Assembly: GCA_947040555.1 (NCBI GenBank)
Contig: CAMRBW010000017.1
Coordinates: 1-46,206, forward strand
Length of the DNA stretch: 46,206 nt
Reading direction: 5' to 3'
From: an uncultured Oceanospirillales bacterium
GTDB lineage: Bacteria > Pseudomonadota > Gammaproteobacteria > Pseudomonadales > Endozoicomonadaceae
In this document: in pieces, positions 1 to 46,206 of the stretch
How positions within the stretch are numbered: position 1 is the stretch's first letter
How the letters are laid out: each line of letters starts with the position of its first letter
Made by a program: the position numbers and the translations under genes
The notes under the pieces: model-generated
What the model was told of the DNA's origin: nothing
Seen by the model: the letters and a program-made list of their open reading frames with translations, nothing else
Database searches by the model: none

Positions 1-54
1 GGCAACGGGTTTTGATCCCGTCATGCGCAGGTTCGAATCCTGCCACCCCAGCCA
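1..54 (+). tRNA. tRNA-Gln(UUG), 3' part
   Basis: The window opens inside a tRNA. Bases 5-9 and 17-21 form the anticodon stem (ACGGG/CCCGT). The loop at 10-16 is TTTTGAT, giving anticodon TTG (glutamine, CAA codons). A T arm follows (GCAGG, TTCGAAT, CCTGC), and the 3' end reads ACCCCAGCCA, the same end as the E. coli tRNA-Gln, with CCA encoded. The acceptor 5' strand and D arm lie upstream of the window. Confidence 0.93.
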
Positions 55-60
55 TATTTC

Positions 61-95
61 AAAACCTCGCAGCCTCAGGTTGCGGGGTTTTTTCG
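61..95 (+). terminator. Rho-independent terminator after tRNA-Gln
   Basis: A GC-rich hairpin begins seven bases after the tRNA. The left arm, AAAACCTCGCAGCC, pairs (with G-U pairs) with GGTTGCGGGGTTTT around a TCA loop, and the right arm runs into a T tract at 88-93. It probably ends the tRNA transcript. Confidence 0.8.
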
Positions 96-110
96 TATAG
101 AAACTATTTA

Positions 111-137
111 TGCCCGTTATGCCCGTTATGCCCGGTT
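111..137 (+). repeat. 9-bp tandem repeat, three copies
   Basis: TGCCCGTTA occurs at 111-119 and 120-128, followed by a diverged copy TGCCCGGTT at 129-137. It lies between the tRNA terminator and the next gene. No function is apparent. Confidence 0.7.
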
Positions 138-180
138 TTTGCCGATAACGCTTAGCAAAGACTTTTAAAGGGCAATAGTT

Positions 181-1578
181 ATGGCTTCACTAGGTATTCA
201 CGGTAGTGGTTCCGCTCAACCCATCGGACCGGGTACAGGCAGTCCGGCCACAGAGCAAACCCCGACGAAGACGGTCCCCTTTGGCAGTGGCTCCCGCCCC
301 GTTTCCGTAACCGCGCCGTCCTCTTCTTTGCTGGTTCCCGATGATGCCGGGTCAACCTCACCTGAGAATACGGCTATCGGCGAACGCAAGACTGAGAATG
401 TGCAGGCCCGACTGAGAAACGTATTGAACCAGCTAAAAAGTAAGGCTCAGCCCGCTGCTGATGGTATTAAGGGGTTAGTTCTTGATATAGTGCACGCCGG
501 CAAGGCGTTTGGCGAATCCGCATTAACGATCACGAAAGCCTTTGTTCGCGATCCGAAAGATAGAACCCTGGATGCTGCAGGCAAGCTCAAGGGATATGCG
601 GGCGGTAAATTGACGACTGCCAAAAGAACCGGGATAGGGTTGTACGGCCAGGTTGCAAGAGGGCTTAGTGCTGTCAAGAGCGATCCCAAAGATGTCCTGA
701 GCAAAGCAGGAGAAAATATAAAAGGTAAGGCAACGTCCCTGAAAGAACGGGCTATTTCTCTGCCTGAAACTATCAAGAATAAAATACCGGCTCTTCCCCG
801 GGGAGACAGCCTGCCGAACCCAAAAGCACTGTTCAGTCGTTTTGCTAAGCCGCTTCCCTCGCCCTCAGCATCGGTTCAAAAAGCACTAAAGGTGATAAAA
901 GAGGTCAGCGTGAAATCAGCAGGTAAGGTGAATGGCATCAAGGAGGATCTTGAGCAAGCAAAAGCCGATCTTGCCAATCTCGAGGCACTTAACAAGCTAC
1001 TGGATAATAAATCTGCATTTAATGAAGGGGAGAACGTAAAGCTCAGCTGGAATAGCGAGAGCTCTTATATTGGGGGAGATAATCAGTTTGCGCTCCCCGG
1101 TCAGGTAGGGACACCTTTGAGACTGGTGAAAGATAATGAAGCTGACATTCGTAAGGCTCTGGAACCCGCTAAACAGAAGGTAAGTGAGTTAGAGTCACAG
1201 CTCGGAACTTTTAAAACCAGGGCAAAAGATGACGATAAACTGCTGCGTAAAAAGCTCTCTGCTTCTCTAAATAAAACAAATTATGTCGCCCAACAGGAAG
1301 CACTTGAAGAGCGCGCCAGCATCAAGGAAGAAATTTCCAGCGCCAAACAATCTGTGAAAGATATCTATAAGGGAAGAGCAACGACTGATGCAGCGTTCAA
1401 GAAAAAATCAGCGCCCCACCGACGTTTGGCGGACGCCAAGGAAAGCCTGAAAAACAATGCCGCAAAGATAAAAACACTTCAGATACAGGGTAAAGCTGAT
1501 CAGAAAGCCATTCAAACACAGTCCCGACCAGTGGCAGGAGGTGAACCCACCACTGAGCCGGATGATTCTGCTGAATAA
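181..1578 (+). CDS. Lysine-rich coiled-coil protein of unknown function
   Basis: I do not recognise this 465-residue protein. Residues 1-60 are a Gly/Ser/Thr/Pro-rich, apparently disordered head with no signal peptide. Residues 65-215 are Ala/Lys/Gly-rich and contain similar amphipathic segments (KAFVRDPKDRTLDAAGKLKG, then AVKSDPKDVLSKAGENIKGK), resembling late-embryogenesis-abundant proteins in composition. Heptad-like coiled coils occur near 245-275, 320-355 and 370-440. The tail (450-465) is acidic and threonine-rich. The ATG at 181 has AAAGGG eight bases upstream. There is no membrane segment or catalytic motif. It could be a structural protein, a stress protein or an unusual secreted protein; the sequence does not decide. 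It ends immediately before the convergent hpt stop codon. Confidence 0.7.
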   Translation: MASLGIHGSGSAQPIGPGTGSPATEQTPTKTVPFGSGSRPVSVTAPSSSLLVPDDAGSTSPENTAIGERKTENVQARLRNVLNQLKSKAQPAADGIKGLVLDIVHAGKAFGESALTITKAFVRDPKDRTLDAAGKLKGYAGGKLTTAKRTGIGLYGQVARGLSAVKSDPKDVLSKAGENIKGKATSLKERAISLPETIKNKIPALPRGDSLPNPKALFSRFAKPLPSPSASVQKALKVIKEVSVKSAGKVNGIKEDLEQAKADLANLEALNKLLDNKSAFNEGENVKLSWNSESSYIGGDNQFALPGQVGTPLRLVKDNEADIRKALEPAKQKVSELESQLGTFKTRAKDDDKLLRKKLSASLNKTNYVAQQEALEERASIKEEISSAKQSVKDIYKGRATTDAAFKKKSAPHRRLADAKESLKNNAAKIKTLQIQGKADQKAIQTQSRPVAGGEPTTEPDDSAE

Positions 1579-2136
1579 TCAGAGACCTTTCACGGCATAA
1601 ATGCCCGGCGCATTACGCCAGTAGCCTTGATAATCCATACCGTAACCGAAAATATAACGATCCTCGCACTCCAGGCCGGTGAAGTCACATTTCTGGCCAG
1701 GCTGGGCTTTCCGGTCATGCTTTTTATCCACCAGAACAGCCGTAAGAACCTCGGCGGCACCAGCGGCACGGCAATATTCCACGATTGCGGCCAGTGTGTG
1801 ACCCTCATCAAGAATATCATCGGTAATCAATACGTGACGGCCTTTCAGCTCCTGAGCGGGTGGCACTTTCCAGTCCAGTTCGCCGCCACAGGTGGTATTC
1901 CGATAGCGGGTGGCGTGCATGTAGGAGGACTCCAGCGGGAAGTGCAGATGGGTGAGCAGCTTGCCACAGAACACCAGGCCGCCATTCATCACCGCGAATA
2001 CCAGAGGGTTTTTATCAGATAGCTTTGCGGAGATTTCCGCCGCCATCCCTTCAATTGCGACATTAACTTGTTCCCGGGTAAACAGGCAGTCAGCTTCTTC
2101 AAAAATTTGGCGAATGTGGTCCAGATCAATGGACAT
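1579..2136 (-). CDS. hpt: Hypoxanthine-guanine phosphoribosyltransferase
   Basis: Purine-salvage enzyme that joins hypoxanthine or guanine to PRPP to give IMP or GMP in the cytoplasm. The PRPP-binding signature of type I phosphoribosyltransferases lies at residues 102-114 (VLITDDILDEGHT), and the length of 185 residues is normal for the family. The open frame extends to 2196, but the ATG at 2136 is the better start: AGAGAGG lies upstream, and MSIDLDHIRQ begins the family-like sequence. The gene is divergent from upp, an association also known in Pseudomonas, so purine and pyrimidine salvage share a control region here. It converges on the coiled-coil gene with no space for a separate terminator. 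Confidence 0.9.
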   Translation of the reverse strand: MSIDLDHIRQIFEEADCLFTREQVNVAIEGMAAEISAKLSDKNPLVFAVMNGGLVFCGKLLTHLHFPLESSYMHATRYRNTTCGGELDWKVPPAQELKGRHVLITDDILDEGHTLAAIVEYCRAAGAAEVLTAVLVDKKHDRKAQPGQKCDFTGLECEDRYIFGYGMDYQGYWRNAPGIYAVKGL

Positions 2137-2368
2137 GGTGAAGAGCCTCTCTTCGGAGTCGGATAGAGTGTTGCCTGCTGTCGCATGCGACGGCATTCAG
2201 TATAAAGCGGGAAACATACAGGGCTTGTGACGCTGAATCAATAATGAGTCTGGTTGTGATGATCACTTAGTCGATGATGGATGTAAGAGGTTGGAGTCAG
2301 CCCCTTTGACGCTTACAATACGACCAACCCCTCTTAGATCTGCAACTTTATTCCTGCTGAGGCCCGCT

Positions 2369-2995
2369 ATGAGCGTACGCGAAATTATTCACCCCCTTAT
2401 TCAACACAAGCTGGGTTTGATGCGTGAGAGAGAGATCAGCACCAAGGCGTTCCGAACGCTGGCCAGTGAAGTGGGCTCCCTGCTCACCTATGAAGCAACC
2501 AAAGATCTGGAAGTCGAAGACACGGTTATTGATGGCTGGTGTGGCGATATCACCGTACAGCGCCTGAAGGGCAAGAAAATCACCGTTGTGCCTATTCTTC
2601 GTGCCGGTCTGGGTATGCTGGATGGTGTTGTCGATCTGATCCCCAGTGCCCGTATCAGCGTTGTCGGCCTCTACCGTGATGAGGAGACTCTGGAGCCGGT
2701 GCCTTACTTCGAGAAGCTGTGCAAGCAGATCGATGAGCGTATGGCGCTGGTTGTTGATCCTATGCTGGCCACCGGCGGCAGCATGGTAGCGACCATCGAT
2801 ATGCTGAAGAAGGCAGGTTGTACCAGTATCCGTGTTCTGGTTCTGGTCGCTGCGCCTGAAGGCATCAAAAAGGTGCTGGACTTGCATCCGGATGTGGAGA
2901 TTTTTACCGCTTCTATTGATGATGGTCTGAATGAGCAGGGTTATATCCTGCCTGGCCTGGGTGATGCTGGTGACAAGATCTTTGGTACCAAGTAA
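2369..2995 (+). CDS. upp: Uracil phosphoribosyltransferase
   Basis: Converts uracil and PRPP to UMP in pyrimidine salvage. The protein has 208 residues, the usual Upp length. The PRPP loop is at residues 127-138 ([12 protein letters not shown]). The C-terminal uracil-binding segment [16 protein letters not shown] is intact. The frame is open from 2291, but the ATG at 2369 is chosen because [10 protein letters not shown] is the normal N-terminus and GAGG precedes it. It is divergent from hpt, transcribed alone, and followed by a strong terminator. No permease gene is adjacent. Confidence 0.96.
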
Positions 2996-3017
2996 ATTCT
3001 GACTTTTCTCCCTGAAT

Positions 3018-3047
3018 ACCCCGACCCACGAGTCGGGGTGTTTTTTT
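3018..3047 (+). terminator. Rho-independent terminator of upp
   Basis: A perfect stem, CCCCGAC (3019-3025) with GTCGGGG (3032-3038), extends by one A-T pair around a six-base loop and is followed by seven T at 3041-3047. It starts 23 bases after the upp stop codon. Confidence 0.93.
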
Positions 3048-3069
3048 CAGCTCTCAATGCTGAATCTGA

Positions 3070-3786
3070 TTAGGGAGCGGTAGAGGTGATTCTGTGCCAG
3101 AAGGCAATCTTGCTGAGTAGCTCCAGCCAGTGAGGGTTGTCTTCCGGAAGTACGGAGCGGTCTTGAAGGGCGTTGCGCATCCCGATAATGGCTCCGGTGC
3201 CAATAGCGACTCCGACCACGACGGTCACCAGCAGAGCGGGTATAACCAACCCAATGGGTGACAGAACTGTTCCGATGACCCCTAAAACACCGCTGGCAAG
3301 GACTGCGTAAGTACCTGCATACAAAAACACGCTGAGCAGACTGTTGATAATCCGTTTTGGTGATGACAGGCAGTAGCACACTCTCTCCATCAGCCTTTTT
3401 TTTCCCTCTTCTCCCGTTTTCTGGCTACCGTCTGTTGGTGCGATAGGGTCTTGTGACTCAGTGCGGAAAACGCATGTCAGCCTCTCGTGCGAACTCGATC
3501 TCGATCTCGATCTCGATCTCGATCTCGATCTCGATCTCGATCTAGTCCGCCGTTTTCTATCTTTAGACTCAGAATTGCGGGATGTGTTATTTCCTGACTT
3601 TGGGGATGTATTCCGTTGGCACAGGTGCGGAGTCATCGTCGACGAGGGCAACAATGAGGTTGTTTTAGCAGCGCTGGGCGCTACGGTGCGTTCCTTGTGT
3701 TTCTTGCGTTTATGCTTACGTTTACGTGACTGCATAACGTCTGAAGAGATTATGCTGTTACCTTTGTTGGTTATATGATTGCCCAT
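3070..3786 (-). CDS. Membrane-hairpin protein with Arg-Ser repeat
   Basis: I do not recognise this 238-residue protein. Its N-terminal half is very basic and looks disordered, with a Lys/Arg cluster near residues 20-32 (RKRKHKRKKHKER). Around residues 75-100 there is a run of eight uninterrupted Arg-Ser dipeptides, encoded by a perfect hexanucleotide repeat. The C-terminal half has two hydrophobic segments (about 145-170 and 173-200) separated by a short turn, suggesting a membrane hairpin, and then an amphipathic tail. The start is set by AGGAGG seven bases before the ATG at 3786; an in-frame GTG two codons earlier is too close to it. It lies 24 bases downstream of the STAS gene in the same direction, so the two are probably co-transcribed. 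No catalytic motif is visible. Confidence 0.72.
   Translation of the reverse strand: MGNHITNKGNSIISSDVMQSRKRKHKRKKHKERTVAPSAAKTTSLLPSSTMTPHLCQRNTSPKSGNNTSRNSESKDRKRRTRSRSRSRSRSRSRSRSSSHERLTCVFRTESQDPIAPTDGSQKTGEEGKKRLMERVCYCLSSPKRIINSLLSVFLYAGTYAVLASGVLGVIGTVLSPIGLVIPALLVTVVVGVAIGTGAIIGMRNALQDRSVLPEDNPHWLELLSKIAFWHRITSTAP
3495..3542. repeat. Hexanucleotide tandem repeat (TCGATC)8
   Basis: Eight perfect copies of TCGATC lie inside the minus-strand membrane-protein gene. On the coding strand each unit gives one Arg-Ser dipeptide (AGA TCG). Gain or loss of units by slippage would keep the frame and change only the length of the Arg-Ser tract. Confidence 0.95.
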
Positions 3787-3810
3787 GATCACACCTCCTG
3801 ACTGTGTCGA

Positions 3811-4161
3811 TTAGTGCATTATCCGGTCAATGGCATCGCCTTTGTCGGGCACCGTCTCAATAAATTGATCCAGCCCGCTGAGATGGATCAAATCCCGTAT
3901 ATTGGTGCTGGTATTGCAGAGAACAATCCGCCCCTCGATTTCATTGGAGGCCAATATCCGTACTAAATCAGAGAGTATGGCCAGCCCATCGCTATTAATG
4001 GAAATCAGATTTTCGCAGTCGATGACTATGCGGGTGTGCCCGTTCTGCAACAGCGTGGTCACGGTCTCCTGCAGGTAGCTGGCAGTGCTGGCTAGCACAG
4101 TACCTGCCAGTGTCAGAACAGCCAGTTCATGGTACTCCTCAATATAGAGTTCAAGAGCCAC
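3811..4161 (-). CDS. STAS-domain protein (anti-sigma-factor-antagonist-like)
   Basis: A single STAS domain of 116 residues, the size of SpoIIAA/RsbV-type anti-sigma-factor antagonists and of related lipid-asymmetry and chemoreceptor-associated STAS proteins. The motif ISINSDGLAIL (residues 53-63) carries Ser57 where SpoIIAA-type proteins are phosphorylated, so regulation by a kinase/phosphatase pair is possible, though neither partner is in the window. The start is a GTG at 4161, with AAGGAGG six bases upstream; the open frame extends to 4188 but lacks a ribosome-binding site there. It precedes the Arg-Ser membrane-protein gene by 24 bases, and both have near-perfect Shine-Dalgarno sequences. 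The partner and pathway are unknown. Confidence 0.85.
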   Translation of the reverse strand: MALELYIEEYHELAVLTLAGTVLASTASYLQETVTTLLQNGHTRIVIDCENLISINSDGLAILSDLVRILASNEIEGRIVLCNTSTNIRDLIHLSGLDQFIETVPDKGDAIDRIMH

Positions 4162-4445
4162 GGTGCACCTCCTTAATAACTTATTCACCGAACTATTTTT
4201 TGGTCACTTTGATTAACTTATGGATTCAAGATACGGATTTAGTCCCCGCTCGTCTGTTGGACATAGGTCTGTGAGACATTGGTCTGAAATGGGCCTGGAA
4301 TGATGGGATAAGACGATTGCGGGGTGAGAAACAAAATCGGATTGCATGTATGTAATGTTGGGCATAACATCTGGCACAGTGCCAGCTTAACTCGGCTGGA
4401 TCAATCCTACTTTCGTTGAAGTGTGCGGTGTTTGGGTGTTTGGCC

Positions 4446-4937
4446 ATGAATTATCAGCTCTATGAATCCTTCTTGGGACCATTACTATTGTTCAGTGATG
4501 GCAGCGCTCTGAAGAGAGTGACCTTTCTTGCTTCCCGCCATGATTTTATTCCTGACGATGAACCGTTGAGTGGAGAGAGTGATGCTATCCTGACAGCGGC
4601 ATGCCAGCAGCTGGATGAATGGTTTTCAGGTATGCGACGTAATTTTGACCTGCCTCTGGCTCCGGAAGGTACACCTTTCCAGAAAGAGGTGTGGAAAGCA
4701 CTACAGACCATTCCTTACGGTACAACCTGCTCTTATGGTGAGTTGGCCGGTCAGCTTGGCAGGCCTTCTGCCTCCCGCGCTGTCGGGGCCGCTAATGGTT
4801 GTAATCCGATTGCACTGATTATTCCCTGCCACAGGGTGATTGGGGCAGACGGTTCTTTGACAGGCTATGCATTTGGCATAGAAAGAAAACAAAAGCTATT
4901 GAACTTTGAAGCGCAGTTGCAGCTTTCTCTGATATAG
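4446..4937 (+). CDS. ogt: Methylated-DNA-[protein]-cysteine S-methyltransferase
   Basis: Suicidal DNA-repair protein that moves the alkyl group from O6-alkylguanine (or O4-alkylthymine) to its own cysteine. The acceptor motif PCHRV is at residues 127-131 with Cys128. The helix-turn-helix and Asn-hinge region (SYGELAGQLG, then RAVGAANGCNP) precedes it. At 163 residues it has the usual Ogt length and lacks the Ada DNA-binding domain. The frame is open from a TTG at 4416, but the ATG at 4446 starts the recognisable domain; its ribosome-binding site is weak. The symbol ogt is by family resemblance. It is transcribed alone, divergent from the STAS unit. Confidence 0.92.
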   Translation: MNYQLYESFLGPLLLFSDGSALKRVTFLASRHDFIPDDEPLSGESDAILTAACQQLDEWFSGMRRNFDLPLAPEGTPFQKEVWKALQTIPYGTTCSYGELAGQLGRPSASRAVGAANGCNPIALIIPCHRVIGADGSLTGYAFGIERKQKLLNFEAQLQLSLI

Positions 4938-5446
4938 ATCTTCGTCCGTTAGATCTCACTGCATAGATCCCTCAATCAATCTTAATCTTGCCTGATATTG
5001 GCCGCTGCCGATATTGGCAGGATTGAAGTTGCTCTCGATACCTCATGATCGCATCTATTGCCTGAATCCCGCCTCGCTGCGACAGGACAGTCTTGATCCC
5101 CATTAATGTAAAGCCTTTTGGTCTGGTAAAAAAGGCTGGCGGATAGCTGAGAGATTAACCGTTTTATTAATTATTAATATGACGATGCCGAAATCATACT
5201 GGCGATGGATTGAAAGTTATTTTCTGTTTCTGCGTTTGGTTTGTCAGGGTGATACCACACTTGGCGGGCGGTAGCGTATTTAATATTTCTCGATTAAACC
5301 TATGTGCATTATTTTTGGTGGGTTACATATTCCACCGATGACTATTTTATTAATCCAGCGTCAATAAATTAACGATTAGCTGATTGAATAATTGAAAAGT
5401 GGTTTATTCATTTCCGTGAAGATAAATCCTTTTTTAAGAGGGCACC
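4938..5446. other. Long untranslated leader of the polysaccharide locus
   Basis: This 509-base stretch has no credible gene. A short hairpin lies at 5005-5020 (CTGCC, GATATT, GGCAG), next to a direct repeat of GATATTGG. The second half is AT-rich and contains the ops element at 5267-5277, about 170 bases before the first gene. Such a long leader with ops is typical of RfaH-controlled surface-polysaccharide operons. The promoter should lie upstream of 5267, but I could not identify convincing -35 and -10 boxes. Confidence 0.65.
5267..5277 (+). promoter_or_regulatory. ops element (RfaH recruitment site)
   Basis: The 11 bases GGCGGTAGCGT match the ops element found in JUMPstart leaders of enterobacterial O-antigen, capsule and haemolysin operons. 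There, paused RNA polymerase recruits RfaH, which suppresses Rho termination over long operons. The site is in the correct orientation, about 170 bases upstream of an 18-kb run of co-directional genes. The rest of the 39-bp JUMPstart consensus is not well conserved. No rfaH gene is in the window. Confidence 0.82.
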
Positions 5447-5992
5447 ATGTCCTTATCAAAAATACAGATGCTCTTGCTAGGGTGTGCTATTGCCTTTTTC
5501 GGTGCTGTGCGTGCTGAAGAGGGAGTCACAGTCTCAACCTATCAGCTGGATGCTGGTGATCAGATAAAAATCAGCGTCTTTGGTGAAGATGATCTCAATG
5601 TGAAGTCTCGCCTGACCGACGCCGGCACCATTTCCTATCCATTTTTTGGTGAGGTACGGGTGCTCGGATTAACTGTTGGTCAGCTGGAAAGTTTAATCAT
5701 CGAAAAACTGAAAGGGGATTATCTGGTCAACCCCCGAGTCAATGTCATCATCACTGAATACCGTAAGTTCTTTGTTTATGGAGAGGTAAAAGACCCAGGT
5801 GGCTTCTCTTTTGAGCCGGGCCTTACTCTGGAGAAGGCTGTGGCTCTGGCGGGTGGTTTCTCCCCCAGAGCGAGCAAGGACAGTGTTGAGGTTACCAGGG
5901 AGCGGAGCGGTGAAAAATCCACCAAAAGGATGGAGCTGGATAAGCCGGTACTGCCTGACGATATCATCAATGTGAGAGAAAGTTTCTTCTGA
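5447..5992 (+). CDS. Short Wza-like polysaccharide export protein
   Basis: Periplasmic polysaccharide export (OPX) protein. Residues 1-23 form a signal peptide ending at VRA. The polysaccharide-export domain follows (LDAGDQIKISVFGEDDL, about 33-105), then one SLBB-like domain (FFVYGEVKDPGGFSFEPG, about 108-175). At 181 residues it is roughly half the size of E. coli Wza and lacks the C-terminal helix that forms the outer-membrane pore. Cys13 sits inside the hydrophobic core of the signal (LLGC), so lipidation is uncertain. A separate outer-membrane component may be encoded elsewhere. AGAGGG lies just before the ATG. The stop overlaps the wzc start by one base (TGATG). Confidence 0.88.
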   Translation: MSLSKIQMLLLGCAIAFFGAVRAEEGVTVSTYQLDAGDQIKISVFGEDDLNVKSRLTDAGTISYPFFGEVRVLGLTVGQLESLIIEKLKGDYLVNPRVNVIITEYRKFFVYGEVKDPGGFSFEPGLTLEKAVALAGGFSPRASKDSVEVTRERSGEKSTKRMELDKPVLPDDIINVRESFF

Positions 5993-8214
5993 TGCAGTCT
6001 TTGCCCGTGCCCCAGACAGCGTCAAAACAAACGCTGCCAGATCAGGATGTTATCTCCCCTCGGGAGATGGTCCAGACTCTGAAAAAATACAAGTGGGCCA
6101 TTGCCGGCGTCACTGTGGCTGCTTCCATGATAGCGACTTTGGCGGCGTTCTCGATGACACCTGTGTATCAGGCTACCGCCATGCTTGAACTCGAACGGGA
6201 ACAGGCAAAGGTGCTCTCTGTTGAAGAACTCTATGGTCTGGAAGGCGACACCGACATATACCTGAATACCCAGTACGAGGTGCTGAAATCCCGCAGTGTT
6301 ATGGAAAAGGTGATCAAGCGGCTTAATCTGCTCGAAGATCCTGAGTACAACAGCATCCTTCGCCCTAAGCCCTGGCATGCTCAATTGTTAGATTGGCGGC
6401 GCTGGTTAGGTATTACGCCGTCTGTGAAATCGATAAAAAAAGAAGAACCGGTCAAGAAAGACAAGAGCATTCGCATTCTCAACAATACCATCAGCACACT
6501 GCTGGGAACTGTGCAGATATCACCCATCAAGAAAACCCAGATTGTTAAGGTTAATGTCACGTCCAAAAATCCGGAGCGGGCGGCCAGCATCGCCAATGCT
6601 GTCGCCAACTCTTATATCGACTCTTACCTGGAAGCAAAAGTCTCCCAGACCGCCAGTGCCACTTTCTGGATGCAGGCCCGCTTGCAGGAGTTGGCGGAGA
6701 AACTGACCAAGGCTGAAGGGAAATTGCAGGCTTATCGTGAACAGGAAAATCTGGTGGAGATGAAGGGTGTTCTTACTTTGTCTAATAACGAACTTCAAAC
6801 CTTGACCCGTTCGCTACTGAAAGAGCGACAGACTCTGACAGTAAGCCGTAATATCTATAACCAAATTCAAGAGGGAGACAGTAAGGATAAAATGGATCTT
6901 TCCTCCTTACCAGCGGTGCTTGCCGACCCCTTGATGAAGGAGTTGAAACACATAGAGGCGAGGATTGTGCGTACTGTGCAGGAACTCTCGTTACGCTACG
7001 GCTCGAAACACCCCAAGATGATGGCTGTTCAGTCCGAGTTGATCAGTATTCGAAGCAATATCGCCCTGCAGGTGGAACAGATTCTTAGCGGTATTGAGAA
7101 TGAGCACAAGGTGGCCAAGGCGACCGAAGCCTCTTTAAGTAAGGCTGTTGCTGAATCCCGAAGACGGGTGCAGGAGATAAACCGCAAACAGTTCCGCCTG
7201 CAAGCACTGGAGCGAGCCGTACAAACCAACAAAGATCTGTACGCTGCATTCTTTAAGCGTATTCAGGAAACAAACGCCACTTCAGACTTGCAGACATCCA
7301 ATGCTCGTATTGTCGACGAAGCTTATCCTCGCTATGGGGCGATCAAGCCCAAGAGGAGTTTTATCATCACCCTCTCCGCGATTCTTTCTCTGATGGTCTC
7401 CTGTGGCCTTGCCTTCTTGTTGGAGATGATGAACAGCACTATCCGCAAAGCCAAGGATATTGAGGATAAACTGAATTTGCCAGTGCTGGGTCTGTTGCCA
7501 ATTGTTCGTGACAAGAATGAAGAGGAGATGCAACGACTCTTTATGGACGATGATGAACACAGTTTTGGTGAGGCGATTCGCACTATTCGTACCAGCATAG
7601 CGCTGACGACTTTAGAGAAAGGTCACAAAGTCTTTGCAGTAACATCTTCCGTACCGGAGGAGGGAAAGTCTACGATCAGCTGTAATCTGGCTCTGGCCAT
7701 GGGACGGTTGGGAAAAACTATCATTATTGGCTGTGATATGCGACGACCGACTTTAGAAAAACGTTTGGGTATGAAGAATGGACTTTCTGGTCTGTCTAAC
7801 CTGCTTAGTGGTACCTGTAAAGGGAATGAATGTATTTTCACTGTCGGTGAAATAGATGTTATGCCTTCGGGCGTTATTCCGCCCAATCCTCAAGAGCTGT
7901 TGGCCAGTAAACGCTTTAGCCTGATGATTAGATATCTGCGCAAGTATTACGACAACATCATTCTGGACTGCCCACCCGTCCAGAGCATTGCTGACACCCT
8001 GATGGTAAGCAAGGAAAGTGATGGCATGATCTACGTCGTTGAAAGCGGCCGGATACACATTCAGGAGATTACGGCTGCGATTGACCGATTACTACAGAGC
8101 CATGCCCATATCACGGGTGTTGTTCTTAATAAGACTGAATCGAGCAAGGAGGAGATCGAGAGCAGTTATAAATACTATAGCCATGAAGACGAGCAGTCTT
8201 CTGAGTCGTCTTAA
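5992..8214 (+). CDS. wzc: Wzc-like polysaccharide co-polymerase and tyrosine autokinase
   Basis: Inner-membrane protein that sets chain length and drives export by cycles of tyrosine autophosphorylation and oligomerisation. The Wzz domain is anchored by TM1 (about 33-53) and TM2 (about 456-476), with a long periplasmic coiled coil between them and the Pro-containing motif before TM2. The cytoplasmic BY-kinase domain has Walker A (SSVPEEGKST, 552-561), Walker A' (IIIGCDMRRP, 577-586) and Walker B (IILDCPP, 656-662). The C-terminal tyrosine cluster is short (Tyr726, 728, 729). The 740-residue length is normal for Wzc. No cognate Wzb phosphatase gene is in the window. It is translationally coupled to the export protein before it. 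Confidence 0.94.
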   Translation: MQSLPVPQTASKQTLPDQDVISPREMVQTLKKYKWAIAGVTVAASMIATLAAFSMTPVYQATAMLELEREQAKVLSVEELYGLEGDTDIYLNTQYEVLKSRSVMEKVIKRLNLLEDPEYNSILRPKPWHAQLLDWRRWLGITPSVKSIKKEEPVKKDKSIRILNNTISTLLGTVQISPIKKTQIVKVNVTSKNPERAASIANAVANSYIDSYLEAKVSQTASATFWMQARLQELAEKLTKAEGKLQAYREQENLVEMKGVLTLSNNELQTLTRSLLKERQTLTVSRNIYNQIQEGDSKDKMDLSSLPAVLADPLMKELKHIEARIVRTVQELSLRYGSKHPKMMAVQSELISIRSNIALQVEQILSGIENEHKVAKATEASLSKAVAESRRRVQEINRKQFRLQALERAVQTNKDLYAAFFKRIQETNATSDLQTSNARIVDEAYPRYGAIKPKRSFIITLSAILSLMVSCGLAFLLEMMNSTIRKAKDIEDKLNLPVLGLLPIVRDKNEEEMQRLFMDDDEHSFGEAIRTIRTSIALTTLEKGHKVFAVTSSVPEEGKSTISCNLALAMGRLGKTIIIGCDMRRPTLEKRLGMKNGLSGLSNLLSGTCKGNECIFTVGEIDVMPSGVIPPNPQELLASKRFSLMIRYLRKYYDNIILDCPPVQSIADTLMVSKESDGMIYVVESGRIHIQEITAAIDRLLQSHAHITGVVLNKTESSKEEIESSYKYYSHEDEQSSESS

Positions 8215-8274
8215 TCAGACACTTTTAAATACCCGCTAGCAAACGCTTCTTGCACAAGATGCGAAACCCATACT

Positions 8275-8307
8275 GGGATGGGCGGCATTTTCCGCTCATG
8301 GCTGTTT
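8275..8307 (+). repeat. 33-bp intergenic repeat, copy 1
   Basis: This segment in the 164-base gap between wzc and wbpA matches 25831-25863 at 28 of 33 positions by eye, with identical ends (GGG and CATGGCTGTTT). This copy has an internal GCGG/CCGC stem (282-285 with 292-295 of the 8000 block). The matching segments stop abruptly on both sides. Confidence 0.7.
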
Positions 8308-8378
8308 GACATGCAATCAACATGTTTTTACCTCTCAGGTAGGTTAAAGCTCACTGTTTCCAAGGAAGGTTTATTCAA

Positions 8379-9692
8379 GTGAATCAAGAACAGAGTCTTA
8401 TTAAAAAAATCTCAGACCGCACAGCGGTTATTGGTATTGTTGGTCTTGGTTATGTAGGCCTTCCGCTCATGCTTCGCTACGTTGAAGAAGGTTACCAGGT
8501 ACGGGGTATCGACATAGACCAGGATAAAGTAGAGAAACTCAATCAAGGTCTTAGTTATATAGAACATATCGACTCCAGCTGTATAGCCGATGCGGTGGAG
8601 AGTGGACTTTTTGAAGCGACGACAGATTTCTCAAAAGCTACAGAAGCGGATGCTCTTATACTCTGTGTACCTACGCCGTTGAATAAACATCGTGAGCCTG
8701 ATCTCAGCTTTGTTGTCAATACCGCTGAAAGTCTGGTGCCATACCTTCGTAAAGGCCATATTCTCTCTCTGGAAAGCACGACTTATCCTGGAACAACAGA
8801 AGAAGAGCTGTTGCCTCTTATGGAAAAGGCTGGTCTTGACGTCGGTAAAGATGCTTTTTTGGTTTACTCTCCGGAAAGAGAAGATCCTGCCAATCCAAAT
8901 TTTGAAACCCGCACAATTCCCAAGATTTGTGGTGGTCATACATCCGCATGTCTGCGTGCAGGTATAGCTCTCTACAGTGTGGCGATAGATAGGGTTGTTC
9001 CTGTCTCTTCAACGAGAGCTGCAGAGATGACCAAACTTTTGGAAAATATTCACCGCGCTGTCAATATTGGTCTGGTCAATGAGATGAAAGTTGTTGCTGA
9101 CCGGATGGATATCGATATTCATGAGGTGATTAACGCAGCGGCAACAAAGCCATTCGGTTTTACCCCGTACTATCCGGGTCCTGGTCTGGGAGGTCACTGT
9201 ATCCCCATCGACCCGTTTTACCTGACATGGAAAGCCCGCGAGTATGGTCTTCACACCCGTTTTATTGAGCTGGCCGGTGAGATCAACGCCTATATGCCAA
9301 GGTTTGTGATAGACAAACTTGTAGATGCTCTTAATGATCGTGGTAAAACTCTGAAAGGTAGCAAAATCCTGGTGCTTGGTATTGCATACAAGAAAAACGT
9401 TGATGATATGCGTGAATCACCATCCGTACAGTTGATGTCAGGTCTGACAAGAAAGGGGGCCGTTGTCGAATATTCCGATCCCCATGTTCCTGTCTTCCCT
9501 GATATGCGTGAACACCACTTTGATTTGAGCAGTGTGGCACTGACACCGGAGTCCATCAGCAGCTTTGATGGCGTACTGCTGGCGACGGATCACACCGCGT
9601 TCGATTATCCAATGATTGCCCAACATGCTCACCTGATTGTTGATACCCGCGGTAAATATCCGGGTGCGGCTGATCATATTGTAAGAGCATAA
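8379..9692 (+). CDS. wbpA: UDP-N-acetyl-D-glucosamine 6-dehydrogenase (WbpA-like)
   Basis: NAD-dependent oxidation of UDP-GlcNAc to UDP-GlcNAcA, the first step towards UDP-ManNAc3NAcA. The dinucleotide-binding motif GLGYVG is at 22-27. The catalytic Cys274 sits in [13 protein letters not shown], and the C-terminal UDP-binding domain is complete at 437 residues. The assignment to WbpA rather than UDP-Glc or UDP-ManNAc dehydrogenase rests on similarity plus the adjacent wbpB, wbpD and wbpE. The start is a GTG at 8379, with AAGGAAGG nine bases upstream. The 164-base gap after wzc could hold an internal promoter, which I cannot identify. Confidence 0.9.
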
Positions 9693-9709
9693 GACGAAAG
9701 GGGTCTAAG

Positions 9710-10768
9710 ATGGCAGGAATATTTCCGATAATTACCGATAGAAAAATCCGTATTGGCCTTGTTGGCTGTGGTCGTATTTCCGAAAAGCATGGAGAGGCGA
9801 TAAAGCATCATTCCGATGATTTTGAGCTAGTCGCTGTCTGTGATGTCGATCCGGAAGTTTTGCGCAAAGCCAGCGCTGATTATGGTGTTCCAGGGTATGA
9901 AAAGCTGGATCAATTACTGGCTAATGAGCAGCTTGATGTTATTTCCCTCTGTACGCCCAGCGGTCTGCATCCAAAACAAGCGATGGAAGTTGCAAAAGCC
10001 GGTATCAACGTCATCAGTGAGAAGCCTATGGCTACCCGTTGGACTGATGGTGTGGAGATGGTGAAAGCTTGTGATGACGCGGGCGTCAGGCTTTTTGTGG
10101 TCAAGCAAAATCGCAGGAATGCCACGCTGCAGCTATTAAAGCGCGCCATGAACGAAAATCGTTTTGGCAAAATCCACATGGTGCATCTGAACGTATTCTG
10201 GACTCGTCCTCAAGAGTACTATGACCGGGCCAGCTGGTGCGGTACGTGGGAGATGGATGGTGGGGCTTTTATGAACCAGGCCAGCCACTATGTTGATCTG
10301 ATGGAGTGGCTGGTTGGGCAGGTTGAAGATGTTCAGTGCATGACGTCTACCCATCGAAATATTGAAGTCGAAGACACTGGCGTGATGAATGTACGTTGGC
10401 GTAATGGTGCACTCGGATCCATGGCCGTGACTATGTGTACCTACCCCAATAATCTGGAAGGTTCAATAACCATACTGGGTGAAAAAGGAACTGTACGTAT
10501 TGGTGGTGTAGCGGTTAATAAAATCCATGAGTGGACATTTGCTGAGCCCGCCTCTTACGATGCTGATATTGCTTCAGCAAATTATGAGACAACGTCAGTG
10601 TATGGATTTGGTCATCCACTCTACTACCAAAACGTTGTTGATACGTTGCGAGGCAGAGCTGAACCAGAAACTGATGGAAGAGCAGGTCTGAAATCTCTTG
10701 AGGTATTGATTGCAGCGTATATTTCGGCTCGGGATGGGCAAACAGTCTCTCTCCCACTGGACTATTAA
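9710..10768 (+). CDS. wbpB: UDP-GlcNAcA 3-oxidase (WbpB-like, Gfo/Idh/MocA family)
   Basis: NAD-dependent oxidation of the C3 hydroxyl of UDP-GlcNAcA, giving the 3-keto sugar used by the aminotransferase WbpE. The N-terminal Rossmann fold has GLVGCGRIS (residues 16-24). The family EKP motif is at Glu104-Lys105-Pro106, and His193 lies in the conserved [10 protein letters not shown] segment. Its 352 residues are slightly longer than usual because of a short N-terminal extension. AAGGGG precedes the ATG. In Pseudomonas, WbpB is known to recycle its NADH through alpha-ketoglutarate. The stop is one base before the wbpD start. Confidence 0.9.
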
Positions 10769-10769
10769 T

Positions 10770-11354
10770 ATGACGGCATCAAATTATAACGCCCACAATA
10801 GGGCAATTATTGATGAGGGTGCCACTATTGGTAGTGGTACCCACGTCTGGCATTGGGTGCACGTCTGTGGTCAGGCGGTTATCGGAAAAGGGTGCTCGTT
10901 GGGACAGAATGTCTTTGTCGGGAACAAAGTGAAAATTGGCGATAACGTTAAAATCCAGAACAACGTCTCTGTTTATGACAATGTCACGCTGGAAGACGAT
11001 GTGTTCTGTGGGCCAAGCATGGTTTTTACCAATGTTTATAATCCTCGTTCCGCAGTTAACCGTAAGAATGAATATCGGAATACACTCGTCAAGCAGGGAG
11101 CCACATTGGGAGCAAACTGTACCATCGTGTGTGGAGCGATGATCGGGAAGTACGCTTTTGTGGCAGCGGGTGCGGTCATTACCCGAGATGTTCCCGATTA
11201 TGCATTGATGGCAGGCGTACCGGCCAAACAGATTGGCTGGATGAGTGAATATGGTGAACGCCTGAGCCTTCCTTTGGAAGGGGATGGTGAATATCTGTGT
11301 CAGGATACTCAGATTACTTACCGTCTTCAAAATGGAAAAGTATCCAAAGCCTGA
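10770..11354 (+). CDS. wbpD: UDP-GlcNAc3NA N-acetyltransferase (WbpD-like)
   Basis: Acetylates the 3-amino group to give UDP-GlcNAc3NAcA. The 194-residue protein is almost wholly hexapeptide repeats of a left-handed beta helix ([26 protein letters not shown], and onward to [10 protein letters not shown]), with a short C-terminal extension. The open frame begins at 10710, but the ATG at 10770 lies one base after the wbpB stop and matches the family N-terminus, so translation is probably coupled. Acetyl-CoA is the expected donor. The order wbpA-B-D-E is that of the Pseudomonas aeruginosa O5 cluster without wbpC. Confidence 0.9.
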
Positions 11355-11388
11355 TCTTTATCATTAAAACATTTTATAAGTGAACACT

Positions 11389-12468
11389 ATGGAATTTATC
11401 GATTTAAAATCCCAGTACCGTCTTATAGAAAAAGATATTAATCGCAGAATTCAAACAGTATTAGAGCACGGAAAATATATCCTCGGTCCTGAAGTTACTG
11501 AGCTCGAAGAAAAATTGGCTGACTATGTCGGTGTAAAACACTGTATCTCTGTTGCCAATGGTACTGATGCGTTGCATATTGCACTCATGGCCGTGGGTGT
11601 AAAGCCAGGGGATGAGGTGATTACACCTGCATTTTCTTATATTGCGACGGCTGAAACATCGGTCGTATTGGGAGCAAAACCCGTCTATGTTGATGTGGAT
11701 CCAAAAACCTGCAATCTTGATCCAGCACTTCTTGAAGCGGCAATTACGGAACGAACCAAAGCTATCATTCCAGTATCTCTCTATGGTCAATGTGCAGATT
11801 TTGATGCGATTAATGAGATAGCCGATCGGTACAATATTCCGGTCATTGAAGATGGCGCTCAAAGTTTTGGTGCAACATATAAAGGGCGTCGTTCCGGTAG
11901 TTTAAGTACCATAGGATGCACCAGCTTTTTCCCATCCAAACCATTAGGTTGCTATGGAGATGGTGGCGCTATCTTTACAGATGATGATGAGTTAGCTGTA
12001 GTCCTTAGGCAAGTGGCGCGTCATGGTCAGGAGCGGCGATATTATCATGTTCGAGCCGGTGTCAATAGCCGCTTAGATACCTTTCAGGCAGCTATTTTAT
12101 TAGCCAAGCTGGAAATTTTTGATGAAGAGTTGGATGCCAGAGCAAAAGTTGCAAAACGCTATAGTGAAATGCTTACAGACAAAGGCAATATTATCACGCC
12201 TTATATTGAGCCTCATAATGTGAGTGTTTTTGCCCAGTATACTCTTCAGGTTGTAAACAGGATGGATATCCAAAATAAATTACAAGAAACTGGTATTCCT
12301 ACAGCTATACATTATCCATTCCCCTTGAATTTACAACCTGCGGTTGCTGATAAGATGGCTCATGTGCCAGTGAGTGAAGAGCTGGCTAATAAAGTTATGA
12401 GTTTGCCTTTTTATCCTAATTTATCATTAAAAGATCAGGAGAGCGTTGTAAGTGGATTGGGGGAATAA
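11389..12468 (+). CDS. wbpE: UDP-3-keto-GlcNAcA aminotransferase (WbpE-like)
   Basis: PLP-dependent aminotransferase of the DegT/DnrJ/EryC1 family that aminates the product of WbpB, with glutamate as likely donor. Lys184 in FFPSKPLGCYGDGGA is the expected PLP lysine, at nearly the same place as in the characterised Pseudomonas WbpE. The opening MEFIDLKSQYR and the segment PVSLYGQCADFDAI also match that enzyme closely from memory. The ATG at 11389 is preferred over a GTG three codons earlier. The 359-residue length is normal. Confidence 0.93.
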   Translation: MEFIDLKSQYRLIEKDINRRIQTVLEHGKYILGPEVTELEEKLADYVGVKHCISVANGTDALHIALMAVGVKPGDEVITPAFSYIATAETSVVLGAKPVYVDVDPKTCNLDPALLEAAITERTKAIIPVSLYGQCADFDAINEIADRYNIPVIEDGAQSFGATYKGRRSGSLSTIGCTSFFPSKPLGCYGDGGAIFTDDDELAVVLRQVARHGQERRYYHVRAGVNSRLDTFQAAILLAKLEIFDEELDARAKVAKRYSEMLTDKGNIITPYIEPHNVSVFAQYTLQVVNRMDIQNKLQETGIPTAIHYPFPLNLQPAVADKMAHVPVSEELANKVMSLPFYPNLSLKDQESVVSGLGE

Positions 12469-12478
12469 TATTTAGATG

Positions 12479-12500
12479 CACAAGATCAAAAGGTCTTGTG
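12479..12500. other. Hairpin between wbpE and wzx
   Basis: A perfect 7-bp inverted repeat, CACAAGA (12479-12485) and TCTTGTG (12494-12500), with an eight-base loop. No T run follows, so it is not a standard terminator. It sits where the sequence becomes strongly AT-rich, and could stabilise or process the transcript. Confidence 0.5.
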
Positions 12501-12519
12501 ATCATAAAGAGAAAAATCA

Positions 12520-13809
12520 ATGCTCCATCAGAAATTAAATAATGAATTTATAAGGAATGTCATAATCTTGATGACGGGTACTGCCACAGCTCAGGCAATA
12601 CCTATCTTAATAAGCCCATTACTGACTCGTTTATATTCACCAGAACAGTTTGGTATATGGGCACTGCTTATGTCGATAATAGGTGTGCTTGGAGTTATAG
12701 CAAATGGAAGATATCAACATGCCATTATGCTTCCAGACAAAAAAGAAGATGCTGCCAGAGTTTTCTATCTCTCTTGCATAATAGCATTGTGCTTTTCTGC
12801 TCTGTTGTTTTTGTTATATATCTATTGGAAGTTTTTTGAAGTATTACATGGCGCGCATGATTTACATGATTCGCATGGTTATAAGTTACTTTCAGATGGA
12901 TACTGCTTTATTCTTCCGTTTAGTATTCTTCTTGTCGGAATTTGGCAGTCACTTAGTGTTTGGCAAAATCGGATAAAAAATTATCGTCTGATGGCGATAG
13001 GTAGAATTACCCAGGCCTTTGTTAGTTCTGCTGTCATGTTAATCTTTGGTTACTTAGAGGTGGAACAAGGGCTGCTTCATGGTCTATTAGCTGGGCAACT
13101 TGCAATAGTATTGGTTTTATTGTCGAAAGATAGACCCAAAAATGTTGAAAGTTCTGGCATACTTGTTAAGTATGCAAAAAAATATTCGAAATTTCCGATA
13201 TATGATATTTGGGCTTCTCTGCTCAATAGTATTTCAGCTCATTTGCCAATCATATTTTTCTCTTATCTGTTTATGGTTGATCAGGTAGGTTACTATGGTT
13301 TGGCGCTTAAAGTTATGGTTATTCCAGTCACCTTAATAGGTGCTGCAGTTTCGCAGGTATACTATGAAAAAGCAGCAAAAACATTAGCTGATACAGGAAA
13401 TATTTTCATACTTACGTCCAAACTCTATACCAGAATGATATTTATTGGTGTTATACCATTCGGTCTGGTATTTCTGTTTGGTGAGTTTGGTTTTAGTCTT
13501 GTTTTTGGAGAGTCTTGGTCAGCGGCCGGGACAATTGCTAAGTACATGGCAATTTGGTTGATTTTTAAATTTCCTTATTTTTGTATATCAACTGCTTATG
13601 TAATAGTTCAAAATTTCAAATTTAGCCTGATATTTAATATCTGTTCTTTTATTTTGCAGATATTGGTTTTGGTTTTTTGTTTTATGAATAAAATTGATTT
13701 TCTTGATGCTGTTTTGTATTTCAGTATTGTGAATGGTGTTGTTTATTTTATAGGGTCTTTAGTTTTACTTTTTACGTTGAAAGTAATGCCTTGTATGAAG
13801 AGCAGTTAA
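12520..13809 (+). CDS. wzx: Wzx-like polysaccharide flippase
   Basis: Integral membrane protein expected to flip the undecaprenyl-linked repeat unit to the periplasmic face. Its 429 residues are hydrophobic with about 12 predicted membrane helices in the pattern of the MOP/MATE-type polysaccharide transporters. The N-terminal segment ILISPLLTRLYSPEQFGIWAL is characteristic of the family. The symbol follows family and context, because Wzx proteins are too divergent to name by sequence alone. The AT content is visibly higher than in wbpA-E, as usual for specificity genes. The ATG at 12520 has GAGAAA upstream. Confidence 0.85.
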   Translation: MLHQKLNNEFIRNVIILMTGTATAQAIPILISPLLTRLYSPEQFGIWALLMSIIGVLGVIANGRYQHAIMLPDKKEDAARVFYLSCIIALCFSALLFLLYIYWKFFEVLHGAHDLHDSHGYKLLSDGYCFILPFSILLVGIWQSLSVWQNRIKNYRLMAIGRITQAFVSSAVMLIFGYLEVEQGLLHGLLAGQLAIVLVLLSKDRPKNVESSGILVKYAKKYSKFPIYDIWASLLNSISAHLPIIFFSYLFMVDQVGYYGLALKVMVIPVTLIGAAVSQVYYEKAAKTLADTGNIFILTSKLYTRMIFIGVIPFGLVFLFGEFGFSLVFGESWSAAGTIAKYMAIWLIFKFPYFCISTAYVIVQNFKFSLIFNICSFILQILVLVFCFMNKIDFLDAVLYFSIVNGVVYFIGSLVLLFTLKVMPCMKSS

Positions 13810-13844
13810 GTTTTTGAGTTATGGTTTTTCAGGGGTTTTATTAG

Positions 13845-15173
13845 ATGCGTATTGGTTTTTTTGATACCGGTAAAATAATAAATCTTTTTAAAAAAGATTT
13901 TTTGCGCACTATAATATTTTTTTTCTATCTTGTTTCTGGTGGAACCAAAGCACTATTATTTTTGTATGGTATACACGTACCTGGTGATATAACGCTTCTG
14001 CTTGGGATTGTCCTATGTATGATTATGGGTCTGCATATGATGGAGTCCTATAAGAATGACAGTTCACTATTTCTCGATTTTTTGAACATGAGTCAAAAGA
14101 TCTCAATAGCCTTGTTTATGGTGTTTACTTTCTGGCTGTTGATGACCTTGGTATACACGTATTCGTCCAGTTATGGCTTCTGGAAAGCGATATTGTGGCT
14201 TACAGTTTTCATCGCTTTTTATTATCCTTTTGTTATTAGAGTCAATCCAAAGCTGTTATTTACGCTTCTCTTTGTTTTTTCTTTGGTTGCAACATTAATT
14301 TATATTTCTAAACTTGATGCCAGTATAAGTGGTGCTGATCCTGGAGAGCTTGATAGCGGTAATTTTGTTGCTTCGTTTTATCTGTTGATTGGTTATTTGT
14401 GGGGTATTGTGTATTTGTCTCTTCTCTACCGCAAGGAGTTTTTCTGGGAAGGGTTGTTGTTTGAAAAACATTACATGCATATTTTTGCTCTTTTGATAGC
14501 ATTATTTCTGCTATTTACCACAGCAGCAAGAGGTCCACTTGTTTTTTGTGTATTGCTGACTTGTCCGCTTGTTGCTTATTGGTTTTATAAAAGGTTGATT
14601 AGAGGGTTTGAGGCGTGGCATGTTGTTATGTTGTTCATTGGTGGAGCCGGAGTCGTCGTTCTGGTATCCATCATAGCTCTTTCTCTTTCTGGTGGTGATT
14701 TTGATCCACAGGGTGGTGTTTTATCTCGAACACTTTTTCGGCTGTCGCTATTGTTTTCAGACGATAAAGGCGCTTCAGTCGGTGCCCGCATAGGTTATAT
14801 AGAAAAATCAATTAAATTTATTTCTGATAAATATATTCTAGGTTATGGGATTGGTAGTTTTACGGTTGTTACTACGGGTGTTGATGAGAGAGGTTACCCA
14901 CATAATATTATATTGGAAGTCTGGTTTGAGTTAGGAATGGTGGGTCTTATTGTTTTTGTTTGTTTCTTGCTATCCTGTGCCTTTGCAATAAAAAATGCTT
15001 CCCTGTATGGGATGATTATTTTCCTTTATTTGATGTTGAATGCATTGAAATCATCAAGTCTTACCGATCTTAGGATTATGTTTGGAGTGTTGGCGGTTGT
15101 GACATTGTATGGAGGGATGAATTTAACTCATTCTGATAAAACAGAAGTTATAAGTGCTGACAAGGGAGGGTGA
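13845..15173 (+). CDS. wzy: Wzy-like O-antigen/capsule polymerase
   Basis: Polytopic membrane protein with about 11-12 hydrophobic segments in 442 residues. It has the Wzy_C/O-antigen-ligase hallmark: a large loop containing PHNIILEVWFELGMVGLIVF, plus the upstream arginine segment TTAARGPLVF. It should join repeat units in the periplasm. A WaaL-type ligase is the alternative; position directly after wzx in a Wzy-dependent locus favours polymerase. The ATG at 13845 has AGGGG nine bases upstream. The gene is strongly AT-rich. Confidence 0.82.
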   Translation: MRIGFFDTGKIINLFKKDFLRTIIFFFYLVSGGTKALLFLYGIHVPGDITLLLGIVLCMIMGLHMMESYKNDSSLFLDFLNMSQKISIALFMVFTFWLLMTLVYTYSSSYGFWKAILWLTVFIAFYYPFVIRVNPKLLFTLLFVFSLVATLIYISKLDASISGADPGELDSGNFVASFYLLIGYLWGIVYLSLLYRKEFFWEGLLFEKHYMHIFALLIALFLLFTTAARGPLVFCVLLTCPLVAYWFYKRLIRGFEAWHVVMLFIGGAGVVVLVSIIALSLSGGDFDPQGGVLSRTLFRLSLLFSDDKGASVGARIGYIEKSIKFISDKYILGYGIGSFTVVTTGVDERGYPHNIILEVWFELGMVGLIVFVCFLLSCAFAIKNASLYGMIIFLYLMLNALKSSSLTDLRIMFGVLAVVTLYGGMNLTHSDKTEVISADKGG

Positions 15174-15176
15174 GTT

Positions 15177-16295
15177 TTGAAGTCTATCGTGTTAACCAGT
15201 GCTCATCCTCGTTCTGATGTTCGTATCTTTAATAAGCAATGCCTATCCTTGTTGAACTACAGGGGTGATAATGATGTTGTTTTGTTAGTTGCTGATGGTA
15301 AAGGCAATGAGAAATTATCAGGTGTTGAGATATTTGATATTGGTTGTCCGGCGAGTCGTCGGCAGAGAATTTTCAAATCGACACAGTTAATCTATAAAAA
15401 AGCCTTAGAGCTGGATGGTGATATTTATCATATCCATGATCCTGAGCTTATTCCTGTTGGGCTGAAGCTTAAGCGTAAAGGGAAGAAGGTCATTTTTGAC
15501 TCACATGAAGATGTCCCTAAACAATTATTAGGTAAACCCTATCTAAATAGAGCGGTTTTATGGTTGCTTTCCAAAACCTTTGCATGTTTTGAGAAGTGGG
15601 CATGTAAAAAATTTGATGGTGTTGTTGCCGCGACACCTTTTATTCGAGATAAGTTTTTAAAAATAAATGCAAATACGGTAGATATTAATAATTTTCCTCT
15701 TGTTGATGAGTTTGTTGATGCTGCAAATTCGAACAATAAGAAACCAGAAATTTGTTATCTTGGTGGTATTGCTCGGATTCGTGGTATAGAAGAACTCTGT
15801 GATGCCATGGGGCTGATTAAGGGTGATGTTCGCCTAAATCTATGTGGAAATTTTTGTGAGCCTGCTGTTGAAAGAAAAGTTAAATCAGTACCTGGTTGGG
15901 AAAAAGTAAATGAGTATGGTTTTTTGAATAGAAGCAGTGTTGGAGAAATTTACTCAAAATCCTTTGCTGGAATCGTGACATTGCATCCTGTTTCAAATTA
16001 TATAGATTCTCTTCCTGTGAAGATGTTTGAATATATGGCCTCTGGCATACCTGTAATTGCTTCAGACTTCACTCTTTGGCATGACATTATAGAAGGTAGT
16101 CGGTGTGGAGTTTTGGTTGATCCGTTAGATCCACAACAAATAGCAAATGCAATTGATTTTTTCTTTGAAAATCCAGATAAAGCCCAAAGTATGGGAGAAA
16201 ATGGCAGAAAAGCTATTTTAGATAAATATAATTGGAAAATAGAAGAGAAAAAGTTGTTTAGTTTCTATGATAAAATTATGAATCATGATGTATGA
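15177..16295 (+). CDS. Glycosyltransferase, family 4 type
   Basis: GT-B retaining glycosyltransferase that probably adds one sugar of the repeat unit on the cytoplasmic face. The C-terminal nucleotide-sugar site is visible near residues 282-300 ([17 protein letters not shown]), followed by [15 protein letters not shown]. The N-terminal domain has [14 protein letters not shown]. The donor cannot be told from sequence; a 2,3-diacetamido uronic acid is plausible. The likely start is the TTG at 15177, which has GGGAGGG six bases upstream inside the end of wzy. The stop overlaps the first of two small ORFs in an ATGA arrangement. Confidence 0.86.
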
Positions 16296-16360
16296 ATAAA
16301 AATAGTTACGGCATTATATTTAAAACTTTAATTTATAAAAATAAGTGTTATTTCTTATGA
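16292..16360 (+). CDS. Small ORF of 22 codons, ATGA-coupled
   Basis: The ATG overlaps the stop codon of the preceding glycosyltransferase (ATGA at 16292-16295), and its own TGA overlaps the next small ORF. The predicted peptide is short, basic and aromatic. I recognise no family. It may be a coupled leader-type peptide, a gene remnant, or chance in AT-rich DNA. Confidence 0.3.
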
Positions 16361-16467
16361 AATTGAATACACGAATAGTATTAAGGAAGGGTTCATACAT
16401 ATTGGGTACGATTTTAATTGCAGTATGCCTGATGTTATTTTTAAGTCGTGTGGTATTTGCAGGTTAG
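16357..16467 (+). CDS. Small ORF of 36 codons with one hydrophobic segment
   Basis: It starts in an ATGA overlap with the previous small ORF. The product has a basic N-terminus ([13 protein letters not shown]) and then one hydrophobic stretch of about 20 residues ending VVFAG, followed directly by the stop. It looks like a signal peptide or single membrane helix cut off at the cleavage point. It could be a small membrane protein or the 5' remnant of a lost secreted or membrane enzyme. Confidence 0.4.
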   Translation: MKLNTRIVLRKGSYILGTILIAVCLMLFLSRVVFAG

Positions 16468-16627
16468 ATTGTGTGCCTACTTGCCAAATGTTATTAAAGC
16501 CAAGAGCAGCACAATGTCTGATGAGATGAGATCTGTTTAGGATAAAGTCAGATAAAATATTTGAGAATGAAGATTTAAAAAAAAAACTAATTAATTATTA
16601 TAATTTGATCTTGAGCGAATATAAGGT
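16468..16627 (+). other. AT-rich gap before wbpI
   Basis: Together with the two small ORFs this forms a 332-base break between glycosyltransferase genes. I see no tRNA, insertion-sequence end or strong terminator. A TATAAT at 16599-16604 has no convincing -35 box at the right distance. The stretch may be the decayed body of a lost gene. Confidence 0.4.
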
Positions 16628-17704
16628 ATGAATAAATTTGTTAGTATTGTAGGTGCAAGACCGCAGTTTATAAAGGCAGCAATGATCTCTAATAAGATTC
16701 AGAATGTTGATGGTATCGAAGAGATTATGGTCCATACTGGGCAACATTTCGATGCCAATATGTCTGATATTTTCTTTAATCAGCTTGATATTTCACGACC
16801 TGAGATACATCACCATATTCATGGAGGTAATCATGGTGAAATGACTGGTCGCATGCTGGTAGAGATTGAGAAAACTCTAATTGAACACAAACCAGATGGT
16901 GTTTTAGTTTATGGCGATACTAACTCAACCCTGGCTGGCGCTTTGGCGTCTTCAAAGTTACATATTCCTATTGCACATGTTGAGTCCGGTTTGCGTAGTT
17001 TTGATATACATATGCCGGAGGAAGTTAACAGAATAGTAACAGATCGTTTGAGTGATATCTTGCTTTGTCCAACTGATATTTCAATCCATAATTTGGAATG
17101 TGAAGGCTTTAAAAACTTAAGTAAAAGAGTTGTTAAAGTTGGTGATGTTATGCAGGATGCTGCACTATTTTTTGCTTCAAGAGCCGTTGCACCTGCAGGT
17201 TTTAAATTAGATCCTGGATTTATCTTGTCTACCGTTCATAGAGCAGAAAATACGGATGACCCTGAACGTTTGACTAGTATTATTTCGGCACTGAATGATA
17301 TTCATCAAACAGTTAGCCCTGTAGTTCTACCATTACATCCTCGAACGCATAATGCTATTAAAAAGCTCGGTCTTGAATTGAAGGTGCACTTAATAGAGCC
17401 TGTTGGTTATTTGGAGATGATATGGCTTCTGAATAACTGTGGATTAGTATTGACTGATAGCGGTGGTGTTCAGAAAGAGGCTTTTTTCTTTGGTAAAGCC
17501 TGTGTCACTCTACGGGACCAGACCGAGTGGGTCGAGCTAGTAAATTTAGGTGTTAATGACATAGTTGGAGCAGATTGTAAAAAGATAATTGAGTCTGTAA
17601 ATCATAATTTTGGACGTGTGGTGCATGATACAAACGAGCTTTATGGCGGTGGCAGAACATCCCAGAATATTGTCAATGAACTGATGAAATGGTCCTATGA
17701 GTAA
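16628..17704 (+). CDS. wbpI: UDP-GlcNAc3NAcA 2-epimerase (WbpI-like)
   Basis: Non-hydrolysing UDP-sugar 2-epimerase family, 358 residues. It has the family motifs VGARPQFIKAA (8-18), HTGQHFDANMSDIFF (36-50), HVESGLRS (117-124) and DSGGVQKEA near residue 280. General UDP-GlcNAc 2-epimerase (WecB) and WbpI are paralogues. WbpI, converting UDP-GlcNAc3NAcA to UDP-ManNAc3NAcA, is preferred because wbpA, wbpB, wbpD and wbpE are all in the same locus and would otherwise have no final step. The last eight bases overlap the next gene, indicating co-translation. Confidence 0.87.
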   Translation: MNKFVSIVGARPQFIKAAMISNKIQNVDGIEEIMVHTGQHFDANMSDIFFNQLDISRPEIHHHIHGGNHGEMTGRMLVEIEKTLIEHKPDGVLVYGDTNSTLAGALASSKLHIPIAHVESGLRSFDIHMPEEVNRIVTDRLSDILLCPTDISIHNLECEGFKNLSKRVVKVGDVMQDAALFFASRAVAPAGFKLDPGFILSTVHRAENTDDPERLTSIISALNDIHQTVSPVVLPLHPRTHNAIKKLGLELKVHLIEPVGYLEMIWLLNNCGLVLTDSGGVQKEAFFFGKACVTLRDQTEWVELVNLGVNDIVGADCKKIIESVNHNFGRVVHDTNELYGGGRTSQNIVNELMKWSYE

Positions 17705-18920
17705 AGTTGTCTGGATTATTAATCAATATGCATCGACACCTGCAACAGGTATGGGTGGGAGACATTTCTATCTGGCTAAAGAGTTAGTGAAGAAAGGATA
17801 CAAGGTCTACATTATTGCTTCATCATCTCATCATCTCCTGAGAAATAAACCTGTTTTTAATCAAGCATTTCAGTTAGAAGTTATTGATGGAATTAACTTT
17901 GTTTGGGTTAAATTACCTTCGTATGCAGAATCTCGTAGTAAGCAGCGAGTGATCAATTGGTTTTTGTTTCCATGGCAGATTTTGAAGCTACCAACATTAA
18001 TTCAAGATAAGCCAGATGCTATTTTGTGCTCATCGCCTTCACCATTCTCTTTTCTTGGTGGCCAAAGATTAGCAAGGCGTTTCGGTGTCAGATTAGTTTT
18101 TGAAGTGCGAGATATATGGCCTTTAAGTCTGACAGAGATTGATGGTTACTCCCCAGGTCATCCATTTATTCGTCTCATGCAATGGGTAGAAGATCGAGCT
18201 TATCAATGTTCTGATTTTGTTATCTCCAACCTCAAGTACTCATTTAAACATATGATTTCACGCGGCATGAAACCTGAGAAGTTTACCTGGATACCTAATG
18301 GTTTTTCACAGGATGAGGTTGACCAGAAAATACTATTAAATTCACAGGCTCAAAAGCAACTGCCAAATAAGCCCTTTGTAGTCGGTTACACAGGAACCTT
18401 AGGTGTTGCCAATACTTTAAAAACGCTTATTGATGCCGCTGACAGGCTACATGAATATTCTGATATTGCCTTTGTTTTGGTTGGATCAGGTCGGGAAAAA
18501 GCTAAGCTGGAGCAGGCTGTATCAGATAAAAAATTATCCAATGTATTTTTTATTGATCCAATTCCAAAAGATGAAATTCAAGCCATGCTGACTCAGTTTG
18601 ACGTTTGTTATATTGGATTGACTAATGACCCTTTGTTCAGATTTGGTGTTTCTCCTAACAAGTTTTTTGATTATTTATACTCTGGTAAGGCTATTATTTA
18701 TGGCATTGATTCTGGAGAATACAAACCTGTTGAAGAAATGAAAGCCGGTCTACAGGTTCCGGCTGAAGATGCTGAAAAGCTTGCAGAGGCTATTCTGAAG
18801 ATTTACTGCATGCCACCAGAAATAAGAAAACAGATGGGTGAAAATGGACGTAAGGGTGTGGAACCCTACGAATATGGAAAGCTAGCTCAGCAACTATCTA
18901 ATATCTTATTTGATAAGTGA
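17697..18920 (+). CDS. Glycosyltransferase, WbuB-like (family 4)
   Basis: GT-B glycosyltransferase of 407 residues. The opening VVWIINQYASTPATGMGGRH is the hallmark of the WbuB/WcaI-like family, whose members often add an N-acetylated amino sugar next to the initiating sugar. The C-terminal half has GYTGTLGVANTLKTLIDAA and the donor-site segment FGVSPNKFFDYLYSGKAI. Given its place between wbpI and pglC it may add the second sugar to the undecaprenyl-linked diNAcBac, but this is inference. It overlaps wbpI by eight bases. Confidence 0.87.
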   Translation: MSKVVWIINQYASTPATGMGGRHFYLAKELVKKGYKVYIIASSSHHLLRNKPVFNQAFQLEVIDGINFVWVKLPSYAESRSKQRVINWFLFPWQILKLPTLIQDKPDAILCSSPSPFSFLGGQRLARRFGVRLVFEVRDIWPLSLTEIDGYSPGHPFIRLMQWVEDRAYQCSDFVISNLKYSFKHMISRGMKPEKFTWIPNGFSQDEVDQKILLNSQAQKQLPNKPFVVGYTGTLGVANTLKTLIDAADRLHEYSDIAFVLVGSGREKAKLEQAVSDKKLSNVFFIDPIPKDEIQAMLTQFDVCYIGLTNDPLFRFGVSPNKFFDYLYSGKAIIYGIDSGEYKPVEEMKAGLQVPAEDAEKLAEAILKIYCMPPEIRKQMGENGRKGVEPYEYGKLAQQLSNILFDK

Positions 18921-18950
18921 AATTCACTGAAATAATCGATGTAATTGATC

Positions 18951-19601
18951 ATGGTAAGCGAATATATGATAAAACGATGTCTTGATATTCTTGGGTCACT
19001 CTCCGCACTTATTATCTTCAGTCCAATCATGGCCTTTATTTCTTGGAAGGTTTTCAAGACCATGGGTAGTCCGGTTTTGTTTTGTCAGACTCGTCCTGGC
19101 AGAGATGGTAAACCATTTGACATGATTAAGTTCCGCAGCATGAAAGATGCCAATGGTGCGGATGGGCAGCCACTCCCTGATGCGGAGCGAATGACTTCCT
19201 TTGGCTCTTTTATTCGTCGTATGAGTCTGGATGAGTTGCCTGAGTTTTATAATGTTTTGAAAGGGGATATGAGCCTTGTCGGGCCAAGACCTTTGTTAAT
19301 GCAGTATTTGCCGCTCTATTCTAAAGAGCAGTCTCGCCGCCATAATGTTAAACCCGGTATTACCGGCTGGGCACAGGTCAATGGACGGAATGCTATATCC
19401 TGGGATGAAAAATTCAAGTTTGATATCTGGTATGTGGATAATCGCTCTTTATGGATGGATATAAAAATTCTTTTCATAACGGTTAAAAAAGTTATTTTTC
19501 GAGAAGGGATCAACGCAGATGATAATGCGCCGATGCCATTTTTTACCGGATCTTGCGAAGAGCTGAACCACAAAGATATGAAGATACAAAGAGATAAATA
19601 A
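18951..19601 (+). CDS. pglC: Initiating phosphoglycosyltransferase (PglC-like)
   Basis: Small monotopic phosphoglycosyltransferase that moves a sugar-1-phosphate from UDP-sugar to undecaprenyl phosphate, starting the repeat unit. One N-terminal hydrophobic (re-entrant) helix is followed by the catalytic domain with RMSLDELPEF (the Asp-Glu dyad), NVLKGDMSLVGPRPL and KPGITGWAQVNGRN. Short length and the following pglD, pglE and pglF favour UDP-diNAcBac as donor, against the larger WcaJ/WbaP type. The start is unsure: ATG at 18951 or the ATG at 18966 (MIKRCLDILG), both with weak ribosome-binding sites. Confidence 0.88.
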   Translation: MVSEYMIKRCLDILGSLSALIIFSPIMAFISWKVFKTMGSPVLFCQTRPGRDGKPFDMIKFRSMKDANGADGQPLPDAERMTSFGSFIRRMSLDELPEFYNVLKGDMSLVGPRPLLMQYLPLYSKEQSRRHNVKPGITGWAQVNGRNAISWDEKFKFDIWYVDNRSLWMDIKILFITVKKVIFREGINADDNAPMPFFTGSCEELNHKDMKIQRDK

Positions 19602-19667
19602 CTTTGGGTATCTTATGTTCCTGTAATGAATAGTGTTCCTGTGGTGAATAAATGATAGGGATATCAG

Positions 19668-20300
19668 GTGGAAAAAATAATTTTGATATTGGGTGCAGGT
19701 GGACATGCCAAAGTTGTCGCCGATTGTGCATTGGCTTCTGGTGAGTGGCAGAAGGTGGCTTTTCTTGATGATCGCTACCCGGATTTAAAACAGATTGGTA
19801 ACTGGCCTGTTATCGGGAAAGTTTCTGATATCGAATTGTTTGTGAATCAATACTCTCATATGGCTCTTGGTGTAGGTGCCAATCATGAGGATCTTCGATT
19901 GCAGTGGTTAAAGCGAGGTATTAATGCAGGAGCCAAGTTTCCTGTAGTTATCCATGCTAAATCCATTGTCAGCCCCTATGCAAATATTGGTGATGGGACT
20001 GTTGTTCTTGCAGGAGCTATCGTTAATGTCGATGCCAAAGTAGGAAAAGCCAGCATTCTTAATACCAGTTGTTCTATTGATCACGACTGTGTCATTGGTG
20101 ATGGTTCCCATATATCCCCCAGAGCAGCTCTTGCCGGTGGTGTGATTGTCGGAGAGAAAAGTTGGATTGGTATGGGAGCCAATGTTATTCAGGGCGTGAA
20201 AATAGGCTCGAATGTTATTGTTGGTGCAGGATCTCTTGTTCTTAAAAATATTGATAGTGGCTCAAAAGTTGTGGGTGTGCCTGCACGGAGCATCAATTGA
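19668..20300 (+). CDS. pglD: UDP-4-amino-sugar N-acetyltransferase (PglD-like)
   Basis: Acetylates UDP-4-amino-4,6-dideoxy-GlcNAc to UDP-N,N'-diacetylbacillosamine. The N-terminal domain carries the UDP-sugar-binding start LILGAGGHAKVVAD (residues 6-19). The C-terminal half (about 90-205) is a hexapeptide-repeat left-handed beta helix with His139 in SCSIDHDCVIGDG, the position of the catalytic base in Campylobacter PglD. At 210 residues it matches the NeuD/PglD family. The start is a GTG with GGG seven bases upstream. Its position between pglC and the aminotransferase supports the role. Confidence 0.9.
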   Translation: MEKIILILGAGGHAKVVADCALASGEWQKVAFLDDRYPDLKQIGNWPVIGKVSDIELFVNQYSHMALGVGANHEDLRLQWLKRGINAGAKFPVVIHAKSIVSPYANIGDGTVVLAGAIVNVDAKVGKASILNTSCSIDHDCVIGDGSHISPRAALAGGVIVGEKSWIGMGANVIQGVKIGSNVIVGAGSLVLKNIDSGSKVVGVPARSIN

Positions 20301-20320
20301 TCTTTTTGGTGAATCTTTAA

Positions 20321-21499
20321 ATGCTAAATACTCCATTTTCTCAATGGCCTTCTTTCACCAAGGAAGAGGCTGATGAGGTCTGCAAAACCTTACTCTCTAA
20401 TAAAGTTAATTATTGGACTGGAACAGAGGGACGGGAGTTTGAAAGAGAGTTCGCAACGTGGTGTGGCACTCAATATGCGATAGCCGTTGGCAATGGCACG
20501 CTGGCTTTAGATCTTGCCTTGAAGGCGCTTGATATAAAAGCTGGTGATGAAGTGATTGTTACATCCCGCACATTTCTCGCATCCGCCACATCTATCGTCA
20601 CTGCCGGTGCTACTCCTGTTTTTGCCGATGTGGATAGAGATTCCCAGAATATTACCGCCAAGACCATTCGTGCCGTTTTAACGCCAAAAACCAAAGCGAT
20701 TATCTGTGTTCATCTGGCAGGTTGGCCTTGTGAGATGGATGAGATTTTAACAATTGCTGAACAGCACAATCTTTATGTCATAGAGGACTGTGCCCAAGCA
20801 CATGGTGCCACCTATAAAGGGAAAGCGGTGGGCAGCATCGGACACATCGGCACCTGGTCTTTCTGCCAGGACAAAATCATGACCACTGGTGGCGAAGGTG
20901 GCATGGTCACCACCAATGATGAAAACCTGTGGAACAAGATGTGGTCTTATAAGGATCACGGTAAATCTTTTGATGCTGTTTATAACCGCAAACATCCGCC
21001 AGGTTTTCGCTGGCTCCATGAATCATTTGGCACCAATTGGCGAATGACCGAGATGCAATCGGTGATCGGGCGTATTCAACTGAAACGCATGCCAGAGTGG
21101 ACTCGCCAACGACAAGCCAATGCGGCTGCTATTAACGAAGTCTGTCGTAAGTTTGCCGCCCTGCGCGTACCTGAAATCCCCAAAGGGGTGGAGCATGCTT
21201 GTTACAAACACTATGTGTTTGTCCGCCCTGAACTCTTAAAGAAAGACTGGAGCCGTGATCGAATCATTGATGAGATCGTGGCACGCGGCGTTCCCTGCTA
21301 CCAAGGTTCCTGCTCTGAGATCTATCTGGAAAAAGCATTCGATGGTACTGGCTACCGTCCGGATAAACCCCTTCCAGTTGCTCGCGAACTGGGTGAAACC
21401 AGTCTGATGTTCCTTGTGCACCCAACGCTGACTCAGATTGAAATTCACACGACCCGTGAAGTTATTAGAGATGTTCTGTTGCTTGCCTCTCAAGGATGA
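20321..21499 (+). CDS. pglE: UDP-4-keto-sugar aminotransferase (PglE-like)
   Basis: PLP-dependent DegT/DnrJ/EryC1 aminotransferase of 392 residues, expected to aminate the 4-keto sugar made by the PglF-like dehydratase. Lys185 in FCQDKIMTTGGEGGM is the PLP lysine, and VGNGTLALDLALKAL is the cofactor phosphate site. It is the second DegT-family enzyme in the locus and clearly distinct from WbpE. Neighbouring pglC, pglD and pglF assign it to the bacillosamine branch. A QuiNAc4NAc pathway is the same chemistry under another name. The gene is less AT-rich than the wzx-wbuB stretch. Confidence 0.88.
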   Translation: MLNTPFSQWPSFTKEEADEVCKTLLSNKVNYWTGTEGREFEREFATWCGTQYAIAVGNGTLALDLALKALDIKAGDEVIVTSRTFLASATSIVTAGATPVFADVDRDSQNITAKTIRAVLTPKTKAIICVHLAGWPCEMDEILTIAEQHNLYVIEDCAQAHGATYKGKAVGSIGHIGTWSFCQDKIMTTGGEGGMVTTNDENLWNKMWSYKDHGKSFDAVYNRKHPPGFRWLHESFGTNWRMTEMQSVIGRIQLKRMPEWTRQRQANAAAINEVCRKFAALRVPEIPKGVEHACYKHYVFVRPELLKKDWSRDRIIDEIVARGVPCYQGSCSEIYLEKAFDGTGYRPDKPLPVARELGETSLMFLVHPTLTQIEIHTTREVIRDVLLLASQG

Positions 21500-21559
21500 A
21501 AGGCCACAAGGGAACATCTTTCCATCCTCTTTGTGTTTTCTGTAGTTGAGGAACTCTAT

Positions 21560-23569
21560 ATGCGATCAAAAGTACTTGCACTGCCACGCACTCAAAAGCG
21601 AATTATCTCCATCGTCGTGGATATCCTTGCCATTTGGCTAAGTGTTCTGCTGGCATACGAGATTCGTTTTGCAGGAATACCGAGGGAGGCATTCATGCCA
21701 GGGTTCTGGCTGATGATTGCTCTTGGTCCGGTGACGTCTATTCCGTTTTATATTCGTTTGGGTCTCTACCGTGCCATTCTTAGGTATATGGGCTCCTTTG
21801 TTAGCATGACCATTTTCCGAGCCTGCTTTCTGGGCTTTATTACTCTTTCTGCTTGTATTGTCCTCTCCGACTTCAATGTACCTCGCTCTGTTCCGGTACT
21901 GTATTGGTTTTTCTCTCTGATATTGGTGACCAGTAGCCGTTATGCGATATGTCACTGGCTGCGAGGGATTCCATTCAGTGATCTACTTCCCAGTGTCAGT
22001 TTGAACTATGAGATTCCTGTGGTTATATATGGTGCCGGAGTCTCAGGTACTGAGCTTTATATGGCCCTGAAAAGGTCGCGAGAGTACAACGTGGTTGCTT
22101 TTGTGGATGACAACGTCAGTCTGGCTGGTAACCATATTTATGGTTGTCCTGTCTGGTATGGGGATAATGATAATATTGGCGAGTTGATGACCACCCATAA
22201 ACCGGCAGTATTTATACTGGCAATGCCTTCAGCCAGACGCTCGGCAAGAAAGCGCGTATTGGCAAAACTGGAGAGTCTGGATGTACAGGTGCGCTCTGTT
22301 CCGTCAATGGCCGATCTGGCCAGTGGTCGACTGAATGTGCAACAGACCCGGGTTGTCGATATCGGCGACCTGCTGGGGCGTGACGCGGTTCCTCCGGACT
22401 ATGGCCTCCTCACTCGGAATATCATCGGCAAGGTTGTTATGGTCACTGGTGCGGGTGGTTCCATCGGTTCCGAGATTGCCCGGCAGGTGATCGCCTTGAA
22501 GCCGAAGGCGCTGGTGTTAATGGATCATTCGGAATTCAATCTTTACAGCATCGATAAAGAGCTGCGCCGCCAAGATGAGGTAGAGGAAGATTTTGCCGAG
22601 ATAGAGTTGATCACGGTATTGGGTTCAGTTAACGATCCTGATCGTCTAGTTGAAACCATGTCTATCTACGAGGTAGAAACGATCTACCATGCGGCGGCCT
22701 ACAAACATGTCCCTATGGTGGAACATAACCTTTCTCAGGGATTGCGTAACAATGTGCTGGGTACGCTCTATACGGCGCAGGCCGCTATTGTTTGCGGCGT
22801 CGAGAAGTTTGTGCTGATCTCCACCGACAAGGCCGTGCGTCCCACCAACGTGATGGGAGCCTCGAAGCGTCTTGCGGAGATGGTGTTGCAGTCGCTTAAT
22901 GAGGAATCGATACCAAAGTTATATCGCCCCGACTTGTTCTCTTCCTCGAAGATTCACGCGCTGTCTGGTAAGAACAAAACCTGTTTTACCATCGTCCGGT
23001 TCGGTAATGTGCTGGGATCCAGCGGTTCAGTTATTCCGGTATTCCATGAGCAGATTGCCGCTGGAGGGCCGATAACCGTGACCCACCCGGACATTAACCG
23101 TTACTTCATGACGATTCCTGAAGCTGCACAGTTGGTTATGCAGGCTGGTGCCATGGGAAAAGGGGGAGATGTTTTTGTGCTGGATATGGGGCAGCCGGTA
23201 AAGATAGTTGACCTTGCTCGCCGAATGATCAGTCTTTCTGGTCTTACTGTGCGGGATGCTGAGAATCCGGAGGGTGATATCGAAATTGCTTTCTCTGGTC
23301 TGCGTCCGGGGGAAAAACTCTACGAAGAGCTGCTGATTGGCGACAGCGTAACCAATACCGAGCACCCGAAGATCTGCTCCGCTCGAGAACAGTTTCTTGC
23401 GTGGGAGAAACTGCAGCTGGTACTAGACGACATTATGATGAGCCTTCAGGATCATGACTACTATGTCACCCGTGAGCTGCTGCTGAAATACGTTGACGGT
23501 TATACCCCCTCCAGCCGTATTGTCGACTGGCTCTTCCGCCATCAGTCACAAAAAAAGAAAGCCATCTAA
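21560..23569 (+). CDS. pglF: Membrane UDP-GlcNAc 4,6-dehydratase (PglF/WbpM-like)
   Basis: First enzyme of the bacillosamine branch, converting UDP-GlcNAc to UDP-4-keto-6-deoxy-GlcNAc. The N-terminal part has four to five membrane helices (about 15-135) and a first Rossmann-like region (VVIYGAGVSG). The catalytic short-chain dehydrogenase domain has VTGAGGSIG (295-303), YHAAAYKHVPMVE, and the Thr-Asp-Lys triad segment ISTDKAVRPTN (422-424) that replaces the usual Tyr-x-x-x-Lys. Its 669 residues fit PglF, WbpM and FlmA-like long forms. The ATG at 21560 is chosen because GAGGAA lies upstream; the frame is open from a GTG at 21533. It ends the locus, as WbpM does in Pseudomonas. Confidence 0.93.
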   Translation: MRSKVLALPRTQKRIISIVVDILAIWLSVLLAYEIRFAGIPREAFMPGFWLMIALGPVTSIPFYIRLGLYRAILRYMGSFVSMTIFRACFLGFITLSACIVLSDFNVPRSVPVLYWFFSLILVTSSRYAICHWLRGIPFSDLLPSVSLNYEIPVVIYGAGVSGTELYMALKRSREYNVVAFVDDNVSLAGNHIYGCPVWYGDNDNIGELMTTHKPAVFILAMPSARRSARKRVLAKLESLDVQVRSVPSMADLASGRLNVQQTRVVDIGDLLGRDAVPPDYGLLTRNIIGKVVMVTGAGGSIGSEIARQVIALKPKALVLMDHSEFNLYSIDKELRRQDEVEEDFAEIELITVLGSVNDPDRLVETMSIYEVETIYHAAAYKHVPMVEHNLSQGLRNNVLGTLYTAQAAIVCGVEKFVLISTDKAVRPTNVMGASKRLAEMVLQSLNEESIPKLYRPDLFSSSKIHALSGKNKTCFTIVRFGNVLGSSGSVIPVFHEQIAAGGPITVTHPDINRYFMTIPEAAQLVMQAGAMGKGGDVFVLDMGQPVKIVDLARRMISLSGLTVRDAENPEGDIEIAFSGLRPGEKLYEELLIGDSVTNTEHPKICSAREQFLAWEKLQLVLDDIMMSLQDHDYYVTRELLLKYVDGYTPSSRIVDWLFRHQSQKKKAI

Positions 23570-23730
23570 TCACAAGTTCTGCAAACTGCCTCTCATTTTT
23601 AAAATGACCGATACCCATTTTCGACGCTCTCTGTTCTATGACTTGCTGCACTACCTCTCGAGAAGAACTGTCCCGAAACATGACCCTGGTCGTTTTGCGA
23701 GCCAGCAGGATGGCGACACTCGAGACTCGA

Positions 23731-23766
23731 AGTAAAAAAAGTGCCAAGTAAAAAAAGTTAGGCACG
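23731..23766. repeat. A-rich direct repeat with inverted ends
   Basis: AAGTAAAAAAAGT occurs at 23731-23743 and again at 23747-23759, with GTGCC at 23742-23746 and GGCAC at 23762-23766 forming an inverted pair. It lies in the 281-base gap between pglF and tRNA-Pro, where I see no gene. It may be the end of a small mobile or REP-like element; there is no transposase. Confidence 0.5.
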
Positions 23767-23850
23767 GAAAAGAGCAAAACTGCACGTCCGGTTGAAATTC
23801 AACCTGTGCAATTTGAAATCGATAAAGTTCAATGCTACGTTTCTTCACTC

Positions 23851-23927
23851 CGGCGAGTAGCGCAGCCTGGTAGCGCACCACATTCGGGTTGTGGGGGTCG
23901 AAGGTTCGAATCCTTTCTCGCCGACCA
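23851..23927 (+). tRNA. tRNA-Pro(CGG)
   Basis: A complete 77-base tRNA. The acceptor arms CGGCGAG and CTCGCCG pair perfectly. The anticodon stem is CCACA/TGTGG around the loop TTCGGGT, giving anticodon CGG (proline, CCG codons). The T loop is TTCGAAT and the CCA end is encoded. It closely resembles E. coli proK. Confidence 0.97.
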
Positions 23928-23935
23928 AATAAATA

Positions 23936-23986
23936 AACCGCAGTCTCTTGTTTTTCGTAAGGAAATCAAGAGGCTGCGGTTTTTTT
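23936..23986 (+). terminator. Rho-independent terminator after tRNA-Pro
   Basis: A 15-bp stem, AACCGCAGTCTCTTG (23936-23950) with CAAGAGGCTGCGGTT (23968-23982), has one G-T pair and is followed by a T run to 23986. In the opposite direction a T-rich stretch (TTTATTTATTT) follows the stem, so it may also end fhs. Confidence 0.93.
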
Positions 23987-24021
23987 GTGTCTGACGTTTG
24001 TGTGGGTGGTAAAACGGATGC

Positions 24022-25776
24022 CTAGCTTAAGTTAATAATGTTGCCATCGGCATCAATATCAATCTTCATGTACCCAGGCAGTGAGCCCAAACCAGGCATG
24101 GTCATAATAGAGCCACACAGGGCGTAGACGAATCCTGCACCCGCAGAGAGACGAACCTCGCGCACTGGCACTTCAAAGTCAGTCGGTTCACCTTTCAGAT
24201 TTGGATCGTGGGAGACAGAGAGCTGAGTCTTGGCCATGCACACTGGTAGATGACCATAGCCTTTTGCTTCCAGATCGGCGATCTGTTGCTTGGCCTGCTC
24301 GTTGATCACCACTTTGCTGCCGCCATAACCCTTCACCACCAGATCGTTCAGCTTGGCAGTGATGTTGTCCTCGGTATTGTAAAGGTACTGGAAGTAAGGC
24401 TTTTTGGCATTGCAGACCCGATCGATTTCCCGGGCAACTTCCATACAGCCTTCACCGCCGTGAACAAAACCTTCACTGATAGCTGCACCATCTGCGCCTA
24501 ATTCCTGAGTCTTTTCCAGCAACCAGTCCAGCTCTTCCTGAGTATCTTCAGGGAAGCGGTTAATGGCAACTACACAGGGCAGACCATACTTTTTCACGTT
24601 GTTGATATGGAAACGCAGGTTGCTGATGCCTTTTTCCAGTGCTGGCAGGTTCGGGTCGATCATGCCGTGATCTAAACGACGACCGGCAACAATTTCGAAA
24701 TCTCCGGAGTGGGACTTCAAGCCACGCAGGGAGCAGACCAGCGCAGCCACATCGGGGGACTTACCACCGGCACGTACCTTGATATTGCAGTACTTTTCAA
24801 AGCCCATATCGGAGCCGAAGCCTGCCTCGGTCACCACATAGTCGGCCAGCTTCAGGGCGATCTGATCAGCGACAATGGATGAGTTTCCATGGGCGATATT
24901 GGCGAATGGTCCTGCATGCACAAAGCTGGCACCACCTTCCAGGTTTTGCATCAGAGTCGGCTTGATGGCCTCTTTCATAATCACAGCCATGGAGCCTGCA
25001 ACCTGCAGATCTTCTGCCGTTACCGGCTCGCCATCCAGGTTGTAGGCCATGATCATTTTTCCGAACCGCTGACGCATATCCTGCAGGCTTGTCGCCAGTG
25101 CCAGAATGGCCATCAGTTCGGAAGCCACCGCAATATCAAAACCTTCGGAGCGGGGAATGCCATTCTGGTTGTCGGCCATACCGAGCGTTTGTTCGCCGAT
25201 AGTGATCTGGCGCAGAGCGCGGTCGTTATGGTCAATGACACGACGCCATACGATACGGGCAGGGTCAATACGCAGAGCCTTCAGGCCGGAGCGCTTTTCA
25301 AAGTCTTCATAGCCCTCGCGCTGTTCGTGGAACAGGCGGGTGTCGAGAGCGGCCGCACCCAGATTGTGGGCGCTGGTGATGGCGTGAATATCGCCGGTCA
25401 GGTGCAGGTTGAAATCTTCCATCGGTACAACCTGAGCGTAACCGCCCCCGGCAGCACCGCCCTTAATACCAAATACCGGTCCCATGCTGGGCTGACGAAT
25501 ACAGCTGATCGCTGTTTTACCAATGCAGTTCAGACCCATGGTAATACCGATAGTGTTTACGGTTTTGCCTTCGCCAAAAGGAGTGGGTGTAGTGGCGGTG
25601 ACAATCACCATGCGGCCATCGGGCTTATGGGACAGACTCTTACAGGCATCAAGGTTAACTTTAGCCTTATAATGGCCATAGGGTTCAACGTGTTCTGGCA
25701 GCAGACCGAGGCGGGTGGCAAGCTCGGTTACAGGCATCAGTTTTGCGTCCCTTGAAATTTCAATATCTGATTTCAC
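24022..25776 (-). CDS. fhs: Formate-tetrahydrofolate ligase
   Basis: ATP-dependent ligation of formate to tetrahydrofolate, giving 10-formyl-THF for purine, fMet-tRNA and serine/glycine one-carbon metabolism. The nucleotide-binding loop [10 protein letters not shown] is at residues 63-72, followed by the conserved MGLNCIGK and [20 protein letters not shown] segments. At 584 residues it is somewhat longer than the usual ~557. The start is a GTG at 25776 with AAAGG ten bases upstream. It is a monocistronic gene, with tRNA-Pro's terminator facing its end. Confidence 0.96.
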
Positions 25777-25830
25777 GCAGCAATACCTTTACATTTTTAC
25801 CATGGAAATGCAGCCCTGTTTCTGTCGTTT

Positions 25831-25863
25831 GGGGTGGGTAGCATTTCCCGCACATGGCTGTTT
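25831..25863 (+). repeat. 33-bp intergenic repeat, copy 2
   Basis: This copy matches 8275-8307 at 28 of 33 positions. It lies 54 bases upstream of fhs but in the opposite sense to that gene, whereas copy 1 has the same sense as wbpA. That argues against a shared gene-leader function. A run of seven G at 25974-25980 lies nearby, before the moeA stop. Confidence 0.7.
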
Positions 25864-25983
25864 GGAGTTATCTCCCCCGCGGAAGCATGCCTCAGACTGT
25901 CGTATGAAAAATTGATTTAGATCAAAAAAAAGAGAGCGGTAGAGCTGTGGCTTTTACCGCTATGTAAGCAGGAGGGGGGGCTG

Positions 25984-27219
25984 TTACGAGAGTAAATTAT
26001 CGAAAGGTAAAACTAAAACGCTGTCGTTAGGTTCAACACCGCAGCTTTCTTCCGTCAAAATGATGTAGCAGTTTGCCATATTCATGGAACGAAGAATGCC
26101 AGAGCCCTGGCTGCCGGTGGTGACTACAACAGGGTTACCGCTGTCGTCAGTAGAGAGAATGCCACGCTGAAACTCCCTTCTACCGGGAGCTTTTTTCAGA
26201 CGGGTTTGAGTGGTTGCATTAAACATGACCGGAGTCGTATTTTCTTCGCCTGACATTATCCGCAGTGCCGGAACAGCCAATGCGTGAAGGGTAATGGTGG
26301 CGGAAACAGGATTGCCAGGCAGCCCAAAGAAAACACTGTCAGATAGCTGACCAAAGGCAAATGGTTTGCCGGGTTTGATCGCCAGTTTCCAGAATCGGGT
26401 TTCACCCAGCTCATCAAGCACCTCTTTGGTATAGTCAGCTTCGCCTACAGAGACACCGCCGGAGGTCATCACGGCATCAGCTTCACTGTTGGCCAGCAGG
26501 AAAGCCTCATGGATGGCAGCACGGTCATCGGGTAGTTTGCCAAGATCAATTACATCAACGCCGAGACGGTACAGCATACTGGTTATAACAATACGATTAC
26601 TGTCGTAAATATCGCCATATCCCAGTGTCTCACCGGGAAGTTTCAACTCGTCACCAGTGGAAAATACAGCGACTTTTACCTTTCGATAAACGACAACTTC
26701 TGTAAATCCAAGAGAGGCTATAAGTCCAAGATCCTGTGGTCGCAGGCGGTGCCCTGTGGTCAGTACTTCACAACCTTCGGCGATATCTTCACCGGCGTGG
26801 CGAATATTGCTACCCACATCGGTCTTTTTCAGGAAATGAATTCCCGTTTCAGTACGTTCAGTCTGTTCCTGCATAATCACGGCATCAGTACCGGTGGGAA
26901 TGGTGGCGCCGGTCATAATGCGAATACAGTGCCCCTCTGGACAGACACCTTCAAAAGGGTGTCCGGCAAAGGATTCACCCGTCAGTGGCAGGGTATCGCT
27001 GACCTCGAGATCGGCGGCACGCAGGGCATAACCGTCCATGGCCGAATTATTATGTGGCGGAATGTTCATGGGAGAGATAACCGCTTGAGCCAAAACCCGA
27101 CCATCGCACAGTGCCAGCGGTAGCATCTCTGTCTCTTTTACGGGAGTTACGCCACGAAAAAGTGTCTGCAGAGCTTGATCCAGAGTCATCAATCCTGGCT
27201 TAGCGCAACAGTCGGTCAT
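25984..27219 (-). CDS. moeA: Molybdopterin molybdenumtransferase
   Basis: Inserts molybdate into adenylylated molybdopterin, the final step of Moco formation. The 411-residue protein has the full MoeA layout, including PPHNNSAMDGYALRA near residue 55, IMTGATIPTGTDAVIMQEQT near 100-120, the substrate loop TSGGVSVGEADYTKE near 250, and KPGKPFAFGQL with GLPGNPVS. AAGGAG lies seven bases before the ATG. It is the last gene of the leftward moaA-mobB-moeA series, 47 bases after mobB. Confidence 0.95.
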   Translation of the reverse strand: MTDCCAKPGLMTLDQALQTLFRGVTPVKETEMLPLALCDGRVLAQAVISPMNIPPHNNSAMDGYALRAADLEVSDTLPLTGESFAGHPFEGVCPEGHCIRIMTGATIPTGTDAVIMQEQTERTETGIHFLKKTDVGSNIRHAGEDIAEGCEVLTTGHRLRPQDLGLIASLGFTEVVVYRKVKVAVFSTGDELKLPGETLGYGDIYDSNRIVITSMLYRLGVDVIDLGKLPDDRAAIHEAFLLANSEADAVMTSGGVSVGEADYTKEVLDELGETRFWKLAIKPGKPFAFGQLSDSVFFGLPGNPVSATITLHALAVPALRIMSGEENTTPVMFNATTQTRLKKAPGRREFQRGILSTDDSGNPVVVTTGSQGSGILRSMNMANCYIILTEESCGVEPNDSVLVLPFDNLLS

Positions 27220-27266
27220 TGCGAGTCTCCTTGAGCATCTGGTGTCATTTGTGATTGTTCCTGAAT

Positions 27267-27797
27267 TCAGGGTTTATGTTGTTGGTAAAATTTGATGACA
27301 AATGCTGCAACTTGCTCTGGGTTATTAATATCCAGTATGGGCAGAGATGGTGCGTTGTCAGAGAGGGGGTTACCACCATCCCAGCATAAGGCAATAATGT
27401 TTTTGTCTTCGGGGTAGATAAAAGGGCGGTCGAGGTCTTTCCGATGGATTTCTATTTTAGGAATGGCTGTATCCCGGAACCCTTCCACCAGAATAATATC
27501 AAGACGACTATGGTCTAGTAGAGTGAGCTGGTCTTCCAGCGTAGGCTCTTCCATCTCTCGTTCAGTAATACAGATGGTTCGATTCGGAGTACTGAGCACA
27601 GTCTGAACAGACCCTGCATGGCGCAGGCGATAGCTGTCCTTACCAGGCTTATCCGGTTCGATAATATGGTGTGAAGCCTTTATCAGGCCAATGCGTAAAC
27701 CGTAACTTTTCAATTGCGGAATCACCTGTTCCAGCAGTGTGGTTTTTCCCGTACCACTGAAAGCAGCGAAACCGAGAACAGGCAGATTATAATTCAT
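27267..27797 (-). CDS. mobB: Molybdopterin-guanine dinucleotide biosynthesis adaptor MobB
   Basis: P-loop GTP-binding protein that assists MobA in making the guanine dinucleotide form of the cofactor. The Walker A motif GTGKTT is at residues 15-20. KASHHIIEPDKPGKDSYR and ILVEGFRD complete the MobB pattern. Its 176 residues match E. coli MobB. It lies between moaA and moeA, 24 bases after moaA. No mobA is in the window. The ribosome-binding site is weak, so translation may depend on moaA. Confidence 0.94.
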   Translation of the reverse strand: MNYNLPVLGFAAFSGTGKTTLLEQVIPQLKSYGLRIGLIKASHHIIEPDKPGKDSYRLRHAGSVQTVLSTPNRTICITEREMEEPTLEDQLTLLDHSRLDIILVEGFRDTAIPKIEIHRKDLDRPFIYPEDKNIIALCWDGGNPLSDNAPSLPILDINNPEQVAAFVIKFYQQHKP

Positions 27798-27821
27798 TCT
27801 GAGTGTTAACCACGGCCTATA

Positions 27822-28814
27822 TTAACCACCAATAATGGACAGATTACGGGTGCTACCGGTCAGTCCATAATCGAGAAAGTGTTTATCATCTTTCAGGTTG
27901 AGCAGCTCTTGTATGCGGTGGATCAGCAGTGGTAGCTGGTCATCGCTCTGCAAAAGGTGGCGCAGGTTGTGACCTTGTTCAGCGAACAGGCACAGTTGTA
28001 GTTCGCCTTGACTATTCACCCGCAAGCGATTGCAATCAGCACAAAAGTCTTTGGAATAGGGCATGATCAGGCCGATCTGACCTTGGTAATCGGGATGCCA
28101 GAACTCTTGTGCCGGTCCCGCGTTGTCGGCACGAATGGATTGTGTCCAGCCTCGATCAGCAAGCTGCTGTCGTATAACCTGACCGGACAGATGGTGGCGA
28201 TTGAAAAAATCGATGGAATCACTGGTTTCCATCAGCTCAATCATGCGCACCGTAACGGGTTGATCTTTAATCCAACCAAGGAATCGATCCAGCTCTTTGT
28301 CGTTCATACCCTTCAGTAGAACTGTATTGACCTTTACCTTTGGCAGCCCCATGGCAAAAGCGTGATCGATACCTCGCAGAATTTCGTCCAGCCGGTTGTG
28401 GCCGGTAATGCGCTGGAACATGGCGGGCTCAAGGCTGTCGATGCTGACATTAAGATGCGTCATACCAGCGGAGAGCCAATTTCCGACCCGCTTATCCAGC
28501 TTGTAGCCATTAGTCGTCACGGCGACGGTATCGATGCCTGGTACATTGCGGACAGTCTGCAGAATATCCATGAAATCGAAGCGCAGGCTTGGCTCACCGC
28601 CACTAATGCGAACTTTGTTGGTACCGAGTATGGCAAAAGCGGTCACAATCCGGCGAATTTCATCCAGACCGATGGCTGTTTTGTGGGATGTCTCGGTGCA
28701 GCCATCCGGCAGACAGTACTGACAACTGAAGTTGCACAGATCCGTGACGGATAGACGCAAATAAGGAAACGTACGTCCCTGACGGTCTTGTAGTGGTTCT
28801 GGTAAAATGGGCAT
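27822..28814 (-). CDS. moaA: GTP 3',8-cyclase MoaA
   Basis: Radical-SAM enzyme that converts GTP to 3',8-cyclo-GTP, the first step of Moco synthesis. The N-terminal cluster motif has Cys27, Cys31 and Cys34 (CNFSCQYC). The second cluster ligands are Cys258, Cys261 and Cys275 (FCADCNRLRVN to LQLC). The C-terminal Gly-Gly needed for activity is present. The length is 330 residues. The frame is open to 28886, but the ATG at 28814 is chosen because GGAAAGG lies upstream and the Moco riboswitch occupies the sequence before it. A MoaC gene is not in the window. Confidence 0.96.
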   Translation of the reverse strand: MPILPEPLQDRQGRTFPYLRLSVTDLCNFSCQYCLPDGCTETSHKTAIGLDEIRRIVTAFAILGTNKVRISGGEPSLRFDFMDILQTVRNVPGIDTVAVTTNGYKLDKRVGNWLSAGMTHLNVSIDSLEPAMFQRITGHNRLDEILRGIDHAFAMGLPKVKVNTVLLKGMNDKELDRFLGWIKDQPVTVRMIELMETSDSIDFFNRHHLSGQVIRQQLADRGWTQSIRADNAGPAQEFWHPDYQGQIGLIMPYSKDFCADCNRLRVNSQGELQLCLFAEQGHNLRHLLQSDDQLPLLIHRIQELLNLKDDKHFLDYGLTGSTRNLSIIGG

Positions 28815-28820
28815 TGAACA

Positions 28821-28944
28821 CCTTTCCAAAATACTAAGGGAGGCTGCAGGATTTCTCGCTGCAACCCGGTGGCGATTTCTCACCACGGCGAACCCCCCCC
28901 TGTCCGATCCATTTACCGATCGGGTTTAGAGAGAGTTGCTCGGC
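28821..28944 (-). promoter_or_regulatory. Moco RNA motif (molybdenum-cofactor riboswitch)
   Basis: Read on the minus strand, the moaA leader closely follows the E. coli moaA Moco RNA: GCCACCGGG (865-873 of the 28000 block), a 7-bp hairpin GTTGCAG/CTGCAGC with a GAAA-containing loop, then GCCTCCC (838-844) and the ribosome-binding site GGAAAGG (821-827). E. coli has GCCACCAGGG, a hairpin, GCCTCCC and TGGAAAGGTG in the same order. A run of eight G on the RNA (893-900) lies in the upstream arm. By analogy, bound cofactor or tungsten cofactor would hide the ribosome-binding site and lower expression. The upstream limit is approximate. Confidence 0.86.
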
Positions 28945-29041
28945 GCTCGAACTTAATAATTAAAATTATAATATAAGCAGGTAAAGCATAGCAGGTGTTA
29001 ACTTAAACGACATCTGCCGCAAATAATAACAATAGGCCAGT

Positions 29042-30763
29042 TTAAAGAAAACGTCTCGCGATGCTGTGAATTTCCTGCACAATGGCTCTCAGACCATTCC
29101 CTCTGGATGGGCTGAGGTGGTTAGTCAGTTCCAGCTCGCCGAACAGAACATCGATATCAAATTCCAGAAGATCCTGAGGAGCTCGGCCATTGAGGCAAGA
29201 GAGAGTAATCAGGATTAACCCTCGTATTACACGAGCATCGCTGTCTATAGCAAAGTGCAGGGTTCGGTTTTCTTCGTTATAGAAGTGATGCATCCATACC
29301 GTACTTTCACAGCCGGCAAGGCGGGTCTGCTCTTGGCGCATACCACTCGGCAGTACCGGTAATCTGGATGCCAATTGCATAATACGACGATAGCGATCCT
29401 GCCAGTTACGCTGCTTGAGCAGATCAGTGCGTAATTGAATCAGTGCCTGTTCACTGAAGTGGGGCACAGTACCGAATGCTGCGGGTATGTTGTCGTATGA
29501 TTCTGGTGCTGATAGTGCCTGTATAGCATGGCTGTCTGATGTTCCGATTTCAGCCCCTGTTTCGGCAAGAATGGTTTGCATGGCCAGAATAAAAGCATCC
29601 ACATCTTCAGTCGTGTTGTAACAGGCTAGAGATGCACGAACAGTACCTTGTAGCCCCAGAGATTCCATTAGCGGCATAGCGCAGTGATGGCCGGTACGAA
29701 CCGCTATGCCCTGTTGATCCAGTAGTACACCGATATCCTGGTTGTGAATCGTGTCGCAGACAAAAGAGACGACAGCTGTTTTTTTTTCTGCAGTACCAAT
29801 ACGACGAATATCAGGTAATTGATCCAGCGCTCGTTCAAGCCGCTGGCACAGGACTTTTTCTTTAAGCATTTGTTGTTCACGATCCAGTTTGCTGATAAAC
29901 CGGATCGCTGCCGCCATACCTATAACGCCCGCAATATTAGGCGTACCCGCCTCGAAACGGAATGGTGGTTTCTGGAATGTAGTACCAGAGAAGCTGACCC
30001 GCTCAATCATCTCGCCCCCTCCCTGCCAGGGCGGCATCGCTTCCAACAATTCACGACGACCGTAGAGCACACCAATACCTGTCGGGCCATAAACCTTGTG
30101 ACCGGAAAAAACATAGAAGTCACAGTCCAGCGCCTGCACATCCACCGAAAAGTGAGCCACGGCCTGAGAGCCATCAATGATAGTTGTCGCACCAAAAGCC
30201 TTGGCCGCAGCGATCATTTCCCGCACCGGATTGATGGTGCCCAAAGCGTTGGATACATGGGTTACAGAGAGCACCTTGGTGCGCTTGCCCAGCAAGTTTT
30301 TAAAGACGTCCTGATCGAGCTCACCCGTGCTGGTGACAGGTATGACCCGGATAACTGCACCATTCTGTTTGGCAACCAGCTGCCAAGGCACGATATTGGC
30401 GTGGTGTTCTAATTCTGACAGGAGTATTTCGTCGCCTGCTTTCAGATTTTCTATGCCCCAGCTCCAGGCCAGTAGATTGAGCGCTTCTGTAGCACCGCGA
30501 GTCCAGATTATTTCATCACTATGTCGTGTATTCAGAAAGCGCGAGACGATGTCACGGGCATCTTCAAATGCACGGGTCGCCCTTGTGCTCAGAGCGTGTG
30601 ATGCGCGGTGTACGTTGGCATTTGCGCATGAGTAATAGTGGCTGACAGCATCAATAACCACTTGGGGTTTTTGCGTGGTTGCAGCATTGTCCAGCCAGAC
30701 CAACGGTTGGCCGTGGACCTGTTCTGTCAGAATGGGAAAGTGTTGGCGAAGCTCTGCAGACAT
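29042..30763 (-). CDS. Fused cysteine desulfurase and sulfur acceptor (SufS-SufE type)
   Basis: A 573-residue fusion. Residues 1-405 are a group II cysteine desulfurase (SufS/CsdA): Lys223 in SGHKVYGPTG binds PLP, and Cys361 in RTGHHCAMP carries the persulfide. A variable linker (about 405-435) leads to a SufE/CsdE domain (435-573) with Cys485 in LAGCESTVW as sulfur acceptor. Fusion should pass sulfur directly from Cys361 to Cys485. The neighbours are Moco genes, not sufBCD, so the product may supply sulfur for MoaD thiocarboxylate as well as, or instead of, Fe-S clusters. There is no internal stop or start at the junction. The ribosome-binding site before the ATG is weak. Confidence 0.93.
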   Translation of the reverse strand: MSAELRQHFPILTEQVHGQPLVWLDNAATTQKPQVVIDAVSHYYSCANANVHRASHALSTRATRAFEDARDIVSRFLNTRHSDEIIWTRGATEALNLLAWSWGIENLKAGDEILLSELEHHANIVPWQLVAKQNGAVIRVIPVTSTGELDQDVFKNLLGKRTKVLSVTHVSNALGTINPVREMIAAAKAFGATTIIDGSQAVAHFSVDVQALDCDFYVFSGHKVYGPTGIGVLYGRRELLEAMPPWQGGGEMIERVSFSGTTFQKPPFRFEAGTPNIAGVIGMAAAIRFISKLDREQQMLKEKVLCQRLERALDQLPDIRRIGTAEKKTAVVSFVCDTIHNQDIGVLLDQQGIAVRTGHHCAMPLMESLGLQGTVRASLACYNTTEDVDAFILAMQTILAETGAEIGTSDSHAIQALSAPESYDNIPAAFGTVPHFSEQALIQLRTDLLKQRNWQDRYRRIMQLASRLPVLPSGMRQEQTRLAGCESTVWMHHFYNEENRTLHFAIDSDARVIRGLILITLSCLNGRAPQDLLEFDIDVLFGELELTNHLSPSRGNGLRAIVQEIHSIARRFL

Positions 30764-31011
30764 GAAAGTCGATTCAACCCTTAGTTCGGTATGAAAACAG
30801 CGTAGATGAGTGCTTATGCTACCAGAATACGTGCTATCGGTGGTTATTGACGCTTATTGTCTGAAACCAGCCAGAACCATAAGCATGACAATTTACCTCC
30901 TTATCCACTTACCCGCTCATCTCCTTGCCTCTTTAAGCTCAGGTTATCTCTTGGAAAACGCGCGATCTGGCGACACACTATAGCCTTCCGTTGATAGCTT
31001 AATAATATTTA

Positions 31012-31726
31012 ATGAAAAATATAACATTGATTGTAGCTATGAAGCAGGAAGCTGCGCCTTTGATTGAGCAGCTGGGCCTGACGGCTTGCGATGTTTTTAA
31101 ATCTGGTTCTTCCTTGCAAAGCCTTCACGGGCCGATTTGGGGGTCTGGAGATATCGTTAGTCATCAATGGTACTGATAAGACCCATGGCGTTGAAAATGT
31201 GGGAACACAGCCTGCGACACTTACCGCTTATGAAGCGATACGGATATTTGCTCCCGATCTGCTGATCAATGCTGGTACCTGTGGCGCTTTCTCGGAAAAG
31301 GGCAGCAAGATTGGTGACATCTATATTGGGAAACGCATACGTTTTTTTGATCGTCGTATACCTCTGGGTCCTTATGAAGATTATGGGCATGGTAACTATA
31401 CCTGTGAGCGGGCTATGGAAATCGCTTGTAAACTAGATATGCCTACCTCTGTCGTTTGTACCGGAAACTTTCTGGATATGAGCCCAACCGACGAAGCAAT
31501 ACTTCGTGAAGAGACCGTCGTTAATAAGGAGATGGAGGCAGCAGCAATAGCGTGGGTCGCAGGCCTTTATGGAATACCGGTGGTAGCCATAAAATCGGTC
31601 ACCGATCTGATGGATGGTGGTCAAGTTACAGCGGATGAGTTTTCTGCCAATTTGGAACTGGCTTCAGCCAATCTCAGAGTTGATGTGATGAAACTGCTTG
31701 ATTTCCTGTCATCCAGCAGTGAATAG
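31012..31726 (+). pseudogene. Plant-type 5'-methylthioadenosine nucleosidase, frameshifted
   Basis: The reading frame from an ATG at 31091 encodes a nucleoside phosphorylase-family protein lacking its N-terminus. The missing part (NITLIVAMKQEAAPLIEQLG) is encoded from an ATG at 31012 in another frame. Removing one base near 31108-31112 joins the two as a continuous protein of about 237 residues. The protein resembles plant MTN1 more than E. coli MtnN: VGTQPATL, INAGTCGAF, FFDRRIPLGP, CTGNFLDMSPTDE, and EMEAAAIAWVAGLYGIPVV with the catalytic-type SVTDLMDGG. Function would be cleavage of methylthioadenosine to methylthioribose and adenine. It is either a real frameshift or a sequencing error. 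The shorter frame alone could give a truncated product. Confidence 0.8.
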
Positions 31727-31763
31727 TTTGCCTGACTTCAAGTTGTAAGTTTGAGAGCGTGCC

Positions 31764-32213
31764 ATGATCAGTGTACAAACAGATGATTTTGATGTGGACC
31801 ATGAATACCGGACGTTGTGTCAGTCATCGGGTACCGGTGCTGTAGTGATGTTTAGTGGGTTGGTTCGGGATATGAATCTGGGAGCGAGTGTTGGCGGACT
31901 CTACCTGGAGCACTACGCGGGCATGACTGAGAAGTCCCTGCAGGCGATAGTTGATGAAGCTTGCGAACGCTGGCCCATTGACGCATGGAGAGTGATTCAC
32001 CGGGTCGGCCAGTTGGATATTGGTGACCGGATTGTTTTTGTCGGAGTCGCCAGCGCCCATCGGCAGGCCGCTTTTGAGGCGTGCGAATTTCTGATGGATT
32101 ATCTGAAAACCCGGGCACCGTTCTGGAAGCGGGAGCAGACTCTCGAGGGGGAGCACTGGATAGAGGCTCGAGAGAGCGATAATACTGCAGCAACACGCTG
32201 GGAGGGAGCATGA
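31764..32213 (+). CDS. moaE: Molybdopterin synthase catalytic subunit
   Basis: Large subunit of molybdopterin synthase, which transfers sulfur from MoaD thiocarboxylate to precursor Z (cPMP). Its 149 residues match the family. Lys115 and Lys122 in LKTRAPFWKRE correspond to the catalytic lysines of E. coli MoaE, and VASAHRQAAFEAC is the conserved core. MoaD, MoaB and MoaC are not in the window. It starts the rightward unit moaE-modA-modB-modC and overlaps modA by four bases (ATGA). Confidence 0.95.
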   Translation: MISVQTDDFDVDHEYRTLCQSSGTGAVVMFSGLVRDMNLGASVGGLYLEHYAGMTEKSLQAIVDEACERWPIDAWRVIHRVGQLDIGDRIVFVGVASAHRQAAFEACEFLMDYLKTRAPFWKREQTLEGEHWIEARESDNTAATRWEGA

Positions 32214-33064
32214 TGATGGGAAGAACCCTGTTTTTAGCTATAGGTTTTCTGTCTGGTACATTGTTGAGTGCACAGGCTGCGTGGGGAAAAGCTCTTCATG
32301 GAGATGCTCTTCATAAAGATGCTCGACAGGGCGCTGCCCTTAGTATTGCTGTTGCCTCCAACTTTCGCCCGGTTGCTCAACGGTTGGCTGACGACTTCAC
32401 TCGGCGCACTGGTCATCGTGTGACGCTCTCTTCTGCCTCCTCAGGAGTGTTATATAACCAGGTTTTTTATGGTGCGTCGTATGATCTGTTTTTCTCAGCA
32501 GACCGTGAACGCCCAAGAATGTTGCAGGAGGCTGGCAAAGTAAAAGGGGAGCCTAAAACCTACGCTTATGGTCGTCTGGTTTTCTGGCAACCCGGAAATC
32601 CAACACCGGATTATAAGGTTTTGAGCCAGTGGCAGGGGAATTTGGCAATGGCAGACCCCGGTAAGGCTCCTTATGGATTTGCCGCCCAGCAAGTGCTGGA
32701 GTATTTCGACCTTTGGGGGAAGCCACGTATCGAGCTGGTCCAGGGAATGAGTGTTCAACAGGCTTGGCAGTTTATCGCCACAGGTAATGTTCGAGCGGGG
32801 TTTGTCGCTTTATCCCAGGTTGTGGGTGGCAAAATAGACAGCGGTTATCTGTTGTTGAGGGATGAATTGTATAATCCTATACGACAGAATGTAGTTATTA
32901 TAAAAACCAGCAAGAATACGAAGCTGGCGCAGCAGTTTCTTGATTTTATTTTTGCTGAACCCCAGCAGAAAATTATTCAAGAGGCTGGTTATTATCCGGG
33001 GGTTATCAATACAGGTAGCCGTATTGCGGGTAAACGGGCAGAACTTTCTAAGGATAATAAATGA
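32210..33064 (+). CDS. modA: Molybdate-binding periplasmic protein
   Basis: Substrate-binding protein of the molybdate ABC transporter. A signal peptide covers about residues 1-25 (ending AQAAWGKA), then a low-complexity HGDALHKDARQGA stretch precedes the mature domain, which begins LSIAVASNFRPVAQRL. Conserved ModA segments include SASSGVLYNQVFYGASYDLFFSAD and PGKAPYGFAAQQVL. Of three consecutive ATG codons (32210, 32213, 32216), the second has the best spacing from GGAGGG; the first gives the ATGA overlap with moaE. Length is 284 residues. It ends in an ATGA overlap with modB. Confidence 0.95.
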   Translation: MMMGRTLFLAIGFLSGTLLSAQAAWGKALHGDALHKDARQGAALSIAVASNFRPVAQRLADDFTRRTGHRVTLSSASSGVLYNQVFYGASYDLFFSADRERPRMLQEAGKVKGEPKTYAYGRLVFWQPGNPTPDYKVLSQWQGNLAMADPGKAPYGFAAQQVLEYFDLWGKPRIELVQGMSVQQAWQFIATGNVRAGFVALSQVVGGKIDSGYLLLRDELYNPIRQNVVIIKTSKNTKLAQQFLDFIFAEPQQKIIQEAGYYPGVINTGSRIAGKRAELSKDNK

Positions 33065-33741
33065 CGGAGGGTGTCTGGCAAGCTCTGCTGGTCACACTGC
33101 AGCTTGCGGGGGTAACAACCCTTATTCTTCTGATTATCGGTCTACCGCTGGCATGGTGGCTATCGGGAATGACCAGTCGTATAAGACCAGTGCTTGAGGC
33201 ACTGGTCGGTTTGCCTATGGTCTTGCCGCCAACGGTTCTCGGGTTTTATTTGCTGGTGGCCTTTTCGCCAAATAATCCGCTCGGGCAGTTCTGGCTAAAG
33301 CTCACCGGCTCTTCGCTGGCATTCAGCTTCCATGGTCTGGTAGTGGCTTCTGTTATCTACTCACTGCCGTTTGTCGTTCAGCCCCTGCAGCGTGCTTTTG
33401 AACAGATTAATCGTGGTCTGTTGGAGGCAGCAGCAACATTAGGTGCCGGTCCCATCGATCGTTTTGTCTCTGTCGTACTTCCGCAGACCTTTCGCCCACT
33501 ATTGTTGGCAGCCAGTCTCGGCTTTGCTCACACCGTGGGTGAATTTGGCGTGGTGCTGATGATTGGCGGCAATATTCCCGGTAAAACTCAGGTGCTCTCT
33601 ATTGCTCTTTATGATGCGGTTGAAACCCAGAACCTTGCCAGTGCACACCTTATTTCTGGTGGCTTAATCGGTTTTGCACTGGTGTTGTTGACGGGACTCT
33701 ATGCCCTTGATTATGGGCCGAATCGCAGGGATGGACGTTGA
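33061..33741 (+). CDS. modB: Molybdate ABC transporter permease
   Basis: Inner-membrane permease with five to six membrane helices in 226 residues. The cytoplasmic EAA loop is visible as LLEAAATLGAGPIDRF near residues 120-135, where ModC docks. VGLPMVLPPTVLGFYLL is typical of ModB/CysT-type permeases. AAGGA lies six bases before the ATG. It overlaps modA by four bases and modC by one base (TGATG), so the three are translated together. Confidence 0.96.
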   Translation: MTEGVWQALLVTLQLAGVTTLILLIIGLPLAWWLSGMTSRIRPVLEALVGLPMVLPPTVLGFYLLVAFSPNNPLGQFWLKLTGSSLAFSFHGLVVASVIYSLPFVVQPLQRAFEQINRGLLEAAATLGAGPIDRFVSVVLPQTFRPLLLAASLGFAHTVGEFGVVLMIGGNIPGKTQVLSIALYDAVETQNLASAHLISGGLIGFALVLLTGLYALDYGPNRRDGR

Positions 33742-34859
33742 TGTTGACGATTGACCTGCATTTGCAGAGACCAGACTTTCGTCTGGAGGTCCGGGAGCAG
33801 TTTGGTCTTGCCGGTATAACCGCAATTATGGGGCCATCTGGCTGTGGCAAGACGACGTTACTGCGCTGTATTGCCGGTTTGGAAAAAGTACCGAATAGTG
33901 TGATTCGGTTTCGTGACCAGATCTGGCAGGAGGGCGGAGAGTTTCTGCCACCGGAACAGCGCAGGGTTGGTTATATCTTTCAGGATGGACGACTGTTTCC
34001 GCATCTAAGTGTGTTAGGCAACCTGCAGTACGGCTTACAACGTCAACGACGATGGTCAAATGGTAAGCGGGCTCTTGGTGAGCCAGAACTTGATGAACCA
34101 GCGCTTGATGAACCAGCGCTTGATGAAATAGTGGATTGGTTGGGTATTGAACCGCTGCTACAACGCTCTGTCACCAGTCTGTCCGGTGGGCAGCGTCAGC
34201 GAGTGGCTATTGGACGGGCGCTGCTTATGGCTCCCCAGTTATTGTTGATGGATGAACCGTTGGCGGCACTGGACTGGGCTGCGAAAATCTCAATTATGCC
34301 TCGGCTACGGGAGCTCAATAAACGCTTTGATATTCCTGTGCTGGTGGTCAGCCATGATCGCGGAGAGATGGCACGTCTGGCGGATGAATTGTTACTGATG
34401 GACGAAGGCTCTATCGTAGAGCGGGGATCTGTGCGCAGGTTGCTAAGTCGAATAGATGGTTCGCAGGCGGACGATTGTGCGCTCTCTGTGCTCGAAGGGA
34501 CAGTGGTGCGCAGTGCCGGATTCGGTATGACAGAGCTGGCTGTTGATAAACAACAATTGTTTATTGACCGGAGTGCTCTGGAGGTAGGAAAGAACATACG
34601 AGTAGTCATTTCTGCAACTGAAGTCAGCATAGCACTTGATCCTGTTGAACGTACCAGTATTCAGAACCGAATACAGACGACATTGGACGATATTCGCGAT
34701 ATTGATGGTCATCACTCTCTTTTGCAGCTTAGGCTGGAGGAGCAGAAACTGTTGGCATTAATCACTCGCAGAGCATGCCACCAATTGGGGTTGATGCCTG
34801 GAATGCTGGTCTATGCGCACTTCAAAGCATCCAGTCTGGAAGATAAAGTCATGCTGTAA
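33741..34859 (+). CDS. modC: Molybdate ABC transporter ATP-binding protein
   Basis: ATPase of the molybdate importer, 372 residues. The Walker A motif GPSGCGKTT is at about 31-39, the signature LSGGQRQR near 150, and Walker B LLLMDEPLAALD near 170. The C-terminal third (about 240-372) is a Mop/TOBE-like domain that would bind oxyanion. Between the Q-loop region and the signature there is an inserted acidic stretch with the repeat LDEPALDEPALDE, encoded by a 15-bp DNA repeat. The ATG at 33741 is preferred to the TTG one codon earlier. No terminator is evident before dgt. Confidence 0.95.
   Translation: MLTIDLHLQRPDFRLEVREQFGLAGITAIMGPSGCGKTTLLRCIAGLEKVPNSVIRFRDQIWQEGGEFLPPEQRRVGYIFQDGRLFPHLSVLGNLQYGLQRQRRWSNGKRALGEPELDEPALDEPALDEIVDWLGIEPLLQRSVTSLSGGQRQRVAIGRALLMAPQLLLMDEPLAALDWAAKISIMPRLRELNKRFDIPVLVVSHDRGEMARLADELLLMDEGSIVERGSVRRLLSRIDGSQADDCALSVLEGTVVRSAGFGMTELAVDKQQLFIDRSALEVGKNIRVVISATEVSIALDPVERTSIQNRIQTTLDDIRDIDGHHSLLQLRLEEQKLLALITRRACHQLGLMPGMLVYAHFKASSLEDKVML
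34089..34127 (+). repeat. 15-bp in-frame tandem repeat in modC
   Basis: CTTGATGAACCAGCG occurs at 34089-34103 and 34104-34118, followed by a partial third copy (CTTGATGAA). Each unit encodes Leu-Asp-Glu-Pro-Ala. Unit gain or loss keeps the frame. Confidence 0.9.
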
Positions 34860-34910
34860 TAACACTTGTACTCAGGAAAAATTCACCACTCGCACGGGAT
34901 TGAATCAGCT

Positions 34911-36353
34911 ATGGATTATAGAAAAAAAATAACCCGCGAAAGACAGCATCCAACAATATTTCAGGGTAGAGATGTTGTTGATGAGACGGAAAGTGACCGT
35001 GGACGTATCATTCAATCCGCTGCCATTCGTCGACTACAGCAGAAAACCCAGGTTTACCCGCTGGAGACCAATGCAGCCGTACGCAGTCGTCTTACTCACT
35101 CTCTGGAAGTGCAGCAGACCGGTCGGTTTCTTGCCCGTTCCATTCTGAAAACCTTGGCAGAGCAGGGCAAGTTAGCAGAGCTGGGGCTTGAGAGTCTGGA
35201 GACTGCGTTTACCAATTTGGTGGAGATGTCCTGCCTCATGCACGACGTTGGTAATCCACCATTCGGACACTTTGGTGAAGCTGCCATTAGTGACTGGATG
35301 AATAAACATGCACACGCTTGCTTTGAAAAGAGCGTCGATAAAAAATTTAGAACACCTAAGCTCTACCGTGAGTGTCTGCTACCGGATCTGCTTCGTTTTG
35401 AGGGCAATGCTCAGGGGTTGCGAATTATTCACAGCCTGCAGAAATTGAACCTGACCAACTCACAGGTTGCCGCGCTGATCAAATACACTCGCCCCGCCTG
35501 GCAGACGACAGCGGATAAAGGGTTTAGCTACAGACATAGTAAACCCGGACATTATTTCAGTGAAACACCGTTGGTTGAAGCGGTCTGGAATCATTTGGAC
35601 ATGGCTCATGGTCACCGTCATCCGCTGGTCTACATTATGGAAGCGGCGGACGATATTGCTTACTGCATCGCTGATATTGAAGATGCGGTTGATAAGGGCA
35701 TTCTTAATTTGAAGCAGCTGCAATGTCAGCTTCAGGACGAGTGGTATGCACAGTGTCGGGCAATAAATTGTGATGATAGCTCTTATCTGCCGGATATTGT
35801 TGCGGAAGCATTGAAAGACAATGCCACAGCGTATCAGTTCATTACCCACCTGCGTACTCGACTGGTGAAAGATCTGGTTGGTTATGCCGCCAGTCGCTAC
35901 TGTCAGCATCATCAGGCTATTTTTGATGGGGCTCTGGATGGCCCTTTGATTGACGGCGGCTCAGAACAGCATATGGCGCTTCTGACCCTGAAGTCGATTG
36001 CTCGCGAGCATGTGTTTAATGCACCGGAAATTGAGACCTTACAGCTGCGTGGTTACGCGGCCCTGATTGGGTTGATGAGCCTTTACCAGCCCCTGCTGGA
36101 GATTCCCGGAGACGAGTTTGCTGAACTCGTTAAGGGTCATTCGTCCCGACACTTTATCGCCTTGCGTCTCTATCGCCGTCTTTCTGCAAAACACAAGGAT
36201 GCCTATCAAAACGCCATAGCAGGGCTCAGAGGTACGCCTGAGGAGCAAACGACGCTTGAATGGTATTACCGCTGCCGCCTCTTGATCGATTACCTGAGTG
36301 GAATGACAGACAACTTTGTTTTAGATGAATACCAGTGTCTGTCGGCTATTTAA
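34911..36353 (+). CDS. dgt: Deoxyguanosinetriphosphate triphosphohydrolase
   Basis: Hydrolyses dGTP to deoxyguanosine and tripolyphosphate, affecting dNTP balance. The HD-domain metal ligands are visible: His63 (RSRLTHSLEVQQ) and His111-Asp112 (SCLMHDVGNPPFGHFGE), with the later Asp in the EAADDIAY helix. The similarity to E. coli Dgt is strong from DRGRIIQSAAIRRLQQKTQV onward. At 480 residues it is slightly shorter. The frame is open from a TTG at 34866; the ATG at 34911 (MDYRKKITRE) matches the family start. Seven bases separate it from the convergent hydrolase gene. Confidence 0.95.
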   Translation: MDYRKKITRERQHPTIFQGRDVVDETESDRGRIIQSAAIRRLQQKTQVYPLETNAAVRSRLTHSLEVQQTGRFLARSILKTLAEQGKLAELGLESLETAFTNLVEMSCLMHDVGNPPFGHFGEAAISDWMNKHAHACFEKSVDKKFRTPKLYRECLLPDLLRFEGNAQGLRIIHSLQKLNLTNSQVAALIKYTRPAWQTTADKGFSYRHSKPGHYFSETPLVEAVWNHLDMAHGHRHPLVYIMEAADDIAYCIADIEDAVDKGILNLKQLQCQLQDEWYAQCRAINCDDSSYLPDIVAEALKDNATAYQFITHLRTRLVKDLVGYAASRYCQHHQAIFDGALDGPLIDGGSEQHMALLTLKSIAREHVFNAPEIETLQLRGYAALIGLMSLYQPLLEIPGDEFAELVKGHSSRHFIALRLYRRLSAKHKDAYQNAIAGLRGTPEEQTTLEWYYRCRLLIDYLSGMTDNFVLDEYQCLSAI

Positions 36354-36360
36354 GGCTCTT

Positions 36361-38652
36361 TCACTGATTGGTTGATTCGGAAAAGATATTAATCATCTGG
36401 GTCATTAGAGTCTGATCTTTAAGAATGTCATTGTGGGTTAATCCCTTAAATTCATAACGGTGAATATCCTTTTTTTGCTCTTTCAGGTAGTTATACATCT
36501 GTAAGCTGCCTGAGGAGGGAATGACCCTGTCATTCCCTCCATGCAAGATGTGCACAGGTTTGTTGGTTTTCATCAGGGCATCCTGATTGTTCATGTTAAA
36601 TTTCATAACCCAGTTTGGCGGCACGAACCCTATAAACTGTTTTGTTATGTCGTGCAGCTTTCGAAAGGGAGCGAGTAGCACGAGGCGATCTATTTTATCA
36701 TCGCGAACACTCGCTACGTGGCTAGCCGCGCCGGTGCCAATGGAGTAACCGATAACACTGATATTTTTGTAGTCTGAAGCGATCTGATCGAAGAAGCTGA
36801 CGGCATCCTCAAAAAATTGTGTCTGGTTTGTTGGGTGGAGGGGATTTTTGTAGCCCCGGTACTCCGGAAAAAAAACGTCATAACCCTTCTCGTTAAGGAA
36901 TTTTCCCAGTTCTGTTGCCCATTTCTCATTATTAAGGGTGAGTTGCCCTGAATTGGACATACCACCAGAGGTATCTTTGGCGGGATGATAGACGATAAGT
37001 AGAGACTTGTTTTTCTCAGAGGTTGTTGATTTCACAAGATGGCCGGTCATCTCCTCGCCATCGCTCAGAATCACCTTCTTGTGCTCCGTATGACCAGGTG
37101 GTTTGATGTTATCCAGCCAGATTTTATTTTCAGGACGCTTGGGATAGGCTCCGGGGAAAGCCTTACTGGTTTCTAAGTGCTTTCCGTACGAAAGGCCCCA
37201 CTTCCAGGCCCATGAACTCAATTTGGTGAGCAGGGTCGTTTTGACTAGCTGCCAGGGTAATTGACTCCATCCCGGTAATAATGATTTGTTAATATATTTT
37301 TGTAGTGGTTCCAGATCGCTTTCAAAGGTCTGGTCAAGCTGCAGGGTAATGTTTGGTATACGATTGCTGTTGTTCGATAGCAGGGCTGAAGCCGAAGGGG
37401 TGAGCCAGATATTGGCGTGCCCTTCGCCCGAAAGGGTGGCCAGTTGGGGTGAGTGCTGATGGCCGGTCATGATGGAAGCACTGGTCACGGTCTCCTGAGT
37501 ACAATTCACGGCTGCTTCGCTGACAAAATTCAGCACGTCGGCAGAGAGAGGGTCGGCAAGAAGCTCCGCCTTGTTGTTGTGCTCGAAATAGTGGTCACAG
37601 ACCAGTGTCGTCCACCATCGGCTCTTTATTGGGGGAAACTCAACTCTGGTAGGTGATGTCCAGTCATCATCAATTTTCCAGAGTAGGGAGATTGCCGGTC
37701 TCCCATTCTCATCGCCATCATTATCGGATGGATAGAGCTGAAGGGCTGATGCTCGCAGTTGCGCCGCCCGATCAATGACACTCTGCAAAGCCTGCCCGAC
37801 CGGATGATGATGGTTCTCATCCATACCATTGCCATCAGGTCGGCTTTCACTTGATGGGAGCCAGCTCAGCGTGAAACGATTTTTTGCGGGCTCATCATCG
37901 GGGCGGTTTCGCTCCAGAACAATATTCACACCAGAAAACCCTTCCACTATTATTTTGCGCCGGTCCATGCCGCTGTACATCTCACGCTCCTGAGAGAGCG
38001 CCGGGGCGAGCGATAACCCCATGGTGTAAATTGTTAGCAGGGAGCGGAGGGTGTATGTCCAGCCTCCTGCCCAGTGAGGGGTTTTTGAAACCAGGGTCAG
38101 CAGACCGTCTATCACTGAAGGAATAGTGTTCCAGACCGCCTCCTTGAGGCTGCGGGAAGGCGCTATAATTTCGTGCCAGATAGCGCCAGTCAGAGGATAA
38201 CTCAACCCGCGAAGACCTTCGTGGGGAATGGTGTATGCCAGCTGCTGGCTCAGAAACCCCAGTAAAAAACTGTTACCCGCCAGAACCGCGCCAGGAACAG
38301 CCAGCTCACCCAAGGCAAGGGCAACCGCTTTTCGCACTGTGGCGGGAGGGGATCTGTGCAGATAGTTATTCAGACGAAGATTGTGGGGAATGCCGTCCCA
38401 GTCGATAGGATCGTCAGTACCATCAGCCAGTGAGGGGCTTTGAGGCAACAGCGCATCTCTTGGGTGGATTCGGTGTTTATCGCTACACTGCCTTTCTGAC
38501 TCTGCGGCTGATACCTGAGCGCAAAGAGTCAGTACGTACAAAACCAGAAGCAGAAGCAAAACCGAGCCGTGACACTCTACAGTGATTCGCTGTGCCTGCA
38601 GTCGTTGTTGACGCATCAGCCACGTGTATATGTACAGATGAACATCTTTCAA
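36361..38652 (-). CDS. Membrane-anchored protein with C-terminal alpha/beta hydrolase domain
   Basis: A 763-residue protein in two parts. A basic N-terminus and hydrophobic segment (about 28-48) form a signal anchor. Residues 95-215 include more hydrophobic stretches, and 215-530 match nothing I recognise. The last 230 residues are an alpha/beta hydrolase of the BEM46/ABHD13-like type: Ser637 (GYSIGTG), Asp708 (GGNDRVI) and His740 (LTHND) form the likely triad, and YRGYKNP precedes the nucleophile. The substrate is unknown; an acyl ester or peptide is plausible. The TTG at 38652 has GGGAG upstream; the ATG at 38616 is the alternative. It is divergent from the patatin-like gene. Confidence 0.82.
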   Translation of the reverse strand: MKDVHLYIYTWLMRQQRLQAQRITVECHGSVLLLLLVLYVLTLCAQVSAAESERQCSDKHRIHPRDALLPQSPSLADGTDDPIDWDGIPHNLRLNNYLHRSPPATVRKAVALALGELAVPGAVLAGNSFLLGFLSQQLAYTIPHEGLRGLSYPLTGAIWHEIIAPSRSLKEAVWNTIPSVIDGLLTLVSKTPHWAGGWTYTLRSLLTIYTMGLSLAPALSQEREMYSGMDRRKIIVEGFSGVNIVLERNRPDDEPAKNRFTLSWLPSSESRPDGNGMDENHHHPVGQALQSVIDRAAQLRASALQLYPSDNDGDENGRPAISLLWKIDDDWTSPTRVEFPPIKSRWWTTLVCDHYFEHNNKAELLADPLSADVLNFVSEAAVNCTQETVTSASIMTGHQHSPQLATLSGEGHANIWLTPSASALLSNNSNRIPNITLQLDQTFESDLEPLQKYINKSLLPGWSQLPWQLVKTTLLTKLSSWAWKWGLSYGKHLETSKAFPGAYPKRPENKIWLDNIKPPGHTEHKKVILSDGEEMTGHLVKSTTSEKNKSLLIVYHPAKDTSGGMSNSGQLTLNNEKWATELGKFLNEKGYDVFFPEYRGYKNPLHPTNQTQFFEDAVSFFDQIASDYKNISVIGYSIGTGAASHVASVRDDKIDRLVLLAPFRKLHDITKQFIGFVPPNWVMKFNMNNQDALMKTNKPVHILHGGNDRVIPSSGSLQMYNYLKEQKKDIHRYEFKGLTHNDILKDQTLMTQMINIFSESTNQ

Positions 38653-38757
38653 TAGTCTGCACTCCCTGTACCACGGTAGAGAACAAGTTAGCTTCGATAA
38701 CAGTAATCTGCCAAGTTTGATTCTCAGACCGTAAAATGTAGGGACGATGATGCGGCA

Positions 38758-38767
38758 GGGGGGGGGG
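38758..38767 (+). repeat. Homopolymeric run of ten G
   Basis: Ten consecutive G end eight bases before the patatin-like ATG and appear to be its ribosome-binding site. Runs of this length are prone to slippage. Changes could alter promoter-to-start distance but would leave the spacing from the last G to the ATG unchanged. Confidence 0.9.
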
Positions 38768-38774
38768 ATTGAAG

Positions 38775-39782
38775 ATGATTAACGGCAAAACAATTGGTGT
38801 TGCGCTCGGATCAGGCTCCGCCAGAGGATGGGCTCACATTGGTGTTCTTAAGGAGTTGCGAGCTCTGGGGATTGAACCCGATGTGATTGTCGGCTGCTCC
38901 GTGGGCTCCCTTGTCGGTGCCGTTGCTGGCCTTGGTCATCTTGATGAGTTTGAGGAGTGGGTTATCGCCCTGAACTGGCGGGAGGTTTGGGGGTTGCTGG
39001 ATGTCAGTTTTGCCGGCGGATTGGTGCGTGGCGATAAACTGCTCGGTTTTTTCAAAGAGGCTGGTATCGACCGTAATATCGAGGATATGCCGTGTACCTT
39101 CGGTGCTGTTGCCACGGAGCTGGGCACCGGGCAAGAGCTGTGGCTGCGATCGGGCAAAATTGTCGACGCTGTGCGGGCGTCCTGTACTTTTCCAGGGCTG
39201 TTTCGCCCTGTTAACAGCAATGGTTGCTGGCTGGTCGATGGCGGACTGGTCAATCCGGTACCGGTTTCGCTCTGCAGGGCGTTGGGGGCTGATATTATCA
39301 TTGCTGTAGATCTCAACACCCAGTTGGTGGCCCGCAATGTACAGATGTCCCGAAAGGAGAAAAGGCAGCCTGAAACTGATCAAAAACTGGAGCGGACAGC
39401 ACTGAATAATAGGGAAGAAGAGCCCGATGGCACAGCCATTAATCGAATAAAGAGCTGGTTTATCAGCTCGGAAAAACATGAAAACGAAAGTGAAACCTAT
39501 CCGGGAATTATGGAGGTTATGGCCGCTGCCATTAACATCATGCAGGATCGAATAACCCGCAGTCGAATGGCAGGAGACCCGCCAGATATTCTGCTCTCTC
39601 CCAAGGTGATGGATATCGGCATGATGGATTTTGACCGCGCCCGTGATGCCATCCGCGAAGGGCATACGGCAGTGAGAAGTACCCGTGACCGTATCCACCA
39701 GATTTGTGGGCTTGACCCTGAGATGTCTGACGATTTTTGCACAGCCAGAGAGGAACGGCTCGATTTAGAAGAAAAAGAGTAA
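38775..39782 (+). CDS. Patatin-like phospholipase (RssA-like)
   Basis: Serine-Asp dyad lipid acyl hydrolase of 335 residues. The oxyanion loop GSGSARGWAH is at residues 12-21, the nucleophile Ser42 is in GCSVGS, and the catalytic Asp155 is in LVDGGLVNPVPV. Residues about 190-240 are a charged insertion (RKEKRQPETDQKLER) before the C-terminal helical region. There is no signal peptide, so it is probably cytoplasmic or at the inner membrane. ATG at 38775 is preferred over a TTG two codons upstream. It resembles E. coli RssA, whose physiological substrate is not settled. Confidence 0.9.
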   Translation: MINGKTIGVALGSGSARGWAHIGVLKELRALGIEPDVIVGCSVGSLVGAVAGLGHLDEFEEWVIALNWREVWGLLDVSFAGGLVRGDKLLGFFKEAGIDRNIEDMPCTFGAVATELGTGQELWLRSGKIVDAVRASCTFPGLFRPVNSNGCWLVDGGLVNPVPVSLCRALGADIIIAVDLNTQLVARNVQMSRKEKRQPETDQKLERTALNNREEEPDGTAINRIKSWFISSEKHENESETYPGIMEVMAAAINIMQDRITRSRMAGDPPDILLSPKVMDIGMMDFDRARDAIREGHTAVRSTRDRIHQICGLDPEMSDDFCTAREERLDLEEKE

Positions 39783-39855
39783 AACCTTCTTCTATACTGC
39801 TTCAGTCGTTATCAAAACAGGGAGCTGTTTGGACTGCGAGGGGGTTGGGAGAAGT

Positions 39856-40827
39856 ATGTTTGCGAATAAAAACAAATCCGAGACTTTGTGTTGGCTTCTG
39901 TCGAGGCTTCTGTCAAGAGGGGGGAATAGAATTCTCAGAGGCGTGCTGATTCTGGTGCTGGTGTCGGGCGGTTATGCACATTCTTTGGAGATGCCGGACG
40001 TCCCGGATGATTCGGATGAGATTTCAGGCGAGAACGACCGTAGTGAAAACGACGAGTGGGAGCTACTGCCTGATTATGACGATAATTTTGATATTGGCTC
40101 ATTGTCTGAATTTCTTAAGCACTTTACCTTGGAGCCCAAAGAGACGGACCAGCAAACACGTGAGCGTGTCACTGTATTAAACAAAATTGATGAGCTGAAC
40201 CTCACCCTGAGAACCCATTATGGTGCCAGCGATGAGCTGGATGTTCTCGCGGCCATTGCTGGTGGTGTTGGTGCTGTTATTTTGGATGGTGTTGTGACGA
40301 CCGGTGTCTCCCGCTATTTGAGCGGTGTCATGGCGGAGCGGAGCACGTTTATAGAACAGGCTACAGCACAATCCCTTTATAGTGCCGCGGCGTTTTCGCT
40401 GGCTCTGCACATCATGCAATATCTGAAGATAGACGGACCGATCGCCCTCAGTCAGCACGTGGAGTTTGCTTTTAAGGCTGTTGGCATGGGGCAATTTCTG
40501 GGGTTTATGACCTTGGCGCTTAATCACACTATCGGGCGCAGTATTTTGAAGTTTGTACCAGCAGCGCTACGGACTATGACCAATCGCAGTAGCAGATTCA
40601 GCAATGGCTCTATCGTTAGCAGGGAAAATTATGACAGGGCCTGTCATTACATAGCAGGATCCGTGCTGGGTAGCTTCGGGTACTATCTTGTGCGGAGTGT
40701 ACTCACCTCTACTCGGCTGAAGGGTTATCTGGATGGTGTTAAAGACAATCTGGCGGTAAACCGGACGATCTTGAAGCATCTGGAAAAACAGCGGCAGGCA
40801 CCTCTTGCCGAATCAGAAAATCCATAA
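39856..40827 (+). CDS. Membrane protein of unknown function
   Basis: I do not recognise this protein. From the ATG at 39856 it has 323 residues: a basic start, a hydrophobic signal-like segment (about 27-43), an acidic linker with DVPDDSDEISGENDRSENDE, then two to three hydrophobic stretches (about 130-155, 185-205, 220-240) rich in Gly, Ala and Val, and a helical C-terminus. A TTG at 39829 with GGGAG upstream is an alternative start. It follows the patatin-like gene by 73 bases and could be co-transcribed with it. Its position between a lipase and FxsA suggests envelope work, no more. Confidence 0.68.
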   Translation: MFANKNKSETLCWLLSRLLSRGGNRILRGVLILVLVSGGYAHSLEMPDVPDDSDEISGENDRSENDEWELLPDYDDNFDIGSLSEFLKHFTLEPKETDQQTRERVTVLNKIDELNLTLRTHYGASDELDVLAAIAGGVGAVILDGVVTTGVSRYLSGVMAERSTFIEQATAQSLYSAAAFSLALHIMQYLKIDGPIALSQHVEFAFKAVGMGQFLGFMTLALNHTIGRSILKFVPAALRTMTNRSSRFSNGSIVSRENYDRACHYIAGSVLGSFGYYLVRSVLTSTRLKGYLDGVKDNLAVNRTILKHLEKQRQAPLAESENP

Positions 40828-40918
40828 CGAAAGGATTAATACATTCGAATTCCAATTTGCGCATCTTGAAATTCCTGATATGAGCGCCATATAGCCTCTG
40901 TAACCAATGGAGGTACGA

Positions 40919-41449
40919 ATGCGTCTGGGCTTTATGCTGCTGGTTCTGTTTCCCATCACAGAACTGATGATTCTCCTTAAAGTGGGAGGGCTGATCGGCG
41001 TGCTGCCAACCTTGGCCCTGATTTTACTGACTGCGTCTGCAGGGCTGTACCTGATGCGCAGGGAGGGGTTTAGTACTTTTGTCAGGGCGCAACAACGTAT
41101 GGCTTCTGGAGAAGTGCCTGCCACAGAAATAATGGAAGGTCTGATGATCGCGTTTTGTGGCGCTCTGTTGCTCGCCCCGGGATTTATGACCGATATCATC
41201 GCACTTTGTGGTCTTATTCCTCCCGTGCGTCGGCTCATCATTAAATGCATGACTAAAAGCTCCCGGTTTCAGGGGTATACGTCTGGTGGCTCGCAAAGCA
41301 GTCACTACAGTCGTCACCAGAGTGCGTACAGTTCTGCTGGAAACGACACTGGTCGTACATCATCGGGCGATTCACCATGGAGCGGTGCGGGTAGACGTCG
41401 CCCCAGTTCTGAGGATGTTATCGACGGTGAATATCGCAGGGAAGATTAA
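40919..41449 (+). CDS. fxsA: FxsA-family membrane protein
   Basis: Small inner-membrane protein of 176 residues. E. coli FxsA relieves exclusion of phage T7 by F plasmid when overproduced; its normal role is unclear. Three to four hydrophobic segments occupy residues 1-110 (FMLLVLFPITELMILLKVGG, then PTLALILLTASAGLYLMR, then IMEGLMIAFCGALLLAPGFM), which is the FxsA pattern. A Ser/Gly/Arg-rich hydrophilic tail follows. GGAGG lies five bases before the ATG at 40919; the earlier ATG at 40907 has no ribosome-binding site. fxsA next to groESL is also the E. coli order. Confidence 0.9.
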   Translation: MRLGFMLLVLFPITELMILLKVGGLIGVLPTLALILLTASAGLYLMRREGFSTFVRAQQRMASGEVPATEIMEGLMIAFCGALLLAPGFMTDIIALCGLIPPVRRLIIKCMTKSSRFQGYTSGGSQSSHYSRHQSAYSSAGNDTGRTSSGDSPWSGAGRRRPSSEDVIDGEYRRED

Positions 41450-41468
41450 ATTTTTTTTCAGGGAAGGG

Positions 41469-41497
41469 GTTGAAATAGAAAGTGATCAACCCCATTC
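41469..41497 (+). promoter_or_regulatory. Sigma32-type heat-shock promoter of groESL
   Basis: GTTGAAA at 41469-41475 and CCCCATTC at 41490-41497 are separated by 14 bases, close to the sigma32 consensus (CTTGAAA, 13-15 bases, CCCCATNT). Transcription would begin near 41504, leaving a leader of about 180 bases before groES. I see no CIRCE inverted repeat, so HrcA control is unlikely. Confidence 0.88.
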
Positions 41498-41627
41498 ATA
41501 TCGGGCGTTCAGAAAAAGTTTCTGACTAACAGCTTTCGCCGGTATGACCAATACGGATATATCGGCTGCAGTTTGAAACGAGGCTCGATCCTCCAAAATA
41601 TTTCAGACTGCAAGAGTTATAGGAATA

Positions 41628-41641
41628 ACCGGTTCGCCGGT
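41628..41641 (+). other. UUCG-loop hairpin in the groESL leader
   Basis: ACCGG (41628-41632) and CCGGT (41637-41641) enclose the loop TTCG, a very stable tetraloop. A run of seven T at 41652-41658 follows after ten bases, too far for a standard terminator. It may protect or fold the leader RNA. Confidence 0.6.
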
Positions 41642-41685
41642 CGAGTGATGATTTTTTTCTAAAAACAGAGTTGGAGAGACTACCA

Positions 41686-41972
41686 ATGAAGCTCCGTCCT
41701 TTGCGTGACCAGGTGCTTGTGCGCCGTTTCGAAAGTGAAACTACTACCACCAGTGGTATCGTACTGCCTGGTAAGGCTGAAAAAACCAATCGTGGTGAAG
41801 TTGTTGCTACGGGTACCGGCCGTATCGACAACAATGGCAATCTGATTGAGCTGGTCGTAAAGGTGGGTGATAAGGTCGTATTCGGCGGCTACCACAGCGA
41901 CTCCAACACCATCAAGATTGATGGTATTGAACACGTGCTGATGTCCGAAGCGGACATTTTGGCCGTGATTGA

Positions 41973-41982
<10 letters not shown>
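41686..41982 (+). CDS. groES: Co-chaperonin GroES
   Basis: Heptameric lid of the GroEL chamber, 98 residues. The sequence [13 protein letters not shown] opens the chaperonin-10 fold. The mobile loop that binds GroEL is around residues 16-33 ([17 protein letters not shown]), and the C-terminal strand [13 protein letters not shown] is typical. GGAGAG precedes the ATG at 41686 by eight bases; the open frame extends to a TTG at 41671. It is the first gene of the groES-groEL operon under a sigma32-type promoter. Confidence 0.98.
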
Positions 41983-43697
<1,715 letters not shown>

Positions 43698-43721
43698 TCA
43701 TCCCCCACTTAGCTCTTCGCT

Positions 43722-43761
43722 AAAAAAGCCGCGCTTTTATTTCTCAGGGCGCGGCTTTTTT
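43722..43761. terminator. Bidirectional terminator between groEL and the FG-GAP gene
   Basis: A 13-bp stem, AAAAAAGCCGCGC (43722-43734) with GCGCGGCTTTTTT (43749-43761), has T runs at both ends. It serves groEL rightward. Leftward, one arm lies inside the last codons of the facing gene and the stop codon falls in the loop. Confidence 0.93.
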
Positions 43762-45929
43762 ATATGTGTGATTTTTTTTCGGAAAATCGACGGAAGACCT
43801 CGTTTCCCTTGGAGTTGTGACCACCACTTTGTGGGTGCCTTGTTAATTTTCTTTGATTTTTTCAGAATACCGCTATTTTCAATAGAGAATATAAAAATAT
43901 CCTCATCAAAATTTCTTATCAAAATCAGGTCATCACTCTTTTGTGATGTCGTCTGAACCTTTCCTGATGCTAATATTCCGTGCTCCAGATTTTTCGGGAA
44001 AAACACTCTGTTTTTTGATTTGATCTGGCCATTGTCTAAAGTGTAAATGTAAAAATCACCATCAAAATTACGATTAGCTATGAACTCATAAATTCCATCG
44101 CCATCAAAATCACCGGCGGTAATTCCTGTCCATTGTGATTGTGGCCCTGGGGATTTATTGGAGGCCACATACTTTATCTGACCATTATCTAATTCATGGA
44201 TATAGAAGTTGCCATCACTATTTCGAACAGATACAAATTCGTCTATCCCGTCCCCATCAAAATCACTGGCTGCAATTCCTGCCCATTGAGATGATGAGTT
44301 AGAGGATGTGCTGGAGGCCACATGCTTTATCTGGCCATCATCTAGTTCATAGATGTAGAAGTTGTCATCCAAATTGCTGACAGCTACAAATTCACCTTTA
44401 CCGTCCCCATCAAAATCACCGGCAGCGACTCCTGCCCATTGTGATGTTGAATCTGGAAGTGTGTTGGAGGTCACAAGCTTTATCTGGCCATCATCTAATT
44501 CATAGATGTAAAAATTGCCATCGGAATTGCTGACGGCTATAAATTCATCTCTGCCGTTTCCATTAAAATCACTGGCGGCAACTCCTGCCCATTGTGATGT
44601 TGGGTCTGGGGGGGTGTGACTCGCTATAGTTATGATTTCATTGTCACTGTCCAGTTTGTATATATGAAAACTACCGTCCAGATTTCTGGCGGAAATGATC
44701 TCATCAATACCATCCCCATCGAAATCACCAGTAGCTGCTCCTGCAAATTCTGAATTAGCTTCCGCTGTGCGGTTAACAGCAATTGGATTAAATGCTTTTT
44801 GGAGTCGTTGTAAGTTGGCGATAGCGAGAAAGCTGCTTGCAGAAAGCTCTTTCGTGGATTGATAGATAGCTTTATCCATGAAAATATCTGCCACGACATG
44901 ATAAATGTCTCTATCAAAACTAGAAATATTTAACCATCTTCCTGTTTGGTTGATGTGAGAGTTTGTTTCTCCACTTCCATCTACCTTATCTGTTATTTTA
45001 AGTGGCTCAATGTATATATTGTTTTTAAATGTAGAAGCAAAACGCTCCATATCTGTTTTGTTAAATAGTAAGTCATGTTGGTAGCATAGAATAGAAAAAT
45101 CAACTTCTATAGCGGCGTGGGATATATCTTCTGTAATGTTAGTGTGATTAAAGTAATTCCAAATGTATGAATTATTATCGCTGTTTAGTACAAGGTTGTT
45201 ATGGAAATGAATTGCTATGTTCACAGTTTTATACAAGTAATCAGATCTGCCCGTTGATAAATACATCATCAGAAGTGTACGACCCATGGCCGCCTGTTGG
45301 TTAAATGGTAGAACGATGTTCGGATAATGAATGACAGAAGTGTTACGAAATCGATATACGAGTTCAGTGTCATCCCACTGGTCATCATGGGATGCAATTG
45401 TTTCAGCTATTTTGTTGTTTAGCCAGTGAGCAACATCAAGAAACATTTTCCCTGAATAAGAGTAGTGGCCCTGTAGATCTGGGTTATTTATGATTAATTG
45501 TGAAAAATCTGCCATTGGATAGGTAATCATGCCACTATGGACAACCCATGCATAAGGTTCATTATTTTTTGAATACTTTGTAGAAGCCCACGTGGGCCCG
45601 CTAATACCTCTATAATCTAATCTGCCTTGATAATCATCGCGTTGGTTAATAATGTTTTCAGTATGAGCAATCAGTTTTTTAAGGTACTCAATGTCATTAG
45701 TGGCCCTATACATTGCCATATAGGACATCATGATATAGCTTTCCCCCCACGCCAAACTTCCGTTAAGGTTGTCATAGTTCGCATAACCATTGCCGTTGTT
45801 TAATAAGTCATTGAACCTGTCGAAGGCCGTTTTAAAGGTATTTGCCGATAGCTCGTTATTGATAGTGCTCAGGGAAAATAATATTCCTGAAAAAAAGAGA
45901 GTGAGTAATTTTTTGTTTTTATGTCCCAT
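43737..45929 (-). CDS. Secreted protein with helical N-terminal domain and FG-GAP repeats
   Basis: A 730-residue exported protein. The signal peptide covers residues 1-30 (ending ELSA). Residues 31-385 look like an all-helical domain, perhaps an alpha/alpha toroid of the kind found in carbohydrate-active enzymes (LAWGESYIMMSYMAMYRATN, and aromatic-rich loops such as SYIWNYFNH); I cannot name a family or catalytic residues. Residues about 390-660 hold five tandem repeats of 51-52 residues with the calcium-binding FG-GAP/VCBS-type motif GDFDGDG, and the C-terminus is basic. It could bind or degrade polysaccharide or attach to host surfaces. GAGGT precedes the ATG. The gene is more AT-rich than groEL. 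Confidence 0.8.
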   Translation of the reverse strand: MGHKNKKLLTLFFSGILFSLSTINNELSANTFKTAFDRFNDLLNNGNGYANYDNLNGSLAWGESYIMMSYMAMYRATNDIEYLKKLIAHTENIINQRDDYQGRLDYRGISGPTWASTKYSKNNEPYAWVVHSGMITYPMADFSQLIINNPDLQGHYSYSGKMFLDVAHWLNNKIAETIASHDDQWDDTELVYRFRNTSVIHYPNIVLPFNQQAAMGRTLLMMYLSTGRSDYLYKTVNIAIHFHNNLVLNSDNNSYIWNYFNHTNITEDISHAAIEVDFSILCYQHDLLFNKTDMERFASTFKNNIYIEPLKITDKVDGSGETNSHINQTGRWLNISSFDRDIYHVVADIFMDKAIYQSTKELSASSFLAIANLQRLQKAFNPIAVNRTAEANSEFAGAATGDFDGDGIDEIISARNLDGSFHIYKLDSDNEIITIASHTPPDPTSQWAGVAASDFNGNGRDEFIAVSNSDGNFYIYELDDGQIKLVTSNTLPDSTSQWAGVAAGDFDGDGKGEFVAVSNLDDNFYIYELDDGQIKHVASSTSSNSSSQWAGIAASDFDGDGIDEFVSVRNSDGNFYIHELDNGQIKYVASNKSPGPQSQWTGITAGDFDGDGIYEFIANRNFDGDFYIYTLDNGQIKSKNRVFFPKNLEHGILASGKVQTTSQKSDDLILIRNFDEDIFIFSIENSGILKKSKKINKAPTKWWSQLQGKRGLPSIFRKKITHIKKPRPEK
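44095..44790 (-). repeat. Tandem repeats of 153-156 bp encoding FG-GAP-like blades
   Basis: The DFDGDG-coding segment recurs with its left edge at 44095, 44248, 44401, 44554 and 44710, a period of 153, 153, 153 and 156 bases. Each unit encodes a block with SQWAG, a calcium-loop motif and FYIYELDDGQIK. The middle three are most alike, suggesting recent duplication or gene conversion. A degenerate sixth unit seems to lie at 43880-44000. Confidence 0.85.
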
Positions 45930-46206
45930 ATTTACCTCATTTTTTAGATGCGTATTTTAAATTTCATACTTTTCAATAAATTGACAAGTCGTCAGCTATT
46001 TATTAGTTATTGGTTGTTAACTGCCCAAAATTATCTGGCAGATTGGGTGCTCGCTTGCATGCAGCCCAGTATTTCCGGGGGGTGATGATTCCGAAAATGC
46101 AGATTTGCCAGTGAAAAATGAGCAGTTACTATTAGTTGGTATGTTAATCATAGCTCGACTTTAGAGTCGCAGGCTCCCTGTGACTCATTTCAGAATCATT
46201 AAGTTT
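45930..46206. other. Region upstream of the FG-GAP gene with no gene seen
   Basis: The 277 bases to the end of the window contain no credible coding sequence or RNA gene. They are AT-rich near the FG-GAP start and should contain its promoter, which I could not pin down. Confidence 0.5.

What the first reader, a model, noticed from the sequence alone, without database searches (positions are those of the whole stretch)
3070..4161. STAS protein coupled to a membrane protein with an SR-type repeat
A SpoIIAA-like STAS protein with Ser57 at the phosphorylation position sits 24 bases before a protein with a basic tail, eight Arg-Ser dipeptides and a two-helix membrane hairpin. Arg-Ser repeats are typical of eukaryotic splicing-related proteins and are rare in bacteria, and the hairpin shape recalls Inc-type proteins. 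Both genes have near-perfect ribosome-binding sites. The pair could be a signalling module, a translation- or nucleic-acid-binding membrane protein with a switch, or a host-directed protein.
Basis: partly seen in the sequence, partly recalled or inferred. Interest (0 to 1): 0.65.

Follow-up and report, generated by a model that had tools for sequence, protein, structure and literature searches.

The report
STAS switch gene with membrane-hairpin partner
A sponge-bacterium genus carries a conserved two-gene unit, a small switch-type protein next to an unknown membrane-hairpin protein; the eye-catching "splicing-factor-like" Arg-Ser tract in the second protein is a six-base DNA stutter found in this one genome only, so the pair is real but the eukaryote-like feature is most likely incidental.

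Summary
STAS gene: 4161-3811 (-), 116 aa. Hairpin protein ("HP"): 3786-3070 (-), 238 aa, 24 nt downstream. Both have near-consensus ribosome-binding sites, and HP has eight tandem Arg-Ser dipeptides. Ser57 aligns with the phosphorylated Ser58 of SpoIIAA.

The genus is the Parendozoicomonas group (Endozoicomonadaceae; sponge symbionts). All six genomes held for this genus have the pair adjacent (overlap of 4 nt to gap of 26 nt) with strong ribosome-binding sites. HP occurs in none of the 31 other family genomes searched. The STAS gene is older: it sits alone, often beside uracil salvage genes, in much of the family. HP is therefore a genus-level addition to an existing STAS locus.

The Arg-Ser tract is a perfect (AGATCG)8 microsatellite found only in this genome. 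Its five orthologues lack it; three of the five have other Lys/Arg clusters and one tail is acidic. What is conserved is an uncharged 55-61 aa two-helix hairpin and a disordered tail.

Most likely HP is a membrane dock for the STAS protein, possibly switched at Ser57; interaction is inferred, not shown. The host-directed (Inc-like) reading is not excluded: the genome has a type III secretion system. The SR-protein reading is not supported.

The parts
3811..4161 (-). STAS gene, 116 aa, GTG start, SpoIIAA/RsbV-like anti-sigma-antagonist superfamily; Ser57 (codon at 3991-3993) at the phospho-acceptor position, motif SINSDGLA
   Evidence: Pfam STAS 1.4e-13, TIGR00377 above cut-off; alignment to SpoIIAA structures; orthologues in 6/6 genus genomes and most of the family
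4166..4174 (-). ribosome-binding site of the STAS gene, AAGGAGGTG
   Evidence: sequence; strong site at similar spacing in all six genomes
3070..3786 (-). hairpin-protein gene (HP), 238 aa: disordered, basic, Ser-rich N-terminal tail; two-helix uncharged hairpin; C-terminal helix after a conserved LP...W region
   Evidence: ORF; orthologues directly downstream of STAS in 6/6 genus genomes, 28-41% identical over the hairpin half; model
3792..3799 (-). ribosome-binding site of HP, AGGAGGTG, inside the 24-nt gap (3787-3810)
   Evidence: sequence
3490..3543 (-). hexanucleotide microsatellite (AGATCG on the coding strand, 9 copies, 97%) encoding the Arg-Ser tract, HP residues 82-99
   Evidence: TRF, codon listing; present in this genome only among 57
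3688..3729 (-). basic cluster SRKRKHKRKKHKER, HP residues 20-33
   Evidence: 8 Lys/Arg in 10 residues, against a maximum of 6 in 30 other window proteins; 6-8 in three of five orthologues
3187..3360 (-). uncharged two-helix hairpin, about HP residues 143-200 (helices 143-178 and 184-207 in the model)
   Evidence: 58-residue charge-free stretch; 55-61 in all six orthologues; model

Best explanation
The locus is a two-gene operon. Gene 1 is an old, family-wide orphan STAS regulator of the anti-sigma-antagonist superfamily. Gene 2 is a genus-specific inner-membrane protein whose two-helix hairpin anchors a long disordered, usually basic N-terminal tail in the cytoplasm. My committed reading is that HP serves as a membrane docking partner for the STAS protein, so that the STAS protein is held at or released from the membrane, plausibly according to the phosphorylation state of Ser57. 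The Arg-Ser tract is a slippage-generated microsatellite that lengthens an already basic, Ser-rich linker; it can vary in length without breaking the frame (six bases are two codons) and has no dedicated splicing-like function. Shown: the gene pair, its conservation, the STAS family, the Ser57 alignment, the hairpin, the microsatellite and its restriction to one genome. Inferred: co-transcription, membrane localisation and N-in/C-in topology, binding between the two proteins, the phospho-switch, and the neutrality of the tract. The confidence value applies to the mechanism; the anatomy itself is about 0.9.
For: The pair is adjacent in the same order in all six genus genomes, with gaps of 19-26 nt or a 4-nt overlap and strong Shine-Dalgarno sites before both genes, while most other genes in the window have weaker sites. 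HP is absent from the 31 other family genomes, and the STAS gene stands without HP in the other genera, often next to the NCS2 permease or upp genes, so HP joined an existing STAS locus. Superfamily membership and phospho-site alignment. Hairpin conserved as 55-61 uncharged residues although overall identity is only 20-27%. Precedent for a STAS protein docking on a membrane-bound partner in a Ser-dependent way: Pseudomonas HsbA with the diguanylate cyclase HsbD (PMC5085249). Microsatellite origin: eight identical codon pairs using minority codons (AGA 12% of Arg, TCG 8% of Ser), absent from the other 56 genomes.
Against: Adjacency does not prove binding. No kinase or phosphatase gene is linked; the genome's only strong stand-alone RsbW-type kinase hit lies in its own SpoIIE-STAS cluster on contig C58. 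Ser57 is Gly in two orthologues and residue 58 is acidic in most. The STAS gene is kept without HP in the rest of the family, so HP is not an obligatory partner. The P. callyspongiae tail is acidic rather than basic, so a charge-based role of the tail is not universal.
Confidence: 0.4

Rival explanations
1. HP is a host-directed, type III secreted protein that inserts its hairpin into a host membrane (Inc-like), and the STAS gene is merely its operon neighbour or regulates it. The basic and Arg-Ser tail would then face host cytosol.
For: The genome encodes a non-flagellar type III HrcV/SctV well above cut-off (955 vs 692 bits). The hairpin matches the published Inc definition of two helices and a short uncharged loop, about 40-60 hydrophobic residues (PMC3048545). 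The first 25 residues of all six orthologues are rich in Ser/Thr/Asn/Gln/His/Pro and poor in hydrophobic residues. HP is genus-specific and divergent, as effectors often are. The family lives in animals (PMC12491435).
Against: No homology to any Inc or effector family. HP is not near the secretion locus (contig C10 vs C17) and no chaperone-like gene is adjacent. Tight coupling to a cytoplasmic regulator is unusual for an effector. Type III HrcV is equally present in genera without HP. N-terminal composition is only suggestive because the whole tail is predicted disordered.
Confidence: 0.2
2. HP is a self-contained envelope or stress protein (holin-like or lipid-binding hairpin) that shares transcription with the STAS gene but has no direct contact with it.
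For: Weak resemblance of the hairpin to Phage_holin_3_6 (E=0.0099); glycine-rich hairpin; STAS kept without HP elsewhere.
Against: The holin score is below the curated cut-off (16.4 vs 28.4 bits) and is found in one of six orthologues only; no match in the phage collection and nothing convincing in PHROGs; adjacency kept in 6/6 genomes although the flanking genes differ.
Confidence: 0.3
3. The Arg-Ser tract is a selected SR-like domain, for example a substrate of host SR-protein kinases or a nuclear-import signal.
For: Arg-Ser tracts are recognised by transportin-3 in eukaryotes (PMC12075686); a member of the same family lives inside nuclei (PMC11521996; PMC12491435); three of five orthologues carry other strongly basic clusters.
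Against: Pure DNA microsatellite, one genome only, no RRM, no Arg-Ser tract in orthologues; similar hexamer arrays occur in many Pseudomonadota genomes, mostly where the Arg-Ser frame is short.
Confidence: 0.05

Closest known systems
SpoIIAA/RsbV anti-sigma-factor antagonists (TIGR00377 superfamily)
   Same: Fold family, length, and a Ser at the phospho-acceptor position two residues before the Gly-Leu
   Different: Acidic residue instead of Ser/Thr after the acceptor Ser, Asn/Ser instead of Asp before it; no linked kinase or phosphatase; far below the SpoIIAA equivalog cut-off; membrane-protein gene next door
HsbA-HsbD of Pseudomonas aeruginosa
   Same: A small STAS protein that works together with a membrane-bound protein (for the window pair this is inferred only)
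   Different: HsbD is a diguanylate cyclase; HP has no recognisable enzymatic domain. The window STAS is not the RssC/HsbA-like one: that is on contig C36 beside an RssB-like SpoIIE regulator
Chlamydial Inc proteins
   Same: Two-helix hairpin with short uncharged loop, little sequence conservation, type III system in the genome
   Different: Different phylum, no sequence homology, coupled to a STAS gene, secretion untested; one detectable gene per genome rather than dozens
Eukaryotic SR proteins and lamin B receptor
   Same: A run of Arg-Ser dipeptides (with membrane segments in lamin B receptor)
   Different: Tract is a single-genome DNA microsatellite, no RNA-recognition or other eukaryotic domain, not conserved in orthologues

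Membership tests
Anti-sigma-factor antagonist superfamily (STAS, TIGR00377) | profile score over curated cut-off | tested here: met
   57.3 vs 53.45 bits; Pfam STAS 50.9 vs 22.6 bits
Anti-sigma-factor antagonist superfamily (STAS, TIGR00377) | Ser or Thr at the phospho-acceptor position | tested here: met
   Ser57 aligns with SpoIIAA Ser58; Ser in 26 of 28 orthologues, Gly in 2
Partner-switching module | cognate HATPase_c_2 kinase and SpoIIE phosphatase encoded next to the STAS gene | tested here: not met
   none in the window; the genome's set is at C58 with its own STAS
Partner-switching module | phosphorylation-dependent exchange of partners | not testable with these tools
   needs biochemistry
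SpoIIAA equivalog (TIGR02886) | profile score over curated cut-off | tested here: not met
   34.5 vs 114.75 bits
SR proteins | Arg-Ser-rich region | tested here: met
   eight Arg-Ser at HP 82-97
SR proteins | RNA-recognition motif | tested here: not met
   no RRM in Pfam scans of HP or its orthologues
SR proteins | Arg-Ser region conserved in orthologues | tested here: not met
   alignment and hexamer search
Inc proteins | bilobed hairpin: two helices with a loop under 30 residues | tested here: met
   55-61 uncharged residues in six orthologues, two helices in the model; definition from PMC3048545
Inc proteins | type III secretion and insertion in the host-derived vacuole membrane | not testable with these tools
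   a type III apparatus gene exists, secretion not tested
Inc proteins | homology to a known Inc family | tested here: not met
   no Inc family hit in Pfam or NCBIfam
Holin superfamily III (PF07332) | profile score over curated cut-off | tested here: not met
   16.4 vs 28.4 bits, one of six orthologues

The most novel reading that the evidence does not exclude
HP is a type III translocated, Inc-like membrane protein of sponge symbionts whose basic, Arg-Ser-tunable tail acts in host cytosol or at the host nuclear envelope, with its production or release gated by the co-encoded STAS switch.
Probability: 0.06. Interest if true: 0.8.

Novelty: new variant of a known kind. Interest (0 to 1): 0.3.

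Why it matters
It gives an orphan STAS regulator, whose partners are unknown across a large family of marine animal symbionts, a concrete candidate membrane partner that arose in one genus. It also shows how a striking eukaryote-like motif can appear in a bacterial protein by slippage of a six-base repeat, a caution for motif-based calls of host mimicry.

Tried and rejected
SR-type domain as a conserved feature: rejected, because the hexamer array is in one genome of 57 and orthologues lack it. Ser57 as a misassigned phospho-site: considered, because the neighbouring residue is Asp, but rejected after alignment to SpoIIAA structures. Holin or phage origin: below cut-off and no phage match. HP in other families: one marginal hit (G362, E=8.5e-5) lies in a short frame antisense to a 287-aa ORF and is taken as chance; in that order-wide search only the best 11 candidates per genome were scored, so distant HP relatives could be missed. 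Rarity of Arg-Ser tracts by a degenerate DNA pattern over 398 genomes: the pattern is too loose (94 genomes match, and the reversed control also matches freely), so it shows only that hexamer arrays are common. Promoter and terminator scan: no informative sites. The structure model was too low in confidence overall (pLDDT 56) to be worth a fold search. Literature on bacterial Arg-Ser repeats: nothing relevant found. A first script for the STAS alignment failed on a naming error and was rerun.

Full report
What is there. On the minus strand, 4161-3811 encodes a 116-aa STAS protein and 3786-3070 a 238-aa protein (HP), separated by 24 nt. The Shine-Dalgarno sites are AAGGAGGTG and AGGAGGTG. The genes lie convergent to upp (2291-2995, uracil phosphoribosyltransferase) and divergent from an O6-methylguanine-DNA methyltransferase gene at about 4449-4937.

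Whose genome. Relatives of the STAS protein come from Parendozoicomonas haliclonae, P. callyspongiae, Parendozoicomonas sp. Alg238-R29, Sansalvadorimonas verongulae and a Kistimonas MAG. The window is thus from an unnamed member of this largely sponge-associated group in Endozoicomonadaceae; for the taxonomy see PMC12491435.

STAS protein. It passes the anti-sigma-antagonist superfamily cut-off but not that of the SpoIIAA equivalog. Ser57 aligns with the phosphorylated Ser58 of SpoIIAA; the chains 1TID/1TIL carry Ala at that position (that Ser58 is the phosphorylated residue and that Ala is the Ser58Ala variant is from general knowledge). Among 28 orthologues of the family, residue 57 is Ser in 26 and Gly in 2. 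Residue 58, Ser or Thr in classical antagonists, is Asp or Glu in 24. The genome contains five STAS loci: C58 (with a response-regulator SpoIIE phosphatase and an RsbW-type kinase), C36 (RssC-like, next to an RssB-like regulator), C23, C140 and the window's. The window STAS therefore has no linked kinase. It would have to use the C58 kinase or another, or act without phosphorylation.

HP. No family matches above cut-off. Five orthologues, 20-27% identical overall and 28-41% over the C-terminal half, sit directly downstream of STAS in every other genome of the genus. Gaps are 19-26 nt, or a 4-nt overlap in the Kistimonas MAG, with a strong ribosome-binding site. HP is missing from the 31 other family genomes and from an order-wide sample, with one marginal hit judged to be chance. 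In the other genera the STAS gene stands alone, often beside an NCS2 nucleobase permease gene or upp. So the STAS gene is ancestral at this locus and HP was added in the genus.

HP anatomy. Residues 1-124 are predicted disordered. They contain a basic cluster (20-33) and the Arg-Ser tract (82-97). The hairpin is the conserved part: an uncharged stretch of 55-61 residues in all six, modelled as two helices (143-178, 184-207) followed by a C-terminal helix 219-235. The Leu-Pro pair and the Trp after the hairpin are invariant in the six.

The Arg-Ser tract. Eight identical AGA-TCG codon pairs, a ninth with one change. AGA is 12% of Arg codons and TCG 8% of Ser codons in the window's genes; protein-level selection would not require identical minority codons, so expansion of the DNA repeat is the simplest origin. 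Four consecutive units occur nowhere else in this genome nor in 56 relatives. Orthologue tails are usually basic but have no such run, and the P. callyspongiae tail has a net charge of -13. A unit of six bases adds or removes Arg-Ser without a frameshift, so it can vary length but not switch the gene off. An analogous simple-repeat difference appears in the family's STAS proteins (a poly-Gln run near the C-terminus of about 17 in L025 against 4 in L026).

Mechanism. Commitment: HP is a membrane dock for the STAS protein (0.4). The gene pair and its conservation are shown; co-transcription, binding, membrane location and any role of Ser57 are inferred. HsbA, a STAS protein that binds a membrane-bound diguanylate cyclase depending on its Ser56 state (PMC5085249), is a precedent for the kind of mechanism, not evidence of membership. 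The main alternatives are an independent envelope protein (0.3) and an Inc-like secreted protein (0.2). The last has real circumstantial support: a type III apparatus gene, Inc geometry and an N-terminus rich in polar residues. However, the apparatus is just as present in genera without HP, and HP has no homology to known effectors.

Verdict. The SR-type interpretation fails. A small, tidy, genus-specific STAS plus membrane-hairpin pair remains, of moderate interest.

Noticed in passing
window 28803-28957 (-): Molybdenum cofactor (Moco) riboswitch, 50.8 bits against a gathering score of 36, at the start of a moaA-like radical-SAM gene (27822-28886) within a molybdenum gene cluster.
   Followed up: no
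window 181-1578 (+): A 465-aa low-complexity, Ala/Lys/Ser-rich protein with a Ser/Gly/Pro/Thr-rich N-terminus and no family match, next to hpt; it could be another lineage-specific or secreted protein.
   Followed up: partly
window 43737-45929 (-), repeats at 44101-44617: A 730-aa exported-looking protein with 3.4 copies of a 153-bp repeat (DFDGDGxxE units, FG-GAP-like by eye), just after groEL.
   Followed up: no
L025 and L026: Two genomes of another genus (g7) have nearly identical STAS orthologues that differ in a C-terminal poly-Gln run (about 17 against 4), another simple-repeat length change in this STAS lineage.
   Followed up: partly
L054 3512-5511: Complete response-regulator SpoIIE, STAS and RsbW-like kinase cluster in the same genome; a possible source of kinase for the window's orphan STAS.
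   Followed up: partly
window 1-51 (+): The window (a whole contig) begins inside a tRNA gene (Rfam match cut at its 5' end), so the contig probably breaks at a repeated tRNA.
   Followed up: no
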